Shown here piece by piece: positions 1 through 64,000 of a stretch of DNA of 64,000 nucleotides. Source of the stretch: Lutjanus erythropterus (Eukaryota; Chordata; Actinopteri; Lutjaniformes; Lutjanidae); assembly GCA_020091685.1 (NCBI GenBank), contig CM034613.1, positions 3,386,845-3,450,844 of the forward strand, read 5' to 3'. A model generated the notes under the pieces. It saw nothing but the letters and a program-made list of their open reading frames with translations. It was not told the DNA's origin and ran no database searches. Made by a program: the position numbers and the translations under genes. Each line of letters begins with the position of its first letter. Positions within the stretch are counted from its first letter, which is position 1.

Positions 1-296
1 ACATGATGAAAAACATCATAAAAGATGTAACAAGCTGTAATAATGAAAAAGACAAAAATGACGTAACAGGACAAAAAATGACATAAAAGACGTAATAAGA
101 TGTAACAATGAAAAGACAAAACAAAAAAACCAATGTAAAAAGATGTAACAATTAAAAACAAAAACAGTGTAAGAAGACGGAAAAAAAGACATAAGAAAAA
201 AGGCATAAAAGATGTTACAAGATGTAACAACGAGAAAGACGTAACAAGATGAAAAACAATGTAACAAGAAAAAGAAACAATGTAACATGATGTAAC
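1..296. repeat. Degenerate minisatellite, truncated by the window edge
   Basis: The block consists of irregular repeats of motifs such as GATGTAACAA, AAAGACGTAAC and AATGTAACA joined by A-rich spacers. The top strand is strongly A-rich with few T or C, which produces the long minus-strand frame here. The array ends at GATGTAACC near 296. No gene is seen. Confidence 0.6.
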
Positions 297-1054
297 CTGG
301 GATCATTCACTGGGTGTTTTAGGGTTTATACTGCATGTACATTTACTTGTCTGTTTATTATGTCCATTTATTTAAATAAATGCAGTCTAAGCCACCAGCC
401 GTGCAATAAATCCTCCCTTAATGAAGGTTATAATGTTTAGTTTGGTGTAGATATGTGTTGAATTAGCTGTCTGCTCATTTCAGAGGCTGTAGTCTGTGCT
501 GCTGTTGAACTGTAGTGCATCATACAGAAAATGTATAAAAGATAACTACTAAAACAATTCTGATTTAGTGTTGTAAAACTATAAAACGTGAAAACTTTCA
601 AGGTAAGGGGGGTGACTACTTTTTATAGGTACTGAATACACAAACACAGCTGTATAGCGTCCTAAAAACACATCCCCTTTACAGCTTTACATTTATCAGT
701 TCACACAGACACACAACAGACACACCTCACTCCTTCTTGTACTGGCACTAGACTTGGTGTCAGACTATAATTGAAACCTGCAGAATCCTGGTGAGACTGG
801 TCTGTGTAAAGCAGTGGATTATCAGGACCCTTTATGGACTGAGGCCCCGGGGCATTTGCCCCACTTGCCCTTTGGGTAATCCACACTTGTGCATAATCAT
901 GGTCTCTCCTGAGAGCTAATCCCCCTGTTCTCCAAGAATACTGCGAGTGTTACTGAAGGAGAGGAACAGAAGCTCAGACACAGTAAGAACAGATCAGGTC
1001 TCATATAAAAAAAACCCGATAATATTATTTTTGTTTCCTTGATTTATATCCAGA

Positions 1055-1260
1055 CATGGGGTGTACCAGATTACTTGTAACTGGATTATGTAATTAGGAT
1101 ACAAAGATAAGGTAACTGTATTCTGTTACCGTTACAGAGAAAAATCAGATTACAAATACATTAAGTAAAAATGGGTATCATTAGCATGATTACAAATTTG
1201 TAATACATTTTAAAATATTGAACTCAATATCTAATTTAAATAAACATTTACAGGTCAGAC
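1055..1260 (+). repeat. Fragment of a dispersed repeat with GTAACTG/GATTAC motifs
   Basis: The piece is rich in GATTAC, GTAACT and TGTAATC words (for example CCAGATTACTTGTAACTG). A related piece in the opposite orientation lies at 58230-58500. I recognise this as a family common in fish genomes, probably a non-autonomous hAT-like element, but I cannot assign it to a named family. Confidence 0.45.
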
Positions 1261-1550
1261 CAACCTCTAATATTAGCTACACATACATTTTTAAAGTAAC
1301 CCAACTTATCTGTGTCTCTGTCTGTCTCTGCTCCGGTCTCTTCCACACACATCGGTGCAGATTTGTCTCCCGCTCTTGTTAAAGTGTGACAGACGCGTCC
1401 ACAATAGCCTCCCTCAAAGTCATTGCTCAGGTCTCTGAGCCGTTTGCTGCTAAATCACTTTGATTTCAGTGGGACTCCTTTATACACGTCTTTGTGTGTG
1501 TGACGGGAGGCGTTCAGTGGCTTTGTGGAATGTGGGAGTTCCTTTTGTCT

Positions 1551-1568
1551 TGTGTGTGTGTGTGTGTG
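1551..1568. repeat. (TG)9 microsatellite
   Basis: Pure dinucleotide run in otherwise unremarkable DNA. Confidence 0.85.
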
Positions 1569-1804
1569 TAATACTGCTTTTTACTCTTAAGTAGTGTCAG
1601 ACCAGGTCATTGTCACGGAGGCCTGTGTTTGTGTGTGTGAGTGTGTCTTTCTTTAAAAATGTTCAAAAAAGCAGATTTACAGTAATCTTATGGTAAAGGG
1701 CCTTTAAAGTTATTCTATTTTATTTTGTATTTTTAAAACAACCAGGACCATAGGTCCACTTTTGGTCAGTGTAGAATGATAATCCACCATTGGTAATGTA
1801 GGAA

Positions 1805-1828
1805 TGTGTGTGTGTGTGTGTGTGTGTG
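1805..1828. repeat. (TG)12 microsatellite
   Basis: Pure dinucleotide run; gives an HTHTHT minus-strand translation that is not a gene. Confidence 0.9.
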
Positions 1829-1955
1829 TTGGTCTGGGAAACAGTCTTTCTCTTCTTTGGGTCATAAAGTGAAGAATCTTGGTTTCTTCTTTATGTTTTA
1901 ATTTAATAGCAGTCAAACAGAGAATTCCCTTGTTTAGGCTTTAGTACCCACTTAT

Positions 1956-1958
<3 letters not shown>

Positions 1959-2026
<68 letters not shown>
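1959..2026. repeat. (AC)34 microsatellite
   Basis: Uninterrupted run of 68 bases, one of the longest pure CA tracts in the window and probably polymorphic. Confidence 0.95.
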
Positions 2027-2028
<2 letters not shown>

Positions 2029-2158
2029 ACTCCAGATGTGCACTCACTTTGTTAAGCTGACTCTCAGCATCCACATAGACACATTTTGTTGAACATATAG
2101 TATGGTGGACCTTTTGAAGTGGAAGAAAGAGATGCACACACCTTTAAAAGCAAACATC

Positions 2159-2179
2159 ACACACACACACACACACACA
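2159..2179. repeat. (CA)n microsatellite
   Basis: About ten pure units, 130 bases after the longer CA tract. Confidence 0.9.
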
Positions 2180-2338
2180 GTGTATAACTCACTGTACATC
2201 AAAAGCATAACAGCTGTGATACAAAATACATCAATGCCTCACCTGTTTGCAGATGCAGCTTTGTGACCGGGGGTGAAATCTATACAACTGAGCAAAGTAA
2301 ACAATGAACACATATTCATACCAGCTGATATTAATACT

Positions 2339-2660
2339 CAGAGGTGGGACCAAGTCGTTGTTTTGCAAGTCACAAAGACATCTTTGTACTCAAGTCTCAA
2401 ATAAAGACTGACAAATCCCAGGTTCTAAGTGAGTTTCCAGCCTCATACATTTACATAGTTTGCCACTCAGCTAACATTAGCTAAGCATTGGCTTGCTAAC
2501 TATGTTAATATCAGCCTCAACTTGCCGTTATTTGTGCAACTTCAAAATGTTGAGGGAAGTGGGAGGTTGTTGCGTCTAAGTATGTAACTTTCAACCTGCA
2601 CATTAAACATACTGCAATTTGTTTTTGTCAAACACTGTGTAGTACTTGTACATAGGGTTG
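2339..2660 (+). mobile_element. Non-autonomous hAT-like element, CAAGTC family, 5' part
   Basis: It begins CAGAGGTGGGACCAAGTC, a typical hAT-style terminal sequence, and continues with CAAGTC-rich DNA and then CTAACATTAGCTAAGC. Related copies lie at 27422, 33815, 36930 (reverse) and 52575. The right end is not evident, so the copy is truncated or diverged. Confidence 0.6.
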
Positions 2661-2734
2661 TACGTCTAAATAAAACTTTTCATTTAATCAGCAGGGAAAT
2701 TAGTCGCCAGGGATATCCCTAATAGAGAGAGTGA

Positions 2735-2835
2735 AGTACTAAAAAAAGTTACCATTGAGTACTGGTACTGAATTCCAGGTACCTGTATTGGTACTGTATC
2801 AGTTAAAATGTGAACGGTACCTAGCCCTAATGATC
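2735..2835. repeat. Fragment with GGTAC/ATACC motifs
   Basis: Contains repeated GTACTGGTACTG, GGTACC and TTGGTACTG words like the ends of a common fish DNA element. Similar fragments lie at 7410-7450 and 25590-25860. It is too short to classify. Confidence 0.35.
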
Positions 2836-2839
2836 ACAA

Positions 2840-4040
2840 GAGGTTGCATGTCATGAAAGGGTAAAAGTACCCTGGAAAGGACATTCTTGGATATTTGTAA
2901 CCCTTTCAGCCTATACATTGTGGATTAAAACTTTGTCTCTTAAAATTTTTTGAGTTACATTAGTGACTGACTACCTGGACAGTCTTTAGCCACAATGAAA
3001 GGACAAAAACAGTCCAGCCAACTGCAACAGAAAGTGTCAGTCAGCTTCTTTTTCTTCTTATTCTGCTGTATCAGATCTCTCCCTGTCAAAATGAAGGGTG
3101 GGCGAGGCGTTTATGGATGTAACAACATCAAGAAAGAATAATACAACACCTGAATGTCTTTAAAGAAATAGAGATCTGATTACTGCTCAGTACTAAGGCT
3201 GACAGTGTTGTTTTAAATGATAGAAAATGTCCTTTAAGTGTGTGTGTTGTTGGTATGCCTTTTGGAAAGTCTTGTTCTGTTGGCAAACAGCAGCCAGAGG
3301 GGAGGATAATTGCTGACGGTGTCTCATTAGAAAATAATTGCGTTGCTTGCACAAACATATTGCTGTTGTTAAATTTTAATGATGGTGAGCAGTGTTTGCA
3401 ATAAAACCCTATTAAACCTTTCTGCGGTGCTCTAAGGATTGCACATAAATGTCAGGAGTACATGCTATGTGGGCTCTGTAATGTGTCATGAGGTTTTTTT
3501 TTTTGTATTTCAATGGTTGGCTTCTGCTTTGATGCAGTATTAAGAGAAAAATTCTACCAGCACAACGAAATGCTCTAAAACGGGACTGAAAAAGCCTCTT
3601 TCATGGGTGTTGAGCTCTGACGGAGCTCTTCATCTGCAGTGACCAGAAGCCTGCTGGAGTGCTTTGGCTTCTTGCAAGTATTTAAGTAGTTACATCACCA
3701 TCTGATCAAGAGCTCTCATAGATAAAGAGTGCATTGTTCATGTGACAAAATGCATGATTTCCATTGAAGCAAAACAAAACAGGCAGTGAGTTGTACGAGT
3801 TTGTGGTTGTTACATCATGAGCACAGCTTGTGTCCAGATCCATGCTGTTACACAGACCTATTAAATGTGTTTGAATTAAAAGTGTTAAGGGCGTTCTTTT
3901 CCATCTTTTTCAAATGGAAACACCCACTCAGTAGTTAGTAGAAAGCAGTGATGGAGGTTACAGCACTGGGGGTTTATATTGTCACAATGTCATGCAGAAA
4001 CCTACGTCAAGTCTTAGAAGGGCTTAGGAAAATAGTGTAC
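2840..4040. other. Unremarkable non-coding DNA
   Basis: AT-rich unique-looking sequence. I see no exon, RNA gene or clear repeat apart from short homopolymer runs. The 76-codon minus frame at 3128-3358 has no recognisable domain. Confidence 0.4.
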
Positions 4041-4166
4041 AGTACGGACTTTTTGTTTTTTTGCAACTCTGTTTATTGTGGTTTTCAACAAAAATGACTG
4101 TATGATACATATGTTAACATTATATGCAGGAATGAGAAGAAAACACACAGGAACATAATGACAATT

Positions 4167-4287
4167 AGAAAAAAAGAACCCCCCCCCCCAAAAGAAAAGA
4201 AACAACCTACAAAAGGAAAAGAAAAAGACACCAATAAACAAACAAACAACCCCCCCTACCAAAAAAAACAAAAAAAACAACAGACTC
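4167..4287. repeat. Strand-asymmetric A/C-rich low-complexity tract
   Basis: About 120 bases contain almost no T, with a C run of ten near 4179, AAAGAAAAG-type purine runs, repeated AAACAAAC and a second C run near 4252. Both strands give long frames (poly-P/K or F/G-rich) only because of composition. Confidence 0.65.
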
Positions 4288-4796
4288 CTGCCTCATGGAG
4301 CTTGCAGAAAGTTCGTCTACATCTGTCCTGCAGGTGTCAGTATATATGGAACACTACTGGAAAGCTATAGAATACCATAAAAACCATAAAAAAACCACCA
4401 GAAACAAATGGACCTGCCCTATAAATAATGATCAGTCATGGTCAGTCACGTCATCAAATTTATGAGGAGTGGCGATGTCTTTTAGCCCCCAGCAAATGAT
4501 CTCCTCTCCAGATTACCATAAAGTCAGAATAGATATTTAAGTTCCACAGAGACTAATTCCTAAATGTTTTGATCTATTTTTTAACCCCTTGATTGATGTC
4601 AAAAGGTCCGCTTGACTGACACTTTTGTCCCTGAGAATTTATTTTTAAGACTGATGGCAGATTTCCATAAAACAAATTACTGTAGACATCGACACAAGGT
4701 AGTCTAGTCCCCGTTCCCCAGCCTCATCCTCCAGCCTCCAACCCTTCCTGGAGAATCCTAAATTGTTACAAGGCCATACAGGACACATAATCCCCC

Positions 4797-5060
4797 CCAT
4801 GGCCCTTTTCCACCAGATTAGCTTAGCTTCTTGAACTGGTGTTCCATCAAGATTCTTGGAACCTTTGTTCTGGTGAATTTGCATGCATTTACGACTGTTT
4901 TGAGTGGAACCATTGTGATCAAGTATCACCACCAACAGACGTTGTTGCACAATTTACAGTGACCTGTAGAACATTACTCACCCACTGCGGTTCACAAGGA
5001 AATCCTTCTAGTTCTTGGTTCCATTGGCGTGGGAACTGCACCAGACTGTTGTGGTGAAAA
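4797..5060. repeat. Dispersed element, CCTTTTCCACCA...GGTTCC family, copy 1
   Basis: It starts GGCCCTTTTCCACCAGATTAG and contains TTGGAACC and GGGAACTGCACCAG. The same start and GGAACC blocks are seen at 55275-55510 and partly at 5480-5560. The layout fits a small fish transposon-like element. Confidence 0.5.
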
Positions 5061-5386
5061 GAGAGCGTAGCAGGAAGGGAAAGCTTTTGATTTACCAGTT
5101 GATCTACATTCCAATCCTCTACCTATGGTCATTAGCTTTAGGTGGTGACCAAAAGAATGAGGTCATGGATATAAGATTTAAAAAATAAATGAATTAAATG
5201 AGGGCTCAGCCTTAGAGACAGGGTGAGGAGCTTGGACATCTGGAGGGAGCTTGGAGTAGAGCTGTAGCCGTTTTGTGTCAAAAGGAGTGAGCTGAGGTGG
5301 TTCAGTCATCTGATCTGTTGATTGGTGTTCTGTCGATTTATGCTGCCTTGTCGAAAATGCTGCTGTAGCACAAATCAATAGCACAG

Positions 5387-5405
5387 TAACCCTAACCCTA
5401 ACCCT
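5387..5405. repeat. Short interstitial telomere-like repeat
   Basis: Three consecutive TAACCC units (C-rich strand of TTAGGG) plus one partial base. It is short enough to be a microsatellite. Confidence 0.7.
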
Positions 5406-5479
5406 CTAAACCAGAGAACCGCAAAGTAGCACATCTCAACAGAACTGGGAGACCCCAGGCTAGATCAAGAACTTACTTG

Positions 5480-5565
5480 TCGGCCTTTTCCACTCAAAGA
5501 TGAAGCAGCCCATTTGGAGCACCAAAAATAAATTGTTTTGGAACCAGAAAAATGCTTCCCAGAAC
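5480..5565. repeat. Dispersed element, CCTTTTCCAC family, copy 2 (fragment)
   Basis: Contains CGGCCTTTTCCACTC and TTTTGGAACCAG, matching the start and inner block of the copies at 4797 and 55275. Confidence 0.4.
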
Positions 5566-5753
5566 TCTCTGGAGGGATTACAGATCTCAACTGGATGGTT
5601 TAAAATGGTTTAATTGCACACAGACCACCTCTGTTTACAACGATGCCTCCGCTTTTACCTCTTTTCAAGAGGTATATAATTACAACCTCCTTCAGCGTTG
5701 CCACTTTTATTATTGTCAGAAACATTTGATTCTTTTTGGGGTTGACTCAGAGT

Positions 5754-5767
5754 GGCACCCTCTAGTG
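5754..5767 (-). promoter_or_regulatory. Candidate CTCF core motif
   Basis: The minus strand reads CCACTAGAGGGTGC, one base off the CTCF core consensus. No occupancy information is available. Confidence 0.3.
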
Positions 5768-5819
5768 GATACTTTTCTTAACATCCATGGAAGTATATGG
5801 CCAGTGACATCCTTTAAAA

Positions 5820-7850
5820 CATAGATATCCATTTTTATGCATAAAGGCAGCACAGATAGGCCTCTAGCCTGCTTCCACCACAACCTGACTGTGGATAAAT
5901 GGAAGAAAATGAATGGAATGGAAGGTAATTTTGTTCATAAGATGTAGATTCCTAGCAACTTAGCTCATCATGTTCATGCTATTTTAATGACATCAACCTT
6001 CTATTTAGGCCCTGAGCTTAAACACTTCCTCCGTAGCACTACCAGGGAAAGACTCAAACAGTAGCAGCTTTTGCTTATTGGAAACACACTGTTGGTCTTT
6101 CAAACAAAACATTTCCTCATGTTTAATTATCATTACTGTGATCTAAGCTCCCTGCCTCCCTAGTCGGTCATCGGCATTTATCACTCCATGGAAAATACAG
6201 TAATTGAATTTAAGTTAATTATTTGTACCTTCCGGGCGATTGATTCAGAGCAGAGGCATCTGACATAAAGACACATTGTAGGCTACTCTTACAGCAATAA
6301 ACACATAATTGATACAAATTAACACAGATAGAGTCTCTGCTGATACTACACTGTGATTTATTATTATGTGCAAGATGAGGATACAGCAGAGGTCCTTATA
6401 CACCAGTTGATGAAATTAGAATAATTATCTGAAGTACACTAATTTCAAGAAAAGATTTATAGGTGCTGCATGAAAAACTCTATAGTGTGAAGAGTTATAG
6501 TTAAAGGTTCCATCAGTAATTTCTGTTGAAACAGTTTGATGGGGTTATGAGTGATCAGTCTTTACTGTAAACCAACAAGAAATCTGTTGGAAAAGTAGAG
6601 TGATTTGGTGGCAGAGAAGCGGCATTGTTCAACCAATGAAGACATTTGTGATGACTTCATTGGGCTGAACTTTTGGTTAACCCCACTAATGCAGCATGAG
6701 TCATTACTGATTATGCACTGTTGTCCAGGAACAGTTTTCCACTGCTCATGCCGTGGTGTCTTTAAAGCGACTTCTTCATTAATTGGTGGCGGCTAGAGAA
6801 GGAGCAGACTTGATCTGTTGAAGATCTGTTCAAAGACCCCAGGAAGATGTAAATGTCAAGTCTGCTGCTCAGAAATGCGACAGCTGGCGTCGGGGCTAAT
6901 AAGGTGTACAATTAACATATCTGCCTGTGTCTGATGATTGTGACAGCCTTCCTGTCTGGTCTGGTCCAGTTTGGTCCGGTCAAGAGAGTTGATTGGATGC
7001 GATTCGACACATGAACACAGGCAGAACCCCCAACATCTTCCTCGTCCTCCTCTTTCTTCTCTTTCTCTCCTCCATCTGCTCCTGTCTCCATCCATCCCTC
7101 CTCACCACCTGCAGGTGCGCCCTCTGGCATCGACAAGACTGACGCCGGTAACAGGTCGTAACACAAAGCCTGCAGACACACAATGGTGTTATGTTTGCAA
7201 CTGAAAGAATGCAAGTTTGAAATGTATGTGGTAGAGTTGCAATTATTGCAACAACTATTATTTTTTATAACATATCAGTCACCAAAATATAAAGGTTGTT
7301 CCTTTGGGGATCATAAATATCCACAGCAAACTTCATTGATTAGTATTCAATATGTAGTATAGAGTGGTGACCCATTTCATTCTCAATATTGTTCTGATTC
7401 CTTTATGTATCAGTTGATACTGAGTATTGATACAGTACCAGTGTAGGATCCTGTTTCAGAGGTGATGAATAACGTGATATCGGATCGGTGCAAAGGCATT
7501 TACAATACTGGAATTAGAACACCCTTAGTCCAAAATAGAAAGGGTTCATTTGCTGGGGAACATGAATAAGCGTGTGATCACACAGATGGATTGCTAGAAA
7601 GGTGTTGTTGTCCTATGGTACAGTGCTTTTGGTGTGCGCTCCTCTCTTGTGCATCACATTTTTCTAGTGCTTTTTTAGTTTAAATACTGTCAACTTTTCA
7701 GCTCAAGCGGTGGAGTTGTGCAGCTCATCAGTGTCACTCTTGTTTGTGGGTTTTACTTCTTCTCCACTTCTTTCCTGTTTTGATGCTGGAAGATGTGATC
7801 TAGAGTATAGCAGCACACACTGAGATGTAAAGGTGCTAACTGGAACAATA
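5820..7850. other. Upstream non-coding DNA, no gene seen
   Basis: Mixed AT-rich sequence. Around 7030-7113 a long CT-rich stretch ends CTGCAG followed by GTGCGC, which resembles an acceptor-donor fusion but has a poor donor. Several overlapping frames at 6850-7214 are products of this skewed composition. Confidence 0.4.
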
Positions 7851-9035
7851 TAGGGTTCTTCAGCTTTTTGGTTCTTCAACACTTTTGGTTAAAGGTAGAG
7901 TCATTTATAAAGGTTCCACCTGGAACCCTTTCAGGGAATTCCAATGAGAACCCAAGATAAAGGGTTATACCTCGAACCATCCGTGAAAGGCTCCACACAG
8001 AACCCTCTATAAGAGGTTCTACAGAGAACCCTTCTGTGGCATAGTGGTTGCACAGAGAACCCTCTCTGATGGATCTATTCAGAATCTTTCCACCTTCTAA
8101 GGTTACCAACAAGAACCCACCAAGGGTGTTTTACCCTGAGACCCCTTTAAATTCCAAGGCTTTCATCTACTACCCACCCCGGATGTTCAGCCAAGAACTC
8201 TTTTATATCCCAGGGTTTTCGTCTGGTCCCATTCAGGGGGTTCTACCAAGAACTCTTATATTCTAAGGGTTTCATCTAGAACCCATTCAGGGGGGTCTAC
8301 TGAGAACTCCTTTTATATTCCAAGTGTTTCATCTCCCAGGGTGTTCTACCCAGAGCCTTTTATATTACAAAGGTTTCATGTAGAACCCACCCAAACAGAT
8401 ATAAAAATATATTTTATGGGTTTTTATTATTCTTATTATTATTTTAAGGGTTTCACCTATAAACCTTCTATGAAGAACCATATTGTTTTCTACATGCAAG
8501 GCAAAAAAATCATCATCTGCCATTTTACCATCTTTTACACTGAGAAAACTTCTCTTAACACTGATGCTTTCAAGACACTTAGAAGAACTCTCTTCCAGAA
8601 ACGTTTTTCATGGTTCTTAATGGAACTACTAGTCTCACAAAGAACCCCTGATGAACCCTTTCTTTAAAAATGGGTTAAAATGGGTTCGGGGTAGAACCTT
8701 GGTTACCTTGCAAGGTAGCTGGATTCGCAAGATCACAAGCTCACCTGAGAACCCATCTTGCCAGGCTTCAAGATGTCTGTTTGTGTCCACACCAAAAGTG
8801 GTGCAGCCAATCAGTGTCCCTGGAGGGGCCACTGGTAGCTACGGTTAGTTAGCCCATGTTAGATGTGATAGACAGATGGTTCATCCAATAACCTACCAAG
8901 TGTTTTTTTTTTTAAAGGACCTGCCCTTTTTCAAACAGTTTCTAAGAACGACTTCCCAGATAGGTCTTTGTAACAAACCATCTGGCTTGTCATGTTAGAA
9001 ACCTGGTCCTTCAGAAGGAACCCTTTTGGAACCCT
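7850..9035. repeat. Degenerate GAACCC / GGGTTC tandem array
   Basis: The stretch repeats GAACCCTT, AAGGGTTTCATCTAGAACCC and GGTTCTACC(A/C)(A/G)AGAAC with irregular spacing. It is dense from 7850 to 8410 and thins to scattered units near 9035. Each unit carries both GAACC and GGTTC, so the array is rich in short inverted repeats. I recognise this type from other fish intergenic regions. The 78- and 108-codon frames over it are repeat translations. Confidence 0.7.
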
Positions 9036-9774
9036 TATTTCTAAGAGTGCAATACTGTATCATGTACGCCAGCTAAACAATAAAAAATAAAAGAGGTAGA
9101 ATTTCCCTCACTACACTGTTATCACTGGCAGTGTTGATAAGGCTGTGAAATAAAGAAATTTTGGAAAATAACATTTTACACTTAATACAAATGAGCAGTT
9201 GTCAAATCAAATAAACTTTATGTGGTTTGATTTCTTTGATCATTATAAACTTCTGAAGTAGTCAGATTTGGGGGATCTCCACTACAGACTGGCCGTCATC
9301 CAAGAGGACTCGGTGTCTGTCCGTCCCTTGTAGTTACCTTAACTCACCTCACACAGTCACACACACCAGGAGCTGTCAGAGCAGCTGACAGGAGCAGGAG
9401 GAGCAGGTGTTAACATGTGTGTGTGTGTGAGAGACTGATGCAAGAGAAAGACACTCTGAGAGATGGAATGTGGAGGTCATTAGTGCCGAAACAAAGGACG
9501 TGGAAAATGTGGACGAAAAGGTTCCACAAACACGAGACAGTAATGTTCTAACCATAATGTTCTGTCTCATTTTTAACCACTTCATTTTAATGCAGATGTG
9601 AGCAAAGGATGAGAATCCGAACAATTAGTACGTCCATTTTTCACCACCGTTAAAGAGATGCTGCTCAATCTGCTGTGACTGGGAGCTCATAGCCAGAGGC
9701 CATCATTAAGATACAGCCAATCAATGCCTTTTCAAAGGAACTCATAAAGCTGCCTGTGTGTGTGTGTGAGGGAG

Positions 9775-9776
<2 letters not shown>

Positions 9777-9807
<31 letters not shown>
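9777..9807. repeat. (TG)n microsatellite
   Basis: About 15 near-pure units following a shorter TG run at 9755-9768. Confidence 0.9.
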
Positions 9808-9809
<2 letters not shown>

Positions 9810-10319
9810 GACACATGGATTTAAGACCTGGCTGCCTTCAGACAACAAAGACTGACAAGGCACTGTGGATTTGCTGTGTGTGTCTGGGTGTGTAATCCTC
9901 CTGACTGGGTGGAAGTTTATTGACTGAATGTATGGAGGACGAATCCAAACATGCTGCTTCTGTTTCACATTAGAGCAAAGGAACATGGGACATTAGGCTC
10001 TGCTGCTGAGGCTTTGTCACCTCACATGTCTGTAGTCTTTTAAATCCAGTCATCACATGTTAACAGATTGACAGGGTCAGCTTTTCATGTCCAACTAAGT
10101 TTCCGCGACAGGCCAAGAATAAAGGTGACTGATTAGACCTTTTTTTTGGATAAAACAGAAGTCCAAACATTCTATGTCTCTTTTTGTTGGACAAATCAGA
10201 CATTTGAAGACATCACCTTGGGTTCTAGAAAACTGTCATAGGCATTTTATTTCCAATTTTATGACATTTCATCAAACTAAAGTGTGTAATCAACCACTTA
10301 AAGATCTAATAAAGAAACA

Positions 10320-10470
10320 ATAAATGTGTGTTCTGAGGTTGTAACACCACAGAAACATGTTATTAACCACCCAGACAAATTTGAATGATTAAAAAATTTA
10401 ATTGAGAACAGATATGTTTTAAACATTTTCCTGCACTTTTTGACATGAAATCACATGAAATATTTTGTCT
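10320..10470 (-). repeat. Partial third copy of the 44 kb / 55 kb dispersed element
   Basis: The segment GTGTGTTCTGAGGTTGT, followed by CACCA(C/T)AGAAACATGTT and AAATTTGAATGATTAAAAAA, parallels 44190-44290 on the same strand, which is the end of that element. The strand follows the convention that the 54757 copy is plus. Confidence 0.5.
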
Positions 10471-10679
10471 GTTTGTTCCAGCAGTTGATGCAGATGATGC
10501 TCATAGTTTGTGTTATTTTGTGGCTGCATTATTTCCTTAAATGGAATCATTTTTGTTCATGCAGCATTTCACATTGTCATGTTTTGTTATCGGGTTTTGA
10601 GGCGAACAGCTGGTAATTATGGGAAGTCTTTGCCTCAGGGCTGCAACTTGGCATGTGCTGGTACGGCTTGGCTTGATGT

Positions 10680-10702
10680 AAAAAAAAAAAAGAAAAAAAA
10701 AT
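10680..10702. repeat. Poly(A) tract
   Basis: Run of A interrupted by one G. No upstream retroposed sequence could be recognised. Confidence 0.6.
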
Positions 10703-11344
10703 TCAAACTGCTTTGATATGGAGCCAAATACCGGACCAGACAGGAACACTAGTACCAAAGTTTTTCCACTTGGTGTTGTGTGACTCAGCCGCTCCTGTGT
10801 AGAACATGATAAGAGTAGAGTTGCAAGTCAAGAGTTTTCCACAACAGTTTACTGCAAATGTTTCACAATAAAAGCATTTCTAAGACGTGAAGGGTTTCTG
10901 TCCACTCAAACACTACATTGCTTTTAATTTGAAATGGATACAGGAAGTTTTGAGTTTGTGTTGACAGCACAATGTGAAAGGGAGTGGATCAAAACGAAGC
11001 TTCATACTTACCTTTCATGATATTACAACTGTGATATAATTTGCGACATTAGAGGAAACAATCATTTTTACATCATTATTTTTATTTGCATTGAAAAACA
11101 CATTAGAACGATTATGGTGTGGTATTGTTTTCATGGGCCTGTACCAAATAAAGATGTCTAGAGAATGATTTGTTGGCCAGGACACCTCTGAAGCATCACA
11201 ATATTTAATTTAAAATGGTAAAGTAGGGCTGAACAATTAATCGATGTCAAGATCAGTGAAAATACACCGAAAAACACCAAACAAGCAGGTTGGTTGTTAA
11301 AAGTTTGGCACAGCTGAGTCGTAGAACTCAGTCATAGAAACTTT

Positions 11345-11445
11345 TGATGGTGCACATCTTGAGCTGCAACTAATGTAAATTTCATTATCATGTAATTTAT
11401 TTAGTCTATGAAGTGTCAGAAAACAGTGAAAATACGATGAGAGCT
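11345..11445. repeat. End fragment of a GCTGCAACTAA-type hAT-like element
   Basis: The sequence GAGCTGCAACTAATG...TTTAGTCTATGAAGTGTCAGAAAA matches the terminal part of an abundant fish element whose ends read GGGCTGCAACTAA. Other parts of the family lie at 12130-12690, 14250-14520 (reverse) and 34835-35092. Confidence 0.5.
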
Positions 11446-12129
11446 CAACACACTGCAAGGAAAACTCAAGCAAATGAAGAGAACATCTTCATCACTTTGA
11501 CATCAGCCCCTTCTCATTCCCAACATGTCGAACACAGCAGCTTGGTCAGTGCTCCTATGTTTCAAACTATGATGTGTGACGCTGTAGGACTCCTCCTTTC
11601 TAGAAGAGCCCCTCTAGCATTATGTTATGATGTGGCATTGATGCCAGGTCAGGTAGAATAAAGAGCAAGACAGTCCATGTTAGGACGAGGCGGGGTGTAG
11701 GATTGAGTCAAATAAACACAGGACTTTCATCAAAGTCATAAGTTGGTGCTGATTTCTTTTTAAGTTATGTAAAGTACATAAGTTATGTTACAAAATTGGT
11801 GCATATTCTCTACAGAAAAGGTCTGTTTTTATCCCAGCTCAAAAATTTATTTTATCAGCTGCCATATTGGTAGTCTGCAAATGTTTTCCTGCTAAAATTG
11901 ATATCGGCCTCAAAAATCACTGGCTGGCTGGGCTGTAGTTTGAAGTGTAGGACCACCAACCAAGCTGCCATATTTGAGGAGTTGGAAGAGACAACATATT
12001 GAATGAAAGACAACAAGATAGGAAACACAGTGTGTTCAGTTTGCAATGAAACAAAGATTAAAAAAAGAAGCGTCCTGGTTTGTATCACTGTACATTAAAT
12101 ATCATTTGTGAGCAGGATATCATCACTTT

Positions 12130-12690
12130 TGAGAAGCTGAAAACAGCAAACACTTAGCATTGATTCTGTTGATTGACTAATCAGTTAATGAAATCATGTC
12201 CACACTACTTCATCTATATCTGTGTTAATTATTAAATCAATCGTCAACTATTTTGATAATTGATTAATGAGGTTTTTTTAAGACAAAAAGTAAAAATTTC
12301 AACTGCAGATGCTATTTGCTCCCAGGATGGACTAGCCATTGTGGCTATTTGCACTTGGGGTGGAACAGCCAATGTGGCTGTTTGCACCCTGGGTGGAATA
12401 GCCAATAGCTTATTTGCACCTGGGTTGGAATATCCAGTGTGTCTATTTGCACCCAGGGGAGGATAGCGAATGTCGCTGTCTGCATCTGGTTGGGAACAGC
12501 CAATGGGACTATTTGCATTTACAGTGGAATGGCCAATGTGGCTATTTGTGAATATTTTCTGGTTTCTTTACTTCACTCTGACAATAAACTGAATATCTTT
12601 GAGTTGTGGACAAAATACGATATTTGAGGACGTTACCTTGAGCTTTAAAAAAAAAATCTACTATGAATATAATCGTGATTTGAGTCCTAG
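12130..12690 (+). mobile_element. hAT-like element copy carrying an internal 33-bp minisatellite
   Basis: Left of the array is GATAATTGATTAATGAGG; right of it is GAATATTTTCTGGTTTCTTTAC then ATAAACTGAATATCTTTG. The right-hand block has a counterpart in the copy at 34835-35092. Here the expected middle is replaced by seven 33-bp units. The ends are diverged and no target duplication is clear. Confidence 0.45.
12311..12550 (+). repeat. 33-bp minisatellite, left array
   Basis: Just over seven units of a 33-base repeat with the core GCTATTTGCACCTGGG and a second half TTGGAATAGCCAATGTG. Units differ by about 10-30 percent. Because 33 is a multiple of three, the array stays open and codes an 11-residue period such as AICTWGGTANV; one single-base change shifts it to another frame near 12430. 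It lies 0.8 kb upstream of exon A. The same unit occurs in reverse at 15111-15330. A real protein is unlikely. Confidence 0.85.
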
Positions 12691-12879
12691 TTTTTTACTA
12701 ATTCACACATACACTCATTCACTCACTTATTTTTTCCTCTTTTTGTTTAATTGACTGTTATTTCAAAACCCTCATAACAGTCAGATTAATATTTGATGTT
12801 GTTTTTGACTAGTGTGTCATCACTCAGTTAGTGGCACATGAATGCAAATCAGTGTTTCCTTTCATCCTGCTGCTGTGTT

Positions 12880-13312
12880 TTAATGGCTGTTATAAAAGGA
12901 GCAACAATTAAAAAATATGGAGGAGCACCAGAAGCTGCTCACACACACATGTGGCCCCTGAGCATGTGTGTCCATGCGCGTGTGGCGACTATTTTGGTTC
13001 GCCAGCAAGGTTTCCAGATAAACACTGGTGGCAGCTGCTGCCATAGCAACACCATTGTGCACCCTCCTCCCTCCTTCTCTCCTCCCCGACCACTCCCCCC
13101 ACCACTCCCCGCCCCACACCCCTCCGCCCGTTTCAGCGCTCCACACAGCCAGAGTGAGTGAGTGAGCGAGCGAGTGAGTGAGGAGCAGAGAGGAGGAGAG
13201 GTCGGCTTGCTTCGTTTCACTGAGGAGGGGGACAGAGACGAGACAAGCAGTGGACAGATAGAGAGACACACACACAGGGGGAATAAACTGGAGTGAGTTT
13301 TACCAGGAGAGG
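12880..13312 (+). promoter_or_regulatory. ank2: Promoter region and 5' UTR of first exon A (ank2-like)
   Basis: This is the region upstream of the exon A start codon. A TATA-like TATAAAAGG lies at 12891-12899, and an RFX X-box-like GCTGCCATAGCAAC lies at 13037-13050. From about 13060 the strand is C-rich with polypyrimidine runs, then changes to a GAGT/GAGC tetranucleotide stretch (about 13151-13185) and a purine-rich leader. The local CpG content is higher than in the flanks. An in-frame TAG at 13259-13261 closes the frame upstream of the ATG, so the coding part cannot start earlier. The transcription start cannot be fixed from sequence; if the TATA-like box is used, the leader is about 390 nt. 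Promoter status is inferred from composition, motifs and position. Confidence 0.5.
13037..13050 (+). promoter_or_regulatory. Candidate RFX X-box
   Basis: The sequence GCTGCCATAGCAAC has the imperfect inverted-repeat form of an X-box (GYTRCC, two-base spacer, RGYAAC), with one departure from consensus in the left half. It lies about 265 bases upstream of the exon A start codon. RFX factors bind such sites in neuronal and ciliary gene promoters. The motif is seen; use of the site is inference. Confidence 0.3.
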
Positions 13313-13399
13313 ATGAGTGAGGACAACCACTCCCACTACAGGCTGGACCCCAGCGATCGCCTCAACGGGCTGGGACAGAGGAGAAAGAGACCCAAGAAG
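13313..13399 (+). CDS. ank2: First coding exon A of an ankyrin gene, ANK2-like N-terminus
   Basis: The exon carries an ATG and 29 codons with no stop, ending AAG followed by a GTACAT donor, so the exon ends in phase 0. The peptide starts MSEDNHSHYR and ends NGLGQRRKRPKK. From memory, the first coding exon of mammalian ANK2 is 28 residues, also has an acidic ED near the start, and ends NGSSQRRKRPKK before the conserved SDSNASFLRAARAG of exon 2. The matching tail, similar length and phase-0 end support an orthologous exon. The in-frame TAG at 13259-13261 and lack of an intervening ATG fix the start. Ankyrin-B is a membrane adaptor that couples ion channels, transporters and cell-adhesion molecules to spectrin; this segment precedes the ankyrin repeats. 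Exon 2 is not in the window. An ank3 paralogue with an ank2-type exon is the main alternative. Confidence 0.72.
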
Positions 13400-13438
13400 G
13401 TACATGAATAGATGGAGAGCCACATGGTGCACAGGGTG

Positions 13439-13473
13439 TGAAGAGGAGGAGGAGGAGGAGGAGGGGAGGGGGA
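13439..13473. repeat. Polypurine GAGGAG tract just inside intron 1
   Basis: About ten GAG/GGA units within 75 bases of the exon A donor. A matching pyrimidine tract lies at 13784-13828. Confidence 0.8.
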
Positions 13474-13783
13474 TGCTGCCTGATTCCTCCCAGCAAGAGA
13501 GCAGAAGCTGGGGGGGAGTGGTGGAGGAGCAGGTGGAGGATGTGTTTGTTGTGATTTATTTTTCCTCTTTCATCCAGATGTGTTTTTTTATGTGTGTGTG
13601 TGTCAAGGAGGGATGTTTCAAAGCTTGATTTTTCTCCTCATCTTCATCTCCATCTTCATCTCCACCCCTGGAGGAAAGCCTCCCTGTGGGAGCGCTCCAC
13701 ACTGCTGATTCCACCTTTTTTCCCTTGATGGATTACTCCTCCACTGCTCCCTCCTCGTAATATCCACCCTGCTCCCCTCTCCT

Positions 13784-13828
13784 CCTCTCCTCCTCCTCCT
13801 CCTCTTCTTCTTCTTCTCTTCCTCTCAG
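13784..13828. repeat. Polypyrimidine TCC/TTC tract
   Basis: Forty-five bases of almost pure C and T on the plus strand. It is complementary in type to the GAGGAG tract 310 bases upstream. Confidence 0.8.
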
Positions 13829-14249
13829 TGTGTTGTTGTTGTTGTGAACACACTCCTCTCAGTAGTGATAGTATGAGGAGGCTCCTCACATGCTGACAGG
13901 GTGGGTCCCTGCTCCGCTCCGCTCTGCTCAGCGCGCTCTCTTTGTGTTGTCTGTTGTTGTGGACGTTACGGTTACACACAGACACATCAGCTCTCTGGAG
14001 ATTCTTGTCATCCTATCAGTCTCTTTATATTGGGTCTATTTAATGCCCATGACAGATTATTGTTGCTTATTGTTTTGTTTGTGCGACCACCATCATGAGC
14101 GCGCACACACCCATCACCCCCTCTGTCAGATTTAATGAACGCACTTTTTTGTGTTCATAAAGGCATGGAAATATCAGCTCTCATTATCTGTACAAATTTA
14201 ATACAAGAATTCAATTATTACGTGTCTTATTTCCAACATCAATCAATCA

Positions 14250-14520
14250 ATATGTTTTATTATATTTAATGATATAATTAAGGACTGCAACTGTAATGTT
14301 CTCCTGAGGTTCTTTATAATGTCAGTAGGGAAAATGACCATCAAAATGTCCTTAAAATCCAAAGTGACATCTTCAGATTGCTTCAGTTTTTTGACAAACA
14401 TCACATATGACAGAGAAAAGCAGCAAATGCACATATTTGAAAAACTAGAACCTCTGAATTTTGGGCATTTTTTCCTGAAGTGATTGATTGATAATCAGTG
14501 TCAATTGGTCAAGTCCTTTA
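14250..14520 (-). mobile_element. hAT-like element, reverse copy of the 34835 family
   Basis: The segment includes AAAGTGACATCTTCAGATTGCTT, ATGACAGAGAAAAGCAGCAAATG and CACATATTTGAAAAACT. Read in reverse, these correspond to the AATATTTTCTGGTTTCTTTA-containing family. Confidence 0.45.
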
Positions 14521-14533
14521 CTAATTAATTCAG

Positions 14534-14816
14534 TACGGCTGGGCAATTCATCGATATTTATATCAGTATATTTCATCTTAGATTGTGGATGTTGTTATAT
14601 TGTTTTATGTCATAAGTCTTAGTCTCTTAGTCTTTTCTCGGTTTTCAAGGCAATATCACAGTTAAGTTCTGCAATTTTCCAGACTGTTCCATTTATTTCC
14701 AATTATTTATTCATCATCACCATCCCTACAATTTTGTTGCAATATTGATACTGAATTTGGTGGAATTTGGTCAAAAATATTTTGATATTTCATTTTGTCC
14801 ATACTGTCCAGTCCTA
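14534..14816. mobile_element. Small inverted-repeat DNA element, GGCTGGGC type
   Basis: It begins TACGGCTGGGCAATTCATCG and ends ATACTGTCCAGTCCTA; the reversed end, TAGGACTGGACAGTAT, pairs imperfectly with the start. Flanking octamers TAATTCAG and TTATGCAG agree at six of eight positions, consistent with an old 8-bp target duplication. I know this family as very common in fish. Confidence 0.6.
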
Positions 14817-15110
14817 TTATGCAGCCCAACAAAAAGTTCTCTGGGTCTATATTGTCAACTCATATTAGCTTATCAGAGTTGCAGCTAAAAGCGCCAACAT
14901 ATTTTTAGCTGTTGCCATTACATATTTTGTCAGAGAGCACTGTGACATCTGTGAAATGTCACACTCTGTGTGCGTCTTACAAAACAAATTTAAGAGCTCC
15001 TTATTAAAGTGTTTGTTTATATTATGTGTTTAAGTTAAAAAAAACAACATATTTTTATGGAGTGTCTATTGTCCACCTCTGTGAGAACAGTCACACAAAA
15101 GCTGGGATAA

Positions 15111-15330
15111 ATAGCTACACTGGCTATTTATACCACAGGTGCAAATAGCATTGTTAGCCACAGATACCTGAGTGCTTGCCCCTCCCACACTAGGCTATCT
15201 GAACCTGGGTGCAAGTAGCCACATTGGCTATTCCAACCCAGGTGCAAAGAGCCACAATTACTTATTCCACCCCATATGCAAATAGCCACATTGGCTATTC
15301 CAACCCAGATGCAAATAGCATCTGCCATCT
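15111..15330 (-). repeat. 33-bp minisatellite, right array (inverted)
   Basis: About six units of the same 33-base repeat as at 12311, in reverse orientation; one unit near 15160-15190 is badly eroded. On the minus strand the array begins GCAGATGCTATTTGC, the same 15 bases that begin the left array, and codes ADAICIWVGIANVAICIWGG. The two arrays bracket exon A and its promoter. Confidence 0.85.
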
Positions 15331-16700
15331 GCTTTTATAGTATTACATTAATACTATAAAAAGCAGGATAAAATGTCTTATCTTTTTAAGATAGTAATCT
15401 AGACAGTGTTATGGGTAAAATGTAATTTCATAGATTAATTTTCAGATCAATAGTTACAGAAATGCTCTCTAAACTAAAATGTTGAAAAACGCAGGAAAAA
15501 AGTGCTTAAATCTATTTTTTTTTTTCTATGGCAATGAACAAATCCTCCAACCTAAACAACAAAATAAGTTGTTTCTCATCCAAATCCAGCCATTTGAGTG
15601 TTTTCTATTCTGTCAGCTCTATGGTTCAGGTCAGGTTAAGTGTAGGTAGCAAACACTTGGTTTAGGGTTACAAGAAACCAACTTGACTGTTGATAAGAGA
15701 CATGTTTTGTTACATATTTTGTTTGCCCAATCATCTACCTTTTACCTAAAGGACAATCTGTTTTGATAAAAGAAACAAATGGATTGAAAGCTAGTCTTCT
15801 TGACGTTGCTGCTGCACTGGATTACCTCATCACGTCTTTGAATGTTGACCGGCGTATGTCAGCTTTTTAAAAACTGTATCCAAATCAGCCTCGACGTAGC
15901 CTCAGTCTGTGTCTGCGTTTCTGCCTGTGCTGATTTTTTTGTCCTGCTGTCTGACTCTGTAGTTCTTCCTCCATTTCTCTCTTATATATGTCCGACCAGT
16001 CCTCTCCCCTCGGGCTAGAGGGACACAGAAAGACACAATCCAACCTTATTGCATTTTGGTGTACTTTGTGTGTGGTGGTTTGAAGAAACTGAGCCTTACA
16101 AAAGGAGACTGGCTCAGCCGTTTCCATCGCAGACTCTTTTCTTTAACAAAAAATAGCAATGTAGGGATATTAAATCATGGTTGGCCATCAGATTCAACAC
16201 TGTCCAGCTCATTTGGCTATGTCAGTTTTGTAGCCATGCTGCTCTGCATGTTACTTCCTTGCTTCCCACATGGGTTAGAGAGTGTGTGAGAATCTTAAAA
16301 TGACAAATGTTTGGCAACATGTCCTCTTCTTCCATTTTACAACCACGGACTGTAATTAGTTCACTTGTGTCCTTTCATGGTCAAACACAAGACTAATGAC
16401 CACTTACCCCCCAAAGACTGAGACAAAATAATAGAAAACAAAACACCACAGCAATTAGCATGTAGCCACGCCTCCATTCATAGACCAGAATGCCTGCTGC
16501 TTCAGGGCGTGTCTCGATCTTTAATGGGCTGAGAAAGCGTTGAGAAGTGCAGGAAACAAGTAAAACCCTGAGGACAATGTAAATGTTAACTACTGTAGAG
16601 GCTTGTGTAGCCAACACATCAAGGGTAACATTTATTTAATTAATAAAAAAGAATCAAGGTTCACTCAGTTTGTTCCTTTGAAGCACATTTTAATTTCCCT
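15331..16700. other. Intronic DNA, no gene or clear repeat
   Basis: AT-rich sequence with no convincing exon on either strand. Frames at 15885-16127 and 16056-16289 show no known domain. Confidence 0.4.
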
Positions 16701-16734
16701 CCTGGCACTCTTTCATAAAGCTGCCACTTTTAAA

Positions 16735-16960
16735 GAAAGAATTCTGAAAAACACCAAATGTTAAATAATGCCAGCACTGAATTTAAAGAATAAACATTAA
16801 AAACATTAAAAATATTGCCATTAGATGTCAGAAAGTATTGGCTTTGGGTCCTTAAAAAATTCTGGCATTGAATGTTAAAAAAAGCATTGGCATTGGACAT
16901 TAAGAAATGTTGCCATTGGATATTAAAGAAAAGCCTGGACAATAAAAAACTAATCATTTG
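16735..16960. repeat. Degenerate ~27-bp minisatellite, array 1
   Basis: Units of the form TTGGCATTGGACATTAAAAAA with variable spacing. The start, AAGAATTCTGAAAAACACC followed by AATGTTAAATA, recurs at 17090. Confidence 0.7.
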
Positions 16961-17089
16961 GATGTAAAGAACAAAAAAAACAAAAAAAAATTTCCCTCCT
17001 TTTCTGCCATTGTAATCAGTAGACTAATTCATTGTGAGGGTGTGTTGGTGGAAACGTGTTCATTACTTGCTGATGGTTACTTTAAAAGA

Positions 17090-17255
17090 ATGAATTCTGA
17101 AAAAAACATCAAATGTTAAATATTGTCAGCAGTTAAAATTATAAAGTGCTGGCACTGGGCATTAAAACGTTGGCATGGGACATTGCAAACATTGACACTG
17201 GACATTCGAAAACGTTGGAGCTCCTTTTCTGCCATTGTAATCAGTCAAAAAATTA
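17090..17255. repeat. Degenerate ~27-bp minisatellite, array 2
   Basis: Repeats the array 1 lead-in (GAATTCTGAAAAAAACATC) and units such as GGCATGGGACATTGCAAAC. It ends in CTCCTTTTCTGCCATTGTAA, a block also present after array 1 at about 16997, so the whole module is duplicated. Confidence 0.65.
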
Positions 17256-17268
17256 ATTGCGATTAACT

Positions 17269-18015
17269 GGTCTTCATCACAGTAGTTGAAACCTCTAGAA
17301 AAGGCCAGTAACTGGACCTTAAGTTTAGATATTTTTGTCAATTTACACGTGATTTGACATTTGGCACAAAATGTCTTGATACAGCAGCTTCAATCCCTTT
17401 GGAATTGCATTACATCACTCAGATTAAATTGCCTTCAACTGGGTATTTAACAAGGTTCAGGGTTAGAGCTTTCAACAGGTCTTCATCACAGTAGAAACCT
17501 CCAGAAAAAGCCCGTTAACGGACCCTAAGTTTAGATATTCTTGTCAATTTACATGCAATTTGACATTTGGCACAATATGTCTTGACAAAGCAGCTTCAGT
17601 CCCTTTGCAACTGTGTTGCATCACTCAGATCAAACTGCCATTAACTAGATATTTAACCATTTTTTTTCTAGGGCTTTCAATTGGTCTTCATCACAGTAGT
17701 AGAAACAGAAGAAGCCAGTCATCAGACCTTAAGTTTAGATTATATTGTCAATTTACATGTGATTCGACATTTGGCACAAATGTCTTGATACGGCAGCTTC
17801 AAGCCCATCACAACATCATTACAGTACATCACTTGGATTTATATTTCCTTTAACTGGGTATTTACCTGGATGTTTCTAGAACTTTCTTCCTCGCTGTAGT
17901 ATAAAACTCTAGAAAAAGTGGACCTTAAATTTAGATTATTTTGTCAACTTATCTGGGTACAAGACGTAATATGTTTCGATATAGCAGCTTGACTCCCTTC
18001 AAAATGACCTGAACT
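17269..18015. repeat. Four-copy tandem repeat, unit about 205 bp
   Basis: Unit starts at 17269, 17478, 17683 and about 17884, giving spacings of 209, 205 and 201. Shared blocks are GGTCTTCATCACAGTAG, CTTAAGTTTAGATA, TTTGACATTTGGCACAA, TGTCTTGATA and GCAGCTTCA. The fourth copy is the most diverged. No coding potential is retained across copies. Confidence 0.85.
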
Positions 18016-18879
18016 GACAAATGATATAAGTGAAAATAGATGCCACTGCTGTTCTACTGTACCTGTACTTCCACAATTTTACAACACAACAATAGAGTGA
18101 AAGGGGGAGGCTCAGGTGTGCCAGTCAGTAATGCTGAATCCACTAAAGAAAATTGTTGGTGGAAGCAGAGGCAAAGCATTTGGCAGCAGGGGGGCATTCA
18201 GAATCAATGGATGAATTATTGATATGCTCCCTCCCCCCATGCTTAGATAGGCACTCACACACACACAAATGCAAGTACACACCCCTCTGGTGACCTGTGG
18301 GTGCTGATCTATGCTGTGTACAGGGTACTCCACTCGTAGTAAGGTGTTCTGCTTATGCCTGCCGCTGCAGCCCTTCTTATTTGACCACAAACACACACTT
18401 GAGTGTTTTCAGCTGGTCGAAAGCCGCAGTTTAATACAGCATGTTCTTGGCTCTTTCATGAAAGCCTTAAGCACTTTAATCTTCCACTGCCTCAATTAAA
18501 ACTCTCCCCCCATGACACTGATCCAAGGAGGGCTTGAAACACGGCCCTACTGTACCCTTACAGCCGATGTTTGTACATTGTGTTGTTTCTATCAGGGTGA
18601 GGAAGGCTGGCGAGGTTTCATTTTCTGATGAGCGCAGGAAGGTTTCAAGTTCGTGGCTTTCTGTCCTGCGGGGCAAGGACAGTTTGGAAAAGTCAGACTG
18701 GTGTTTCGTTTCATCGGACAGAGAGTTCAGGGATTTTCAGCCCATTTGTTTCTGTGACTCAGCGGTTTCTCCTTTGGATAAAGACACACATATTCAGCCA
18801 AATAACAGCGAATCGTCAGGATTTGTTGCCCTGCTGGTCGCTTTTAAAAAAAAAAGCGGGCAATAAATAAAAATAACCT

Positions 18880-19062
18880 TGGCAGTTGATGACAAAAAAA
18901 TGTTGATATTGAATGTAAACAACAATCTTGGCATTAGAAATTTAAAAAAATGTTTGCATTTGGTGCTAAAAAATATAGGCATTAAATATTTAAAAAATGT
19001 TGGCATTGCATGTTGAAACAAATGTTGGCATTGGACATTAAAAAACATTGTCACTGAATGCA
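18880..19062. repeat. Degenerate ~27-bp minisatellite, array 3
   Basis: Same unit as at 16735, for example TGTTGGCATTGGACATTAAA. It is separated from the other arrays by the 205-bp repeat and about 0.9 kb of unique DNA. Confidence 0.7.
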
Positions 19063-19779
19063 ATATCGGTGTGCTTCACAATTTTGTTTTTTGTTGTTTT
19101 TCCATTTCCTTACTTTCAGTAATGTAAACATTTTTCTAACCTAACCTTTTTATTATTTGCTGTAAGAAGAGAAGACAAACTTCTCAAATGGTATCTGTTG
19201 TCTTCACACAAGCAACCATTCAAGAACTTGGCCTAAATACTGTAAAATTTTCAAATGAGGAAAGATCTGGTCTCAGGATAATAAACTAGATTACTGATCT
19301 GTTATATAGACTCAATATCCAACCCTAATAGGAAGTCTTTGGTCCCACTCTCTGAAACTGGGCTATAAATGGCTCATGACTCATAGCTGATCAGTTAGCT
19401 GATTAAAGGAAATTTCCGTCTCCACAGTAGACCATCCACCCACCAGGATGGGCAAATTTTCAAGCCCCCAACCCTTTCACAAAACACAGCACGACTGTGA
19501 ACCACCTCATGAGAGATTGTTACAAAAATCTGTAGTCACACATCACTTGTACAACATAGAAACAGTTTTGTCTTTGCTACATTTGTCACGTTTTTTGACC
19601 ACCTCTTCTATTCTAAACAATCCAGGAGTCTAAATAGCACCACTTCCTGTAAGTCAGTGGATTTTTCACACCTACTGATTACCTTAAACAGTAAATTCCA
19701 TCTTTCACATGCTTTCACAACACATGTTCAAAGCATTATATTTGGTAGCTGATGGCCAAGTTTGCTGCCAAAATTCCTA

Positions 19780-20545
19780 AAGTCCAACCAACAAAAATCT
19801 ATCTACGACCTCTGTCATTGAGATTTGGTTGAGCTTAAGCAACTAAACCTACACACAAGCTTTCAGCCACCATCTCTCTTCTGCAACCAATGGAGTTCGC
19901 TCAAGAGGACCTGAACTTTGGAAAAGGCTAGTAGGTGGACCTTGAGTTAAATTTTTGAGTCAAACTACTGTTTCCAAGGTTAAGACTGAACTTTCTCCCT
20001 CTGGATTAAGGTTTGAGAATGATCGTGGTCATGGGTAAAAGGAACCAATGTTGACTTTTGGGAGGTGATGCAATGCAAACAGCAGTGTCAAAGTCAGATA
20101 CTTTGTATGATCAGCCATCTACCTTGATATCCTCCATAGGAGTTCATACTACTTCTTATCTGCCAGCTCTATTATTATGATTTGGTTGAGTTTAAGCAAA
20201 TAAATCTACATTTTGTTCAGCTTAACCTTTGTGTTCCCATTAAAAAAGTAACACAGAGATCCCTTGGTGCAAAAAAATGTTCTATGAGTTTGTTTAGGAG
20301 CTTCTGATCTTTGTAAAAGGCTAGTAAGTGGGCCTTGAGCTACTTTTTTAAAAAATCAAACTATTGTTTTTGATATCACAAAAGACAGTGGTCATGGTTA
20401 AGAAACCAATATTGACTCTTGGTAGGCGATGCAATGCAAAATTGCAGTCCACGTTGTCAAAGTAAGATACCTTGGACTCCCAACCATCTACCCTGAAATC
20501 ATTTGCTTCTGTCAGATAACAGTAATTATTCACATGACCACAAGA
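19780..20545. repeat. Two-copy tandem duplication, period about 360-390 bp
   Basis: Shared landmarks include GATTTGGTTGAG(C/T)TTAAGCAA (19822, 20179), AAAAGGCTAGTA(G/A)GTGG, GTGGTCATGG (20025, 20388) and GGCGATGCAATGCAAA-type blocks. Offsets of 357-394 show indels between copies. The region has no coding signal. Confidence 0.75.
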
Positions 20546-21390
20546 AAGTGTCAGGAAAGTGTAAACTGATTCATTTTCAGCACCTGAACAAATGACAAAT
20601 TCTGTCAATTTTCTAGTGATGTCACTGAAGTTTAGTGGACAGCGTGACTTGACCTTTACTGAGCACGTTCATGCTCCACAGAGGATGAACCCTTTTGATT
20701 GACTCCCATGCCTTTGCTCCACCACCGCCTTCAATTGTCAGTTGTTCCAAACACCCACTGCCAAATATTGTTTGTTGTCTCTGACACTTGAGTATTTCCA
20801 TTAACACTGAAGTCTCATGGGGCTGGTTTGGATTTGTAGTCTTGTTACTTTAACAGATAGATGTTTATAAATGAGGAGATCTTGGTCAGCGGAGGCGGAA
20901 ACAGAGAAAGTCAATTCTAATGCGAGGACTGCTATCGACCGCTGTGACACAATTACTGGGTTACTTCTCTGCTGTCTGGTCTGATTTGTCTGGAAATAAC
21001 TCGAAGGATAAGGAGGAAGTACCCAGTGTGTCTAGCTGATCTAGTGACTTCGCACAGTGACTCAGCTCAACAGGAGACAACAGAACCGAGCTGAAAACCT
21101 GCATTCACTCTTCAGTTTTTGTGTTCATACTGTAGACTACATCCCAAATCTTGAGTCTTGGCAATTTTAATGCTGAGCCAAGGGTTACTGGGAGAATTAG
21201 GATTAGGTTTAGGGTATAGTCAGGATTGGGATTAAGCAAACAGTGGTGTGTGTATAAGTGTGTGTGTGTTTGTGCTGCATTGACGCAAAAATACCCAGAA
21301 GACCGATGTCCCACAACATCAGCTGTTTTGAACCGTTGAAGTATGCTTTCATTTTCTGAGCGTAGTCATGGGTAAGATTTGATGAGTGAG
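20546..21390. other. Intronic DNA, no gene seen
   Basis: No exon or repeat recognised apart from short TG runs near 21244-21272. Confidence 0.4.
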
Positions 21391-21393
21391 TGA

Positions 21394-21396
21394 GTG

Positions 21397-21438
<42 letters not shown>
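21394..21438. repeat. (TG)n microsatellite
   Basis: Near-pure run of 45 bases preceded by GAGTGAGTGAGT. Confidence 0.9.
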
Positions 21439-21441
<3 letters not shown>

Positions 21442-21967
21442 CTGAGATGCTGTCAACCATAATTTTGACTGGAGGCGGATTTCTTTAATCATCAGCTGTT
21501 TTTCTGTGGGTATAGGAAGGAGCTGTTGGAGATCTGCGTGTGTTTGGTTGCACGTGTGTATCTAGATGTTGTCATGTATTCATCTTATTATGAATATCAA
21601 TGTAGAAGTGAACATATATAGCTTTTTTTCTATATTTTGTTCCTATAGTGTGTATTTTCTGAAGCCTTGGGTCTGCTAAGTGTATATATGCGTGCTTTTT
21701 TGCGTGTGTGTTTGACCCTCCCATGCTGCCTCTTTTTTTTTTTTGGACAGCAAACAACAACACAGATGGTCTGTGAGGATGACACCCAGACGTTGCCATG
21801 GCGACCAAGAGCCTTGCCGCCAAAAAGAAAACCTTTAGCCGAAAACATCTGAAGTGGCATCTCAGGCTCTGGCAGTATATTGTCACGTGTCCAAATCCAT
21901 TTTGTTTTTGTCTGGAAAGTTTTAATTCAGTTCACTTTGCTGAACATTTGACAAGTACCACTTTTTG

Positions 21968-22034
21968 TAATAATAATAATGATAATAATAATAATAATAA
22001 TAATAAGAAGAAGAAGAAGAAGAAGGAGAAGAAA
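21968..22034. repeat. (AAT)n-(AAG)n trinucleotide repeat
   Basis: AAT units pass into AAG units at about 22005. It is directly joined to the dispersed element that follows. Confidence 0.9.
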
Positions 22035-22690
22035 AACGTTATTTGTATAGCACCTTTCATACAAGAAATTCAACCCAAAGTGCTTTACAACAAAGAAATT
22101 ACATGCACCAAGTGCCGCATTTAAAAAAGTCATAGACTGCACATAAAAACAGGAATAAAATGCCATAATTAACTGACTTGATAATACTGGTAAAAGTAAG
22201 ATATAAATAAGAATAAAAATAGAATGCAAAGAACATAACATAAGATGTAAAACAAAACTCCTTGAAATGATAATAATAAAATTAAAGTAAAAAAAAAAAG
22301 AGTACATAGAATGCATAAAATTGAGGAAAATACAACATTTTAAAATCCGTGTAGTTTCTTTTAGGATTTAGCTTTCTTTTAAAACTATTTAGCGAGCTGG
22401 CTTCTCAGATATCTACAGGTAAAGTGTTGCAGAGATTTGGGGCGAAACTGACAAAGGCTGCATCTTCGAATTTCTTTCGGCTAAACCTCCAATGAACCAG
22501 CTGCAGACAATCGGTGTTCTTGAAGGAAAGTAGGGAGCAAGGGAGTTAAAAATGTAACTGTAAGGAGGAGGACCTTAAAATAAACTCTAAATAAATGCTA
22601 CTGGAAGCCAGTGCAGAGCAGCTAATTATGGTAGTACTACCCTATATGTGAGTTGTTGTTTTCAAGTCAGGGTGTGGCTATTCCCTGGAC
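22035..22690. repeat. Degraded dispersed element of the TATAGCACCTTTCAT type
   Basis: It begins TTTGTATAGCACCTTTCATAC then AAGTGCTTTACAA, and later has GAACCAGCTGCAGAC and GGAAGCCAGTGCAGAGCAGC. This order matches a very common fish interspersed repeat that I know only by pattern. It is interrupted and eroded. Confidence 0.55.
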
Positions 22691-23099
22691 AGCCATGATT
22701 CTGTTGTTGCCTTGATCCAGGTTGTTTAAGAGTGGGTTAAAGGAGGTAAAGTCTCTTGTTGTTGTCTATAATGTGGAACTGAAGAAACAAAGATGAAGAT
22801 GAAAACGCTGAGTGAAACTGCGGGGGCTGTGGAGAGAAGAATGGGTTTAATGGCCATTTAATCTCAATATGGTGTGGTAGCTGATGCAGTAGATGGGCGC
22901 TCGTATCAGGAAATAACTTCAATCAGTCTCCCTCCGCTCAGACTCCTGCTGCCATGCCCGATGATGACTGAACAAAGTGGAGGCATGACATTTTTACAGG
23001 GCGAACTCATTAAGTGCTGAGAAGCGGCCCAACTGTCAGTTCCATGCACAAGTTTTTACATGTTGAGAAATCCAAGGCTTGACAAATCTGTATATATAC

Positions 23100-23880
23100 T
23101 CAATTGACAGCAGTGCCTATATCAAAGGAGGGAGGGAATCGCTGTCTGTATGTATGTCCTTCGCATATCTCAAGCACCGTTCATCTGCTCGACTTCACAC
23201 TTTTCAGATGTATTGCTGAAGACCCAAGAGTGTGCGATATCAAATTTGGTACAATTAATTGCAGAATTTTGTGGGTGAAGACAAATCTATCCATATAAGC
23301 CATGCACATTTACATCTCAATTTTCCACCATTTTGAAATTTGTCGAAATCTGTTTTTCCAGTAAGCTCTTACAAAGTTTTAGCAATCATAACAAAATTTA
23401 GCACAGAACATTGCTAGACCAACCTGGAAAAAGTTGCTTTTTAAGATATTTGATACTCCATTTGGTTTTTGCTATAGCTGGTTCTAAGAAATGTCATATC
23501 TTCTGAGTGCTTCATACTGTTGCAACCACATCTGGTGGATGTGCGTAGTTATGAAGTCTGAGTGACAAGTTTGGTGCCAACAGGTGGTGCTGTGGACCCA
23601 GTGTGAAGTTGATTAGATGAGCAGTTATCGACAACAATGCAAGCAGCACTTGAGGGCTCCAAGCAATTGGCCCACTCTCAACGGGCACACTTTTCAAAAT
23701 CCCACATACTCTGGACGGGCGTGTCCCCCGACATCACTTCAACAATTTAGCAATCAGCCTATTTCGAATGGGCAGGTCTTCGAATGGGCAGGTCTTCGAA
23801 GGGCGCACGCTCTGAACAAGCACACCCCAAAATGGCACTAGTGTTCACAAAGTCGAATCTTGTGAAGTGATTTCAATTGC
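23100..23880. repeat. Dispersed element with internal 16-bp tandem
   Basis: Contains GTCTGTATGTATGTCCTTCGCATATCTC, a signature of a common fish repeat. It also has two and a half exact copies of CGAATGGGCAGGTCTT at 23765-23805. Class uncertain. Confidence 0.45.
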
Positions 23881-23899
23881 AAACCTGCCAACATAAGCA

Positions 23900-25060
23900 T
23901 TCTGATTAAACTCAATAGCCCAGTGATTCTGTAGAAACACCTCACAGATTGATTCAAGCAAAGTGACCATTTTCCTGAAGAAGGGTCACAGCAAGTCATT
24001 ATCAGTCACAGCGCCATACAGATGTTTAGTGAGCAGTTTTAAAGCCAGATCTGTGCTGAAGTGGGAGTGCTCAGTCTGACACTAAGCAGGCGTCTCCCAT
24101 CTTACTTATGGATGGCCTGGGATTATTTATTGATGAGAGGAGTTATCCATTAGTAATGCCTGGGGACTCTTGGGTGGCACGTGGATCAATGCAGCTTCTC
24201 TGGTTCAGATGATGCAAGGTGTTTTGGCAAGTCAGAGGGTTTTGGCCTCAGCGAGAGGTCACAGCAATGAAGACCATGAGGGTACACGGGCCGTTTTGTC
24301 TGGTTTCACTTTCCAGACTGTTCCCAGGAGAAGTTCTCCTTCCAGTCCAGGGATGATCGTGAACTTGATCGTCTAGTAGGGTGTAGTTTTGAGACTTTGA
24401 ACATCCCTGCTGGCTGAACGGCTGTATCTTAAATGCCTTTTTAAAACCTATCCCATTAAGGTTTTATGAAGCATTCGAAAATAAACAAGAATAAAATAAC
24501 ACTCAAAGGTTGGGAATATACAGTATGGACAACATTACAATTTCAAGTCTTTCTGAAGGGGAATGCCATTATTCTTGTTTTTGGAAAAAAGAGGCATGTT
24601 TCCTACTTCTATTGGTGAATATACAGTACATATATTGTCTGTCCCCTTTGCTCTGCATTTCCATCCTGTCAGTTTCACTTGCTTTGATATTACTCCCACT
24701 CCCATCACCAGCCACATATCCACATCTCACTCTTCCCCTTCTCTCCCTTTCAGGTTTACTTGTCTCCTCCAGTTTGTTTCAGTTTCTGTTCCCTCTGGCT
24801 TGTTTCCATGGCACCTGTGGCCTATATCCTGTCCTCAGATACACACAGACACACTTTCATGAGTGCACGAAAGGAGAGGAAAATGTCACTACTCATCTTC
24901 CTGCCAGTATGATTAATTTAATTAAGTGGTTTGGTGGCTTATATCCACTACTGTGAGGGGGCGAATTTCTACAGTTTGAAGCTGTTTTCTAGCTTGGCAT
25001 TGTTAGACTAATTCATTGACATCTCTTAGTTCATTTTTGATTTACAAGGGGTGCAGACTA
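23900..25060. other. Intronic DNA, no gene seen
   Basis: A CT-rich stretch at 24690-24758 ends CTCCCTTTCAG, a good-looking acceptor, but no donor or recognisable peptide follows. The 148-codon frame at 24510-24956 is low-complexity and unlike any family I know. Confidence 0.4.
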
Positions 25061-25084
25061 AAATGAATATGGACACAGTTGGAC

Positions 25085-25295
25085 AGACCTACAGCCAGTC
25101 AAGCAACCAAGCAATGAAATTTAAGTTGGGCTGTACTTGGTTCAGTTTCAAGCAAGACAAAATGGCGCCCTGATCACAAAACCACTCAAACGACAGCTAA
25201 ACAGGTACTAAAATATACTTTTGAAAACATCTGAAACAAGAAATAGGCAATGTAGTAACAGAAAATTGATATTTGATCTGCACTGCCTGGTTTGA
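25085..25295. repeat. Dispersed repeat, copy 1 of AAGAAATAGGCAATG family
   Basis: Contains ACAGCTAAACAGGTAC, then AAATATACTTTTGAAAAC and AAGAAATAGGCAATGTAGTAACAG. A second copy in the same orientation is at 41385-41545. Confidence 0.55.
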
Positions 25296-25589
25296 CAGTT
25301 TTACCCGAGTTTTGTGAGCCTGGTGTGTTGCGCTTGAAACGTGTGATGTTACTGACATGTGACTTTTCAAATGTGGCCCAGTGAGCCTCCTCTGTCAGTC
25401 ATCATACCAAACCTGCCCCATATTAAATAAACAGTTGTGACTGTCCCAACCAGATCCGATGCTGGTAGAATTCTGTCTGAATGGAGAGTTGTGAGACGTT
25501 TCTGACAGAGCAAATGAAACATATATGCTTGCAGATTTGTCTGGCTCTCTGGCTAGCTGCTTGGTAGGTAGGCCTTGGAATTGTTGAGA

Positions 25590-25860
25590 AAATTACAATA
25601 CCAGTACCAAAACCAGTACCCTTAAAGTGATACCGATACCAATTGAGTAATTGGTTCGATACCTTATTTCAAAGGTTGTTCTTTATGACAATTGTGTTGA
25701 CTGATGTTAAGCAAAGCCATACAAATAGTCTAGATCCAGGTACAAAAACAATTGAATGCAGGTATCACTTGACTGAGGAAGTTTCGATACCACCTGGTAC
25801 TGATTTATTTCAATCGATACCTTCAAGGTATTGAAGATATTGAACTACCCAATATCCTAG
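25590..25860. repeat. GATACC-rich DNA element fragment
   Basis: Repeated ATACCAGTACC, GATACCGATACC and CGATACC words at both ends suggest a small inverted-repeat element, but the exact ends are not clear. Confidence 0.4.
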
Positions 25861-27421
25861 TGTCCAATCATAGTTATGATTTAAGTGTTACAACTAAAAA
25901 CACCAAATCAGACTGAAGGACAGTGCCACTGTCCATGGTAATGGTGGACAGTTATCAACCTCAGAGTCCTCTACCATTGTAACATCGTGATTTAAAAGCC
26001 TTCTGTATTTGAGCTACTGTGTCCCCAACACAAGCCTTTTTATTGGACCTATTTTCTTTTTAAAACAACTAAGTTACGGACAAGTGTTGCATAGATGGAG
26101 CCCCTTCTAGACCCAGCAATGATATCATCCTACATTGCAATGTTATTCATCGTCATATGCCAATTCAGTAGACCCTGCCCAACGTTAATTGGACTAAATC
26201 CATAAGTGTCAGTTGATGTTGACAATCTGGAGATAAAATGATGAAGTGTGTAGTGTTGAAAGATTGTAATAATTTACCTTCTAAACATCTTGCTGTGTGT
26301 CATTCTCATTTTTTATACATTAAGTGTTTTTATGCCTGGACTCAGGACAGCTGAATTCATGTAACATGTGGGGAAAAAAAGGAAAACTTTCTTTACAATT
26401 TCTCTGTGAAAGTTAGATAGGCCAACTTTTGACTGATGTTTCTTGTTTGGTAGAGAAAATGAAAGCGTATTCATGCTGGATTTTTGGGGGCTTCCAGTGA
26501 CGCAACTGAAGCACAGTCTACCTGTCCTACATATTTGTCTTTATGTGAGTTGTTCGATGTGTGCTCTATAGGGCATCAAGGTGTGTTTCCAGACAGAAGG
26601 ATAAGACATGCACAAATGTTGTTTAGAGAGTTTTGCATGGTATACGTTGGATCAACCAAGCAATCTTTTGGAGTCAGGATGTATGTACATTGGCTTCTCT
26701 GCCAGCCTCAGCGACCTAGTGTACTGATCTGTGGGCAGTCTAGTCCATTTACATTTTAGTAATCTTATGGTTTAGTCCAAGCTTCACAATACTAAAAAAA
26801 ATCAATTGCTGACATTTCTGAATAGAGTTGTTAATAACCAAATTGTAAAATCGTCCAAAACTTCACATTTTCTGCCAAAACAAATCGCAAAGTTACAGTA
26901 TTTATACTGTCATTGGACACTGAAACACTCCATTACAGGCCGTGTAGAGGATAATCAGAGTTACTGACTGGCTGAAATCTGATATTTAATGAAACATTCC
27001 ACCTTAGCTGCAGCGGTGGGAGCGACACATTCAGCAGGCCCAGCAATCAGCCGCAGAAAACAAACGTCTTCTGGAATGTGATATTGCTCCCCTGTGCTTT
27101 GTTCTCCTCCATTGGCCTTAAACAGGAGTGAAATGTAACCCGGTGAGGTTGGAGACAACGATGAGCTGTGATCACTGTGCATTCAAGCACATAAACCGAC
27201 ACTGTAACACTAAACTCGGGTTTGTTTTCTTTGCCTTTCTTGTGTCACAGAATAAAGATTAGGCCAACTATAGGCTCCTTTTGAGTTGAGGGATGATGTA
27301 GCAGTATGTGGGTGTAATTTCAACTTGATGGGAAAGTGTATAAGTCCCAGCATTATATTCAGCTATCAATATCTACCGGTCATACCACACCAAGAAAGAT
27401 TGTATCTGCAAAACCTCTGAA

Positions 27422-28245
27422 CAGAGATAGGACCAAGGCATTGTTTTGCAAGTCAAAAGTAAGTCAGGTCAGTTTTATTGGAATAAATGTGGGAAGGAAA
27501 AACTTCCTTTTATCAAACAGAAATCTCAAGCGGATCCAGACTCTGTTCTTAAGTCTTGAGTCTTTGCACCCACGTCTAAGGTTGCAAGTCAAGACTGACA
27601 AGTCACTCAAAAGTTTTGAGTCCTAGACAAATCATAATTGTCTCTTCACTAAATGTAATGCCATTTGAACAAGAGAGCCTTTACTAACCATTCTTTGTGC
27701 GACTTCAGATATCGAAGGAAGCTGGAAGTTGTTGCATCTCCGTCTGTAATTTTCAACCCACTTCTTTTGCATACTGCAATTCATTTGTGGCTGACTGCCA
27801 CAAAAAAAAAATTACCCTCATGAAATTATCTTTGCTATAACTTTTGGCAACTAGAGCTGAGTAATGTAACGTGAGTTCTTCATGGTTCTCTCCTGCAACT
27901 TGATTGGATGCTGTCAGCCTGGTTCAGACAAAGTGAATCTAGGGAATTAATGTTGATTTGCTGAGAATGAATAAGGATAGTTGATTCATGAAATGAAGGT
28001 GAGTCATGGATTCACACTTTTTAATCTTTGGGTTTGGTGTACGGTATCAAGTATTCACAAATTAAGAGGCTGAGGTCTAAAGTTAAGTCAAGAGTCATTG
28101 GTGTTAAAGTCCAAGTTGAGTTGGAAGTCCTTTTTTTGATTTTGTCAAGTGAAATTAAATGCTGTGTTCCTCGGAACTCAAAAATTTTGGACCTCCTGGT
28201 AGAAAAACTGCACTGGAATGCCATTCAGAGTTATTACTTGTGAAC
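27422..28245 (+). mobile_element. CAAGTC-family hAT-like element with nested fragment
   Basis: It begins CAGAGATAGGACCAAGG. At 27469-27537 it is interrupted by GTCAGTTTTATTGG...GAAGGAAAAACTTCC...CTCAAGCGGATCC, a block typical of another fish repeat. The CAAGTC-type sequence then resumes and continues with TTTGAACAAGAGAGCCTTTACTAACC, which parallels 33970-34010. The right terminal repeat is missing. Confidence 0.6.
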
Positions 28246-28249
28246 TTAG

Positions 28250-31200
28250 GGGACAACCATGTCCCTCGACTTCATTAAGAAGCAGATGTCTGAACTCACA
28301 AGAATGGTTGCACCAATGGAAGCCCAAAATAAAAGATACTATAATAAATTAAAACCTGTGAAAATACAGTATGTCTCTTTCACCTCATGCATTGTACACT
28401 TGCCAGAGAAACTTGAGTCCAGACCTCCGAGTTTATGAGCCTGTGCCTCTGAGTGCATTAATTTGAGCATTTTTTGCTAATGAAATCAACTTTTTTTCTC
28501 AGATTGTTTCTTTTTCAATAAATACATAACCTTGCTACAAGATGATAAGAATGGGAATGGATGGAATGTCTGTGAATACTGGCTATAATTCAGCTTCCTC
28601 TGGCTCGTGCGAATTGTGTGGGAGTCAAATTGATTTTCTGACTGTCCACATTGTTTATGGACAGAGTTGATTCTGAATGTGATATTTTAATGCAGAGAGG
28701 AAGATGATTTACTTTCCTCCCCAGCCTCTGGCATGGAGCTATTGACCCAAGGCTAATCTCTATTATTGGTGTGTGTGTTTTCCTGTTATTTCAACTATTT
28801 GTCAGCCTCAGTAGCAATTCTATGCAGAACTGAAAAGCAAAAAGGTGCTACAAAATTAATCTCATAAAAACTATATTTTCTTTTCTATTTTTGACCTCAT
28901 GTTTTGTTCACCTGGCCTCATCACCTGAGGCCCCACGCTGAGCCCCCGTGGGTGACACTGTGGGAGGTATACAGAGATATCCAGAGTAATTAGAATGGAA
29001 AGGTTACCAGGTTACTACAGAGCGTGTGTGCATGTCGAGCTGAGTCTCAGCCCAAAGGAAAGATTTCAAAGAGCACGGCGCCAGAAGTGGCCTTGATCCA
29101 GCTTGATTAAAAAACATATTGTGTAACCTTTGCCTTTCAAAGTGGAGACAGGTGTGTGTGTGTGTGTGTGTGTGTTTGGTGTTTATTAATCTCCCAGGCC
29201 CGCCTACATGTCATCCAAATATATACCTCGTACTGTAGAATACAGCAGATCTTATTAGATTTACAGTATTAACTGGTCTCCGGCCAATGAAATGTCAAGG
29301 CCATGACTCCATGTGAGACCTTGCTGAGTCGAATCTCTCCAACTGTCTTTCAGAATGCTCTTATCTAACAAATTCATTCCACGGTTCTTGTTGATAAGAA
29401 ACACAAAACACAACATTAGGGGTTATAAGAATCAAAATAGTCAATAAGATTATTTGAAAGCATTAAAGGGAAGAAAATAAAGTTGCAAAATACATTCTGT
29501 TTTTCTCCTTATCACCCATGCTCTCCCTCGCTCTAAACCGTCCCTTTAATCTCTTATTTACTACAGGACGGAATTACTGGATGAGCTCCAACACTCCTTT
29601 AAAAGATTGAATTCCCTGTGTGGATTTGGTAGGTGCAGTTTGCTGAACTGGGCACAGGTTTTTGGTGTGTGGCGTTTAGGGTTGTGTCCTCCATCGATAT
29701 AGGTTAGAAGTCTATTGTAGAGTATGCAATAAAGGTGGATAAGAGTTATTACAAAGTGTAATTGGTCGGGCTTTTCCCCCATCCTCTACCCAATCCATGA
29801 ATTCGAAGAAGCCAGATCCATTGTTGCTTGTGCAATGTAAACTTGCCCTGCACTAAAGAAACTCTGTCTTCAAAACAAAGTTGTAATTCCTGAATACATA
29901 CTGAGGAAACAGTTGAACATCATCTGCAAACTGTTAAATGTCAGTGTAGTTCATGTATTTTGTCTTCATCTGCCCAAAATTTAAATATGATTACTGTTTT
30001 TATTGTTACATTTAGGCTACTCAAAGTACTTTGTTAAGGTTAGGGAAAGACTGGGTTTAAAAATGGAAAAAGTCTATGCTGACTTGAAGTGAGATGAATT
30101 ACGAAAACCTTTTTGATATCTGAAACCACCATCTTTCCCTTAACTAAGTCTATCAGTAGGTTACACCTGCAGGTAGGTTATAAGATGCAAACCCCATTCT
30201 CCAGTGTCAAAGTTCTGGGTTTTGTACACTCAGTCATCCACCCGATGTAAGGACGCAAGATTTCCTGGATTGGCAAAAACATTGAACATAGCCAGCAACA
30301 ATTATGTGTGCATTTTTTTCAGAGATAAAGTTGACAGTGGAAAGAATAACCAAGATGGCTTCAGTGAGTTTTATTTTGTTTATGTCAGTTTTAAATGCAG
30401 TGGGTTGTTTGGTAAGGAAAATATGTGTCAGAATATTTTCTTTCTTTACATTTTGTGAGTTAATTTTGTTCATTCATTGAACATAGTGAACGTAATGTAG
30501 CAAACTTGCACCTTGCATACATTTCTCTGCTGACATGTGGGGTTACACACACCTGTGCAAAAGTATTGGAAATAGCCAGTTTTTGGGTTGATTGTGGCTG
30601 GTTGGAAAATTTTAACATATATTTTAACCAAACTCTAGTGTAGATGTACTATTGTTAACATCATCATCAACTGAACCACTTACTCATTTCGAGAGAAAAA
30701 ACAGCCACCAGTTATGAAAGAAATGCTTTCAAAGACATGATGCTGCATTCCATTGGCATTAAATTGCACAGAAAGTGCTTTACATTTGCATTCTGTTGTG
30801 TTGGCATTAACTTAAATTTGCATTACATTGCGTTGACTTTATGTTTTATTGGCATTTTGCTGACTGCAGTGTATTGTGATAGCTAGATAAATTTGTCTAA
30901 GCTCAAATAATGCCAGTGTTCAGTATCAGATGACTGCTTTTTGGATTTTCTTTATATAGAGCCTGACAAAAAAAACTTTGAATAAAACATTGATGGCAAC
31001 AAAGATGTCTGCGGTCAGTAGATAGGTCAGTGCACTGTATATAGCAGCTTTTACAAGGTGTTTGATGGCCATGTAGAATAACTGAACAAATTAAATCCAG
31101 CTGACAGCAAAAGCAATTACAGCAGGAAATAGAAAAAAGCAAGAGATTAAAAAAACAGATTTAAACCATAAATATAGGGGTGCTTGACTTGACTGGCAGT

Positions 31201-31640
31201 ATTGGAAGTGATTTTGGTGTGATTTACTGTAGCTGCTGGAACAATAGAAAGCAGGGGGTAGAGGTATGGATAGATGGGGACTGGAGACTGGGGGGAAGGC
31301 TTTCAATTCAGCCAAGTGTGAAGGAACAGGCAGACGAAAGAAAAGGAGGAGGGGACAGATAGACTTGATGTTGGTAGCTGATACACTGCAGCAGCCTGTC
31401 ATTTCCCTGAGGAGTTTGTGTGTGCTCATACATGTGTCTAGATGATAGATGAGGAAAAAATAGCAACAAGCTGAACGTCGAAGAGCATCTATCTTGGGGT
31501 AGACCTAGAAAGAGCCTTTTACAGTAAATGGCATAACACAATTTGCGGCAGTTTGGTAACACATTCGTTAGATAAATGACCTGGTTTTATTTCGCAACAG
31601 ATGAAACGTGTCTTTGAATATTCCATAATCCAACCTATCA
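28250..31640. other. Intronic DNA, no gene seen
   Basis: Apart from a TG tract at 29152 and a weak TTGGCATTAA-rich patch at 30755-30860 that echoes the 27-bp minisatellite, I see no feature. Confidence 0.4.
29152..29175. repeat. (GT)n microsatellite
   Basis: Twelve pure units. Confidence 0.9.
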
Positions 31641-31784
31641 GAAATGCTCTTTGGACTGCAGTGCTATAAAGCTCGATTTGTGCTTGACCACCAGACACTT
31701 TTGACAGTTGCTCCCTGACAAGATATGTTGCAACTTGTCCTAGCTTTATGTTGTAACTCTCTTGATCTGAGGCTGTCTCTGAAA

Positions 31785-32620
31785 GCCTTGAGACTGGACT
31801 ACTTAAAAATAGCTCTGAGATTTGACTTGGACTAAAATTACTTGAGACTTGACACGAGACTCGTAATGAAATCTGATTTGAAACTTTCTTTGAAATACCT
31901 GAGACTTGACTTGAGACTTGGTCTGACAGAGTTGACTTGAGATGACTTGAAATAACTTGAAACTTGACTTGGGACATGTTTTGAAAGACTTGACTCAAGA
32001 CTTGTTCTGACAGGCATGTGAATTGATTGTAGCGGTCTCAAGTAATTTGAGACTTGACTTTAGACTTGACCAATAGACCTGACCTGAAATCATCTCAGAT
32101 GATTTCGGACTTGACTTGAGCAAGATTTGAGACTTGACCTGAGAAGGACTCTCAATATGGAGCTACTTAAGACATGACATGACTTTGATAGACACTTGTC
32201 TGTATTGACTTGAGACTTTCTCTGATTGATGTAAGACTTGACTTGGACTTGTAAAAGTCCTCTGGAAGACTTCAGGCTTGAGTTGGACTTGCACTATCAG
32301 ATGTGAGAATTAACAATTGGGATTAGCAATTGAGACTTTACTTGAGATTTGCTCAGAAACACTTTCTGTCTTGAGACTTGATTTAAGAAGTCCTCTAAAA
32401 GACTTCACTTTGACTTAACTTAGGCTTGTATGGAATTACTTGAGTATTGACTTCGGATTTGCTCTGAAAGACTTGAAATTTGACTTTGACAGACACTTAT
32501 TAAATACACTACTGTGTATACTTATACTAAGACTTATGCTGTACTTATACTGAAGACTTGTGACTTGACTGTAGGCCTGCTCTGACAGACTTGAGACTTG
32601 ACTTGGGCTTGCTCTCAGGG
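31785..32620. repeat. Expanded GACTTGA array (degenerate satellite)
   Basis: More than 800 bases of irregular repeats of GACTTGAGACTTGACTTG, with interspersed GCTCTGA(A/C)AGACTTGAG. The GACTTG/CAAGTC word is also the hallmark of the hAT-like family found at five other sites, so the array may have grown from such an element. The minus-strand frame at 31519-31998 (SQVSSQVS-rich) is a translation of this array. Confidence 0.8.
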
Positions 32621-32624
32621 CTTT

Positions 32625-33810
32625 CAGTTCCTCTCTTGTTTAAGCAAAGATGGATCACTGACCAGATGAATGGGGCCAGTGCCCTCTGACCATGCGGGCC
32701 CCATGAGGACAAGGTTCCTGCTGATCTGGACCCCTCGGGCAAATGAAAAATGTTTTGTAAATGCAAGTGCAACCACATTTGGGTAATTCCTGTCTATTGG
32801 AGTATGGCTAAGTGCTTTTCGTTGTGCAGTATTTTTCAGTTCTTGAGTAACTGTTTGATGTATGGCTGTCATCTCTAAAAAAGATGCCATATGAATGGCA
32901 GCATATGTTGCTCCCAAACCTGTATGTTCCTTTCAGCATTAATGGAACCTTCACAGATGTGACAGTTACCCATAATGCCATTTGCACTACCATACCCCCA
33001 TACCACCACAAATGCAGGTTTTTGAATTTTGCGCTGGCAACAATCTCGATGGTCCTATACCTCTTTAACCCAGTGGACACAACGTACAGTAGACTTATAT
33101 AGCTTCACAACTTTTTTGCAGTCATGGTTCTATTTAGTTTGGCTGCAGCTGGACATAACTACTCTATGGACTTGTCACAGACCAGATGTCCCTTTTCAAA
33201 AATTTCAGTTCCGGCTGAAGGAGTTTGTATTGCCTATAATGTCATTTCTACAGTCATTTTACATTCCTGACACCTCACCAGTGTGGTTAAAGATAGCAGT
33301 GTTACAGAAACAAAAGAGAGTCTCTCAGTTTACTTTGACACATAGATGATCTTGATAGCGACTGCCAGTGCTGCTGTTCAGCAGTTTTGTGGAGTGTCAA
33401 GTAACACATCTGACACATAATCCTCAGCACTGTGGAGAGAACCCTTCAGTCATTTCACCTCCTGCTCAGTGAACACACCAGATCACCTACAGCAGACAAG
33501 GAAGCAAAGTGAAGAAAACTTTCAGTACTTCCTTAACCCAGTGGGCTTAAAAGGGTTGACATTAATACGGCCTGTCAGATTCAATGTAGCCAATCAGAAT
33601 AATATCCCAGAATGCCTCAGTCTATACATATGGCAGGCTGCTAACCTACCATCTGTCCTCTCTGTACAGAGGGGAAGACTTAAATGACTTAACTGAGGTT
33701 TGGGGTGAAGTGAGGTTTGAGTTGCTGCAGATGACTGCACCATCCTAAACATCTGTTGGTTTCTATTCATTTCTTTATGTTTGGAAAGTCTATTAACAGA
33801 CTCTTGAAAC
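32625..33810. other. Intronic DNA, no gene seen
   Basis: Several overlapping frames of 70-106 codons on both strands, none with a recognisable domain or splice-site support. Confidence 0.35.
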
Positions 33811-33814
33811 TTGC

Positions 33815-34530
33815 TTGAGTGCAGTTAGCAACCAAGTCCAACCAAGTCATTGAAGTTTGAAGTCTTTGCTCTCAAGTACCAAGTCAAGACAGGCAAGTCC
33901 CAAGTCCTAAACTTTGAGTTTTGAGTCCTGAATGAGTCATAATGTGTTCTTCACCAAATGTAATACCATTTTAACAACAGAGCCTCAACTTACCGTTCTT
34001 TGTGAGACTTCAAATGTCAAAGTTGGAAGTTGTTGTGTTGTTGTTTTCTGTAATTTTTGACCTGTACATTTTGCATATCACATAGTTTTTGTACATGAAA
34101 GAAATTATGTTGAGTATTAAGTCATGTTTTTCATAGCTGGCTCTCAGTTAAGCAACATTAGTTCTTCATGCCTCGCTCTTACAATTTGACTGGATGCTAT
34201 CAGGTTGGTTCAAACAAAGGGAATCTTGGGAATTAAGTGCTGACTTGCTGAGAATTAAGTATTAATGTTAGTTGATTCAGGAAATGAAGAGATATAAGTT
34301 CAACCTTCTCACTTTAAATAACAGACTTTAAAATCTCTGGGCTCGAGGGAAGGTATCAAGTATTTTCAAGACAAAAGGTTCAAGTCCAAATGAAGTCACA
34401 AATCCTTGGTGTAAAAGTCCACATCAATTTGCAAGTCTGTTTTGATTTTGTCAAGTTTAAGTCTAAAGTCATCAAATTTGGACTTAAGTATGACACATGG
34501 ACCTTGAATCTGCACTTCTAGGAACTAGTC
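33815..34530 (+). mobile_element. CAAGTC-family hAT-like element, third copy
   Basis: Shares with 27540-28150 the order CAAGTC-rich start, CACCAAATGTAATACCATTTTAACAA, AATTTGACTGGATGCTATCAGG, GTTGATTCAGGAAATGAAG and GGTATCAAGTATTTTCAAG. It is a nearly full-length but internally diverged copy without clear terminal repeats. Confidence 0.65.
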
Positions 34531-34834
34531 ACAGCAAACAATAAGACTGCATTAATCTTTGCCAAAGTCAGTTTATCGTTGAGCTTAAATCAGTAGATTT
34601 CTGCCACTCAGATCTCCTGGCCTTCATCAGAAGATGGAGTTTGTCATGGAGGTGTTTCAGTCGTTATCACCAAAGTATGGAGGGTGACAGTAGGTTGATG
34701 ACAGATGAAAGCTCCAGAGATATTTTTTGTCAAACTACATTATTGTTGCTCAGTTTTTTTTGCACAGTTTACTTGCTGGTTGATTTGAAAAGCCTGCACT
34801 GTAGTTTGAATGAATGGAAACCAACCAATCCACT

Positions 34835-35092
34835 AGTTTCAGCTTCTCAAATGGGAATATTTTTTGGTTTCTTTAGTCCTCTTATGAGAGTAAACTTAAT
34901 ATCTTTGTGTTTTGGACATAACAAGACGTTCAAGGATGTCTGCTTGGACTTTGAAAAAAAGCGATTAGCATTTTTCACCATTTTCTGTAATTTTATGGTC
35001 CAAACCACTTATTGACTAATAATTGATTGAAGAAAATAATCAACAGATAAATCGCTGATTAAAATAATCATTAATTGCAGCCCTAAAGTATT
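34835..35092 (+). mobile_element. hAT-like element, 3' part with GCAGCCC end
   Basis: Contains CTTCTCAAATGGGAATATTTTTTGG, TTTGTGTTTTGGACATAAC, TTTTTCACCATTTTCTG and ends ATCATTAATTGCAGCCCTAA, the expected terminal sequence. The left end is not identified. Confidence 0.6.
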
Positions 35093-35099
35093 TATAATT

Positions 35100-36925
35100 C
35101 ATAGTTAGGGGTTTAAACTGATATGTAATTTAAGGTATAAGAAATTAGTTTTAATTGAAAGTTGAAATATTTTCATTCATTCATAAAAAAATCCACAACG
35201 TCAGCCAGCTGCAAAAAACAAAACCTCTTGATTTCCACTTAACCTGTCTTTTGGAGTCAGCACCAACTCAACAACTGGTAACTAAAGCCATCGTACCACT
35301 CCAGACTCCTTTGACAAAAACAGTCATTTTACCCTGCTGAATGCAGGAGTTGCTGCCTTGACCCACAGCAAGTAACATTAGTTTGGATCCGAACACTGGA
35401 GAACACCGAACACACAATAACACAAACAGACTAACCAATCGAGGCGACGGTAATCTAGTGGCTTCACTGTTCTGCCCGATAAAATCACTGTTTTTTCCAA
35501 AGAAGTATGAAGAGAACATAGATGACAGCGTGTCCCCCTTTGGAAAAGGCTGTCTGACAGGACAGTTAAGCTGTGAAAATATTTTAAATATAGCTTACAC
35601 TTCAGCTGATAATGATTAATGTTATATCACATATTGACGTTGATTGATTGCCTACTGAGACACTCAACTTTGATATCATATTTTGACTATTTCAAGCCAA
35701 ACGTCCACAGGCTTTGAGTCCAGTTTATCAAGAGGCTCAGGCTTTTAGACTCGAGTACTACAGATCCATGAATAAAGACACTCAGAAACAGAGAATCAAA
35801 GAGAGTTAAGAGGTTATTACCCAGCAGCTCTCTGTGCTGTAGAGCTACATGATGTAACCGCTCTTGACAAATCAGCCTCTCAGCGTGCTTGCGGATGCTA
35901 GTGTTTGACCCCAGCCTCTGCAGGTATGGAGACAACACCCCCAACCCGCCCACCACCACCACCCTGCATCAAAAGACTTTCATTTAGTGGCTCTGACCTC
36001 GGCAGCAGCTCGCCTCCCCCCGACTTCCTGATTGAAGATTGACCTTTCGGTGAGGCTGAGGGGCTCACTGGGGATTTGTTGAGATTTGCTGTGGTGTGAG
36101 ATTCTGTTTTTTTTATTGGACTGGAGGACTGGGTGGATGTGGTTGGAGGCCTATAAAGGACTATTCTTTTTTGTTCTGTTTCAACAGCGCTCTGGTCCCA
36201 GCTGTGTAGCTTTTCATTTTCTGCTGTTATTTGCAGTGTTCTGAACTGAATCAGAAACCTCGGGCTTCTGTCTGCAGCTCTTCTGCTTTAGTTGCTTTTT
36301 AGCTCTGTGTGTGTGTTACCATGTGTGTACTTGTCCCTGTGTGTGTCTCTTCACCCACCAAAGCCTAGACCGCAACATTCACAGGCCTCGCCTTGTTGGC
36401 CCGGGGCTGAGAGCTCAGGTGCAGAGATAAACAACTGAGGTGGGCACAGAGTGTGTGCGTGTGTGTTTTCCCTCCCCAAATTCCCCCGAGTTGCGATAAA
36501 AATGGAAGGTATGGCCTATTCCTGCCATGTCGAATCCTCGAGTCTTGATTGATCTGTTCACCTTAGCTTGTTTTGGTCTCTTGATTTTGTCCTGAGGAAA
36601 ACTGTGAACCCATATGCTTGTCAGTCACATTTCAAACGTCAGATTTTGATGAAACTTGAGAAAATGATGCATCTCACTACTGCAATGACATTTTCACTTT
36701 CATTCTACACTGACTGGCATCTTTATTGCACTCAAGTCTTTGTATTGAACATAAAAAATCAAAAGGAAACCTGACACATTCATTTGGGAAAGTGAAATTC
36801 AAGAACTTTTTAGTGAAATTTGGAGTGAATTTATCAGTAGGTTTGGCTTTTGGACAGAAATATATTGTTCACAGATGATTTATACAATCGCTGATAACTG
36901 ATCAAAGACCCTGAATTGCCCAGAG
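35100..36925. other. Intronic DNA, no gene seen
   Basis: A possible weak acceptor-donor fusion, CTGCAG|GTATGG, occurs at 35923/35924 but has a poor pyrimidine tract. Nothing else is supported. Confidence 0.4.
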
Positions 36926-36929
36926 GCCT

Positions 36930-37445
36930 GGAAATTGTTACTCAAGTCAAACTCCACATCATCAAACAAATTTGATGACTTTAGATCCGACTTGACAAGC
37001 TCAAATTGAACTTAAACACTAGGGACTTGTGACATCACTTGGACTCGAGTCTTTTGACTTGAAAATACTCTATACCTTCCCTCAAGCCCAAAGATTAAAA
37101 AGGCTGCTATTTAAAAAGTGCGAATCCACAAATCAATTTATTTCCTGAATCAACTAACATTAACACTATTCATTCTTAGCAGCTCGACACTTAATTCCTC
37201 AGATCCACATTGTTTGAACCAATCTGACAGCATCCAATCAAGTTGCAGGAGTGAACCATGAAGAACTAACGTTATGTTACTGGCTGAAAATTAGACAGAG
37301 ACGCAACAACTTTCAACTTCGTTCAGCATTTGACGTTGCACAAAGAACAATAAGTCAAGGCTAATATTAGCATAGTTAGTGAGCTAATGCTAAGCCAGCA
37401 TCAGTGTTAGCTTGGTCTGACTAATGAAGTCTTATGGCTTGGAGA
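36930..37445 (-). mobile_element. CAAGTC-family hAT-like element, reverse copy
   Basis: In reverse it matches the 27540-28150 and 33815 copies: plus-strand GACTTGAAAATACTC, TTTCCTGAATCAACTAACATTAAC, CTGACAGCATCCAATCAAGTTGC and GTTAGCATAGTTAGTGAGC-like blocks. The last resembles the CTAACATTAGCTAAGC part of the 2339 copy. Confidence 0.65.
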
Positions 37446-38666
37446 GGAGGCTTGGACTGATTGAATAAGTTCTTGGCAGATCATCCAACATTATTTAAAA
37501 TCCCCTCCCAGCACACCCATCCGATACTGGGATCGGACCTAAATCTTTAAACAAATAGTTACATCACTCTTTGTGTGTCCATCACCATGAATGGCAGGTG
37601 AGACTAAAGTGTGTGCCACATTTTTCTCCATTTCTACTGTTCCTTGTGTGTCAGTCCTCTTGACCTCGACAGACTTTTTGTCCTGTCTTCGAGTGTGGCC
37701 ATTCGCAACAACTAAGACCAAGACCGTGGTTTTGGTTAAATATTATAAATATTGAAAATATTTGTTTTTTTATGCTTTTGAGTCAGTGTTAGCACTACCT
37801 CTACAACCCTAACCTATCCCCAGTCCTAACAATAACTGTGTCTTTAAATGTCCAAGATGTAACCCTGACAATGTCAATTACACATGCTCCATCGCACCAG
37901 ACAAACTCAGCCACTGAGGAAACTGGAATGCATCACAATGCTCAGCCGCTCTCATGCACTTCCATCACTCTGGATTTGACATTAGTGACACAAAAGACAC
38001 TGATCTGAGCGGCCGGCCTGAGAAATCACATGGAATCACATTTCAACCCCCCTCCAAATGTGGCTTGAATCCAATTTGCAAAAATTGCATTTTGTGTGTT
38101 TTTTTGCCGTCCATACTTTCTAAGATCAATCTTGAAATGTCAAAAATTAGATTTGGGCTGGTAGCCTGAACATCACCTCTGTTAATTATCGCTGCCAGAC
38201 GTAAGCCAGGTCACTATGACTCCATATCCATCCCATTAATGTGAATATGATATCTCCAGAACGCCGTAAGGGAATTTCTTCAAACTTGGTTTATGCATCC
38301 ACTTAGACTCGAGGATAAATTGATAAGATTCCATTTTTGGAAATAACTCAAGATTTCACACACTATGACGAAATTACACAAAATAGTCAGTGAATGAAGA
38401 CAGCATGGTTCTCACTGGAAATTATTCACTAGAATCACACATGTATGGTGAGAACTTCCATGTAAAAAAAAACAAACAAACACTTATAATACTTCTATTG
38501 AGTTCAGATCTTCACTACTTACATTATATGAGTCTGGACAGACATGGATGTAAACTGTAACTTGACTGGTTGGTGGAGACATACAAATATAGGGCTGTAA
38601 TTCTATTTTTTGACTTCTCGGTTTTGTACAACCTTTGACAGCTGACTTCTCACGCTTCTTAACCGG

Positions 38667-38680
38667 CCACTAGGGGCCAC
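38667..38680 (+). promoter_or_regulatory. Candidate CTCF core motif
   Basis: CCACTAGGGGCCAC, one base off the core consensus at the eleventh position. It is within intron 1. Confidence 0.28.
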
Positions 38681-41384
38681 AACTGCTTCACTTTGAAATC
38701 TTGTTTTCAGATTCAACTTATGTGGCAGGCATTTGTATGTGCAAATCTCTGCTGGTTGCATCTGGCAGTTGTGGTGGCATTGCAGCAGGTGCTTCACCAT
38801 CTGTTGCCTGCACTCTGAGTGACCTCTTCAAGTTTCAACATGTTTTAAAGTAAATATAACCCAAAATGTTGCCCCATCCACCCACAAATCCCATGCCTTC
38901 ATTGCAGATGTGGTCAGTATGGACATTTTGTACATGTCCAACATCAGCAAGAAGAACATGGGTGATTGTAATCTTCTTTTTGTCCCTCAGTTTATCTTGT
39001 ACATATTGATGTTTCTTTGCGGTTTCCTTGCTTTAAGTGCTCTGCTTTGTGTCTGCTGTTGAACGTACACAGATGCTATAAACCTGATGAAATTAGAATG
39101 ACAGGCCCAAGAAGATCTTGACATGTTAAAACGCAGTGACGTATTTGTGAATGATTGGTCCAGATGTCTTTGCAGTTGTGACGGCAACATGTTTATTTTC
39201 TTTCTTGGGCCTAGTAGTCTTTCTTTCCCTTAATCTTTTGATTAATCCGTCAGCCTCACATCACCACCCTCCTCTTCTTCATCCTACTGTTTTTTCAACA
39301 TCCCTCCCTACACTTTCCCTTTTTTTTTTTTTTTGCCGTTTTTCCCTCCCTCCTCCTCTCGCCGTCCATCTGTGTGTTTGGAGGCATGAAGCCATGAAGC
39401 CGTAATGACAGTCTAGCCCACAGTGGTTGGGCTAATCCAGTTAGCTCAGCTCTGTAGCGGGGCCCACTCACTGTGCCTCACCACCAACGTAACCTTTTGT
39501 TTATGCTAATCCCATTGGCACGGCCTCGCCACACGCTACACACACGGGCGTCTATACAGATGCACCTCAATATTATTCTCGCCCTTCACGTACAGATGAA
39601 AAGTCACACACGGAGAGAGACAGGACATCCTGCTAAATGTGTAAATTCAGAATTTCCCCCCTCTGGATTAAGAATGCTTGAGTGACACCTCTCACTGTGT
39701 GACATGATAAAGCAGTAGTGTGACAGGGGATGAGTAAAATTCAAAAAAACAAGCTTTTGTTTGATTTTCTTATCTTTTTAAACACGCCCTGTCAGTCAGC
39801 CATCAGTGGACGGTGCCGGTGTCCTTGGCCTGTTTTTCGGTGGCAGACTTACTCTTGTCTTGTCGATCGTCATGCTAATGTTGAGACAAGGTTTCAATGG
39901 TCAGGCCTGGAAATTGGACTGTATTGTGTTTGCTCACCAAATTCAAGATTGATCCCAAATGGAATTTACCATTTGGATGATTTCTTTGCCATGGATTAGT
40001 CGTGTCATTATTGCTGCCTGCCAGGTCATACTGAACCCTTAGTGCCAGGATCAGCTCGGTAATGGCCCAACCCAACAGTTGTTCAGTGTTGGTAACAAAA
40101 ATGAACGACAATTGGTAATTTTATCCCCATTTTATTGCTATTTTATTGACTGTCATGTCAGTTTTTTTGTCCTTTTCTCGTTAAGATTGGCAACATCTAC
40201 AACTTATTTGGCTTTATTGACCAATAGGAGCACAGGCTGTCCATCTGTGCTCAACTGTGAAATCATCATTTTTGCAAAAGAGTAAAAATTCGCAATTTTG
40301 ATTTGACCGTTTGATGAAATATAAAAAATGTGACAATTGATCAGTTACATCGACATCTTCGCAGAGTGATTTGCTAATATTGAAGCAACTTAGATCCAAG
40401 ATTAACTACACCAAGATACATTTTTCAGTCATGTAGTGTAGATTAAGACGTATTTCTATCACAGTGTAGTAAAGACGGTCTTTAATTTCCTCAAGAAGCA
40501 CAAGTTCAGTGACAGATCCTCTTAGAGAAGCCATTCATCCTGTTTCGCTCTGGCTCTAAACACACTGTTAACCCTACAAATAGTGTGAAGCTAATAGCAG
40601 AGCTATCCCTCAGGGCTTTATGGCAAAACATGCTTTTCCACTCACTGGAACGGAAGGGGATCTCAATTAGAGCCCTGGGGAACACCACAGTGTCTGTCTT
40701 GTGATCAGTATTTAGTTAACTGTAATGTCCCAGTGTGTCCTGAGGGAGAGGCACTGGCCTAAGATAGAGACGCTGGATTACAGAGGGTGAGCAATGGACA
40801 CACAGGGAACCTGGGTTTTATTTTATTTTCCTAGCTTTGGCCATTTTTTCAGTCAGTTATAGTGACACGAAACTCACCAAAGTAATTACCTAGATTGGCA
40901 AACATCACTACAAAAGTCCAATAGAGCAAAAACGATTCATCCATTCTCTATAACCACTTATACTTTGAAGAATTACGCAGGGATGGAGCCTTTCTTAGCT
41001 GACATTGACAATTTTATTTGGAAGAAGACCAAAGATGAGTGCACACATAATGTCGCTAAATACTCACAGTATTTAGCCTTTAGCACACACACGCATACAT
41101 AGATTTAAACCAGGAAGTCCCTCTGTGAACGGTAATGAATGTGGACGATGGGTAGATAATAGTTTTACAATTCATTCCCTCTTACAGACAAGTTTGAGTG
41201 ATCTGGGGCTTGTCTACAACCTGAATGATCATCTGACAGGTTTCCTCCTTTTTACATTTGATCTACTTGCAGCAACATTACTGCATCCTGAGATTTTTGC
41301 AAATACTGAGTACAATCATAATTCATAAAACTGATGGGCAGAGTTATAAAAGTTGAACCCATATGGTTATGAAAAACCAATCAG

Positions 41385-41545
41385 AGCAACAAAATAGGAC
41401 CTACAACCAGTCAGAGCAATGAAAAATGTAACATAGTGGTCGCTTGGTCACAATCTTTCTCATATTACAGCCAAACAGTACACTAAAATATGTTTCAGAA
41501 AAGAAATAGGCAATGCAATAACAGAATTTTGATTTATATTTAGAG
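41385..41545. repeat. Dispersed repeat, copy 2 of AAGAAATAGGCAATG family
   Basis: Contains ACAGCCAAACAGTACACTAA and AAGAAATAGGCAATGCAATAACAG, parallel to 25085-25295. Confidence 0.55.
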
Positions 41546-42591
41546 TTTGATTTGTTCTTCACAGTCCTGCTACCACATAACCCTGGCAGCAGTAGTGTGT
41601 GTAAGTGTTTTGATCCTTGTTGTTGGGCGTTTGGTTCACATTCCAGAGTTTGATCGTGTCACAGGGTGAAACTCACAGGAAGCGCCTGGTCTAGGATGAA
41701 TTAAAGGCCATTTTCAAATGACAAGGCCGTCATACATGTGAGAGCAGTGCTGGAGACATGACAGCTCACTAAGCAGTGACAGCAAAAGGCAAAAAGGCCA
41801 GCCTATTCATCTGCACAGAAAGATCTCCTTGTTACGCAAGACCTTCCACTCTGCACCTCGCCTTCTTCCACCCCTTGCTTCTCAGAAGTGACACAGAGGA
41901 AAGAAGGACAAGGCGATGCTGTCAGCTGTGTCTTGGAGATCTTTGTTGATGTTTTGGTCAGAGCCAGTGTTCGAAGGAAGGAATCAGATGAGAATTTAAT
42001 CAAATACAATAGAGGGGTCAGAGGATAAGAGCTCTGGTGTGGAGTTTTCTCCACAGCCGGAGGTTACAGACAGTTTAATTGCTCCGACTGACACAGTCAA
42101 TTAGAGACACAGCTTATTTTCCACAGTAACTACCTGATTTATATTCCAAGCTAGCCTCTTCAATGCTCTTTCATTAGAGTGTATTACACTAGTGGGAGTT
42201 ATAACTTCCAGTCCAATTGACTTTTTAGATTCAGACTTTATTTACTGTAGACGCCACATTTGCCACAAATTTAAGTTTCCTTAAAGGAAGTTAAGTACAA
42301 TAGATGGAGGTCACCCATTCTTGAGAATTGGGACAAATCATGTCCTACCAACGTTTTTTGCAATTTAACAATTGCAAACAAAAAAAAAAAATCCTTCAAA
42401 ATCTATAGTATAAAAATGTTCTATTATAATCATCTTTATTTTAAAATCAATTTTTGTGAAACAAAAATGTTGGCCCTTTTAAGTTGTGTCCCAGATTTCT
42501 GTCAGATTTTTACAAAAACATGATTTAAGCAGGCTCAAAAAGGGGTAGCTATAAGGACACCTGTCTCACATTCTGGTTTTGAGCGGGAATA

Positions 42592-43419
42592 CTGCTCAAT
42601 AGGGATGCACTCATCGACTGGTTTACCGGCTGGTCAGAGTCACATCTCCAATTCTGTGCTGGTCATTGTCACACACGTGTTCTGCACGATGGTCACGTCA
42701 TGCGAGCAGCAGACAAACTGACCATGATATCATGATAACAGCTACACACACTCAGACACATGCTTGCATGAAGTTGGTGTCCGCAACAGATTCCAAGAAC
42801 AGGATGAAGAGAAGACAGACAGTCTACAACAAGACAGAGCAACTGACAATGTGGCAGAACAGAACAAACTTTGTAGCTCTTCAGGCTAATGTTAGCCAGC
42901 AGCAGACTGCTGTTCACAGAGGGACAGTTAAAATTTCACCTCCTGTTCTGGCTGAAGAATAAACAACCTGTGTTGATGTGTCTCCTCAAACATTTTCTCA
43001 TCCAGACTCCTTTAACTTCTGCGTCTGTTTGTCCCACGGCAAAGTTTTGCTGCAGCAAACTGTTGCACCACGTCAGTCTCTGGTTTGTTTACATCTGCTT
43101 CCACAGGAGATCACGTGAAATTCATGTGATATTCCATGATCTCGCGAGATCGTGTTTCCTTCTATTCATAATCTTAATATAAAACCTAAATTAAGGCCTG
43201 GCTGTAACCTGGAGGACTTTGGAGAAAATGTAAAATAGTATTTAATGAATATTTAACAGTCACTGGTTTATTATGAACATCCAATTTAATTTTTACACGA
43301 AAAGTTGCAAAAATGTTTATGAATGCTGTCGATTACAGTTCTGGCAGGTCAGACCCTTAAAAAAATTGGAAATTGGAATCGGCCAAGAAAATTGGAATCG
43401 GTGCACCTCTACTGCTCAA
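42592..43419. mobile_element. Non-autonomous hAT-type element with intact ends and 8-bp target duplication
   Basis: The element proper is 42600-43411 (812 bp). It starts TAGGGATGCAC and ends GTGCACCTCTA; the reversed end, TAGAGGTGCAC, matches the start at 9 of 11 positions. It is flanked on both sides by the identical octamer CTGCTCAA (42592-42599 and 43412-43419), the 8-bp duplication expected of hAT transposition. Near the right end ATTGGAATCGG appears twice. The 98-codon frame at 42666-42962 has no transposase motif that I recognise, so the element needed a transposase from elsewhere. Confidence 0.85.
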
Positions 43420-44089
43420 GCACTGACAAGACTTTCAATTTTTTGACAAATTCGTTAAATAATATTGCCGTCAGATGTGTCTCAACCATAACATGTCAAC
43501 TCTGTAGCCCTTCTAAATCAAAGCTAAATAAGAATTATGGTTTAAAAATATGTATTTTGATTAACATTAAGAGAACTCTGAGCTACTTTAAAAATAAAAT
43601 GGCTGCTCACAACAACTACAAAGTTAACATACTTTTTAACATTTTACGTTTAATAAAATAAAAAACAATCCCTCTGAGTTTGGCCAATTACAAGGTTTAA
43701 TAGCCAAGAGTTTGAGCTTTTAAAAATATTTTTTTTCTGGTAGGAAATGACTTTACCCAATTCTCCAGAATAGGTGGAACATTCCATTCCATTTCTGCCA
43801 TATTCTCCCAACAAATCCCCATTAATTTTAGCTCCACTGGAGCACTTTGGGTTACTTGGGGTTAGTTGCTCACCCACATTTATCCTGCCGTTCTGGAGAT
43901 TGAACCGACAAGTTCCCGGTCACGATAATTGACAGGTGTGTAACTCAGATCAAAATGAAAGCCAGTTTCTAAAATGGGTGTGGTTCAACTCATGAGTACT
44001 GAGCACTTATGTAATAATGTAGTAATGTAGTAGTCATGGGTCAGAATGTCACCCCGTTGATGGGTGTTGCGGCTGGTGTGATCCCATTA

Positions 44090-44600
44090 CAGGATTCTCT
44101 CTAACAAGAGTCCACCTCATCATACTATTGTCTATAACCACACGTCTTCTATAAGCATCAGCATAGGAGTGTTTGAGACTCAAATGACTTAAATGTGTGT
44201 TCTGAGTTTGTCTCACCATAGAAACATGTTGTAACCATGTAGCCAAATTTAAATGATTAAAAAAAATAACTAAATATATAAAATTAGGTCTCAAAATTAT
44301 GAAAAAATGAGCAGTTTTCTCTGCTCTGAAATGCTGGGGGACTGTCTGCTCCACTGCCTTAGTGTCAAACACCACTATGACCTGAGAACCACCTGAAACA
44401 TGGACACTGTGTCTAGCAGCTTTATTGGACATGTCCAGACATGTTTGAGCCACCAGAGCCAGAGGATGATGATAGGATGGTATTTTTTTTTCTTCTGTGC
44501 CGAGTTGTTGGAACTGAAGTGACCTGAAGTGAACTGCTTATATAGTGTTGGAGGACCATGGCTCTGGTGCATCACTGAGCTGTGCTGCACGTCCAAAGAA
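44090..44600 (-). repeat. Dispersed element, reverse copy of 54757-55210
   Basis: The minus strand has the order SVMHQSHGPPTLYK-coding block (CCATGGTCC, ACTATATAAGC), CAGTTCACTTCAGGTCACTTC, TCTGGCTCTGGTGGCTCAAAC, CAGTGGAGCAGACAGTCC, then TGAGACCTAATTT and AACACACATTT. The same order is at 54757. It lacks the roughly 90-base segment after the TATA-like box in the other copy. The class is unknown; a solo LTR is one possibility because of the TATA-like ACTATATAAGC. Confidence 0.65.
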
Positions 44601-45324
44601 ATCAGTTAAACTGTCTAGCACAATTCAGTACTACATAGTTATCAATCTTTTCACGTTTTCAGCAAATATTTTCTAACGTATAATATTTTTTCGAAGAAAA
44701 ACATCCTTTTTCCTTTACACAGACTTTTCAACATTTCAACTCCAATGCTTTAAGTATAAATTACATTAGAGAGAATGTCCACCATGTTGGCAGTTTCTTT
44801 AGAAAGAAAAAGGTTTTTGCAGACAAAAGATAATACCACATATACAAATAAGTGTACTGAGCACAGAAAAAAATTAATTTTGTTTTGTATAATATATGTG
44901 TGCAATTTCTTTTTACTGTGCTTAAATTGTCCCAGGTCTCGCTCGTAATTTTGACACAAATATGACTCCACACTTTACTCCGTTTAATTTATAAGGGCAG
45001 ATATAATGTAAATCACATTTGCATATTATTGCTGGTTGCACTTTAGACAGCTGAAGAACACTTTCATACATAAATCAACCTTTATCTGAATAACACGAGC
45101 TATAAGAAGCACTGCAGCTGTAACTTTTTAATCAAGGCTTCGTTCTGCACTGCTGTTATAATTCACACATGGTTGGCAGGTAATAGCCAATGGGAATTGG
45201 ATGTAGAAGTAATCTCATTGGTTGTTACCCCTCCGTTCTTTTTCAACCCGCTGAACCCTGATCAAGTCACCTCCGACCCCCTCGTCCCATGAAATGCATC
45301 AGATTTACCTTGGTCTGACATACA

Positions 45325-45325
45325 A

Positions 45326-45391
<66 letters not shown>
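45325..45391. repeat. (CA)n microsatellite
   Basis: About 33 units with one AAAC interruption near 45342. Confidence 0.95.
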
Positions 45392-45393
<2 letters not shown>

Positions 45394-45394
45394 C

Positions 45395-48300
45395 CTGCAT
45401 CGCTGCATCCGTCACCTGCCATCAGTGTCACTGATTGACAGAAGCAGGTAGATTTAACCCTTTCGGTGCTGCCTCAGTTCATCACATGATGTACAAAATA
45501 AGGAAAAAGTGTGTGTTTTATCAGAAATACTAATCCAGCGCACGGAAGCGTGTTTTCATGGTGTGTAATGAGCCTGTGCTTCATCCCCTCCAGCAGCCCC
45601 CACCCCCACCTCCAGAGTCCCGAGGCTGTGGTGAATAATCACCATCCCACCCCCCTGTTAGCCCCCTCTCCTCCCTTAGCCCCCATACATTATTCAACAC
45701 CCTGCAGAGGGAGGGGTGTGTATGTGTGTGTGTGCATTAATGTACCTGAGCATCACCTTCCTATGTTTCATGTGTTTCTGTCGTCATGTATGTGTGTTTG
45801 ATATGCATGCTGTTGCATGTGTATGTGGGGAAAGTGTGTGTGCGGACAGTATTTGTGTGTGTCTCTGAGGCTAAAGGGAATTGTTGGGGACAAATGTCAG
45901 CTTCCCTCTGTGAACATAGGTGAGCTGATACTGGAGGTTTCTGTCTTTATAATAAACATCAGTGGAAGCTTTTGGACATTTATTCTGTCACTTTTACAGA
46001 TTTTGTGACATGACACTGTAAAAATCCCTCCAGCACAATAAGATGAGCTGTACCTCAGGCTGCTATATATTTATAGTGATGCTGCTTTAGCTGTGGCGGC
46101 ACCTGCTGACAGACATGGCTTACTACACTAATCCTATAGCACAGACACTAAGAGATGTAAAGGAAAATGCAAAATGTAAAGGAAAAGACACCAAGCTATA
46201 AAGGCTATGACACGTTAACAAACTTTTTTCAAAAAATGGTGTAAAGGCTACATATTTTTACAGTTGGCAAATGTTTGCTGCTTAAGGCAGGATGTTTGAG
46301 ATCATGTCCTCTGTGAATGACAGGACTTGTGTCCACAGTGGGAGTCTGTTCTGTTATAATTAAGCAACTTGTTAAAGATAACGTGAAGGAAATCTATCTG
46401 AGGGTATAAGTAAAGCAAAAGAAATGTATGATTTCAGTGTGAACACAAGATAGGGGGACGTTTCTCGTAATTGCTTGTTGTTTCAAATCAAGTCAAATCA
46501 AATGAGAGGGTCAATATCTATCCGACCTGTGTGCACAGACACGCAAATGTATATGTAAGAACAGTTAATACAATTATCTTCATGGCAGGACAATATACGG
46601 GGCACAATGCAGCATTATATAACAGAAATCCATTGGATCCAGCAGAGCTCCATGTTTCTTCACATTATAATCATACATCTGCCCTGATACTCCTACTAAA
46701 GCAACAGAATATACCTAATATCAATCTAATCTTGTATATTAAAATCTAGAACAAAATGAAACAGATTAAATTCTCCTAAAAAGTCCTTTTTATGTATTTT
46801 ATTTTTGGTAAATATTGTATTAGCCTATTGAATTCCAGGGCACAGATGTGCAGGTAATTACATGTACTAAAGTTTGTTTCTTGACACTTTATTTCCAGTT
46901 TTATTCATTCATTTATTAATTTTTTACTATGTATAATATAGTAAAAGCTGAGAAGTTTGTGTTAAAAGGAAAGACAGCGTATATACTAATTAAATAATAA
47001 TAAATTAATACTTTCACAAACCATCCGTCTTACTCAAGCAAGCCACCAAAACACTTAAAAAAAGAATGAAATTAATAGATTAATTGCTAATTAAATAGTA
47101 AAAAGTTAAGAATTCAGATAAAAGTTGAGGGTTTATTCATTTATAATAATGTTTTAATTCATTATATTAAACTGTAAGTTGAGTGATCAGAACTGCAACA
47201 TTAATAATATTTTGCAGTGAGCTTTACTTCAGTCTGTGATGCTCTACACTTTATTTTTATATGTACATATTTCAATGTGCATAATACTACAAACATGTAG
47301 TGATTACATAATCGCTCCAACTATGAATCTGGTAAATAAACAGCAGCTGTGAGCTTCGCATGTGGTGTGCACACACATAGACAAACACACACTGACCTGT
47401 GCATGCATCCATACTCACATATGGCAGCCTATAGATGATGGATGAAAGTGTGGAATTAGCCAGATGTTCCCTCGTAGGGATTATCTGTCTAGAAGATATT
47501 CATCCCGTCATAAGAAGAGCAGGTCTGTCTACATAGACACACAAACATAACAATCAATATCTTGAAGAGGGAACGTTTTCTTGCCAGTTGAATATATTCA
47601 GTCTCATGTTTGTCTGTACCGTATTGATCAGTTGATCAGTTCATCACCATGGGGACACCTGGTTATAGTTCAAAAAGAGGGGTGCAAGAACACTGCCAGT
47701 CAAGGCAGCCAAAATGTTAAAAAATATACATTACCAGTTTTAATTAACTAAGTCACCCGACACTCACCTTGGAAAATATTACACCAAACTCCCTTTAAGA
47801 AATATGATATTTTAACAGTTTCATACATGTCAGAGAAAACACATAACTCTACAAACACAACATGAAAGACGTTATATGTTGACAGTCTTCTTGTCAGTTC
47901 GGCATCATTCTAATCCAGAAAGATACATTATTTCCATACATACAGACTTTACATTTTTGATTTTGTCTCCTCAACTTTGTTATTAGCCTCTATTGGTTAT
48001 CTGTGCTATTTTAGTGGGAAAAGACAGTTGGAATGAGAGGGAAAATGTTTTTAAAAAATTAAGATTTCTGACTAAAAAGCCACTGGTTGGCGGATCAGAT
48101 ACATGCTGAATTTAACACCAACTCATACCACTGTTTGTGGAGTTTTTTTGTCTGTTTCTACCAAATTTGTTGATGCCTGTTTGGTGCTGGAGAGAGCGCA
48201 CACACCTTCCGATAATATTAAACATTTTGATTTTTATTCTTTTAATTTTTGATCAAAACGAACTAAAATAGCAAAGTTATATGATCAAAAGTCGGTGATG

Positions 48301-49160
48301 CAAAAGCATGTTTGCTTCCTCAAGTCTTATAGTCGGAGTGCAGCTGCTTCTTGCTCCATTGCTCAGGTGCTTCTGTCCGTCACATTAAATGATAAAGTAA
48401 ATGTTTTTTGCCTTGATGTAACCACACATGCAGCCATAAGCAGATGATGCAACCAGCCTTATAAATCCTCTGGGGCAGGATGGGTGGTTTTTGATTTAAC
48501 AGGTTGGCTGGACACTAATCTGCTCCTGAGATATGGAAGAGAATCTACTCTGTATGCTCAGCTCTTACTATACTCCAGGAATGCAGCAATGTTGCCGTTT
48601 CATACAGATAACAGACTTACAAGAGACAGATAAAAAAAATTTGAAAAACGAATAAAAAAACCTGAGTTTTAGTCTCAAGTACAAACCAACCAACACTATG
48701 ACATCAACAGGGTTATTGGTCAAGTTTTGACCAAGTTCCTTCAGTCCCACAGAAGATAATGTACAACAAGAGCAGTTTGCTTAACATTTTTCACATTGAT
48801 CAAAGACATTTTATTAGAGCAACATTATATGAGACAAGTTTTGGGTTTTTTCTGTGTTTTTTGACAATTTTTGCACGCGCTTAGGTCATGGCTGCTGCGT
48901 TTATTTTCTTTCGGTACAAAAGGAAAGCAGAGGCACTTTAAGTTAAAAGGGAAAACAAACAGAAAATATACTATATTTACTAAATTTGCAATTTTTAAAT
49001 ATTTTTTCAAGTTGTAATTTTTGTCTTTTTGTTAATGTTGCAATAAACTTTATTATTGTGGTATTATTGTACCTTGAGTGTTTTGTATCGTTACATCCCC
49101 AGTAAAAATAGAAAATGACAGTAAAATCACCTAAGTTGTTTGTGTATGTGCTGTGTGTGT
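45395..49160. other. Intronic DNA, no gene seen
   Basis: Very AT-rich between about 46740 and 47340. No coding or repeat signature is supported. Confidence 0.4.
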
Positions 49161-49161
49161 G

Positions 49162-49162
<1 letters not shown>

Positions 49163-49208
<46 letters not shown>
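49163..49208. repeat. (TG)n microsatellite
   Basis: About 23 units; shorter TG and CA runs follow at 49259-49290, 49423-49448 and 49566-49596 in the presumed leader of candidate exon C. Confidence 0.95.
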
Positions 49209-49211
<3 letters not shown>

Positions 49212-49699
49212 GTGTAGACTAAGTAACAAAGCAGCAGGTTGTATTTCCACATTACCTATGTGTGTGTGTGTGTGTGTTCATGTGTGTGTGTGCACTTTGG
49301 CTCGTCCACCCTCCATTGTCTCTTTATTCACCATTCTGATTCTAGGTCAGTAGAAAGACTCCTCTATTTTTGTCCGACATAATCCCCTCTAAGAACACAC
49401 ACCCCTTGGTGTGCGCGCAGCCATGTGTGTGTGTGTGTGTGTGTGTGTTTGTATGCGTGTGTGGGCCGCAGTGTGTTAATACCTCCTGCACGTTACACAC
49501 TAATCCACTCACTGTCGGCAAGACTGTCCTACACTCCTGCCTCTTCCCCCCTTTCCCCATCTCTCACACACACACACACACACACTCACACACACATTAC
49601 GCACAGCACGCACGCTTCCATCTTGGTTGAGCCGCTCCGGGTCATACACACGTTGGATATATTTCACCCTGGGGTGTTGCGGCCTCTTTGGGAGCACCC

Positions 49700-49735
49700 A
49701 TGAGCGCAGGCATGGTGGTAGGAGCAACAGGCCAG
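49700..49735 (+). CDS. Weak candidate alternative first exon C
   Basis: The ATG has a fair context (GCACCCATGAGC) and opens 12 codons, MSAGMVVGATGQ. It ends CAG followed by GTAAGC, a good donor, again in phase 0 like exons A and B. The 350 bases upstream have scattered CpG and CA/TG repeats, which could be a leader. I do not recognise the peptide. It is short enough to arise by chance, so it is only a candidate; its merits are the strand, the phase and the donor. A transcript joining 49735 to ankyrin exon 2 would settle it. Confidence 0.22.
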
Positions 49736-50139
49736 GTAAGCTTTGATTGGCAGGCCAGCCTCATGTTCTCACTATCGACACTTTGGTTTGTGGATCCGTT
49801 CTGAGCTCAGTGTGGTTCTCATGCTGTTGTTATGTCACGGAACTGTGCTGTAAGTCGACTGATCAGTGTTTTCAAACATGTTTTAAAGTGTAACTTCTGA
49901 ATAATGGGGTGGATGTCAATTTTAAGGACAGACATCATTCAAAAGATCCCCAGATTGACTAACTGACTCAACAGCTTGTTACACTACAATCAGCCCGCTG
50001 TGTTCTGTACAAGTGCATCAACATCAACAACTACACCATCAGTATTTTCAATTCTATATCATAAACATTATTCTAAGTTTTAACTCTGCTTTGGTTTTGA
50101 CTGTAGTATAAATCTAGTTTAAAATTTCACACAAAACTA

Positions 50140-51120
50140 ATTTGATGTTGGTGCGAATTTGGTGTAAAACTTAAAATGGTGGAAAAAAAATGGTGGAAAT
50201 ATGAAATCGATATGAATCTGGTGCAACGTGGCGTACAACAAAGTTGAAATTGGTGCAAATTTAATGTGTAGAATCTGATGTGAAACAAATGTGAAGGTGA
50301 TGCATTTCTGTTCCAAAATACTGTGTAAAAGAAATTTTAAGTCAGTGCAAATTTGATGTAAAACTTGGTGCAAAACTAATTTGAAATTGGTGCAACTTTG
50401 AAGTAAATCTTGATATATAACGTATTTGGAATTGTTGCAAATTTTGTGTAAAATTGGGTGCAAAACTAATTTGAAAAAAGTGTAAATTAGGTGTAAAACT
50501 GTGCAAAACAAATCTGAATTTTATGTAAATTTATAGTGAAGCAAACATGAAATTGATGTGAATATGGTGCAACATGTGGTGTACAACAAATTTGAAATTA
50601 GTACAAATTTAATCTGCAGACTTAAGTGTAAAACAAATAATAAATTTTTGCAATTTTGCTCTAAATATGGATGTAAAAGATCAGTCAGTGCATTTTTTGT
50701 AAAACAATTGTAGGTTTTTTGTATGATTTGGTATAAAAATTCATTTGAAATTGGTGCAAAACACATGCTTTTGGTGTAAAACACATGCAAGAAAATATTA
50801 CGTAAAGTTATTAGAAAGTAAATATGAAATTGATATGGTGTGCAACACATTTGACATTGGTGTAGAATTGTGTAGCATTTGGTGTAAAACAAAGGTAAAT
50901 GCAGTTTTGCTGTGAAATTAGGTGTTAAAAAACATTAACCTGTGTATTTTGTGTAAAAATAAGTGCCGTTTTTTTGTAGAATACAGTGTAAAATTAATTT
51001 GAAATAGGTACAAATTTAGCCTAAAGTTTGCTATGAAATTAACTTGAATTAAGTTTGAATGTTGCATTTGTCAACAAAAACTAATTGTACATCAAATTTA
51101 GTATAATTAGGTGTAAAACC
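50140..51120. repeat. ~45-bp degenerate minisatellite, about 1 kb
   Basis: Repeats of AATTTGAAATTGGTGCAAATTTGGTGTAAAAC-type units (partly GGTGCAA, partly GGTGTAAAAC). On the minus strand one frame is open from 50892 to 50137 except for a single TAA at 50521-50523. That frame shows a period of about 15 residues, for example LVLHPILHKICNNSK and LVLHQVLHQICTDLK. Openness is expected when the period is a multiple of three; no expression evidence exists. Confidence 0.75.
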
Positions 51121-51124
51121 AAAC

Positions 51125-52570
51125 GGTTTGGTTGATGAAAATGGTGACTCTGTGCATATTACAAACCATGATTTGCTTCATGTCTGACAGAAGACATTTC
51201 TGTTCCTCAGACCTTTTCACTGTCACTTCCAGCTGTTAGTTTGTCCAGGACTTCAGTATTTTCACTGAGTCTTTTTGTCCGCAGCTGTGAAGCTGAAAGT
51301 CCTCTCCGTGTGGCATGGCCTGCCCTCTAATTAAACCTGTCAGTCGGGAGTGTTGTGACGGCTCGCTGTGGTCTCTCCGCTCTCTCTCAGAGGGAAACCG
51401 CTCTGCACTTCCTGGGTTTTCAGCCCCTAATCCCCCCATAACCAGGATTCCCTGCTCCATCTTTTCACACAGGATTAAAATCTGAGAGACTCATTAGCCA
51501 GACAAAAGCCAGAGGGCTAGTTAAGCAGGTCTTTGCATCAGTGTGCAGCACTTGACTTAAAGTGGCGCTCATAAAACAGCATAAACCCAACGTGACGGCA
51601 CACTAAATATTATAATCCAATCAGACATGAGCAAAACATTGGAGAGAGGGGTGCATCACATGATACTGAATGGCAAGTAAGTTTCTGATAATACAGTTGT
51701 TAATAAGCCCTGTTTCCACAGAACTACCATTACCAGGGGGCCTCGTGATTTAGAAATTACCCCCCATGTCTGTGTTTTGTGGGGGACATTCGCACAGGAT
51801 TAGCAAAGTCTGTATTTTACTTGAATTTACTGACATTATCTACCGGATGTGATGTTAAGGCTTTCTGCAAAATCAGCGTTTTAGAATCTGAGCGTCTGTT
51901 CCTCAGCAGCCACACTGATAATATAGTCCAGAGTTTTTTTGCCCACTTTATGAGTGTGTTACAAGCATAAATACACATTTGCAGCTCATTTAGATGAAGT
52001 AACAGATGCTTTATGGTTATACTTGAACATGGGAACGTAATTTTAAACAATCAATATGTCATCACTGTATTTCACACCACAGCTGCAGACTGCACATTAT
52101 GAGCCGTGATCTAATTCCATGCTTGTGCTAATAGGCCTGTAGTCAGTTCCAGGTTGTTTATAGGGCCGTGCCATGTTGTTTTACAAATGAGGGTCAGGTC
52201 AACTGCACTAATGATTTTCCAGCTCTGTTCATTCTACATAGATAACAGCACTGAGTTCTGACCAACATGTAACATGTAATCCTCATGGACAACAAAGGTC
52301 AGAATCTTGCAGGACCTTTGAGAACATCACGTTTTAAATTATTATTTGAATCGAAAACCTCTGGAATATTCAAGGCTGATCACCAGTGTGTCCTGTCAGA
52401 CTGTGAAACTACTACGTTAGCTAACATAACATTAGCTTAGCAGCCTGTCTTAACAGATGGAATATACCAGCAATTTGTCTGTATCACCACAGTTAAACAA
52501 CATTAGGCGTTTCTCAATACCAAGTACGCCAAGTTCGGACTTACAGACTTACAGAAGGAAAATGAATTGT
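51125..52570. other. Intronic DNA, no gene seen
   Basis: No exon or clear repeat recognised. Confidence 0.4.
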
Positions 52571-52574
52571 TTCG

Positions 52575-52672
52575 TGGAGTCATGAGTCATCAGTGTGAAA
52601 GTCCCAGTCAAGTCTACAGTCATCAAATTTGTTACACGAGTCCAAGTCATGTGACTTGACCCCACACCTCTA
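52575..52672 (+). mobile_element. CAAGTC-family hAT-like element, 3' end
   Basis: The piece ends GTGACTTGACCCCACACCTCTA. Reversed, this reads TAGAGGTGTGGGGTCAAGTC, which pairs with the CAGAGGTGGGACCAAGTC start of the 2339 copy, so it gives the missing right terminal repeat of the family. Confidence 0.65.
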
Positions 52673-52741
52673 CTATTTAGCATTTATCACTAAATATTAT
52701 GCAACTTAAGAATGATACTGATTTTTTTTACCTTAATCATT

Positions 52742-53070
52742 AGGGCTGTAAGAAAATATTGGAAAAAAGTATCGCAATATTATTTTTTGTGATAGCGTAT
52801 TGATTCTCAAAAACACTCTATCAGGATATTTTGATTCATACTATGAATAGCAGTGTTCTTACTGCTTCCCTGTTCTGAATACATAAAAAGTTAACTTTTT
52901 TAAATCAAATGTTATGCATATGATGGTGTGTTTTTTATATTATGACAGTTTTGTAAAATTAGATTAAAAAAAGCCATACAGCACCTTACTTACAGTATTG
53001 CAATATTTTGCAATATATTGAATCATAACCCTGTATCATGATACGTATTGTATCCCAGTAATGTAGCTGT
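52742..53070. mobile_element. Small DNA element of the AGGGCTGT...TATCATGATACG type
   Basis: Starts TTAGGGCTGTAAGAAAATATTGG and AAAGTATCGCAATATT; ends TGTATCATGATACGTATTGTATCCC. The start-end pairing is partial (CGCAATA / TATTG words). It is a family I recognise as common in fish. Confidence 0.55.
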
Positions 53071-53249
53071 CATCACCACATGTGAGCTATTTGTTGTGGT
53101 TTTGGAATATCATTTTATCATTTCATAAAAATGTAATTTATTAGCATTAAAGATGTCCACAAAACATCAAAACAACAGTTATACTGTTACCTACCTAACC
53201 TCTCCTCCCAGACAATTCTGTCTCAAACACTACATTTGAAAAGATGCTA

Positions 53250-53275
53250 TTGGCTGCATTATGGGAAATGTAGGA
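53250..53275 (-). promoter_or_regulatory. ZNF143-like motif
   Basis: The minus strand reads CCTACATTTCCCATAATGC, close to the ACTACA-TTCCCA-ATGC consensus. Related TTCCCAGCATGC words occur inside the tandem repeat at 60602-60620. Confidence 0.25.
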
Positions 53276-53542
53276 TCCAGTGTTTTGGAGCTTGACCCAC
53301 AGGACTTAAAGTTGAGTTGTAGGTGTTCTGCAGTTGTTGGTTTCAGTTGCTTTTAACAGGCATGTAACTGCTTTGTGTCTTACTTTTGTTGTTTTGTTGT
53401 TATTTATACTTGAGATGGTTAGTTAGTAATACTTCAACTTAAATAATGTGCGATTCTTCTAGTATATCCAGCAGTGCTCCTGTTGTATTGAGTAAAAACA
53501 CTCCACCTATGGGCAGTTTGGTAGATGTGTATAACCATGAGT

Positions 53543-53543
53543 A

Positions 53544-53577
<34 letters not shown>

Positions 53578-53588
53578 TGTGTGTGTGT
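53543..53588. repeat. (TG)n microsatellite
   Basis: About 23 units with one AT interruption; another TG run follows at 53677-53700. Confidence 0.95.
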
Positions 53589-53821
53589 AGAGGACTATTC
53601 TCCATTTAAGTTGTATTATTTGCACGTAGCCCTCTAATGTCAAATGAGAGCAGAAACTGGGACGTGCTGAACATGTGTGAGTGTGTGTGTGTGTGTGTGT
53701 AAAAATGAATAATGCGTGAAGCAGCGATGGATGATGTCATCAAGGCCTCAGGGGAATTCTGGGACGGCTCATTTGGCTCGGTCGGGCGGGGCGCTGATGA
53801 ATCGACTCCACCATCACGCCT

Positions 53822-53822
<1 letters not shown>

Positions 53823-53860
<38 letters not shown>
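53823..53860. repeat. (CT)19 microsatellite
   Basis: Pure pyrimidine dinucleotide run. Confidence 0.95.
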
Positions 53861-53864
<4 letters not shown>

Positions 53865-54004
53865 CACTCCCTCGCCCTTTTGTGTCCACTATCAGTAGAG
53901 ATGAGGACAACTGATTGTCCATTTCATGACATTTGACATTCAGGAGTGCCTTCTGTATCACACACACACAATCACACACACGCAACTCTCATTTTTCATT
54001 GTGC

Positions 54005-54026
54005 GTGTGTGTGTGTGTGTGTGTGT
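54005..54026. repeat. (GT)n microsatellite
   Basis: Eleven pure units. Confidence 0.9.
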
Positions 54027-54756
54027 CAGTATGTGAGCTCATTAGGTGGGGAAAGATAGTACTAATGAAACCCAGGGGACTGTGTTATCCAACACACGCG
54101 CACACTCACCCCATGGAGAGCCTCTTCTCTACCTTCCCTTGCCTCACTGTCGCCGTTGACTACGCCCCACACCCTTGTTGCTAGGCGATGGACGATGGAA
54201 AGCAGCCGCTGTTACCGTGAGGCTGTTCTTGCTATGTTGGCACTGATTATCAAGTCTAACAAAAGAATTAAAAATGTAGAACAAAATGCTGCACCTACCC
54301 CATTTAAAATCACATGTATCTTCTTTGATAGAGAGCTGAGACTCGACAGTGTCAGCCATCATGATGTGTTTACAGCTCCTAATATCATTACCATTGTAAC
54401 AAACACATTGACATTAAAGGGATTGATTTTGCAGTTTCTTTTCTAGAACTGTAAAGTTGCATTAATCAGTATTTTTGAAAGTAACAATTAAACTCAAGTA
54501 GTGACACACCCACAGAGAACTTTCAGCAGCTCCTCTCAGCCCTATGGAGCTTTTTAGCCTCTTGTAGCTCCTTGTTTTGTTTCTTACAGCCCACAACTTC
54601 ACTGCTTTGCGAAACTCACGACGCTCTCGTCTAGCAGGCAGATGTTGTGATTGTGTAATGGACTAAACACATTCTTCATGTTAGAAAAGAGTTGCTGAAA
54701 ACATGTGAAAAGGGTTAAACTCTTGTTCATAATTCCTGTGTTTAGGATTTTTTTGG

Positions 54757-55215
54757 GTGGACCTGAAACATGGCTCAGTGATGTTCCGGAGCCATGGTCC
54801 ACCAACACTATATAAGCCACACGAAATGACATGTGAACAACGCATCGTCACCCTCCCTAGTGGTCGGTTAGGAGCGAAACTTGAGCGACTCTCTCAGTCC
54901 AAATCAGCCCAGCAGTTCACTTCAGCTCACTTCAGTTCCAACAACCAGACACAGAAGAAAACAAAAACGTCCTGTCATTGTTCTCTGGCTCTGGTGGCTC
55001 AAACACGTCCATGTTTCAGGTGGTTTCAGGTCGCAGTGGTGTTTGACACTGAGACAGTGGAGCAGACACTCCTCCAGTGTTTCAAACCAAGCTGCTCATT
55101 TTTTCATGATTTTGAGACCTAATTTCATATTCTACATGATTTCTTTGTCTGGGCAGTTAATAACACATGATTCTGTGGTGTGACAAACTCATAACACACA
55201 TTTGTTGTTGCTTTA
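54757..55215 (+). repeat. Dispersed element, forward copy of the 44 kb family
   Basis: Begins GACCTGAAACATGGCTCAG, has CACTATATAAGCC at about 54807, an extra block with CTCCCTAGTGGTCGGTTAGG absent from the 44090 copy, then CAGTTCACTTCAGCTCACTTC, TCTGGCTCTGGTGGCTC and a tail with GTGGTGTGACAAACTC. The 121-codon frame shares SHGPPTLYK and FSSNN with frames on the other copy, but only because the DNA is shared. Confidence 0.65.
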
Positions 55216-55274
55216 CACAATTTTTAAAGGATCTGCTGATAACATCTTGGTGTCAGATACCACAGGCCACATGA

Positions 55275-55515
55275 AGGCCCTTTTCCACTAAAGTATCTCT
55301 GGTTCTTGGAACCTTGTTGTTACAGTGAACCAGCCTGCATTTCCACCAGTTTTGAGCAGAATTATCGCAATTAAGGACGTCATCAGCAACGCACAACAAC
55401 CTGTAGAATACGACATGCTGACAAAGGAAAAACTGATGTTTTTGATTCTAGCTGGGAACCAACTTTCTGGGTTCTGAACCAGTTATTTTTTTTGTGGAAA
55501 TTATCCGAGCATTAG
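55275..55515. repeat. Dispersed element, CCTTTTCCAC...GGTTCC family, copy 3
   Basis: Starts GGCCCTTTTCCACTAAAG and has GGTTCTTGGAACC and GGGAACCAACTTTC, ending GGTTCTGAACCAG. It parallels 4797-5060. Confidence 0.5.
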
Positions 55516-55647
55516 ATGCTTGAACCAGAATGGAGACATGTTGTTAGAAATGACCTATCGGAGGTCTTGTGGAGTCCACACCTCAGGTCAGTGCTGTTTT
55601 TGGTGGCACGAGGGCAGCTGGTTTTAATGTTGACTGTTGGATTTCTT

Positions 55648-55661
55648 CCACAAGAGGGCAG
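55648..55661 (+). promoter_or_regulatory. Candidate CTCF site
   Basis: CCACAAGAGGGCAG matches the CTCF core at all but one position and continues TGTGC. It is the best such motif in the window. Confidence 0.4.
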
Positions 55662-56173
55662 TGTGCAGAAACACTGATCATTAAAACTTCAAATACAAAA
55701 GAGCTTAAAGCTCAGTGATTTCAACTGGAGACAATTACATTCTAAAAATCAGAGGAATGTCCTTTATTATAAGTGCTGTTCAGTGCAAAATATTGTCATC
55801 TTGAATACAATAGCTGCAACAGCACCATTATCATCTGTGTCAACAACACAAGAGGGAATCATCCTGTCATATAATCACTGACACATTAAGTGATATTGCA
55901 TTTGGAGCTGTAACATGAAGCCTGGTCACAGTGAGCTCTATTTGTCCCTCGGGTTCCATCGCACAATTGGAAGAAGCCGGAGCCGCTGAGGAGCTAAATT
56001 GCTCCATTGTTGTGTGTGTATACGCTATCTGGCTAGCAGCACATTGACACACATTACAGCTCAATCTGAGCAGCATCAGCAGAGCAGTCATTTGGTTGTT
56101 TTGGCAGAGTGATAAATTAAAGACCCCTCCCTGCAGGGCCTCTGAACAACACACCCACTAATATGCATACAAA

Positions 56174-56175
<2 letters not shown>

Positions 56176-56259
<84 letters not shown>

Positions 56260-56262
56260 ACT
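56176..56262. repeat. (CA)n microsatellite, longest in the window
   Basis: About 38 pure units to 56252, then one AAAC and more CA. Confidence 0.95.
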
Positions 56263-57227
56263 CTGGATGGTTTGGATCCCCCTGTGTTAGCATGTCAGAG
56301 GTGAGGGATTGTGTTTAAATGGAAACACTCTACATGTGACATATGTCTGTAATGACTTTAAAATGAACATTTTGACAGACAGCAGCTCTGTGAGAATAAA
56401 TGTGTTAATAACGGTGGATGCTCGTGTTGGAGAGGCGAAGGTTTGAGGCGCCTCTTTGTCTGCTCTGCGCCCGAGGGACACCCCCCAGAAGGACGCCCAT
56501 GTCCTGGAAAGCAGGCCCCTGTGGATGGTTGGAGGGATGTTTGTGTCGTGTGAGGCGTCTCTGTGTCTGCTGCATGAGTTCATCTGAGGCGTGAAGACGA
56601 GTAAACACCTGAAAGTGTCAACATCTTCTATTATGTTGATGACAGCGGCTTTGCGGCGCTGATGATAAAAGTGTGAAAGATATTATTAAGATTAAGTTTA
56701 TTACGACATTGGTTTCATTTAGTTTTGGTCAGTGGTTTTATCTGTTTTTGTCACTAAAATAATCCAATAGGACAAGAAACACCTGCCTGATCTTTCTGCA
56801 GTCGTCCACTCACTTCTTGTCGCTGACCTCTGACCTGTTCCCAGTGGATGCTGTTGTAGGTTTTGGTCTGGTGCTCACAGACGCCCATGTTGTCTGTTTC
56901 TGGTGTCTTGGTGTTTATTCAGTGAGAGTGACCTTGTCGCTATTTCCCACATTTCCCATCATGCATTTCATGCATGATAATAAAATAGCTGCAGTGCTGG
57001 ACTGAGTAGTTTGTTACGTTTGCTGTTTTATGCTCCAGAATGAAAACATTACTTTGTGTTTTAGTGATGGTTAATGTTTGTTTAATGTCAGTTTTGTGCA
57101 GTTTTTTTTGTCTGTGATGTGTCACTGTATTGTGTTACTTTGTTCTCAGTTATATATTTTTTCAAGTTTGGATGCAGGTTCATATTGTATGTTCATCACA
57201 AGTCATCCAGCTGATGATAACCAAATG

Positions 57228-57256
57228 TTTCTGTCTTTCTTGTCTTCCAGGTAAGT
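57228..57256 (+). promoter_or_regulatory. ank2: Candidate recursive splice site (adjacent 3' and 5' splice sites)
   Basis: A pyrimidine-rich run ends TCTTCCAG at 57250 and is followed directly by GTAAGTTC, giving a zero-length junction CAG|GTAAGT. A branch-point-like TGATAAC at 57215-57221 puts its A 30 bases upstream of the AG. This matches the ratchet-point consensus of recursive splicing, in which a long intron is removed in steps. The site sits 43.9 kb downstream of exon A on the gene strand. Vertebrate recursive sites are known in long neuronal genes, and I recall ANK3 among them. The motif is seen directly; use is inferred. Confidence 0.55.
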
Positions 57257-57310
57257 TCCTCTGGACAGGGAGACACGATGAGACGGGGTCTTGTTTTTGG
57301 TGTTTTTGAG
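57251..57310 (+). other. Possible recursive-splice exon or cassette exon
   Basis: Sixty bases start at the recursive-site GTAAGT and end GAG before GTGTGT, a moderate donor. Read in phase 0 from exon A they give 20 codons without a stop, starting VSSSGQGDTM. In reported vertebrate cases the stretch after a recursive site is defined as an exon before being removed, and its inclusion usually introduces a stop; here this donor would not. The donor is weak and other GT sites nearby may be used. Confidence 0.25.
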
Positions 57311-57412
57311 GTGTGTCCTGCAGCGTCTCTGCTACAGGACACAGCTGCAGCTGCTCCGATCGTTGTATTGATTTCAACACTTGGATGAACACATCTTCAG
57401 CTGAGTAGTGAA

Positions 57413-57415
<3 letters not shown>

Positions 57416-57460
<45 letters not shown>

Positions 57461-57472
57461 GTGTGTGTGTGT
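57416..57472. repeat. (GT)n microsatellite
   Basis: About 28 units with one CG interruption, 105 bases after the possible recursive exon. Such TG tracts next to splice sites can bind TDP-43 or CELF proteins; relevance here is speculative. Confidence 0.95.
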
Positions 57473-58229
57473 ATGATTGCTGCACAGTTGTTGTTGAGAC
57501 ACCCAGATGGCTCCTGGAGCTAATCCATTACTACTGTCATCATAAACTCAAATCTTTTGTTTATTGTCACATTAGCAGTGATCACACTTATGTATTACAC
57601 ACATTCTTGCCCACACTCTACAGAATTTTTGCTCAAAAAAACAAAACAAAACACAACCTGAGCTACAAAACAAAAGTTTTCACGACATGCTTTGGGTTCA
57701 GAATGTGTTTAAATGATCTTTTGAAAGCAGCGGTACGAGTGACCCGCTAACACGCTGACATGTTTTCTCCTGAGCGCCTGAACCAATTACCTGAGCTAAC
57801 TAACCCTGAGCCCGAGAGGCTCAGAGGTCACGGCTCTGTCAGGGACACGCACCTCCAGATACGCCATTGTGCGTTCAGGTTGAGGTTGTAAAGCCCAGTT
57901 TTATTGAGGATTGCTGGAGAAGGTAGAAGCAGCTGGAGGTCCCTGTAATCTCTGAGACCCTCAGCCGATTACTGATATAATACACACTGACTCTGTTAGT
58001 GAAGATCTGGACCAGATTAGTGAGCAGGCAGACTTACTGCAGGCACCTGCTTTTCTGCTTCTTCTGGAGGTTAAACTCAGACCTGCACTGACAAAGCAAA
58101 ACACACACAAACAGTACAGTATGATTGTCATTGGACATTTGATTGTGAGTTTTGTCTTTTAAGCAAAACGAAAAAGCTTCAAATCATCTCCGGGGGAAGA
58201 AGAAGCTTCTGTCAGGAAGAAAAATGCAC

Positions 58230-58500
58230 AAAATACTTTGAGTCCCCATTTTTATTAAATGTATCTGTAATCTGATTACATCATTTTTATCTGTAACTGT
58301 AATGGAATACTGTTTTTTGTATCCAGATTACATCATCATCTTGCATGTAACATATTTACTAATATGTACCATATTAGGCTGAGCAGTTTCATCATATTTT
58401 ATACCGACAATCTAAAAGTAACAGAAGGTAATCAAGTTGTATTACTGACTACATTTTTGAACAGGTACTTAGTAACTGTATCAGAATAGATTTCTCCTGT
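58230..58500 (-). repeat. Dispersed repeat with TAATCTGATTAC motifs
   Basis: Rich in ATCTGTAATCTGATTAC and CAGATTACATCAT words; the reverse relation of the fragment at 1055-1260. Confidence 0.45.
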
Positions 58501-58954
58501 ATTTTCTCAGCCGTGTTTCTACAGACTTTATGCAGACTCAGGGAAGCTGTTTTTAAAGTAGTTCAACTACAGCAAAGCTACACTCAGGAGAAATCTAGGT
58601 GGGCTAACTAAAGCTACTTAGAAAAAGTAGTTCGAAGGTAATTTGCAAGAAATAATCAAATTGACCATGTGTACATGTTATACAAAACTATAACAAAATA
58701 TGATACAAAAAAAATCACATGGCAGCAAAAAATGAACTCAGCTGAGTTTGTTGCAAAAAGCCTTGATGGAACACCTCAAAGACTTAAACCTGTCCTACAA
58801 AACAACCCCACCTGTGTCACTGTTGTCAAGCTAGATAACCAGGATTACAGAGAATTGGACCCAAACGCAGACAGGAGGAAGTTCAAAATGCTTAAATGTG
58901 AAAAGTAGCCTAAATGTTCAACAGCCTTACAAATCCAAAGGAGCGTAGGCAGGG

Positions 58955-59105
58955 TTGGAAAGTAGCACCCGCCACCAGCCAAATGCTGGTAAATTATTCA
59001 ATTGGCTGGAAGATTTCAGACACAAATAATGATTTCCTATAGAGCGGCTGGTGAATTTGGATGTTTTTCTGTCAGTGGCTGGTAGACGTTCACATTATAA
59101 AAAGT
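58955..59105. repeat. Fragment with CCAGCC / GGCTGG motifs
   Basis: CCACCAGCCAAATGCTGG, ATTGGCTGGAAG and GGCTGGTAGACG occur within 130 bases, as in a known type of fish dispersed repeat. Class unknown. Confidence 0.35.
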
Positions 59106-59109
59106 TACT

Positions 59110-60425
59110 TTGCAACCCTGAATGTAGGCAACAAATATCCAAGATACACAAGGAAGACAAAGAGGCCTGCTGTTTGAAATGCTTTGATATGGTTTTTAAG
59201 GTGACAGATAGGTGGTGTTTAATTGTAGGTTTGGTTACCATTTTCTGAATGCTTGACATATAGACAAAGACAAACTGGTCACTAAGGAGGGAAAGACACA
59301 AGACTAAATACACAAGGAGACCAATCACGGGAAGGTGAAAACAAATCTGATAACACAAAAAGGAGGGAAAAAAGATGGACAGGAAGTAAAGCTACAGAAA
59401 CAAGAGGGAAGGCAAGAACTTTCAAACTGCTTACAATTCATGTCCATACTGTTCACAGCCTGTAACAAGTCGTCACAAGAAGGCAAATGTTTTCTAGGGT
59501 GTTATTTTGTGTTATATGATTCTCCTAATTGTAGGATGGACTTTCATTTTCTGTGCATGCTTTTCTATCACATGTTGATGAAGAAGACCTTGAAATTCAG
59601 TCTCTTTGGAGGGTCATGATATTTGTTTTGCTCCTTTTGTCCTGCTCTCTGCTGGCGTTGGATATTCTCACGATCCTGAACTTGTTTTCAGCTGTAATGC
59701 TGGGTCAGGCCATGAGGTGGCACCATGGTACTAAAAAGCAAAAGGGGTGAGGCCTTGGAAAAGAGAAACATTGCAGTCGACGTCTTCACAGAGTGTTTGG
59801 CGAATGCGTGGATGTTATAGATGAAAGGGTGTGATGTAGTGCTGGATAAATAATGTGTGTAAATATTTGTTTGATTCATGTGAGCAGATGATTGTTGGCT
59901 TTTTGCGCTTCACGTTTGTCTTAAAAGCTGCCTGAGCTGAAACACTGATGCTCATAATGCCAGTGAAGACAGTACCTCTGCATTCCTCTATAGTGCGTCT
60001 TGATCAGGATTGTTTAGCGCTACAAATACTGTGTGGTCGTACTGGTGAGGTTTCCTTTGCTGCCCTTCAGTGGTGCTTAAAATCACATGTGCAGCTTTGT
60101 CATTTCAGCACCATGGACAGAGATTGTAAGCCCTGGTCCTTCTGTCTCTGTCTTATAATACAGGATGTATTGTGTTGTGATAGAGGTCATGGTACATTTG
60201 ATGTCAGCTCATGGTGCCTTTACTGTGTCATGAAATCTACAGTCAATATAGCTGTTTTTTTAAAAAGTAATTTGACAGTGACAATACATGAAGGCCATGT
60301 TACATTTGAATAAAAATGCACTCAAGGTTATGAATACAGGACTTCTAGTCATGACTAATTTGCAGTCCTTGGACCTGGTGAGGCATTTAAGGACTACAAT
60401 ACAGTTTATAACACACTAGTCACTG
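59110..60425. other. Intronic DNA, no gene seen
   Basis: Frames at 59335-59619 and 59948-60313 have no recognisable domain and no splice-site support. Confidence 0.35.
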
Positions 60426-60430
60426 ACTGA

Positions 60431-61980
60431 GCTGCCTTCAAATTTTAAGTTGACTGAATTTGAAAAGACAAGTAGGGGTAAATTTGTAATGATTCAAAAC
60501 AAATAAACTTGATATTAATCCAGTTGTACCTGAGAAAACGGACCAGATCAGAAAAAAAAAAATAAAATGAAGAAGGATCTGAGCAGAGTTTTAAGTCCCC
60601 CACTGCATGCTGGGAAGTCTACTAATATAATGATTATGTTTCTTAAGACGCTTAATTTAATGAGTTGATTGAACTCTGTGCAGTACATTCATTCAACTCA
60701 TCATTTCAAGTCAAAAGACTTCAAGTTAGAAGAAGTGCATTAAAAATAGACTACAAATTTTAAGTTTCACTAACTTGAATAAATTAGTCTGTATGTTTAA
60801 GTTAATGAGAATAGATTAGTTGATTCTACTAATTTTTTGTAGTGCAAACAACCACTACAAACTCTACACAGTAAAAATAATCTTTTTTAAAAAGTTAGTG
60901 TCCAGGCTGCCTTAAATGTTTAAGTTGACTGAATTTGTGAGGACAAGTTAAGGGGATTACACAATGATTCCAAACAATCTTTCCCAGTCAAATAAACTTG
61001 ATACTAAGTCAGTTGTACTTGAGAAAACACATTCAATAAGGTTAAGATATTAACTTGAACCAGAAACTCTGCGGAACTTCCTTCCTTTTATATTAAAGTC
61101 ATTTAGTTATTTCAGACAAAAGGCTTACATTTTTTTTTATTTTAAATGTAAGGGGATTGGGACTAAATTCAGTACTGACCTTCTTCTGTTCACAGTGTTT
61201 TCATATTTGTGAAAACAAACAACTATAACTTATCTTAAAATGTACTGACACTCTGCAAGTTTTTATCATATATGTTTTCTTCAAAGTTTAAAAAAGAAGT
61301 TTTAGCTCTCAAACAGTGCATACTGGGAAGTCTGCTGATATGATGATCATGTTTAAACTTAATTTAATGAGTTGATTGAACTCTCTACAGAACATTCATT
61401 CAACTCATCATTTCAAGTCAAAAGACCTCAATTTCTAAAAAGCAAATACTGGATTTTTTTTTTATAAAACAACAACTAAAAATTTGTATATTAACATTAA
61501 GTTTATTAAAAAATATTATGTGATTCCTTAAACTTACTATATGATTTTATAATGCACAGACACATTTTTAAAAAACAAACAAGCACTTCAAACATTACAC
61601 TCTAAAAATAAACTGTTTTAACTTTAAAAAAAAGTGTCCAGGTCGCCTTAAAATTTTAAATTGATTGAATTTGACAGGAGAAGCTTTGTTTTACTCAAAA
61701 GAACTTAATACTAATTTAACTGTCTGTAAATATGACCATGTTTCTCGAGAAACCTAATTTAATTGGTTGAACATTCTTTCAACTCATCATTTCAGGTCAA
61801 AAGACTTCAAGGTGCAACAACTCATTCCGAGGTTTTCTGGAAATAAATACTTGAAAGATTAAGTTTAATTAACTGGAATAAATAATTATAATAATTGTAT
61901 ATTTCTGTTGAGTCAATGAAAAAAGCTTATATTATTCCACTAAATTCCTGAATTTTTTTTTTTTTTACAGTGTATGCTAT
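60431..61980. repeat. Three irregular tandem copies of an AT-rich repeat
   Basis: Unit starts (GCCTTAAATGTTTAAGTTGACTGAATTTG-like) lie near 60433, 60908 and 61643. Shared internal blocks are AATAAACTTGATA, TGGGAAGTCT, TTTAATGAGTTGATTGAACTCT and CATTCAACTCATCATTTCAAGTC (60690, 61400, 61780). Spacings of about 475 and 735 show large indels, so this is a decayed cluster rather than a clean satellite. Confidence 0.7.
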
Positions 61981-62479
61981 GTAAACCCATGTCCCACAGT
62001 ATTCATGTGTATGCAAATATACACAAAAAGCTGTAATACACATGCAAATAGCCCTGAGCAGCAAGTTCAGATATCACATATTTGCTGCAGTCAGGTACTA
62101 TTTTCATGACTGCAGCTAAAAAACTGTAAACATGCTTGAGAAAATAATGACTTATGTGTTTTTCTGTGTGTATTTGTGCGTGTGTGTTTGCTGTGGAGCT
62201 GTGAAATCTCAGTCACTGAGGCAGACCATACCATCACACACTTCCTAATAGGGGGAGGTTGAAGACACTGACTGGAGTCTAAGTTTTCCCCCCTCTGACT
62301 TGAGGAAAAGTGGTATCTCCCTTGCTCTTTTTTTCTTTTTTGTCCAGAGGACACTCACTGATGCTTCCGTGTCCCGTATCCCCTCCCACATATCGTTTCC
62401 TCCCCCCTCACCCCGCTTTCTCTAATCCCCCCCACACACACCCCTACGCTCACCTCCCCTTCTGCTACATGATGAGCAG

Positions 62480-62974
62480 GGAAGTCGTGTATTTGCAGAG
62501 TCCAAATCGGAGGCTTCCCAGGTTCCCATAGCATCTGCTGCTACCTCTGCAGCCTGAGCAGTTAAAGGGAGGGGAGGAGCTCCCTGCTCCCTGTCTCTAT
62601 CTAGCTCCTCTGCCTTTCTATTGGTCTATTAGCTTACCTCTTGGTGGCGTGGACTAGCCCACCCCACCTCTCCTCCCTCTCCATCCCTGTCTCAGATGCA
62701 GTTACCCAGGCAGCAGGGAGGGAGGCTTTACAGACACTCACAATCTCTGCATGGGTGAGGAGAGCCGGTGGGTTAGAGGACTAGAGGACATCAGCTCTGC
62801 CTCTATCCTCTTCAACTTTCATCGATTTGTCCGTAAAAAGAAAGTCACCTGAGTGAGGTGGGGGCTCGTTCCCGGCTTTGCCGATAAGGCGGGCGTTCGG
62901 ATCGGATCTGGACTTCGGAAAGTGATCTAAAAAGCGTTTAGTTTTCTTTGCGCGGGGACAGAGAGAGGGCAGCC
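62480..62974 (+). promoter_or_regulatory. ank2: Promoter region and 5' UTR of first exon B
   Basis: There is no clear TATA box. An inverted CCAAT box (ATTGG) occurs at 62620-62624, with CACCC/KLF-like C-rich blocks around 62655-62690, and CpG density rises markedly from about 62760 to 63110. An in-frame TAG at 62939-62941 lies upstream of the exon B ATG, so translation cannot start further up in that frame. A 33-codon upstream ORF at 62751-62852 is part of the probable leader. The TATA-less, CpG-rich layout fits a developmental promoter. The transcription start is not determinable here. Confidence 0.55.
62751..62852 (+). other. Upstream ORF in the exon B leader
   Basis: The ATG in CTGCATGGGTGAGG opens 33 codons to a TGA, starting MGEESRWVRG and ending FVRKKKVT. 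It ends 122 bases before the exon B start codon and is in a different frame from it (62751 and 62975 differ by 224). If transcription starts upstream of 62751 it would reduce initiation at the main ATG. The first ATG also overlaps GGTGAG, so an alternative donor in the leader is possible. Confidence 0.35.
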
Positions 62975-63103
62975 ATGGCTCACGCCGCCGCCCACATTAA
63001 GAAGGCCAGGTCCGAGATGGACCAACCTCCGGACCTGAAGGCTCTGGAGAAAGCCAGGGAGAGGAGGAGGCGTTCCCGGGAGCGGGCTGAACGCAAGCGC
63101 AAG
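62975..63103 (+). CDS. ank2: First coding exon B of an ankyrin gene, ANK3-like N-terminus
   Basis: The ATG is in a near-ideal context (GCAGCCATGG) and opens 43 codons ending AAG before a GTACCG donor, phase 0. The peptide starts MAHAAAHIKKARSEMDQ and ends RSRERAERKRK. The long ankyrin-G (ANK3) isoforms, as I remember them, begin MAHAASQLKK and end with a 38-residue exon of basic residues (RKRSRDRKKK) before SDANASYLRAARAG. The identical first five residues, KK near position 10 and Arg/Lys-rich end support an ankyrin first exon. Together with exon A on the same strand it suggests two promoters of one gene. I use ank2 because the exon A tail is the more specific match; ank3 remains possible. 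Ankyrin repeats lie beyond the window. Confidence 0.7.
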
Positions 63104-64000
63104 GTACCGGCACTGGGATCACCCCCACCTATTCATTCCCCGCTTCATGTGACCAATGTGGTCGCTTCATCCCACTTCCAGTCACCTCATCATCATCAAA
63201 GTGTCACTTCGACTTTCCTGATCAAAGAGGACTTTAGTTAGAGTCATTATCAAGGACTGACGAAGAGTTTGCAGAGCAGAAATCATCATCAGAGACTACT
63301 CATGTCTTCATCTTTACTGTTTCCACCTTCATTATCACCTTCATCAAAAGGGAAAAAGAGTATAAAGGGACTAATTTATGGAAAAACTCGTGTTAAGACA
63401 GACTGAAAACCTTCTAGGCCACAAGACAGAAGATCTAAAGCACACTGTGTTCTGTGATCAGTCCATTGTCACCCCACAAAACCACAAGAAAACACAAATC
63501 ACAGTAAGCTGTGATTCCATCAGAACACGGCCATAATGATTGCACTCTGCTTGATCCCCGCTGTCACCGCCTGTCCTCGTCTCATCTTGTCCACGGCTGA
63601 CGGATCTTCCTCTGTCCATCCTTCATTCCACGCCTCATTCTGTCATTGTATAAATGACCTCTGTACGAGTCATTTATCACCCAATCACTGTTCCCGTCTC
63701 CCCATTCCAACACTTCCCTGGGTGGGCACCATCCCAACACTCTCTTTGTACAGTGAAATTCCTACAAATAGCTCTGCTCGTCTCCCTGTAGATGTACCTA
63801 CGCAGATCAGTCTCTGGTGCATTGCCAGGCTGCGGAGTGTACACTTTATTTGCTCACGTATAGACACAGCCTCTCATGCAAACACCAGATCCTGCTGCTG
63901 TGGGTTTGTTGGGAAGGTGTACCGCTGAGATATGCTGCATCTTTATGGTGGGTGATTTTACAGTGAGGTGTTTACTCTAACAAGCCATTTTAGGGAGTGT
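63104..64000 (+). other. Intron downstream of exon B
   Basis: The GTACCG donor begins the intron of exon B transcripts. The remaining 0.9 kb has no recognisable exon or repeat. A small perfect inverted repeat (ATAAATGAC, 10-base loop, GTCATTTAT) lies at 63650-63677; it may be chance. The open frames here, such as 63536-63928, show no known domain. Confidence 0.5.

Follow-up and report, generated by a model that had tools for sequence, protein, structure and literature searches.

The junction at 57250|57251 of the window (the whole stretch of 64,000 nucleotides analysed here, C23:3386845-3450844) is probably a genuine recursive splice (RS) site of the vertebrate type, located in the first intron of an ank2 gene. 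The motif given in the preliminary description, a pyrimidine tract running into CAG|GTAAGT without a spacer and a TGATAAC word 30 bases upstream, is borne out by direct reading of the sequence, and the distance claimed from the exon 1A donor (13399|13400) measures 43,851 bases on the gene strand. The recursive reading itself stands as the best fit to the sequence. Elsewhere in this genome, strict motifs are also present upstream of, and in sense orientation to, two genes of known RS families; the gene, however, appears to be ank2 and not ank3. The features are collected in Table 1.

Table 1. Features of the candidate recursive splice site and of its host gene, in window positions
Feature	Position	Strand	Remarks
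Branch-point-like word TGATAAC	57215..57221	+	direct reading; A at 57220, junction 30 nt downstream
Polypyrimidine tract and acceptor of the candidate recursive site	57229..57250	+	tctgtctttcttgtcttccag, ends in CAG; 13.0 bits
Donor GTAAGT, abutting the acceptor	57251..57256	+	direct reading; junction 57250|57251 with no base between
Putative RS-exon, 60 nt	57251..57310	+	VSSSGQGDTMRRGLVFGVFE; prediction; in frame, stop-free
RS-exon donor GAG|gtgtgt	57311..57316	+	8.9 bits (matrix score)
ank2 exon 1A, coding part	13313..13399	+	encodes MSEDNHSHYRLDPSDRLNGLGQRRKRPKK; phase 0 at end; weak donor AAG|gtacat at 13400, 5.2 bits
Alternative first exon 1B, coding part	62975..63103	+	MAHAAAHIKKARSEMDQPPDLKALEKARERRRRSRERAERKRK; donor gtaccg at 63104; phase 0

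Host gene and exon map

Exon 1A lies 43.9 kb upstream of the site; downstream of the site follow exon 1B after 5.7 kb and exon 2 after 50.3 kb. The start of exon 2 at C23:3494435 puts 94.2 kb between it and the donor of exon 1A. The description of this interval as the giant first intron of an ankyrin gene holds for the gene family and, counted from exon 1A, for the length, with the qualification that the interval also contains the alternative first exon 1B, which reads MAHAAAHIKKARS...KRK|gtaccg. Ankyrin matches extend from C23:3400157 to at least C23:3533375, a span of at least 133 kb; the RS host genes of mouse are very long, over 294 kb.

Six ankyrin loci of the same type are found in the genome, which suggests a teleost. 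Judged by sequence resemblance, the host gene is ank2, because the best natural match of exon 2 is ankyrin-2 (65 bits, compared with 48 bits for ankyrin-1 and 73 bits for a designed repeat protein, all from structural matches) and because exon 1A ends in QRRKRPKK like exon 1 of human ANK2, with 48% identity in 29 aligned columns. An ank3 identity was considered and rejected, as exon 2 favours Ankyrin-2; among the best 60 of 162 matches no ANK3 is named, so that ANK2 and ANK3 are told apart by comparison with the human sequences. When exon 1A was sought across the genome, the window copy alone was found, and the 12 kb examined upstream of the ankyrin locus on C16 contained no convincing first exon.

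Rarity of the site in the intron and in the genome

Splice sites were scored with matrices of typical vertebrate values. CAGGTRAGT occurs once on the plus strand of the 64-kb window and not at all on the minus strand. Among the 334 sense AGGT tetranucleotides of the 94.2-kb intron the site ranks first with 25.6 bits, the runner-up scoring 17.9; in antisense orientation, the 360 AGGT of the same intron give a maximum of 19.0 bits. By matrix score, its 5' splice site ranks first among the 6004 GT of the intron, and its 3' splice site, equal in strength to the acceptor of exon 2, ranks 13th among 6019 AG. When the upstream parts of all AG are combined with the downstream parts of all GT, the number of equal or better sites expected by chance is 0.017 on the sense strand, 0.0023 on the antisense strand, and 0.013 for both strands of the second ank2 copy on C3. 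The introns that hold RS sites in mouse are longer than 51 kb, and 75% of them are first introns (PMC8797253); the length of the ank2 intron, its first position in the gene and the strength of the 3' splice site fit the features published for RS sites (PMC8797253, PMC6110456). The site is on the sense strand of the gene.

The genome-wide counts (938 Mb in 444 contigs) put this rarity in perspective. The pattern YYYYYYNNYYYYYCAGGTAAGT has seven matches on both strands, the window site included, compared with 13 for the reversed pattern; the corresponding numbers are 22 and 41 for Y9CAGGTAAGT, and 64 and 98 for Y7CAGGTAAGT. The window site is rare, yet the class with GTAAGT is no commoner than its reversed control. 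These counts agree with the report that such sites do not accumulate significantly in the large introns of vertebrates (PMC2773006). In Drosophila, by contrast, large introns are enriched for ratcheting points, the zero-length exons whose consensus, (Y)nnCAG|GTAAGT (PMC2773006), the window site shares.

While the GTAAGT form is under-represented relative to the reversed patterns, the GTGAGT form is over-represented (Y10CAGGTGAGT, 46 matches and 21 reversed). For Y14CAGGTRAGT with at most one mismatch the numbers are 425 and 309. The excess of the GTGAGT form is presumably due in part to ordinary exons that begin with GTGAG.

Strict sites at other genes of recursive-splicing families

Recursive splicing has been reported for ANK3, CADM1 and PDE4D in human (PMC6110456), for Ank3, Lsamp, Cadm2 and Hs6st3 in mouse (PMC8797253), and for cadm2a in zebrafish (PMC5126111); the naming of ANK3 as a human case in the preliminary description is supported by PMC6110456. 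Among the papers searched, none connects recursive splicing with ank2, or with ankyrin and ratchet, and PMC6224609 mentions neither ANK2, ANK3, ankyrin nor zebrafish.

As a positive control, we considered the cadm, IgLON, ncam, hs6st, pde4 and ankyrin copies of the same genome (30 loci by our own count, the window locus left out). Perfect Y14CAGGTRAGT sites number 11 in the genome; the window site, whose tract carries a G at -6, is not among them. Two perfect sites lie upstream of, and sense to, genes of these families, as placed by their distance to matched exons. The first (C11:8604852, plus strand; flank C11:8604552-8605252) is 143 kb upstream of the exon at C11:8748139 (plus strand) of a gene assigned to cadm1 by 68 and 71% identity to CADM1 in its first two matched exons. 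The second (C11:32153481, plus strand; flank C11:32153181-32153881) is 81 kb upstream of a first exon of the NTM/OPCML type at C11:32234524 (plus strand); the matched exon that follows in this NTM-like gene is 204 kb away from the site. Beyond it lies an OPCML-like gene on the minus strand; NTM and OPCML are similarly arranged in man.

With spans of 250 kb, 0.044 hits would be expected at the 30 loci (P for two or more, 0.0009), and with spans of 500 kb, 0.088 (P, 0.0034), the spans in both cases having been set after the hits were seen. If all 14 sites other than the window site are counted that are either perfect Y14CAGGTRAGT or YYYYYYNNYYYYYCAGGTAAGT matches, again with spans set after the hits were seen, the expectation is 0.056 (P, 0.0014). 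The remaining 28 of the 30 loci, among them both cadm2 copies and five ankyrin copies, showed no strict site within 250 kb upstream when inspected by eye against the Y9CAGGTAAGT, Y7CAGGTAAGT, YYYYYYNNYYYYYCAGGTAAGT and Y10CAGGTGAGT matches and the 11 perfect sites; the same match sets contain no strict site near the PDE4 and HS6ST loci. The site at the NTM-like gene also falls within the seven-member class of the window site and has the same build, a short RS-exon (56 nt) with a downstream donor (8.8 bits). The cadm1 site has no donor at a comparable distance; one of 7.2 bits is found at +281. The cadm1- and NTM-like sites suggest that candidate recursive sites can be picked out by a strict motif search even where a fish genome is unannotated.

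At another IgLON locus, a motif with one mismatch, CAG|GTAAGA, was observed at C4:216822-216844 (plus strand), 334 kb upstream of and sense to the first exon at C4:551184.

The second ank2 copy and the case for chance

A second ank2 copy is located at C3:22755001-22905000. It has a counterpart of exon 1B, about 4 kb from exon 2, whereas this distance is 44.5 kb in the window copy; exon 1A was not found in the 138 kb examined upstream. When the two copies were compared as DNA, a GT repeat and some poor matches with E values of 0.002 or higher emerged, and none of these covers the site; in the DNA and translated comparisons together nothing above chance covers 57229-57310 among the matches listed. 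Because no exon 1A was found in the C3 copy either, its lack of an alignable site says little either way. The best AGGT in 150 kb around the C3 copy score 23.0 bits in sense (n=492) and 21.3 bits in antisense (n=522) orientation; this copy therefore has a candidate, and the candidate is no outlier.

These observations bear on the explanation that at the window site a good acceptor and a good donor of a long intron adjoin by chance, and that the splicing machinery either makes no use of them or bypasses them. We consider this explanation somewhat unlikely, although several findings speak for it. The GTAAGT class shows no excess over its control; about 0.01 such sites are expected per 94-kb intron, which amounts to many over the whole genome; the site was picked from the sequence alone; and conservation is not apparent in the second ank2 copy. 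Chance does not, however, account well for the concurrence of sense orientation, a weak natural donor, an exon-defining donor at +60, and a position in the first intron of a long ankyrin gene, nor for the perfect sites upstream of RS-family genes, which exceed the expectation.

Predicted splicing of the ank2 intron

What can be read directly from the DNA is the motif, its place and strand, the exon map, and the matrix strengths of three donors: the rebuilt donor AAG|GTAAGT with 11.9 bits (12.6 in place), the RS-exon donor with 8.9 bits at +60, and the exon 1A donor with 5.2 bits. From these we infer how the spliceosome would use the site. In transcripts from promoter A, exon 1A would first be joined to the acceptor at 57250. 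This acceptor would be recognised by exon definition, as the upstream boundary of a 60-nt RS-exon whose downstream boundary is the donor at 57311. The joining of exon 1A to it would rebuild a strong donor, exon 1A-AAG|GTAAGT, expected to outcompete the RS-exon donor; the rebuilt donor would then be spliced to exon 2, 50.3 kb further on, and the RS-exon would be skipped. The 94-kb intron would thus be excised stepwise, first about 44 kb and then about 50 kb, and the mature mRNA would carry no trace of the event.

The ank2 site resembles the vertebrate RS sites that have RS-exons: it lies in a long first intron, its strong acceptor is joined directly to a donor, and the rebuilt donor is strong and followed at a short distance by a weaker one. 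The order of its donors, rebuilt before RS-exon, is the order expected at such sites (PMC8797253). A downstream donor is not a constant feature: in mouse, 10 of 20 RS sites had no downstream junction reads (PMC8797253). The 8.9-bit donor gives weak support, because 12.9% of the AGGT in the intron have a donor that good 20-350 nt downstream; within 20-100 nt, 2.1% of 333 AGGT do, the window site included. The candidate site differs from known vertebrate RS sites in its host gene, ank2, and in a putative RS-exon that is in frame and free of stops; 68% of human RS-exons contain a premature stop (PMC6110456). Recursive splicing is a known but rare mechanism, and the finding of just 19 RS sites in mouse brain from 506 million reads (PMC8797253) makes the prior for the recursive reading low.

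The open 60 nt leave room for a cassette exon. According to this explanation, 57251-57310 would be a cassette or cryptic exon of the ordinary kind, which would insert 20 residues between those encoded by exons 1A and 2, and GTAAGT would merely be its first bases. The candidate exon is of phase 0, without stops, and followed by a reasonable donor (8.9 bits), and of 84 mouse cortex candidates that had junction reads of this type, 46 turned out to be unannotated exons (PMC8797253). At least two of the 14 other strict sites also look like ordinary coding exons (C3:38952496 and C16:16389894, open for 300 and 204 nt, GC 0.58); at two further ones the reading frame stays open over 234 nt (C2:14757100) and 171 nt (C2:15745382), but both are AT-rich. 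RS-like cryptic exons, too, combine an AGGT acceptor with a downstream donor within 350 nt (PMC8797253), as the window site does. However, in RS-like cryptic exons the downstream donor is the stronger one (PMC8797253), whereas at the window site it is weaker than the rebuilt donor, both as rebuilt and in place. In agreement with this distinction, AGGTAAGT is enriched at the rebuilt donor of RS sites and at the downstream donor of RS-like cryptic exons (PMC8797253). The comparison with the second ank2 copy, where the putative exon has no better-than-chance match among those listed, also argues against a cassette exon, and we regard this explanation as unlikely.

A further possibility, to which we give only a small chance, is that the site, located between promoters A and B, acts as a switch. 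Transcripts from promoter A would splice to the site while the polymerase still has 5.7 kb to go to exon 1B, and a retained RS-exon would lengthen the N-terminus of ankyrin-B by 20 residues in frame and would not trigger decay, so that recursive splicing would yield a protein isoform. It is highly improbable that an overlooked noncoding first exon ends at 57250 and that the junction is nothing more than its donor: the donor taken alone is the best in the intron and mouse Ank3 has five first exons (PMC4449188), but AT predominates in the 600 bases upstream (GC 0.38, CpG observed/expected 0.37, against 0.57 and 0.53 in exon 1B, although the true first exon 1A, with 0.51 and 0.32, also lacks a CpG excess), and the strong tract and the branch word would be left unexplained.

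If the recursive site is used, ankyrin-B would become one of the few vertebrate genes known to be spliced recursively, ANK2 (here) would have such a site as does its paralogue ANK3 (in mammals), and a fish model would be available in which the site can be blocked. Blocking the zebrafish cadm2a site halved the mRNA (PMC5126111). Blocking the human CADM1 and ANK3 sites left expression unchanged (PMC6110456), and the effect of the ank2 site may be similarly small.

Repeats in the window

A location of the site within a repeat was ruled out, as the 251 surrounding bases match the genome once. Tandem repeats do occur elsewhere in the window: a 206-bp unit is present in 2.6 copies at 17265-17806, and further repeats, with units of 54, 33 and 45 bp and an AC run, are found at 8147-8334, 12311-12548, 50345-50532 and 56176-56261.
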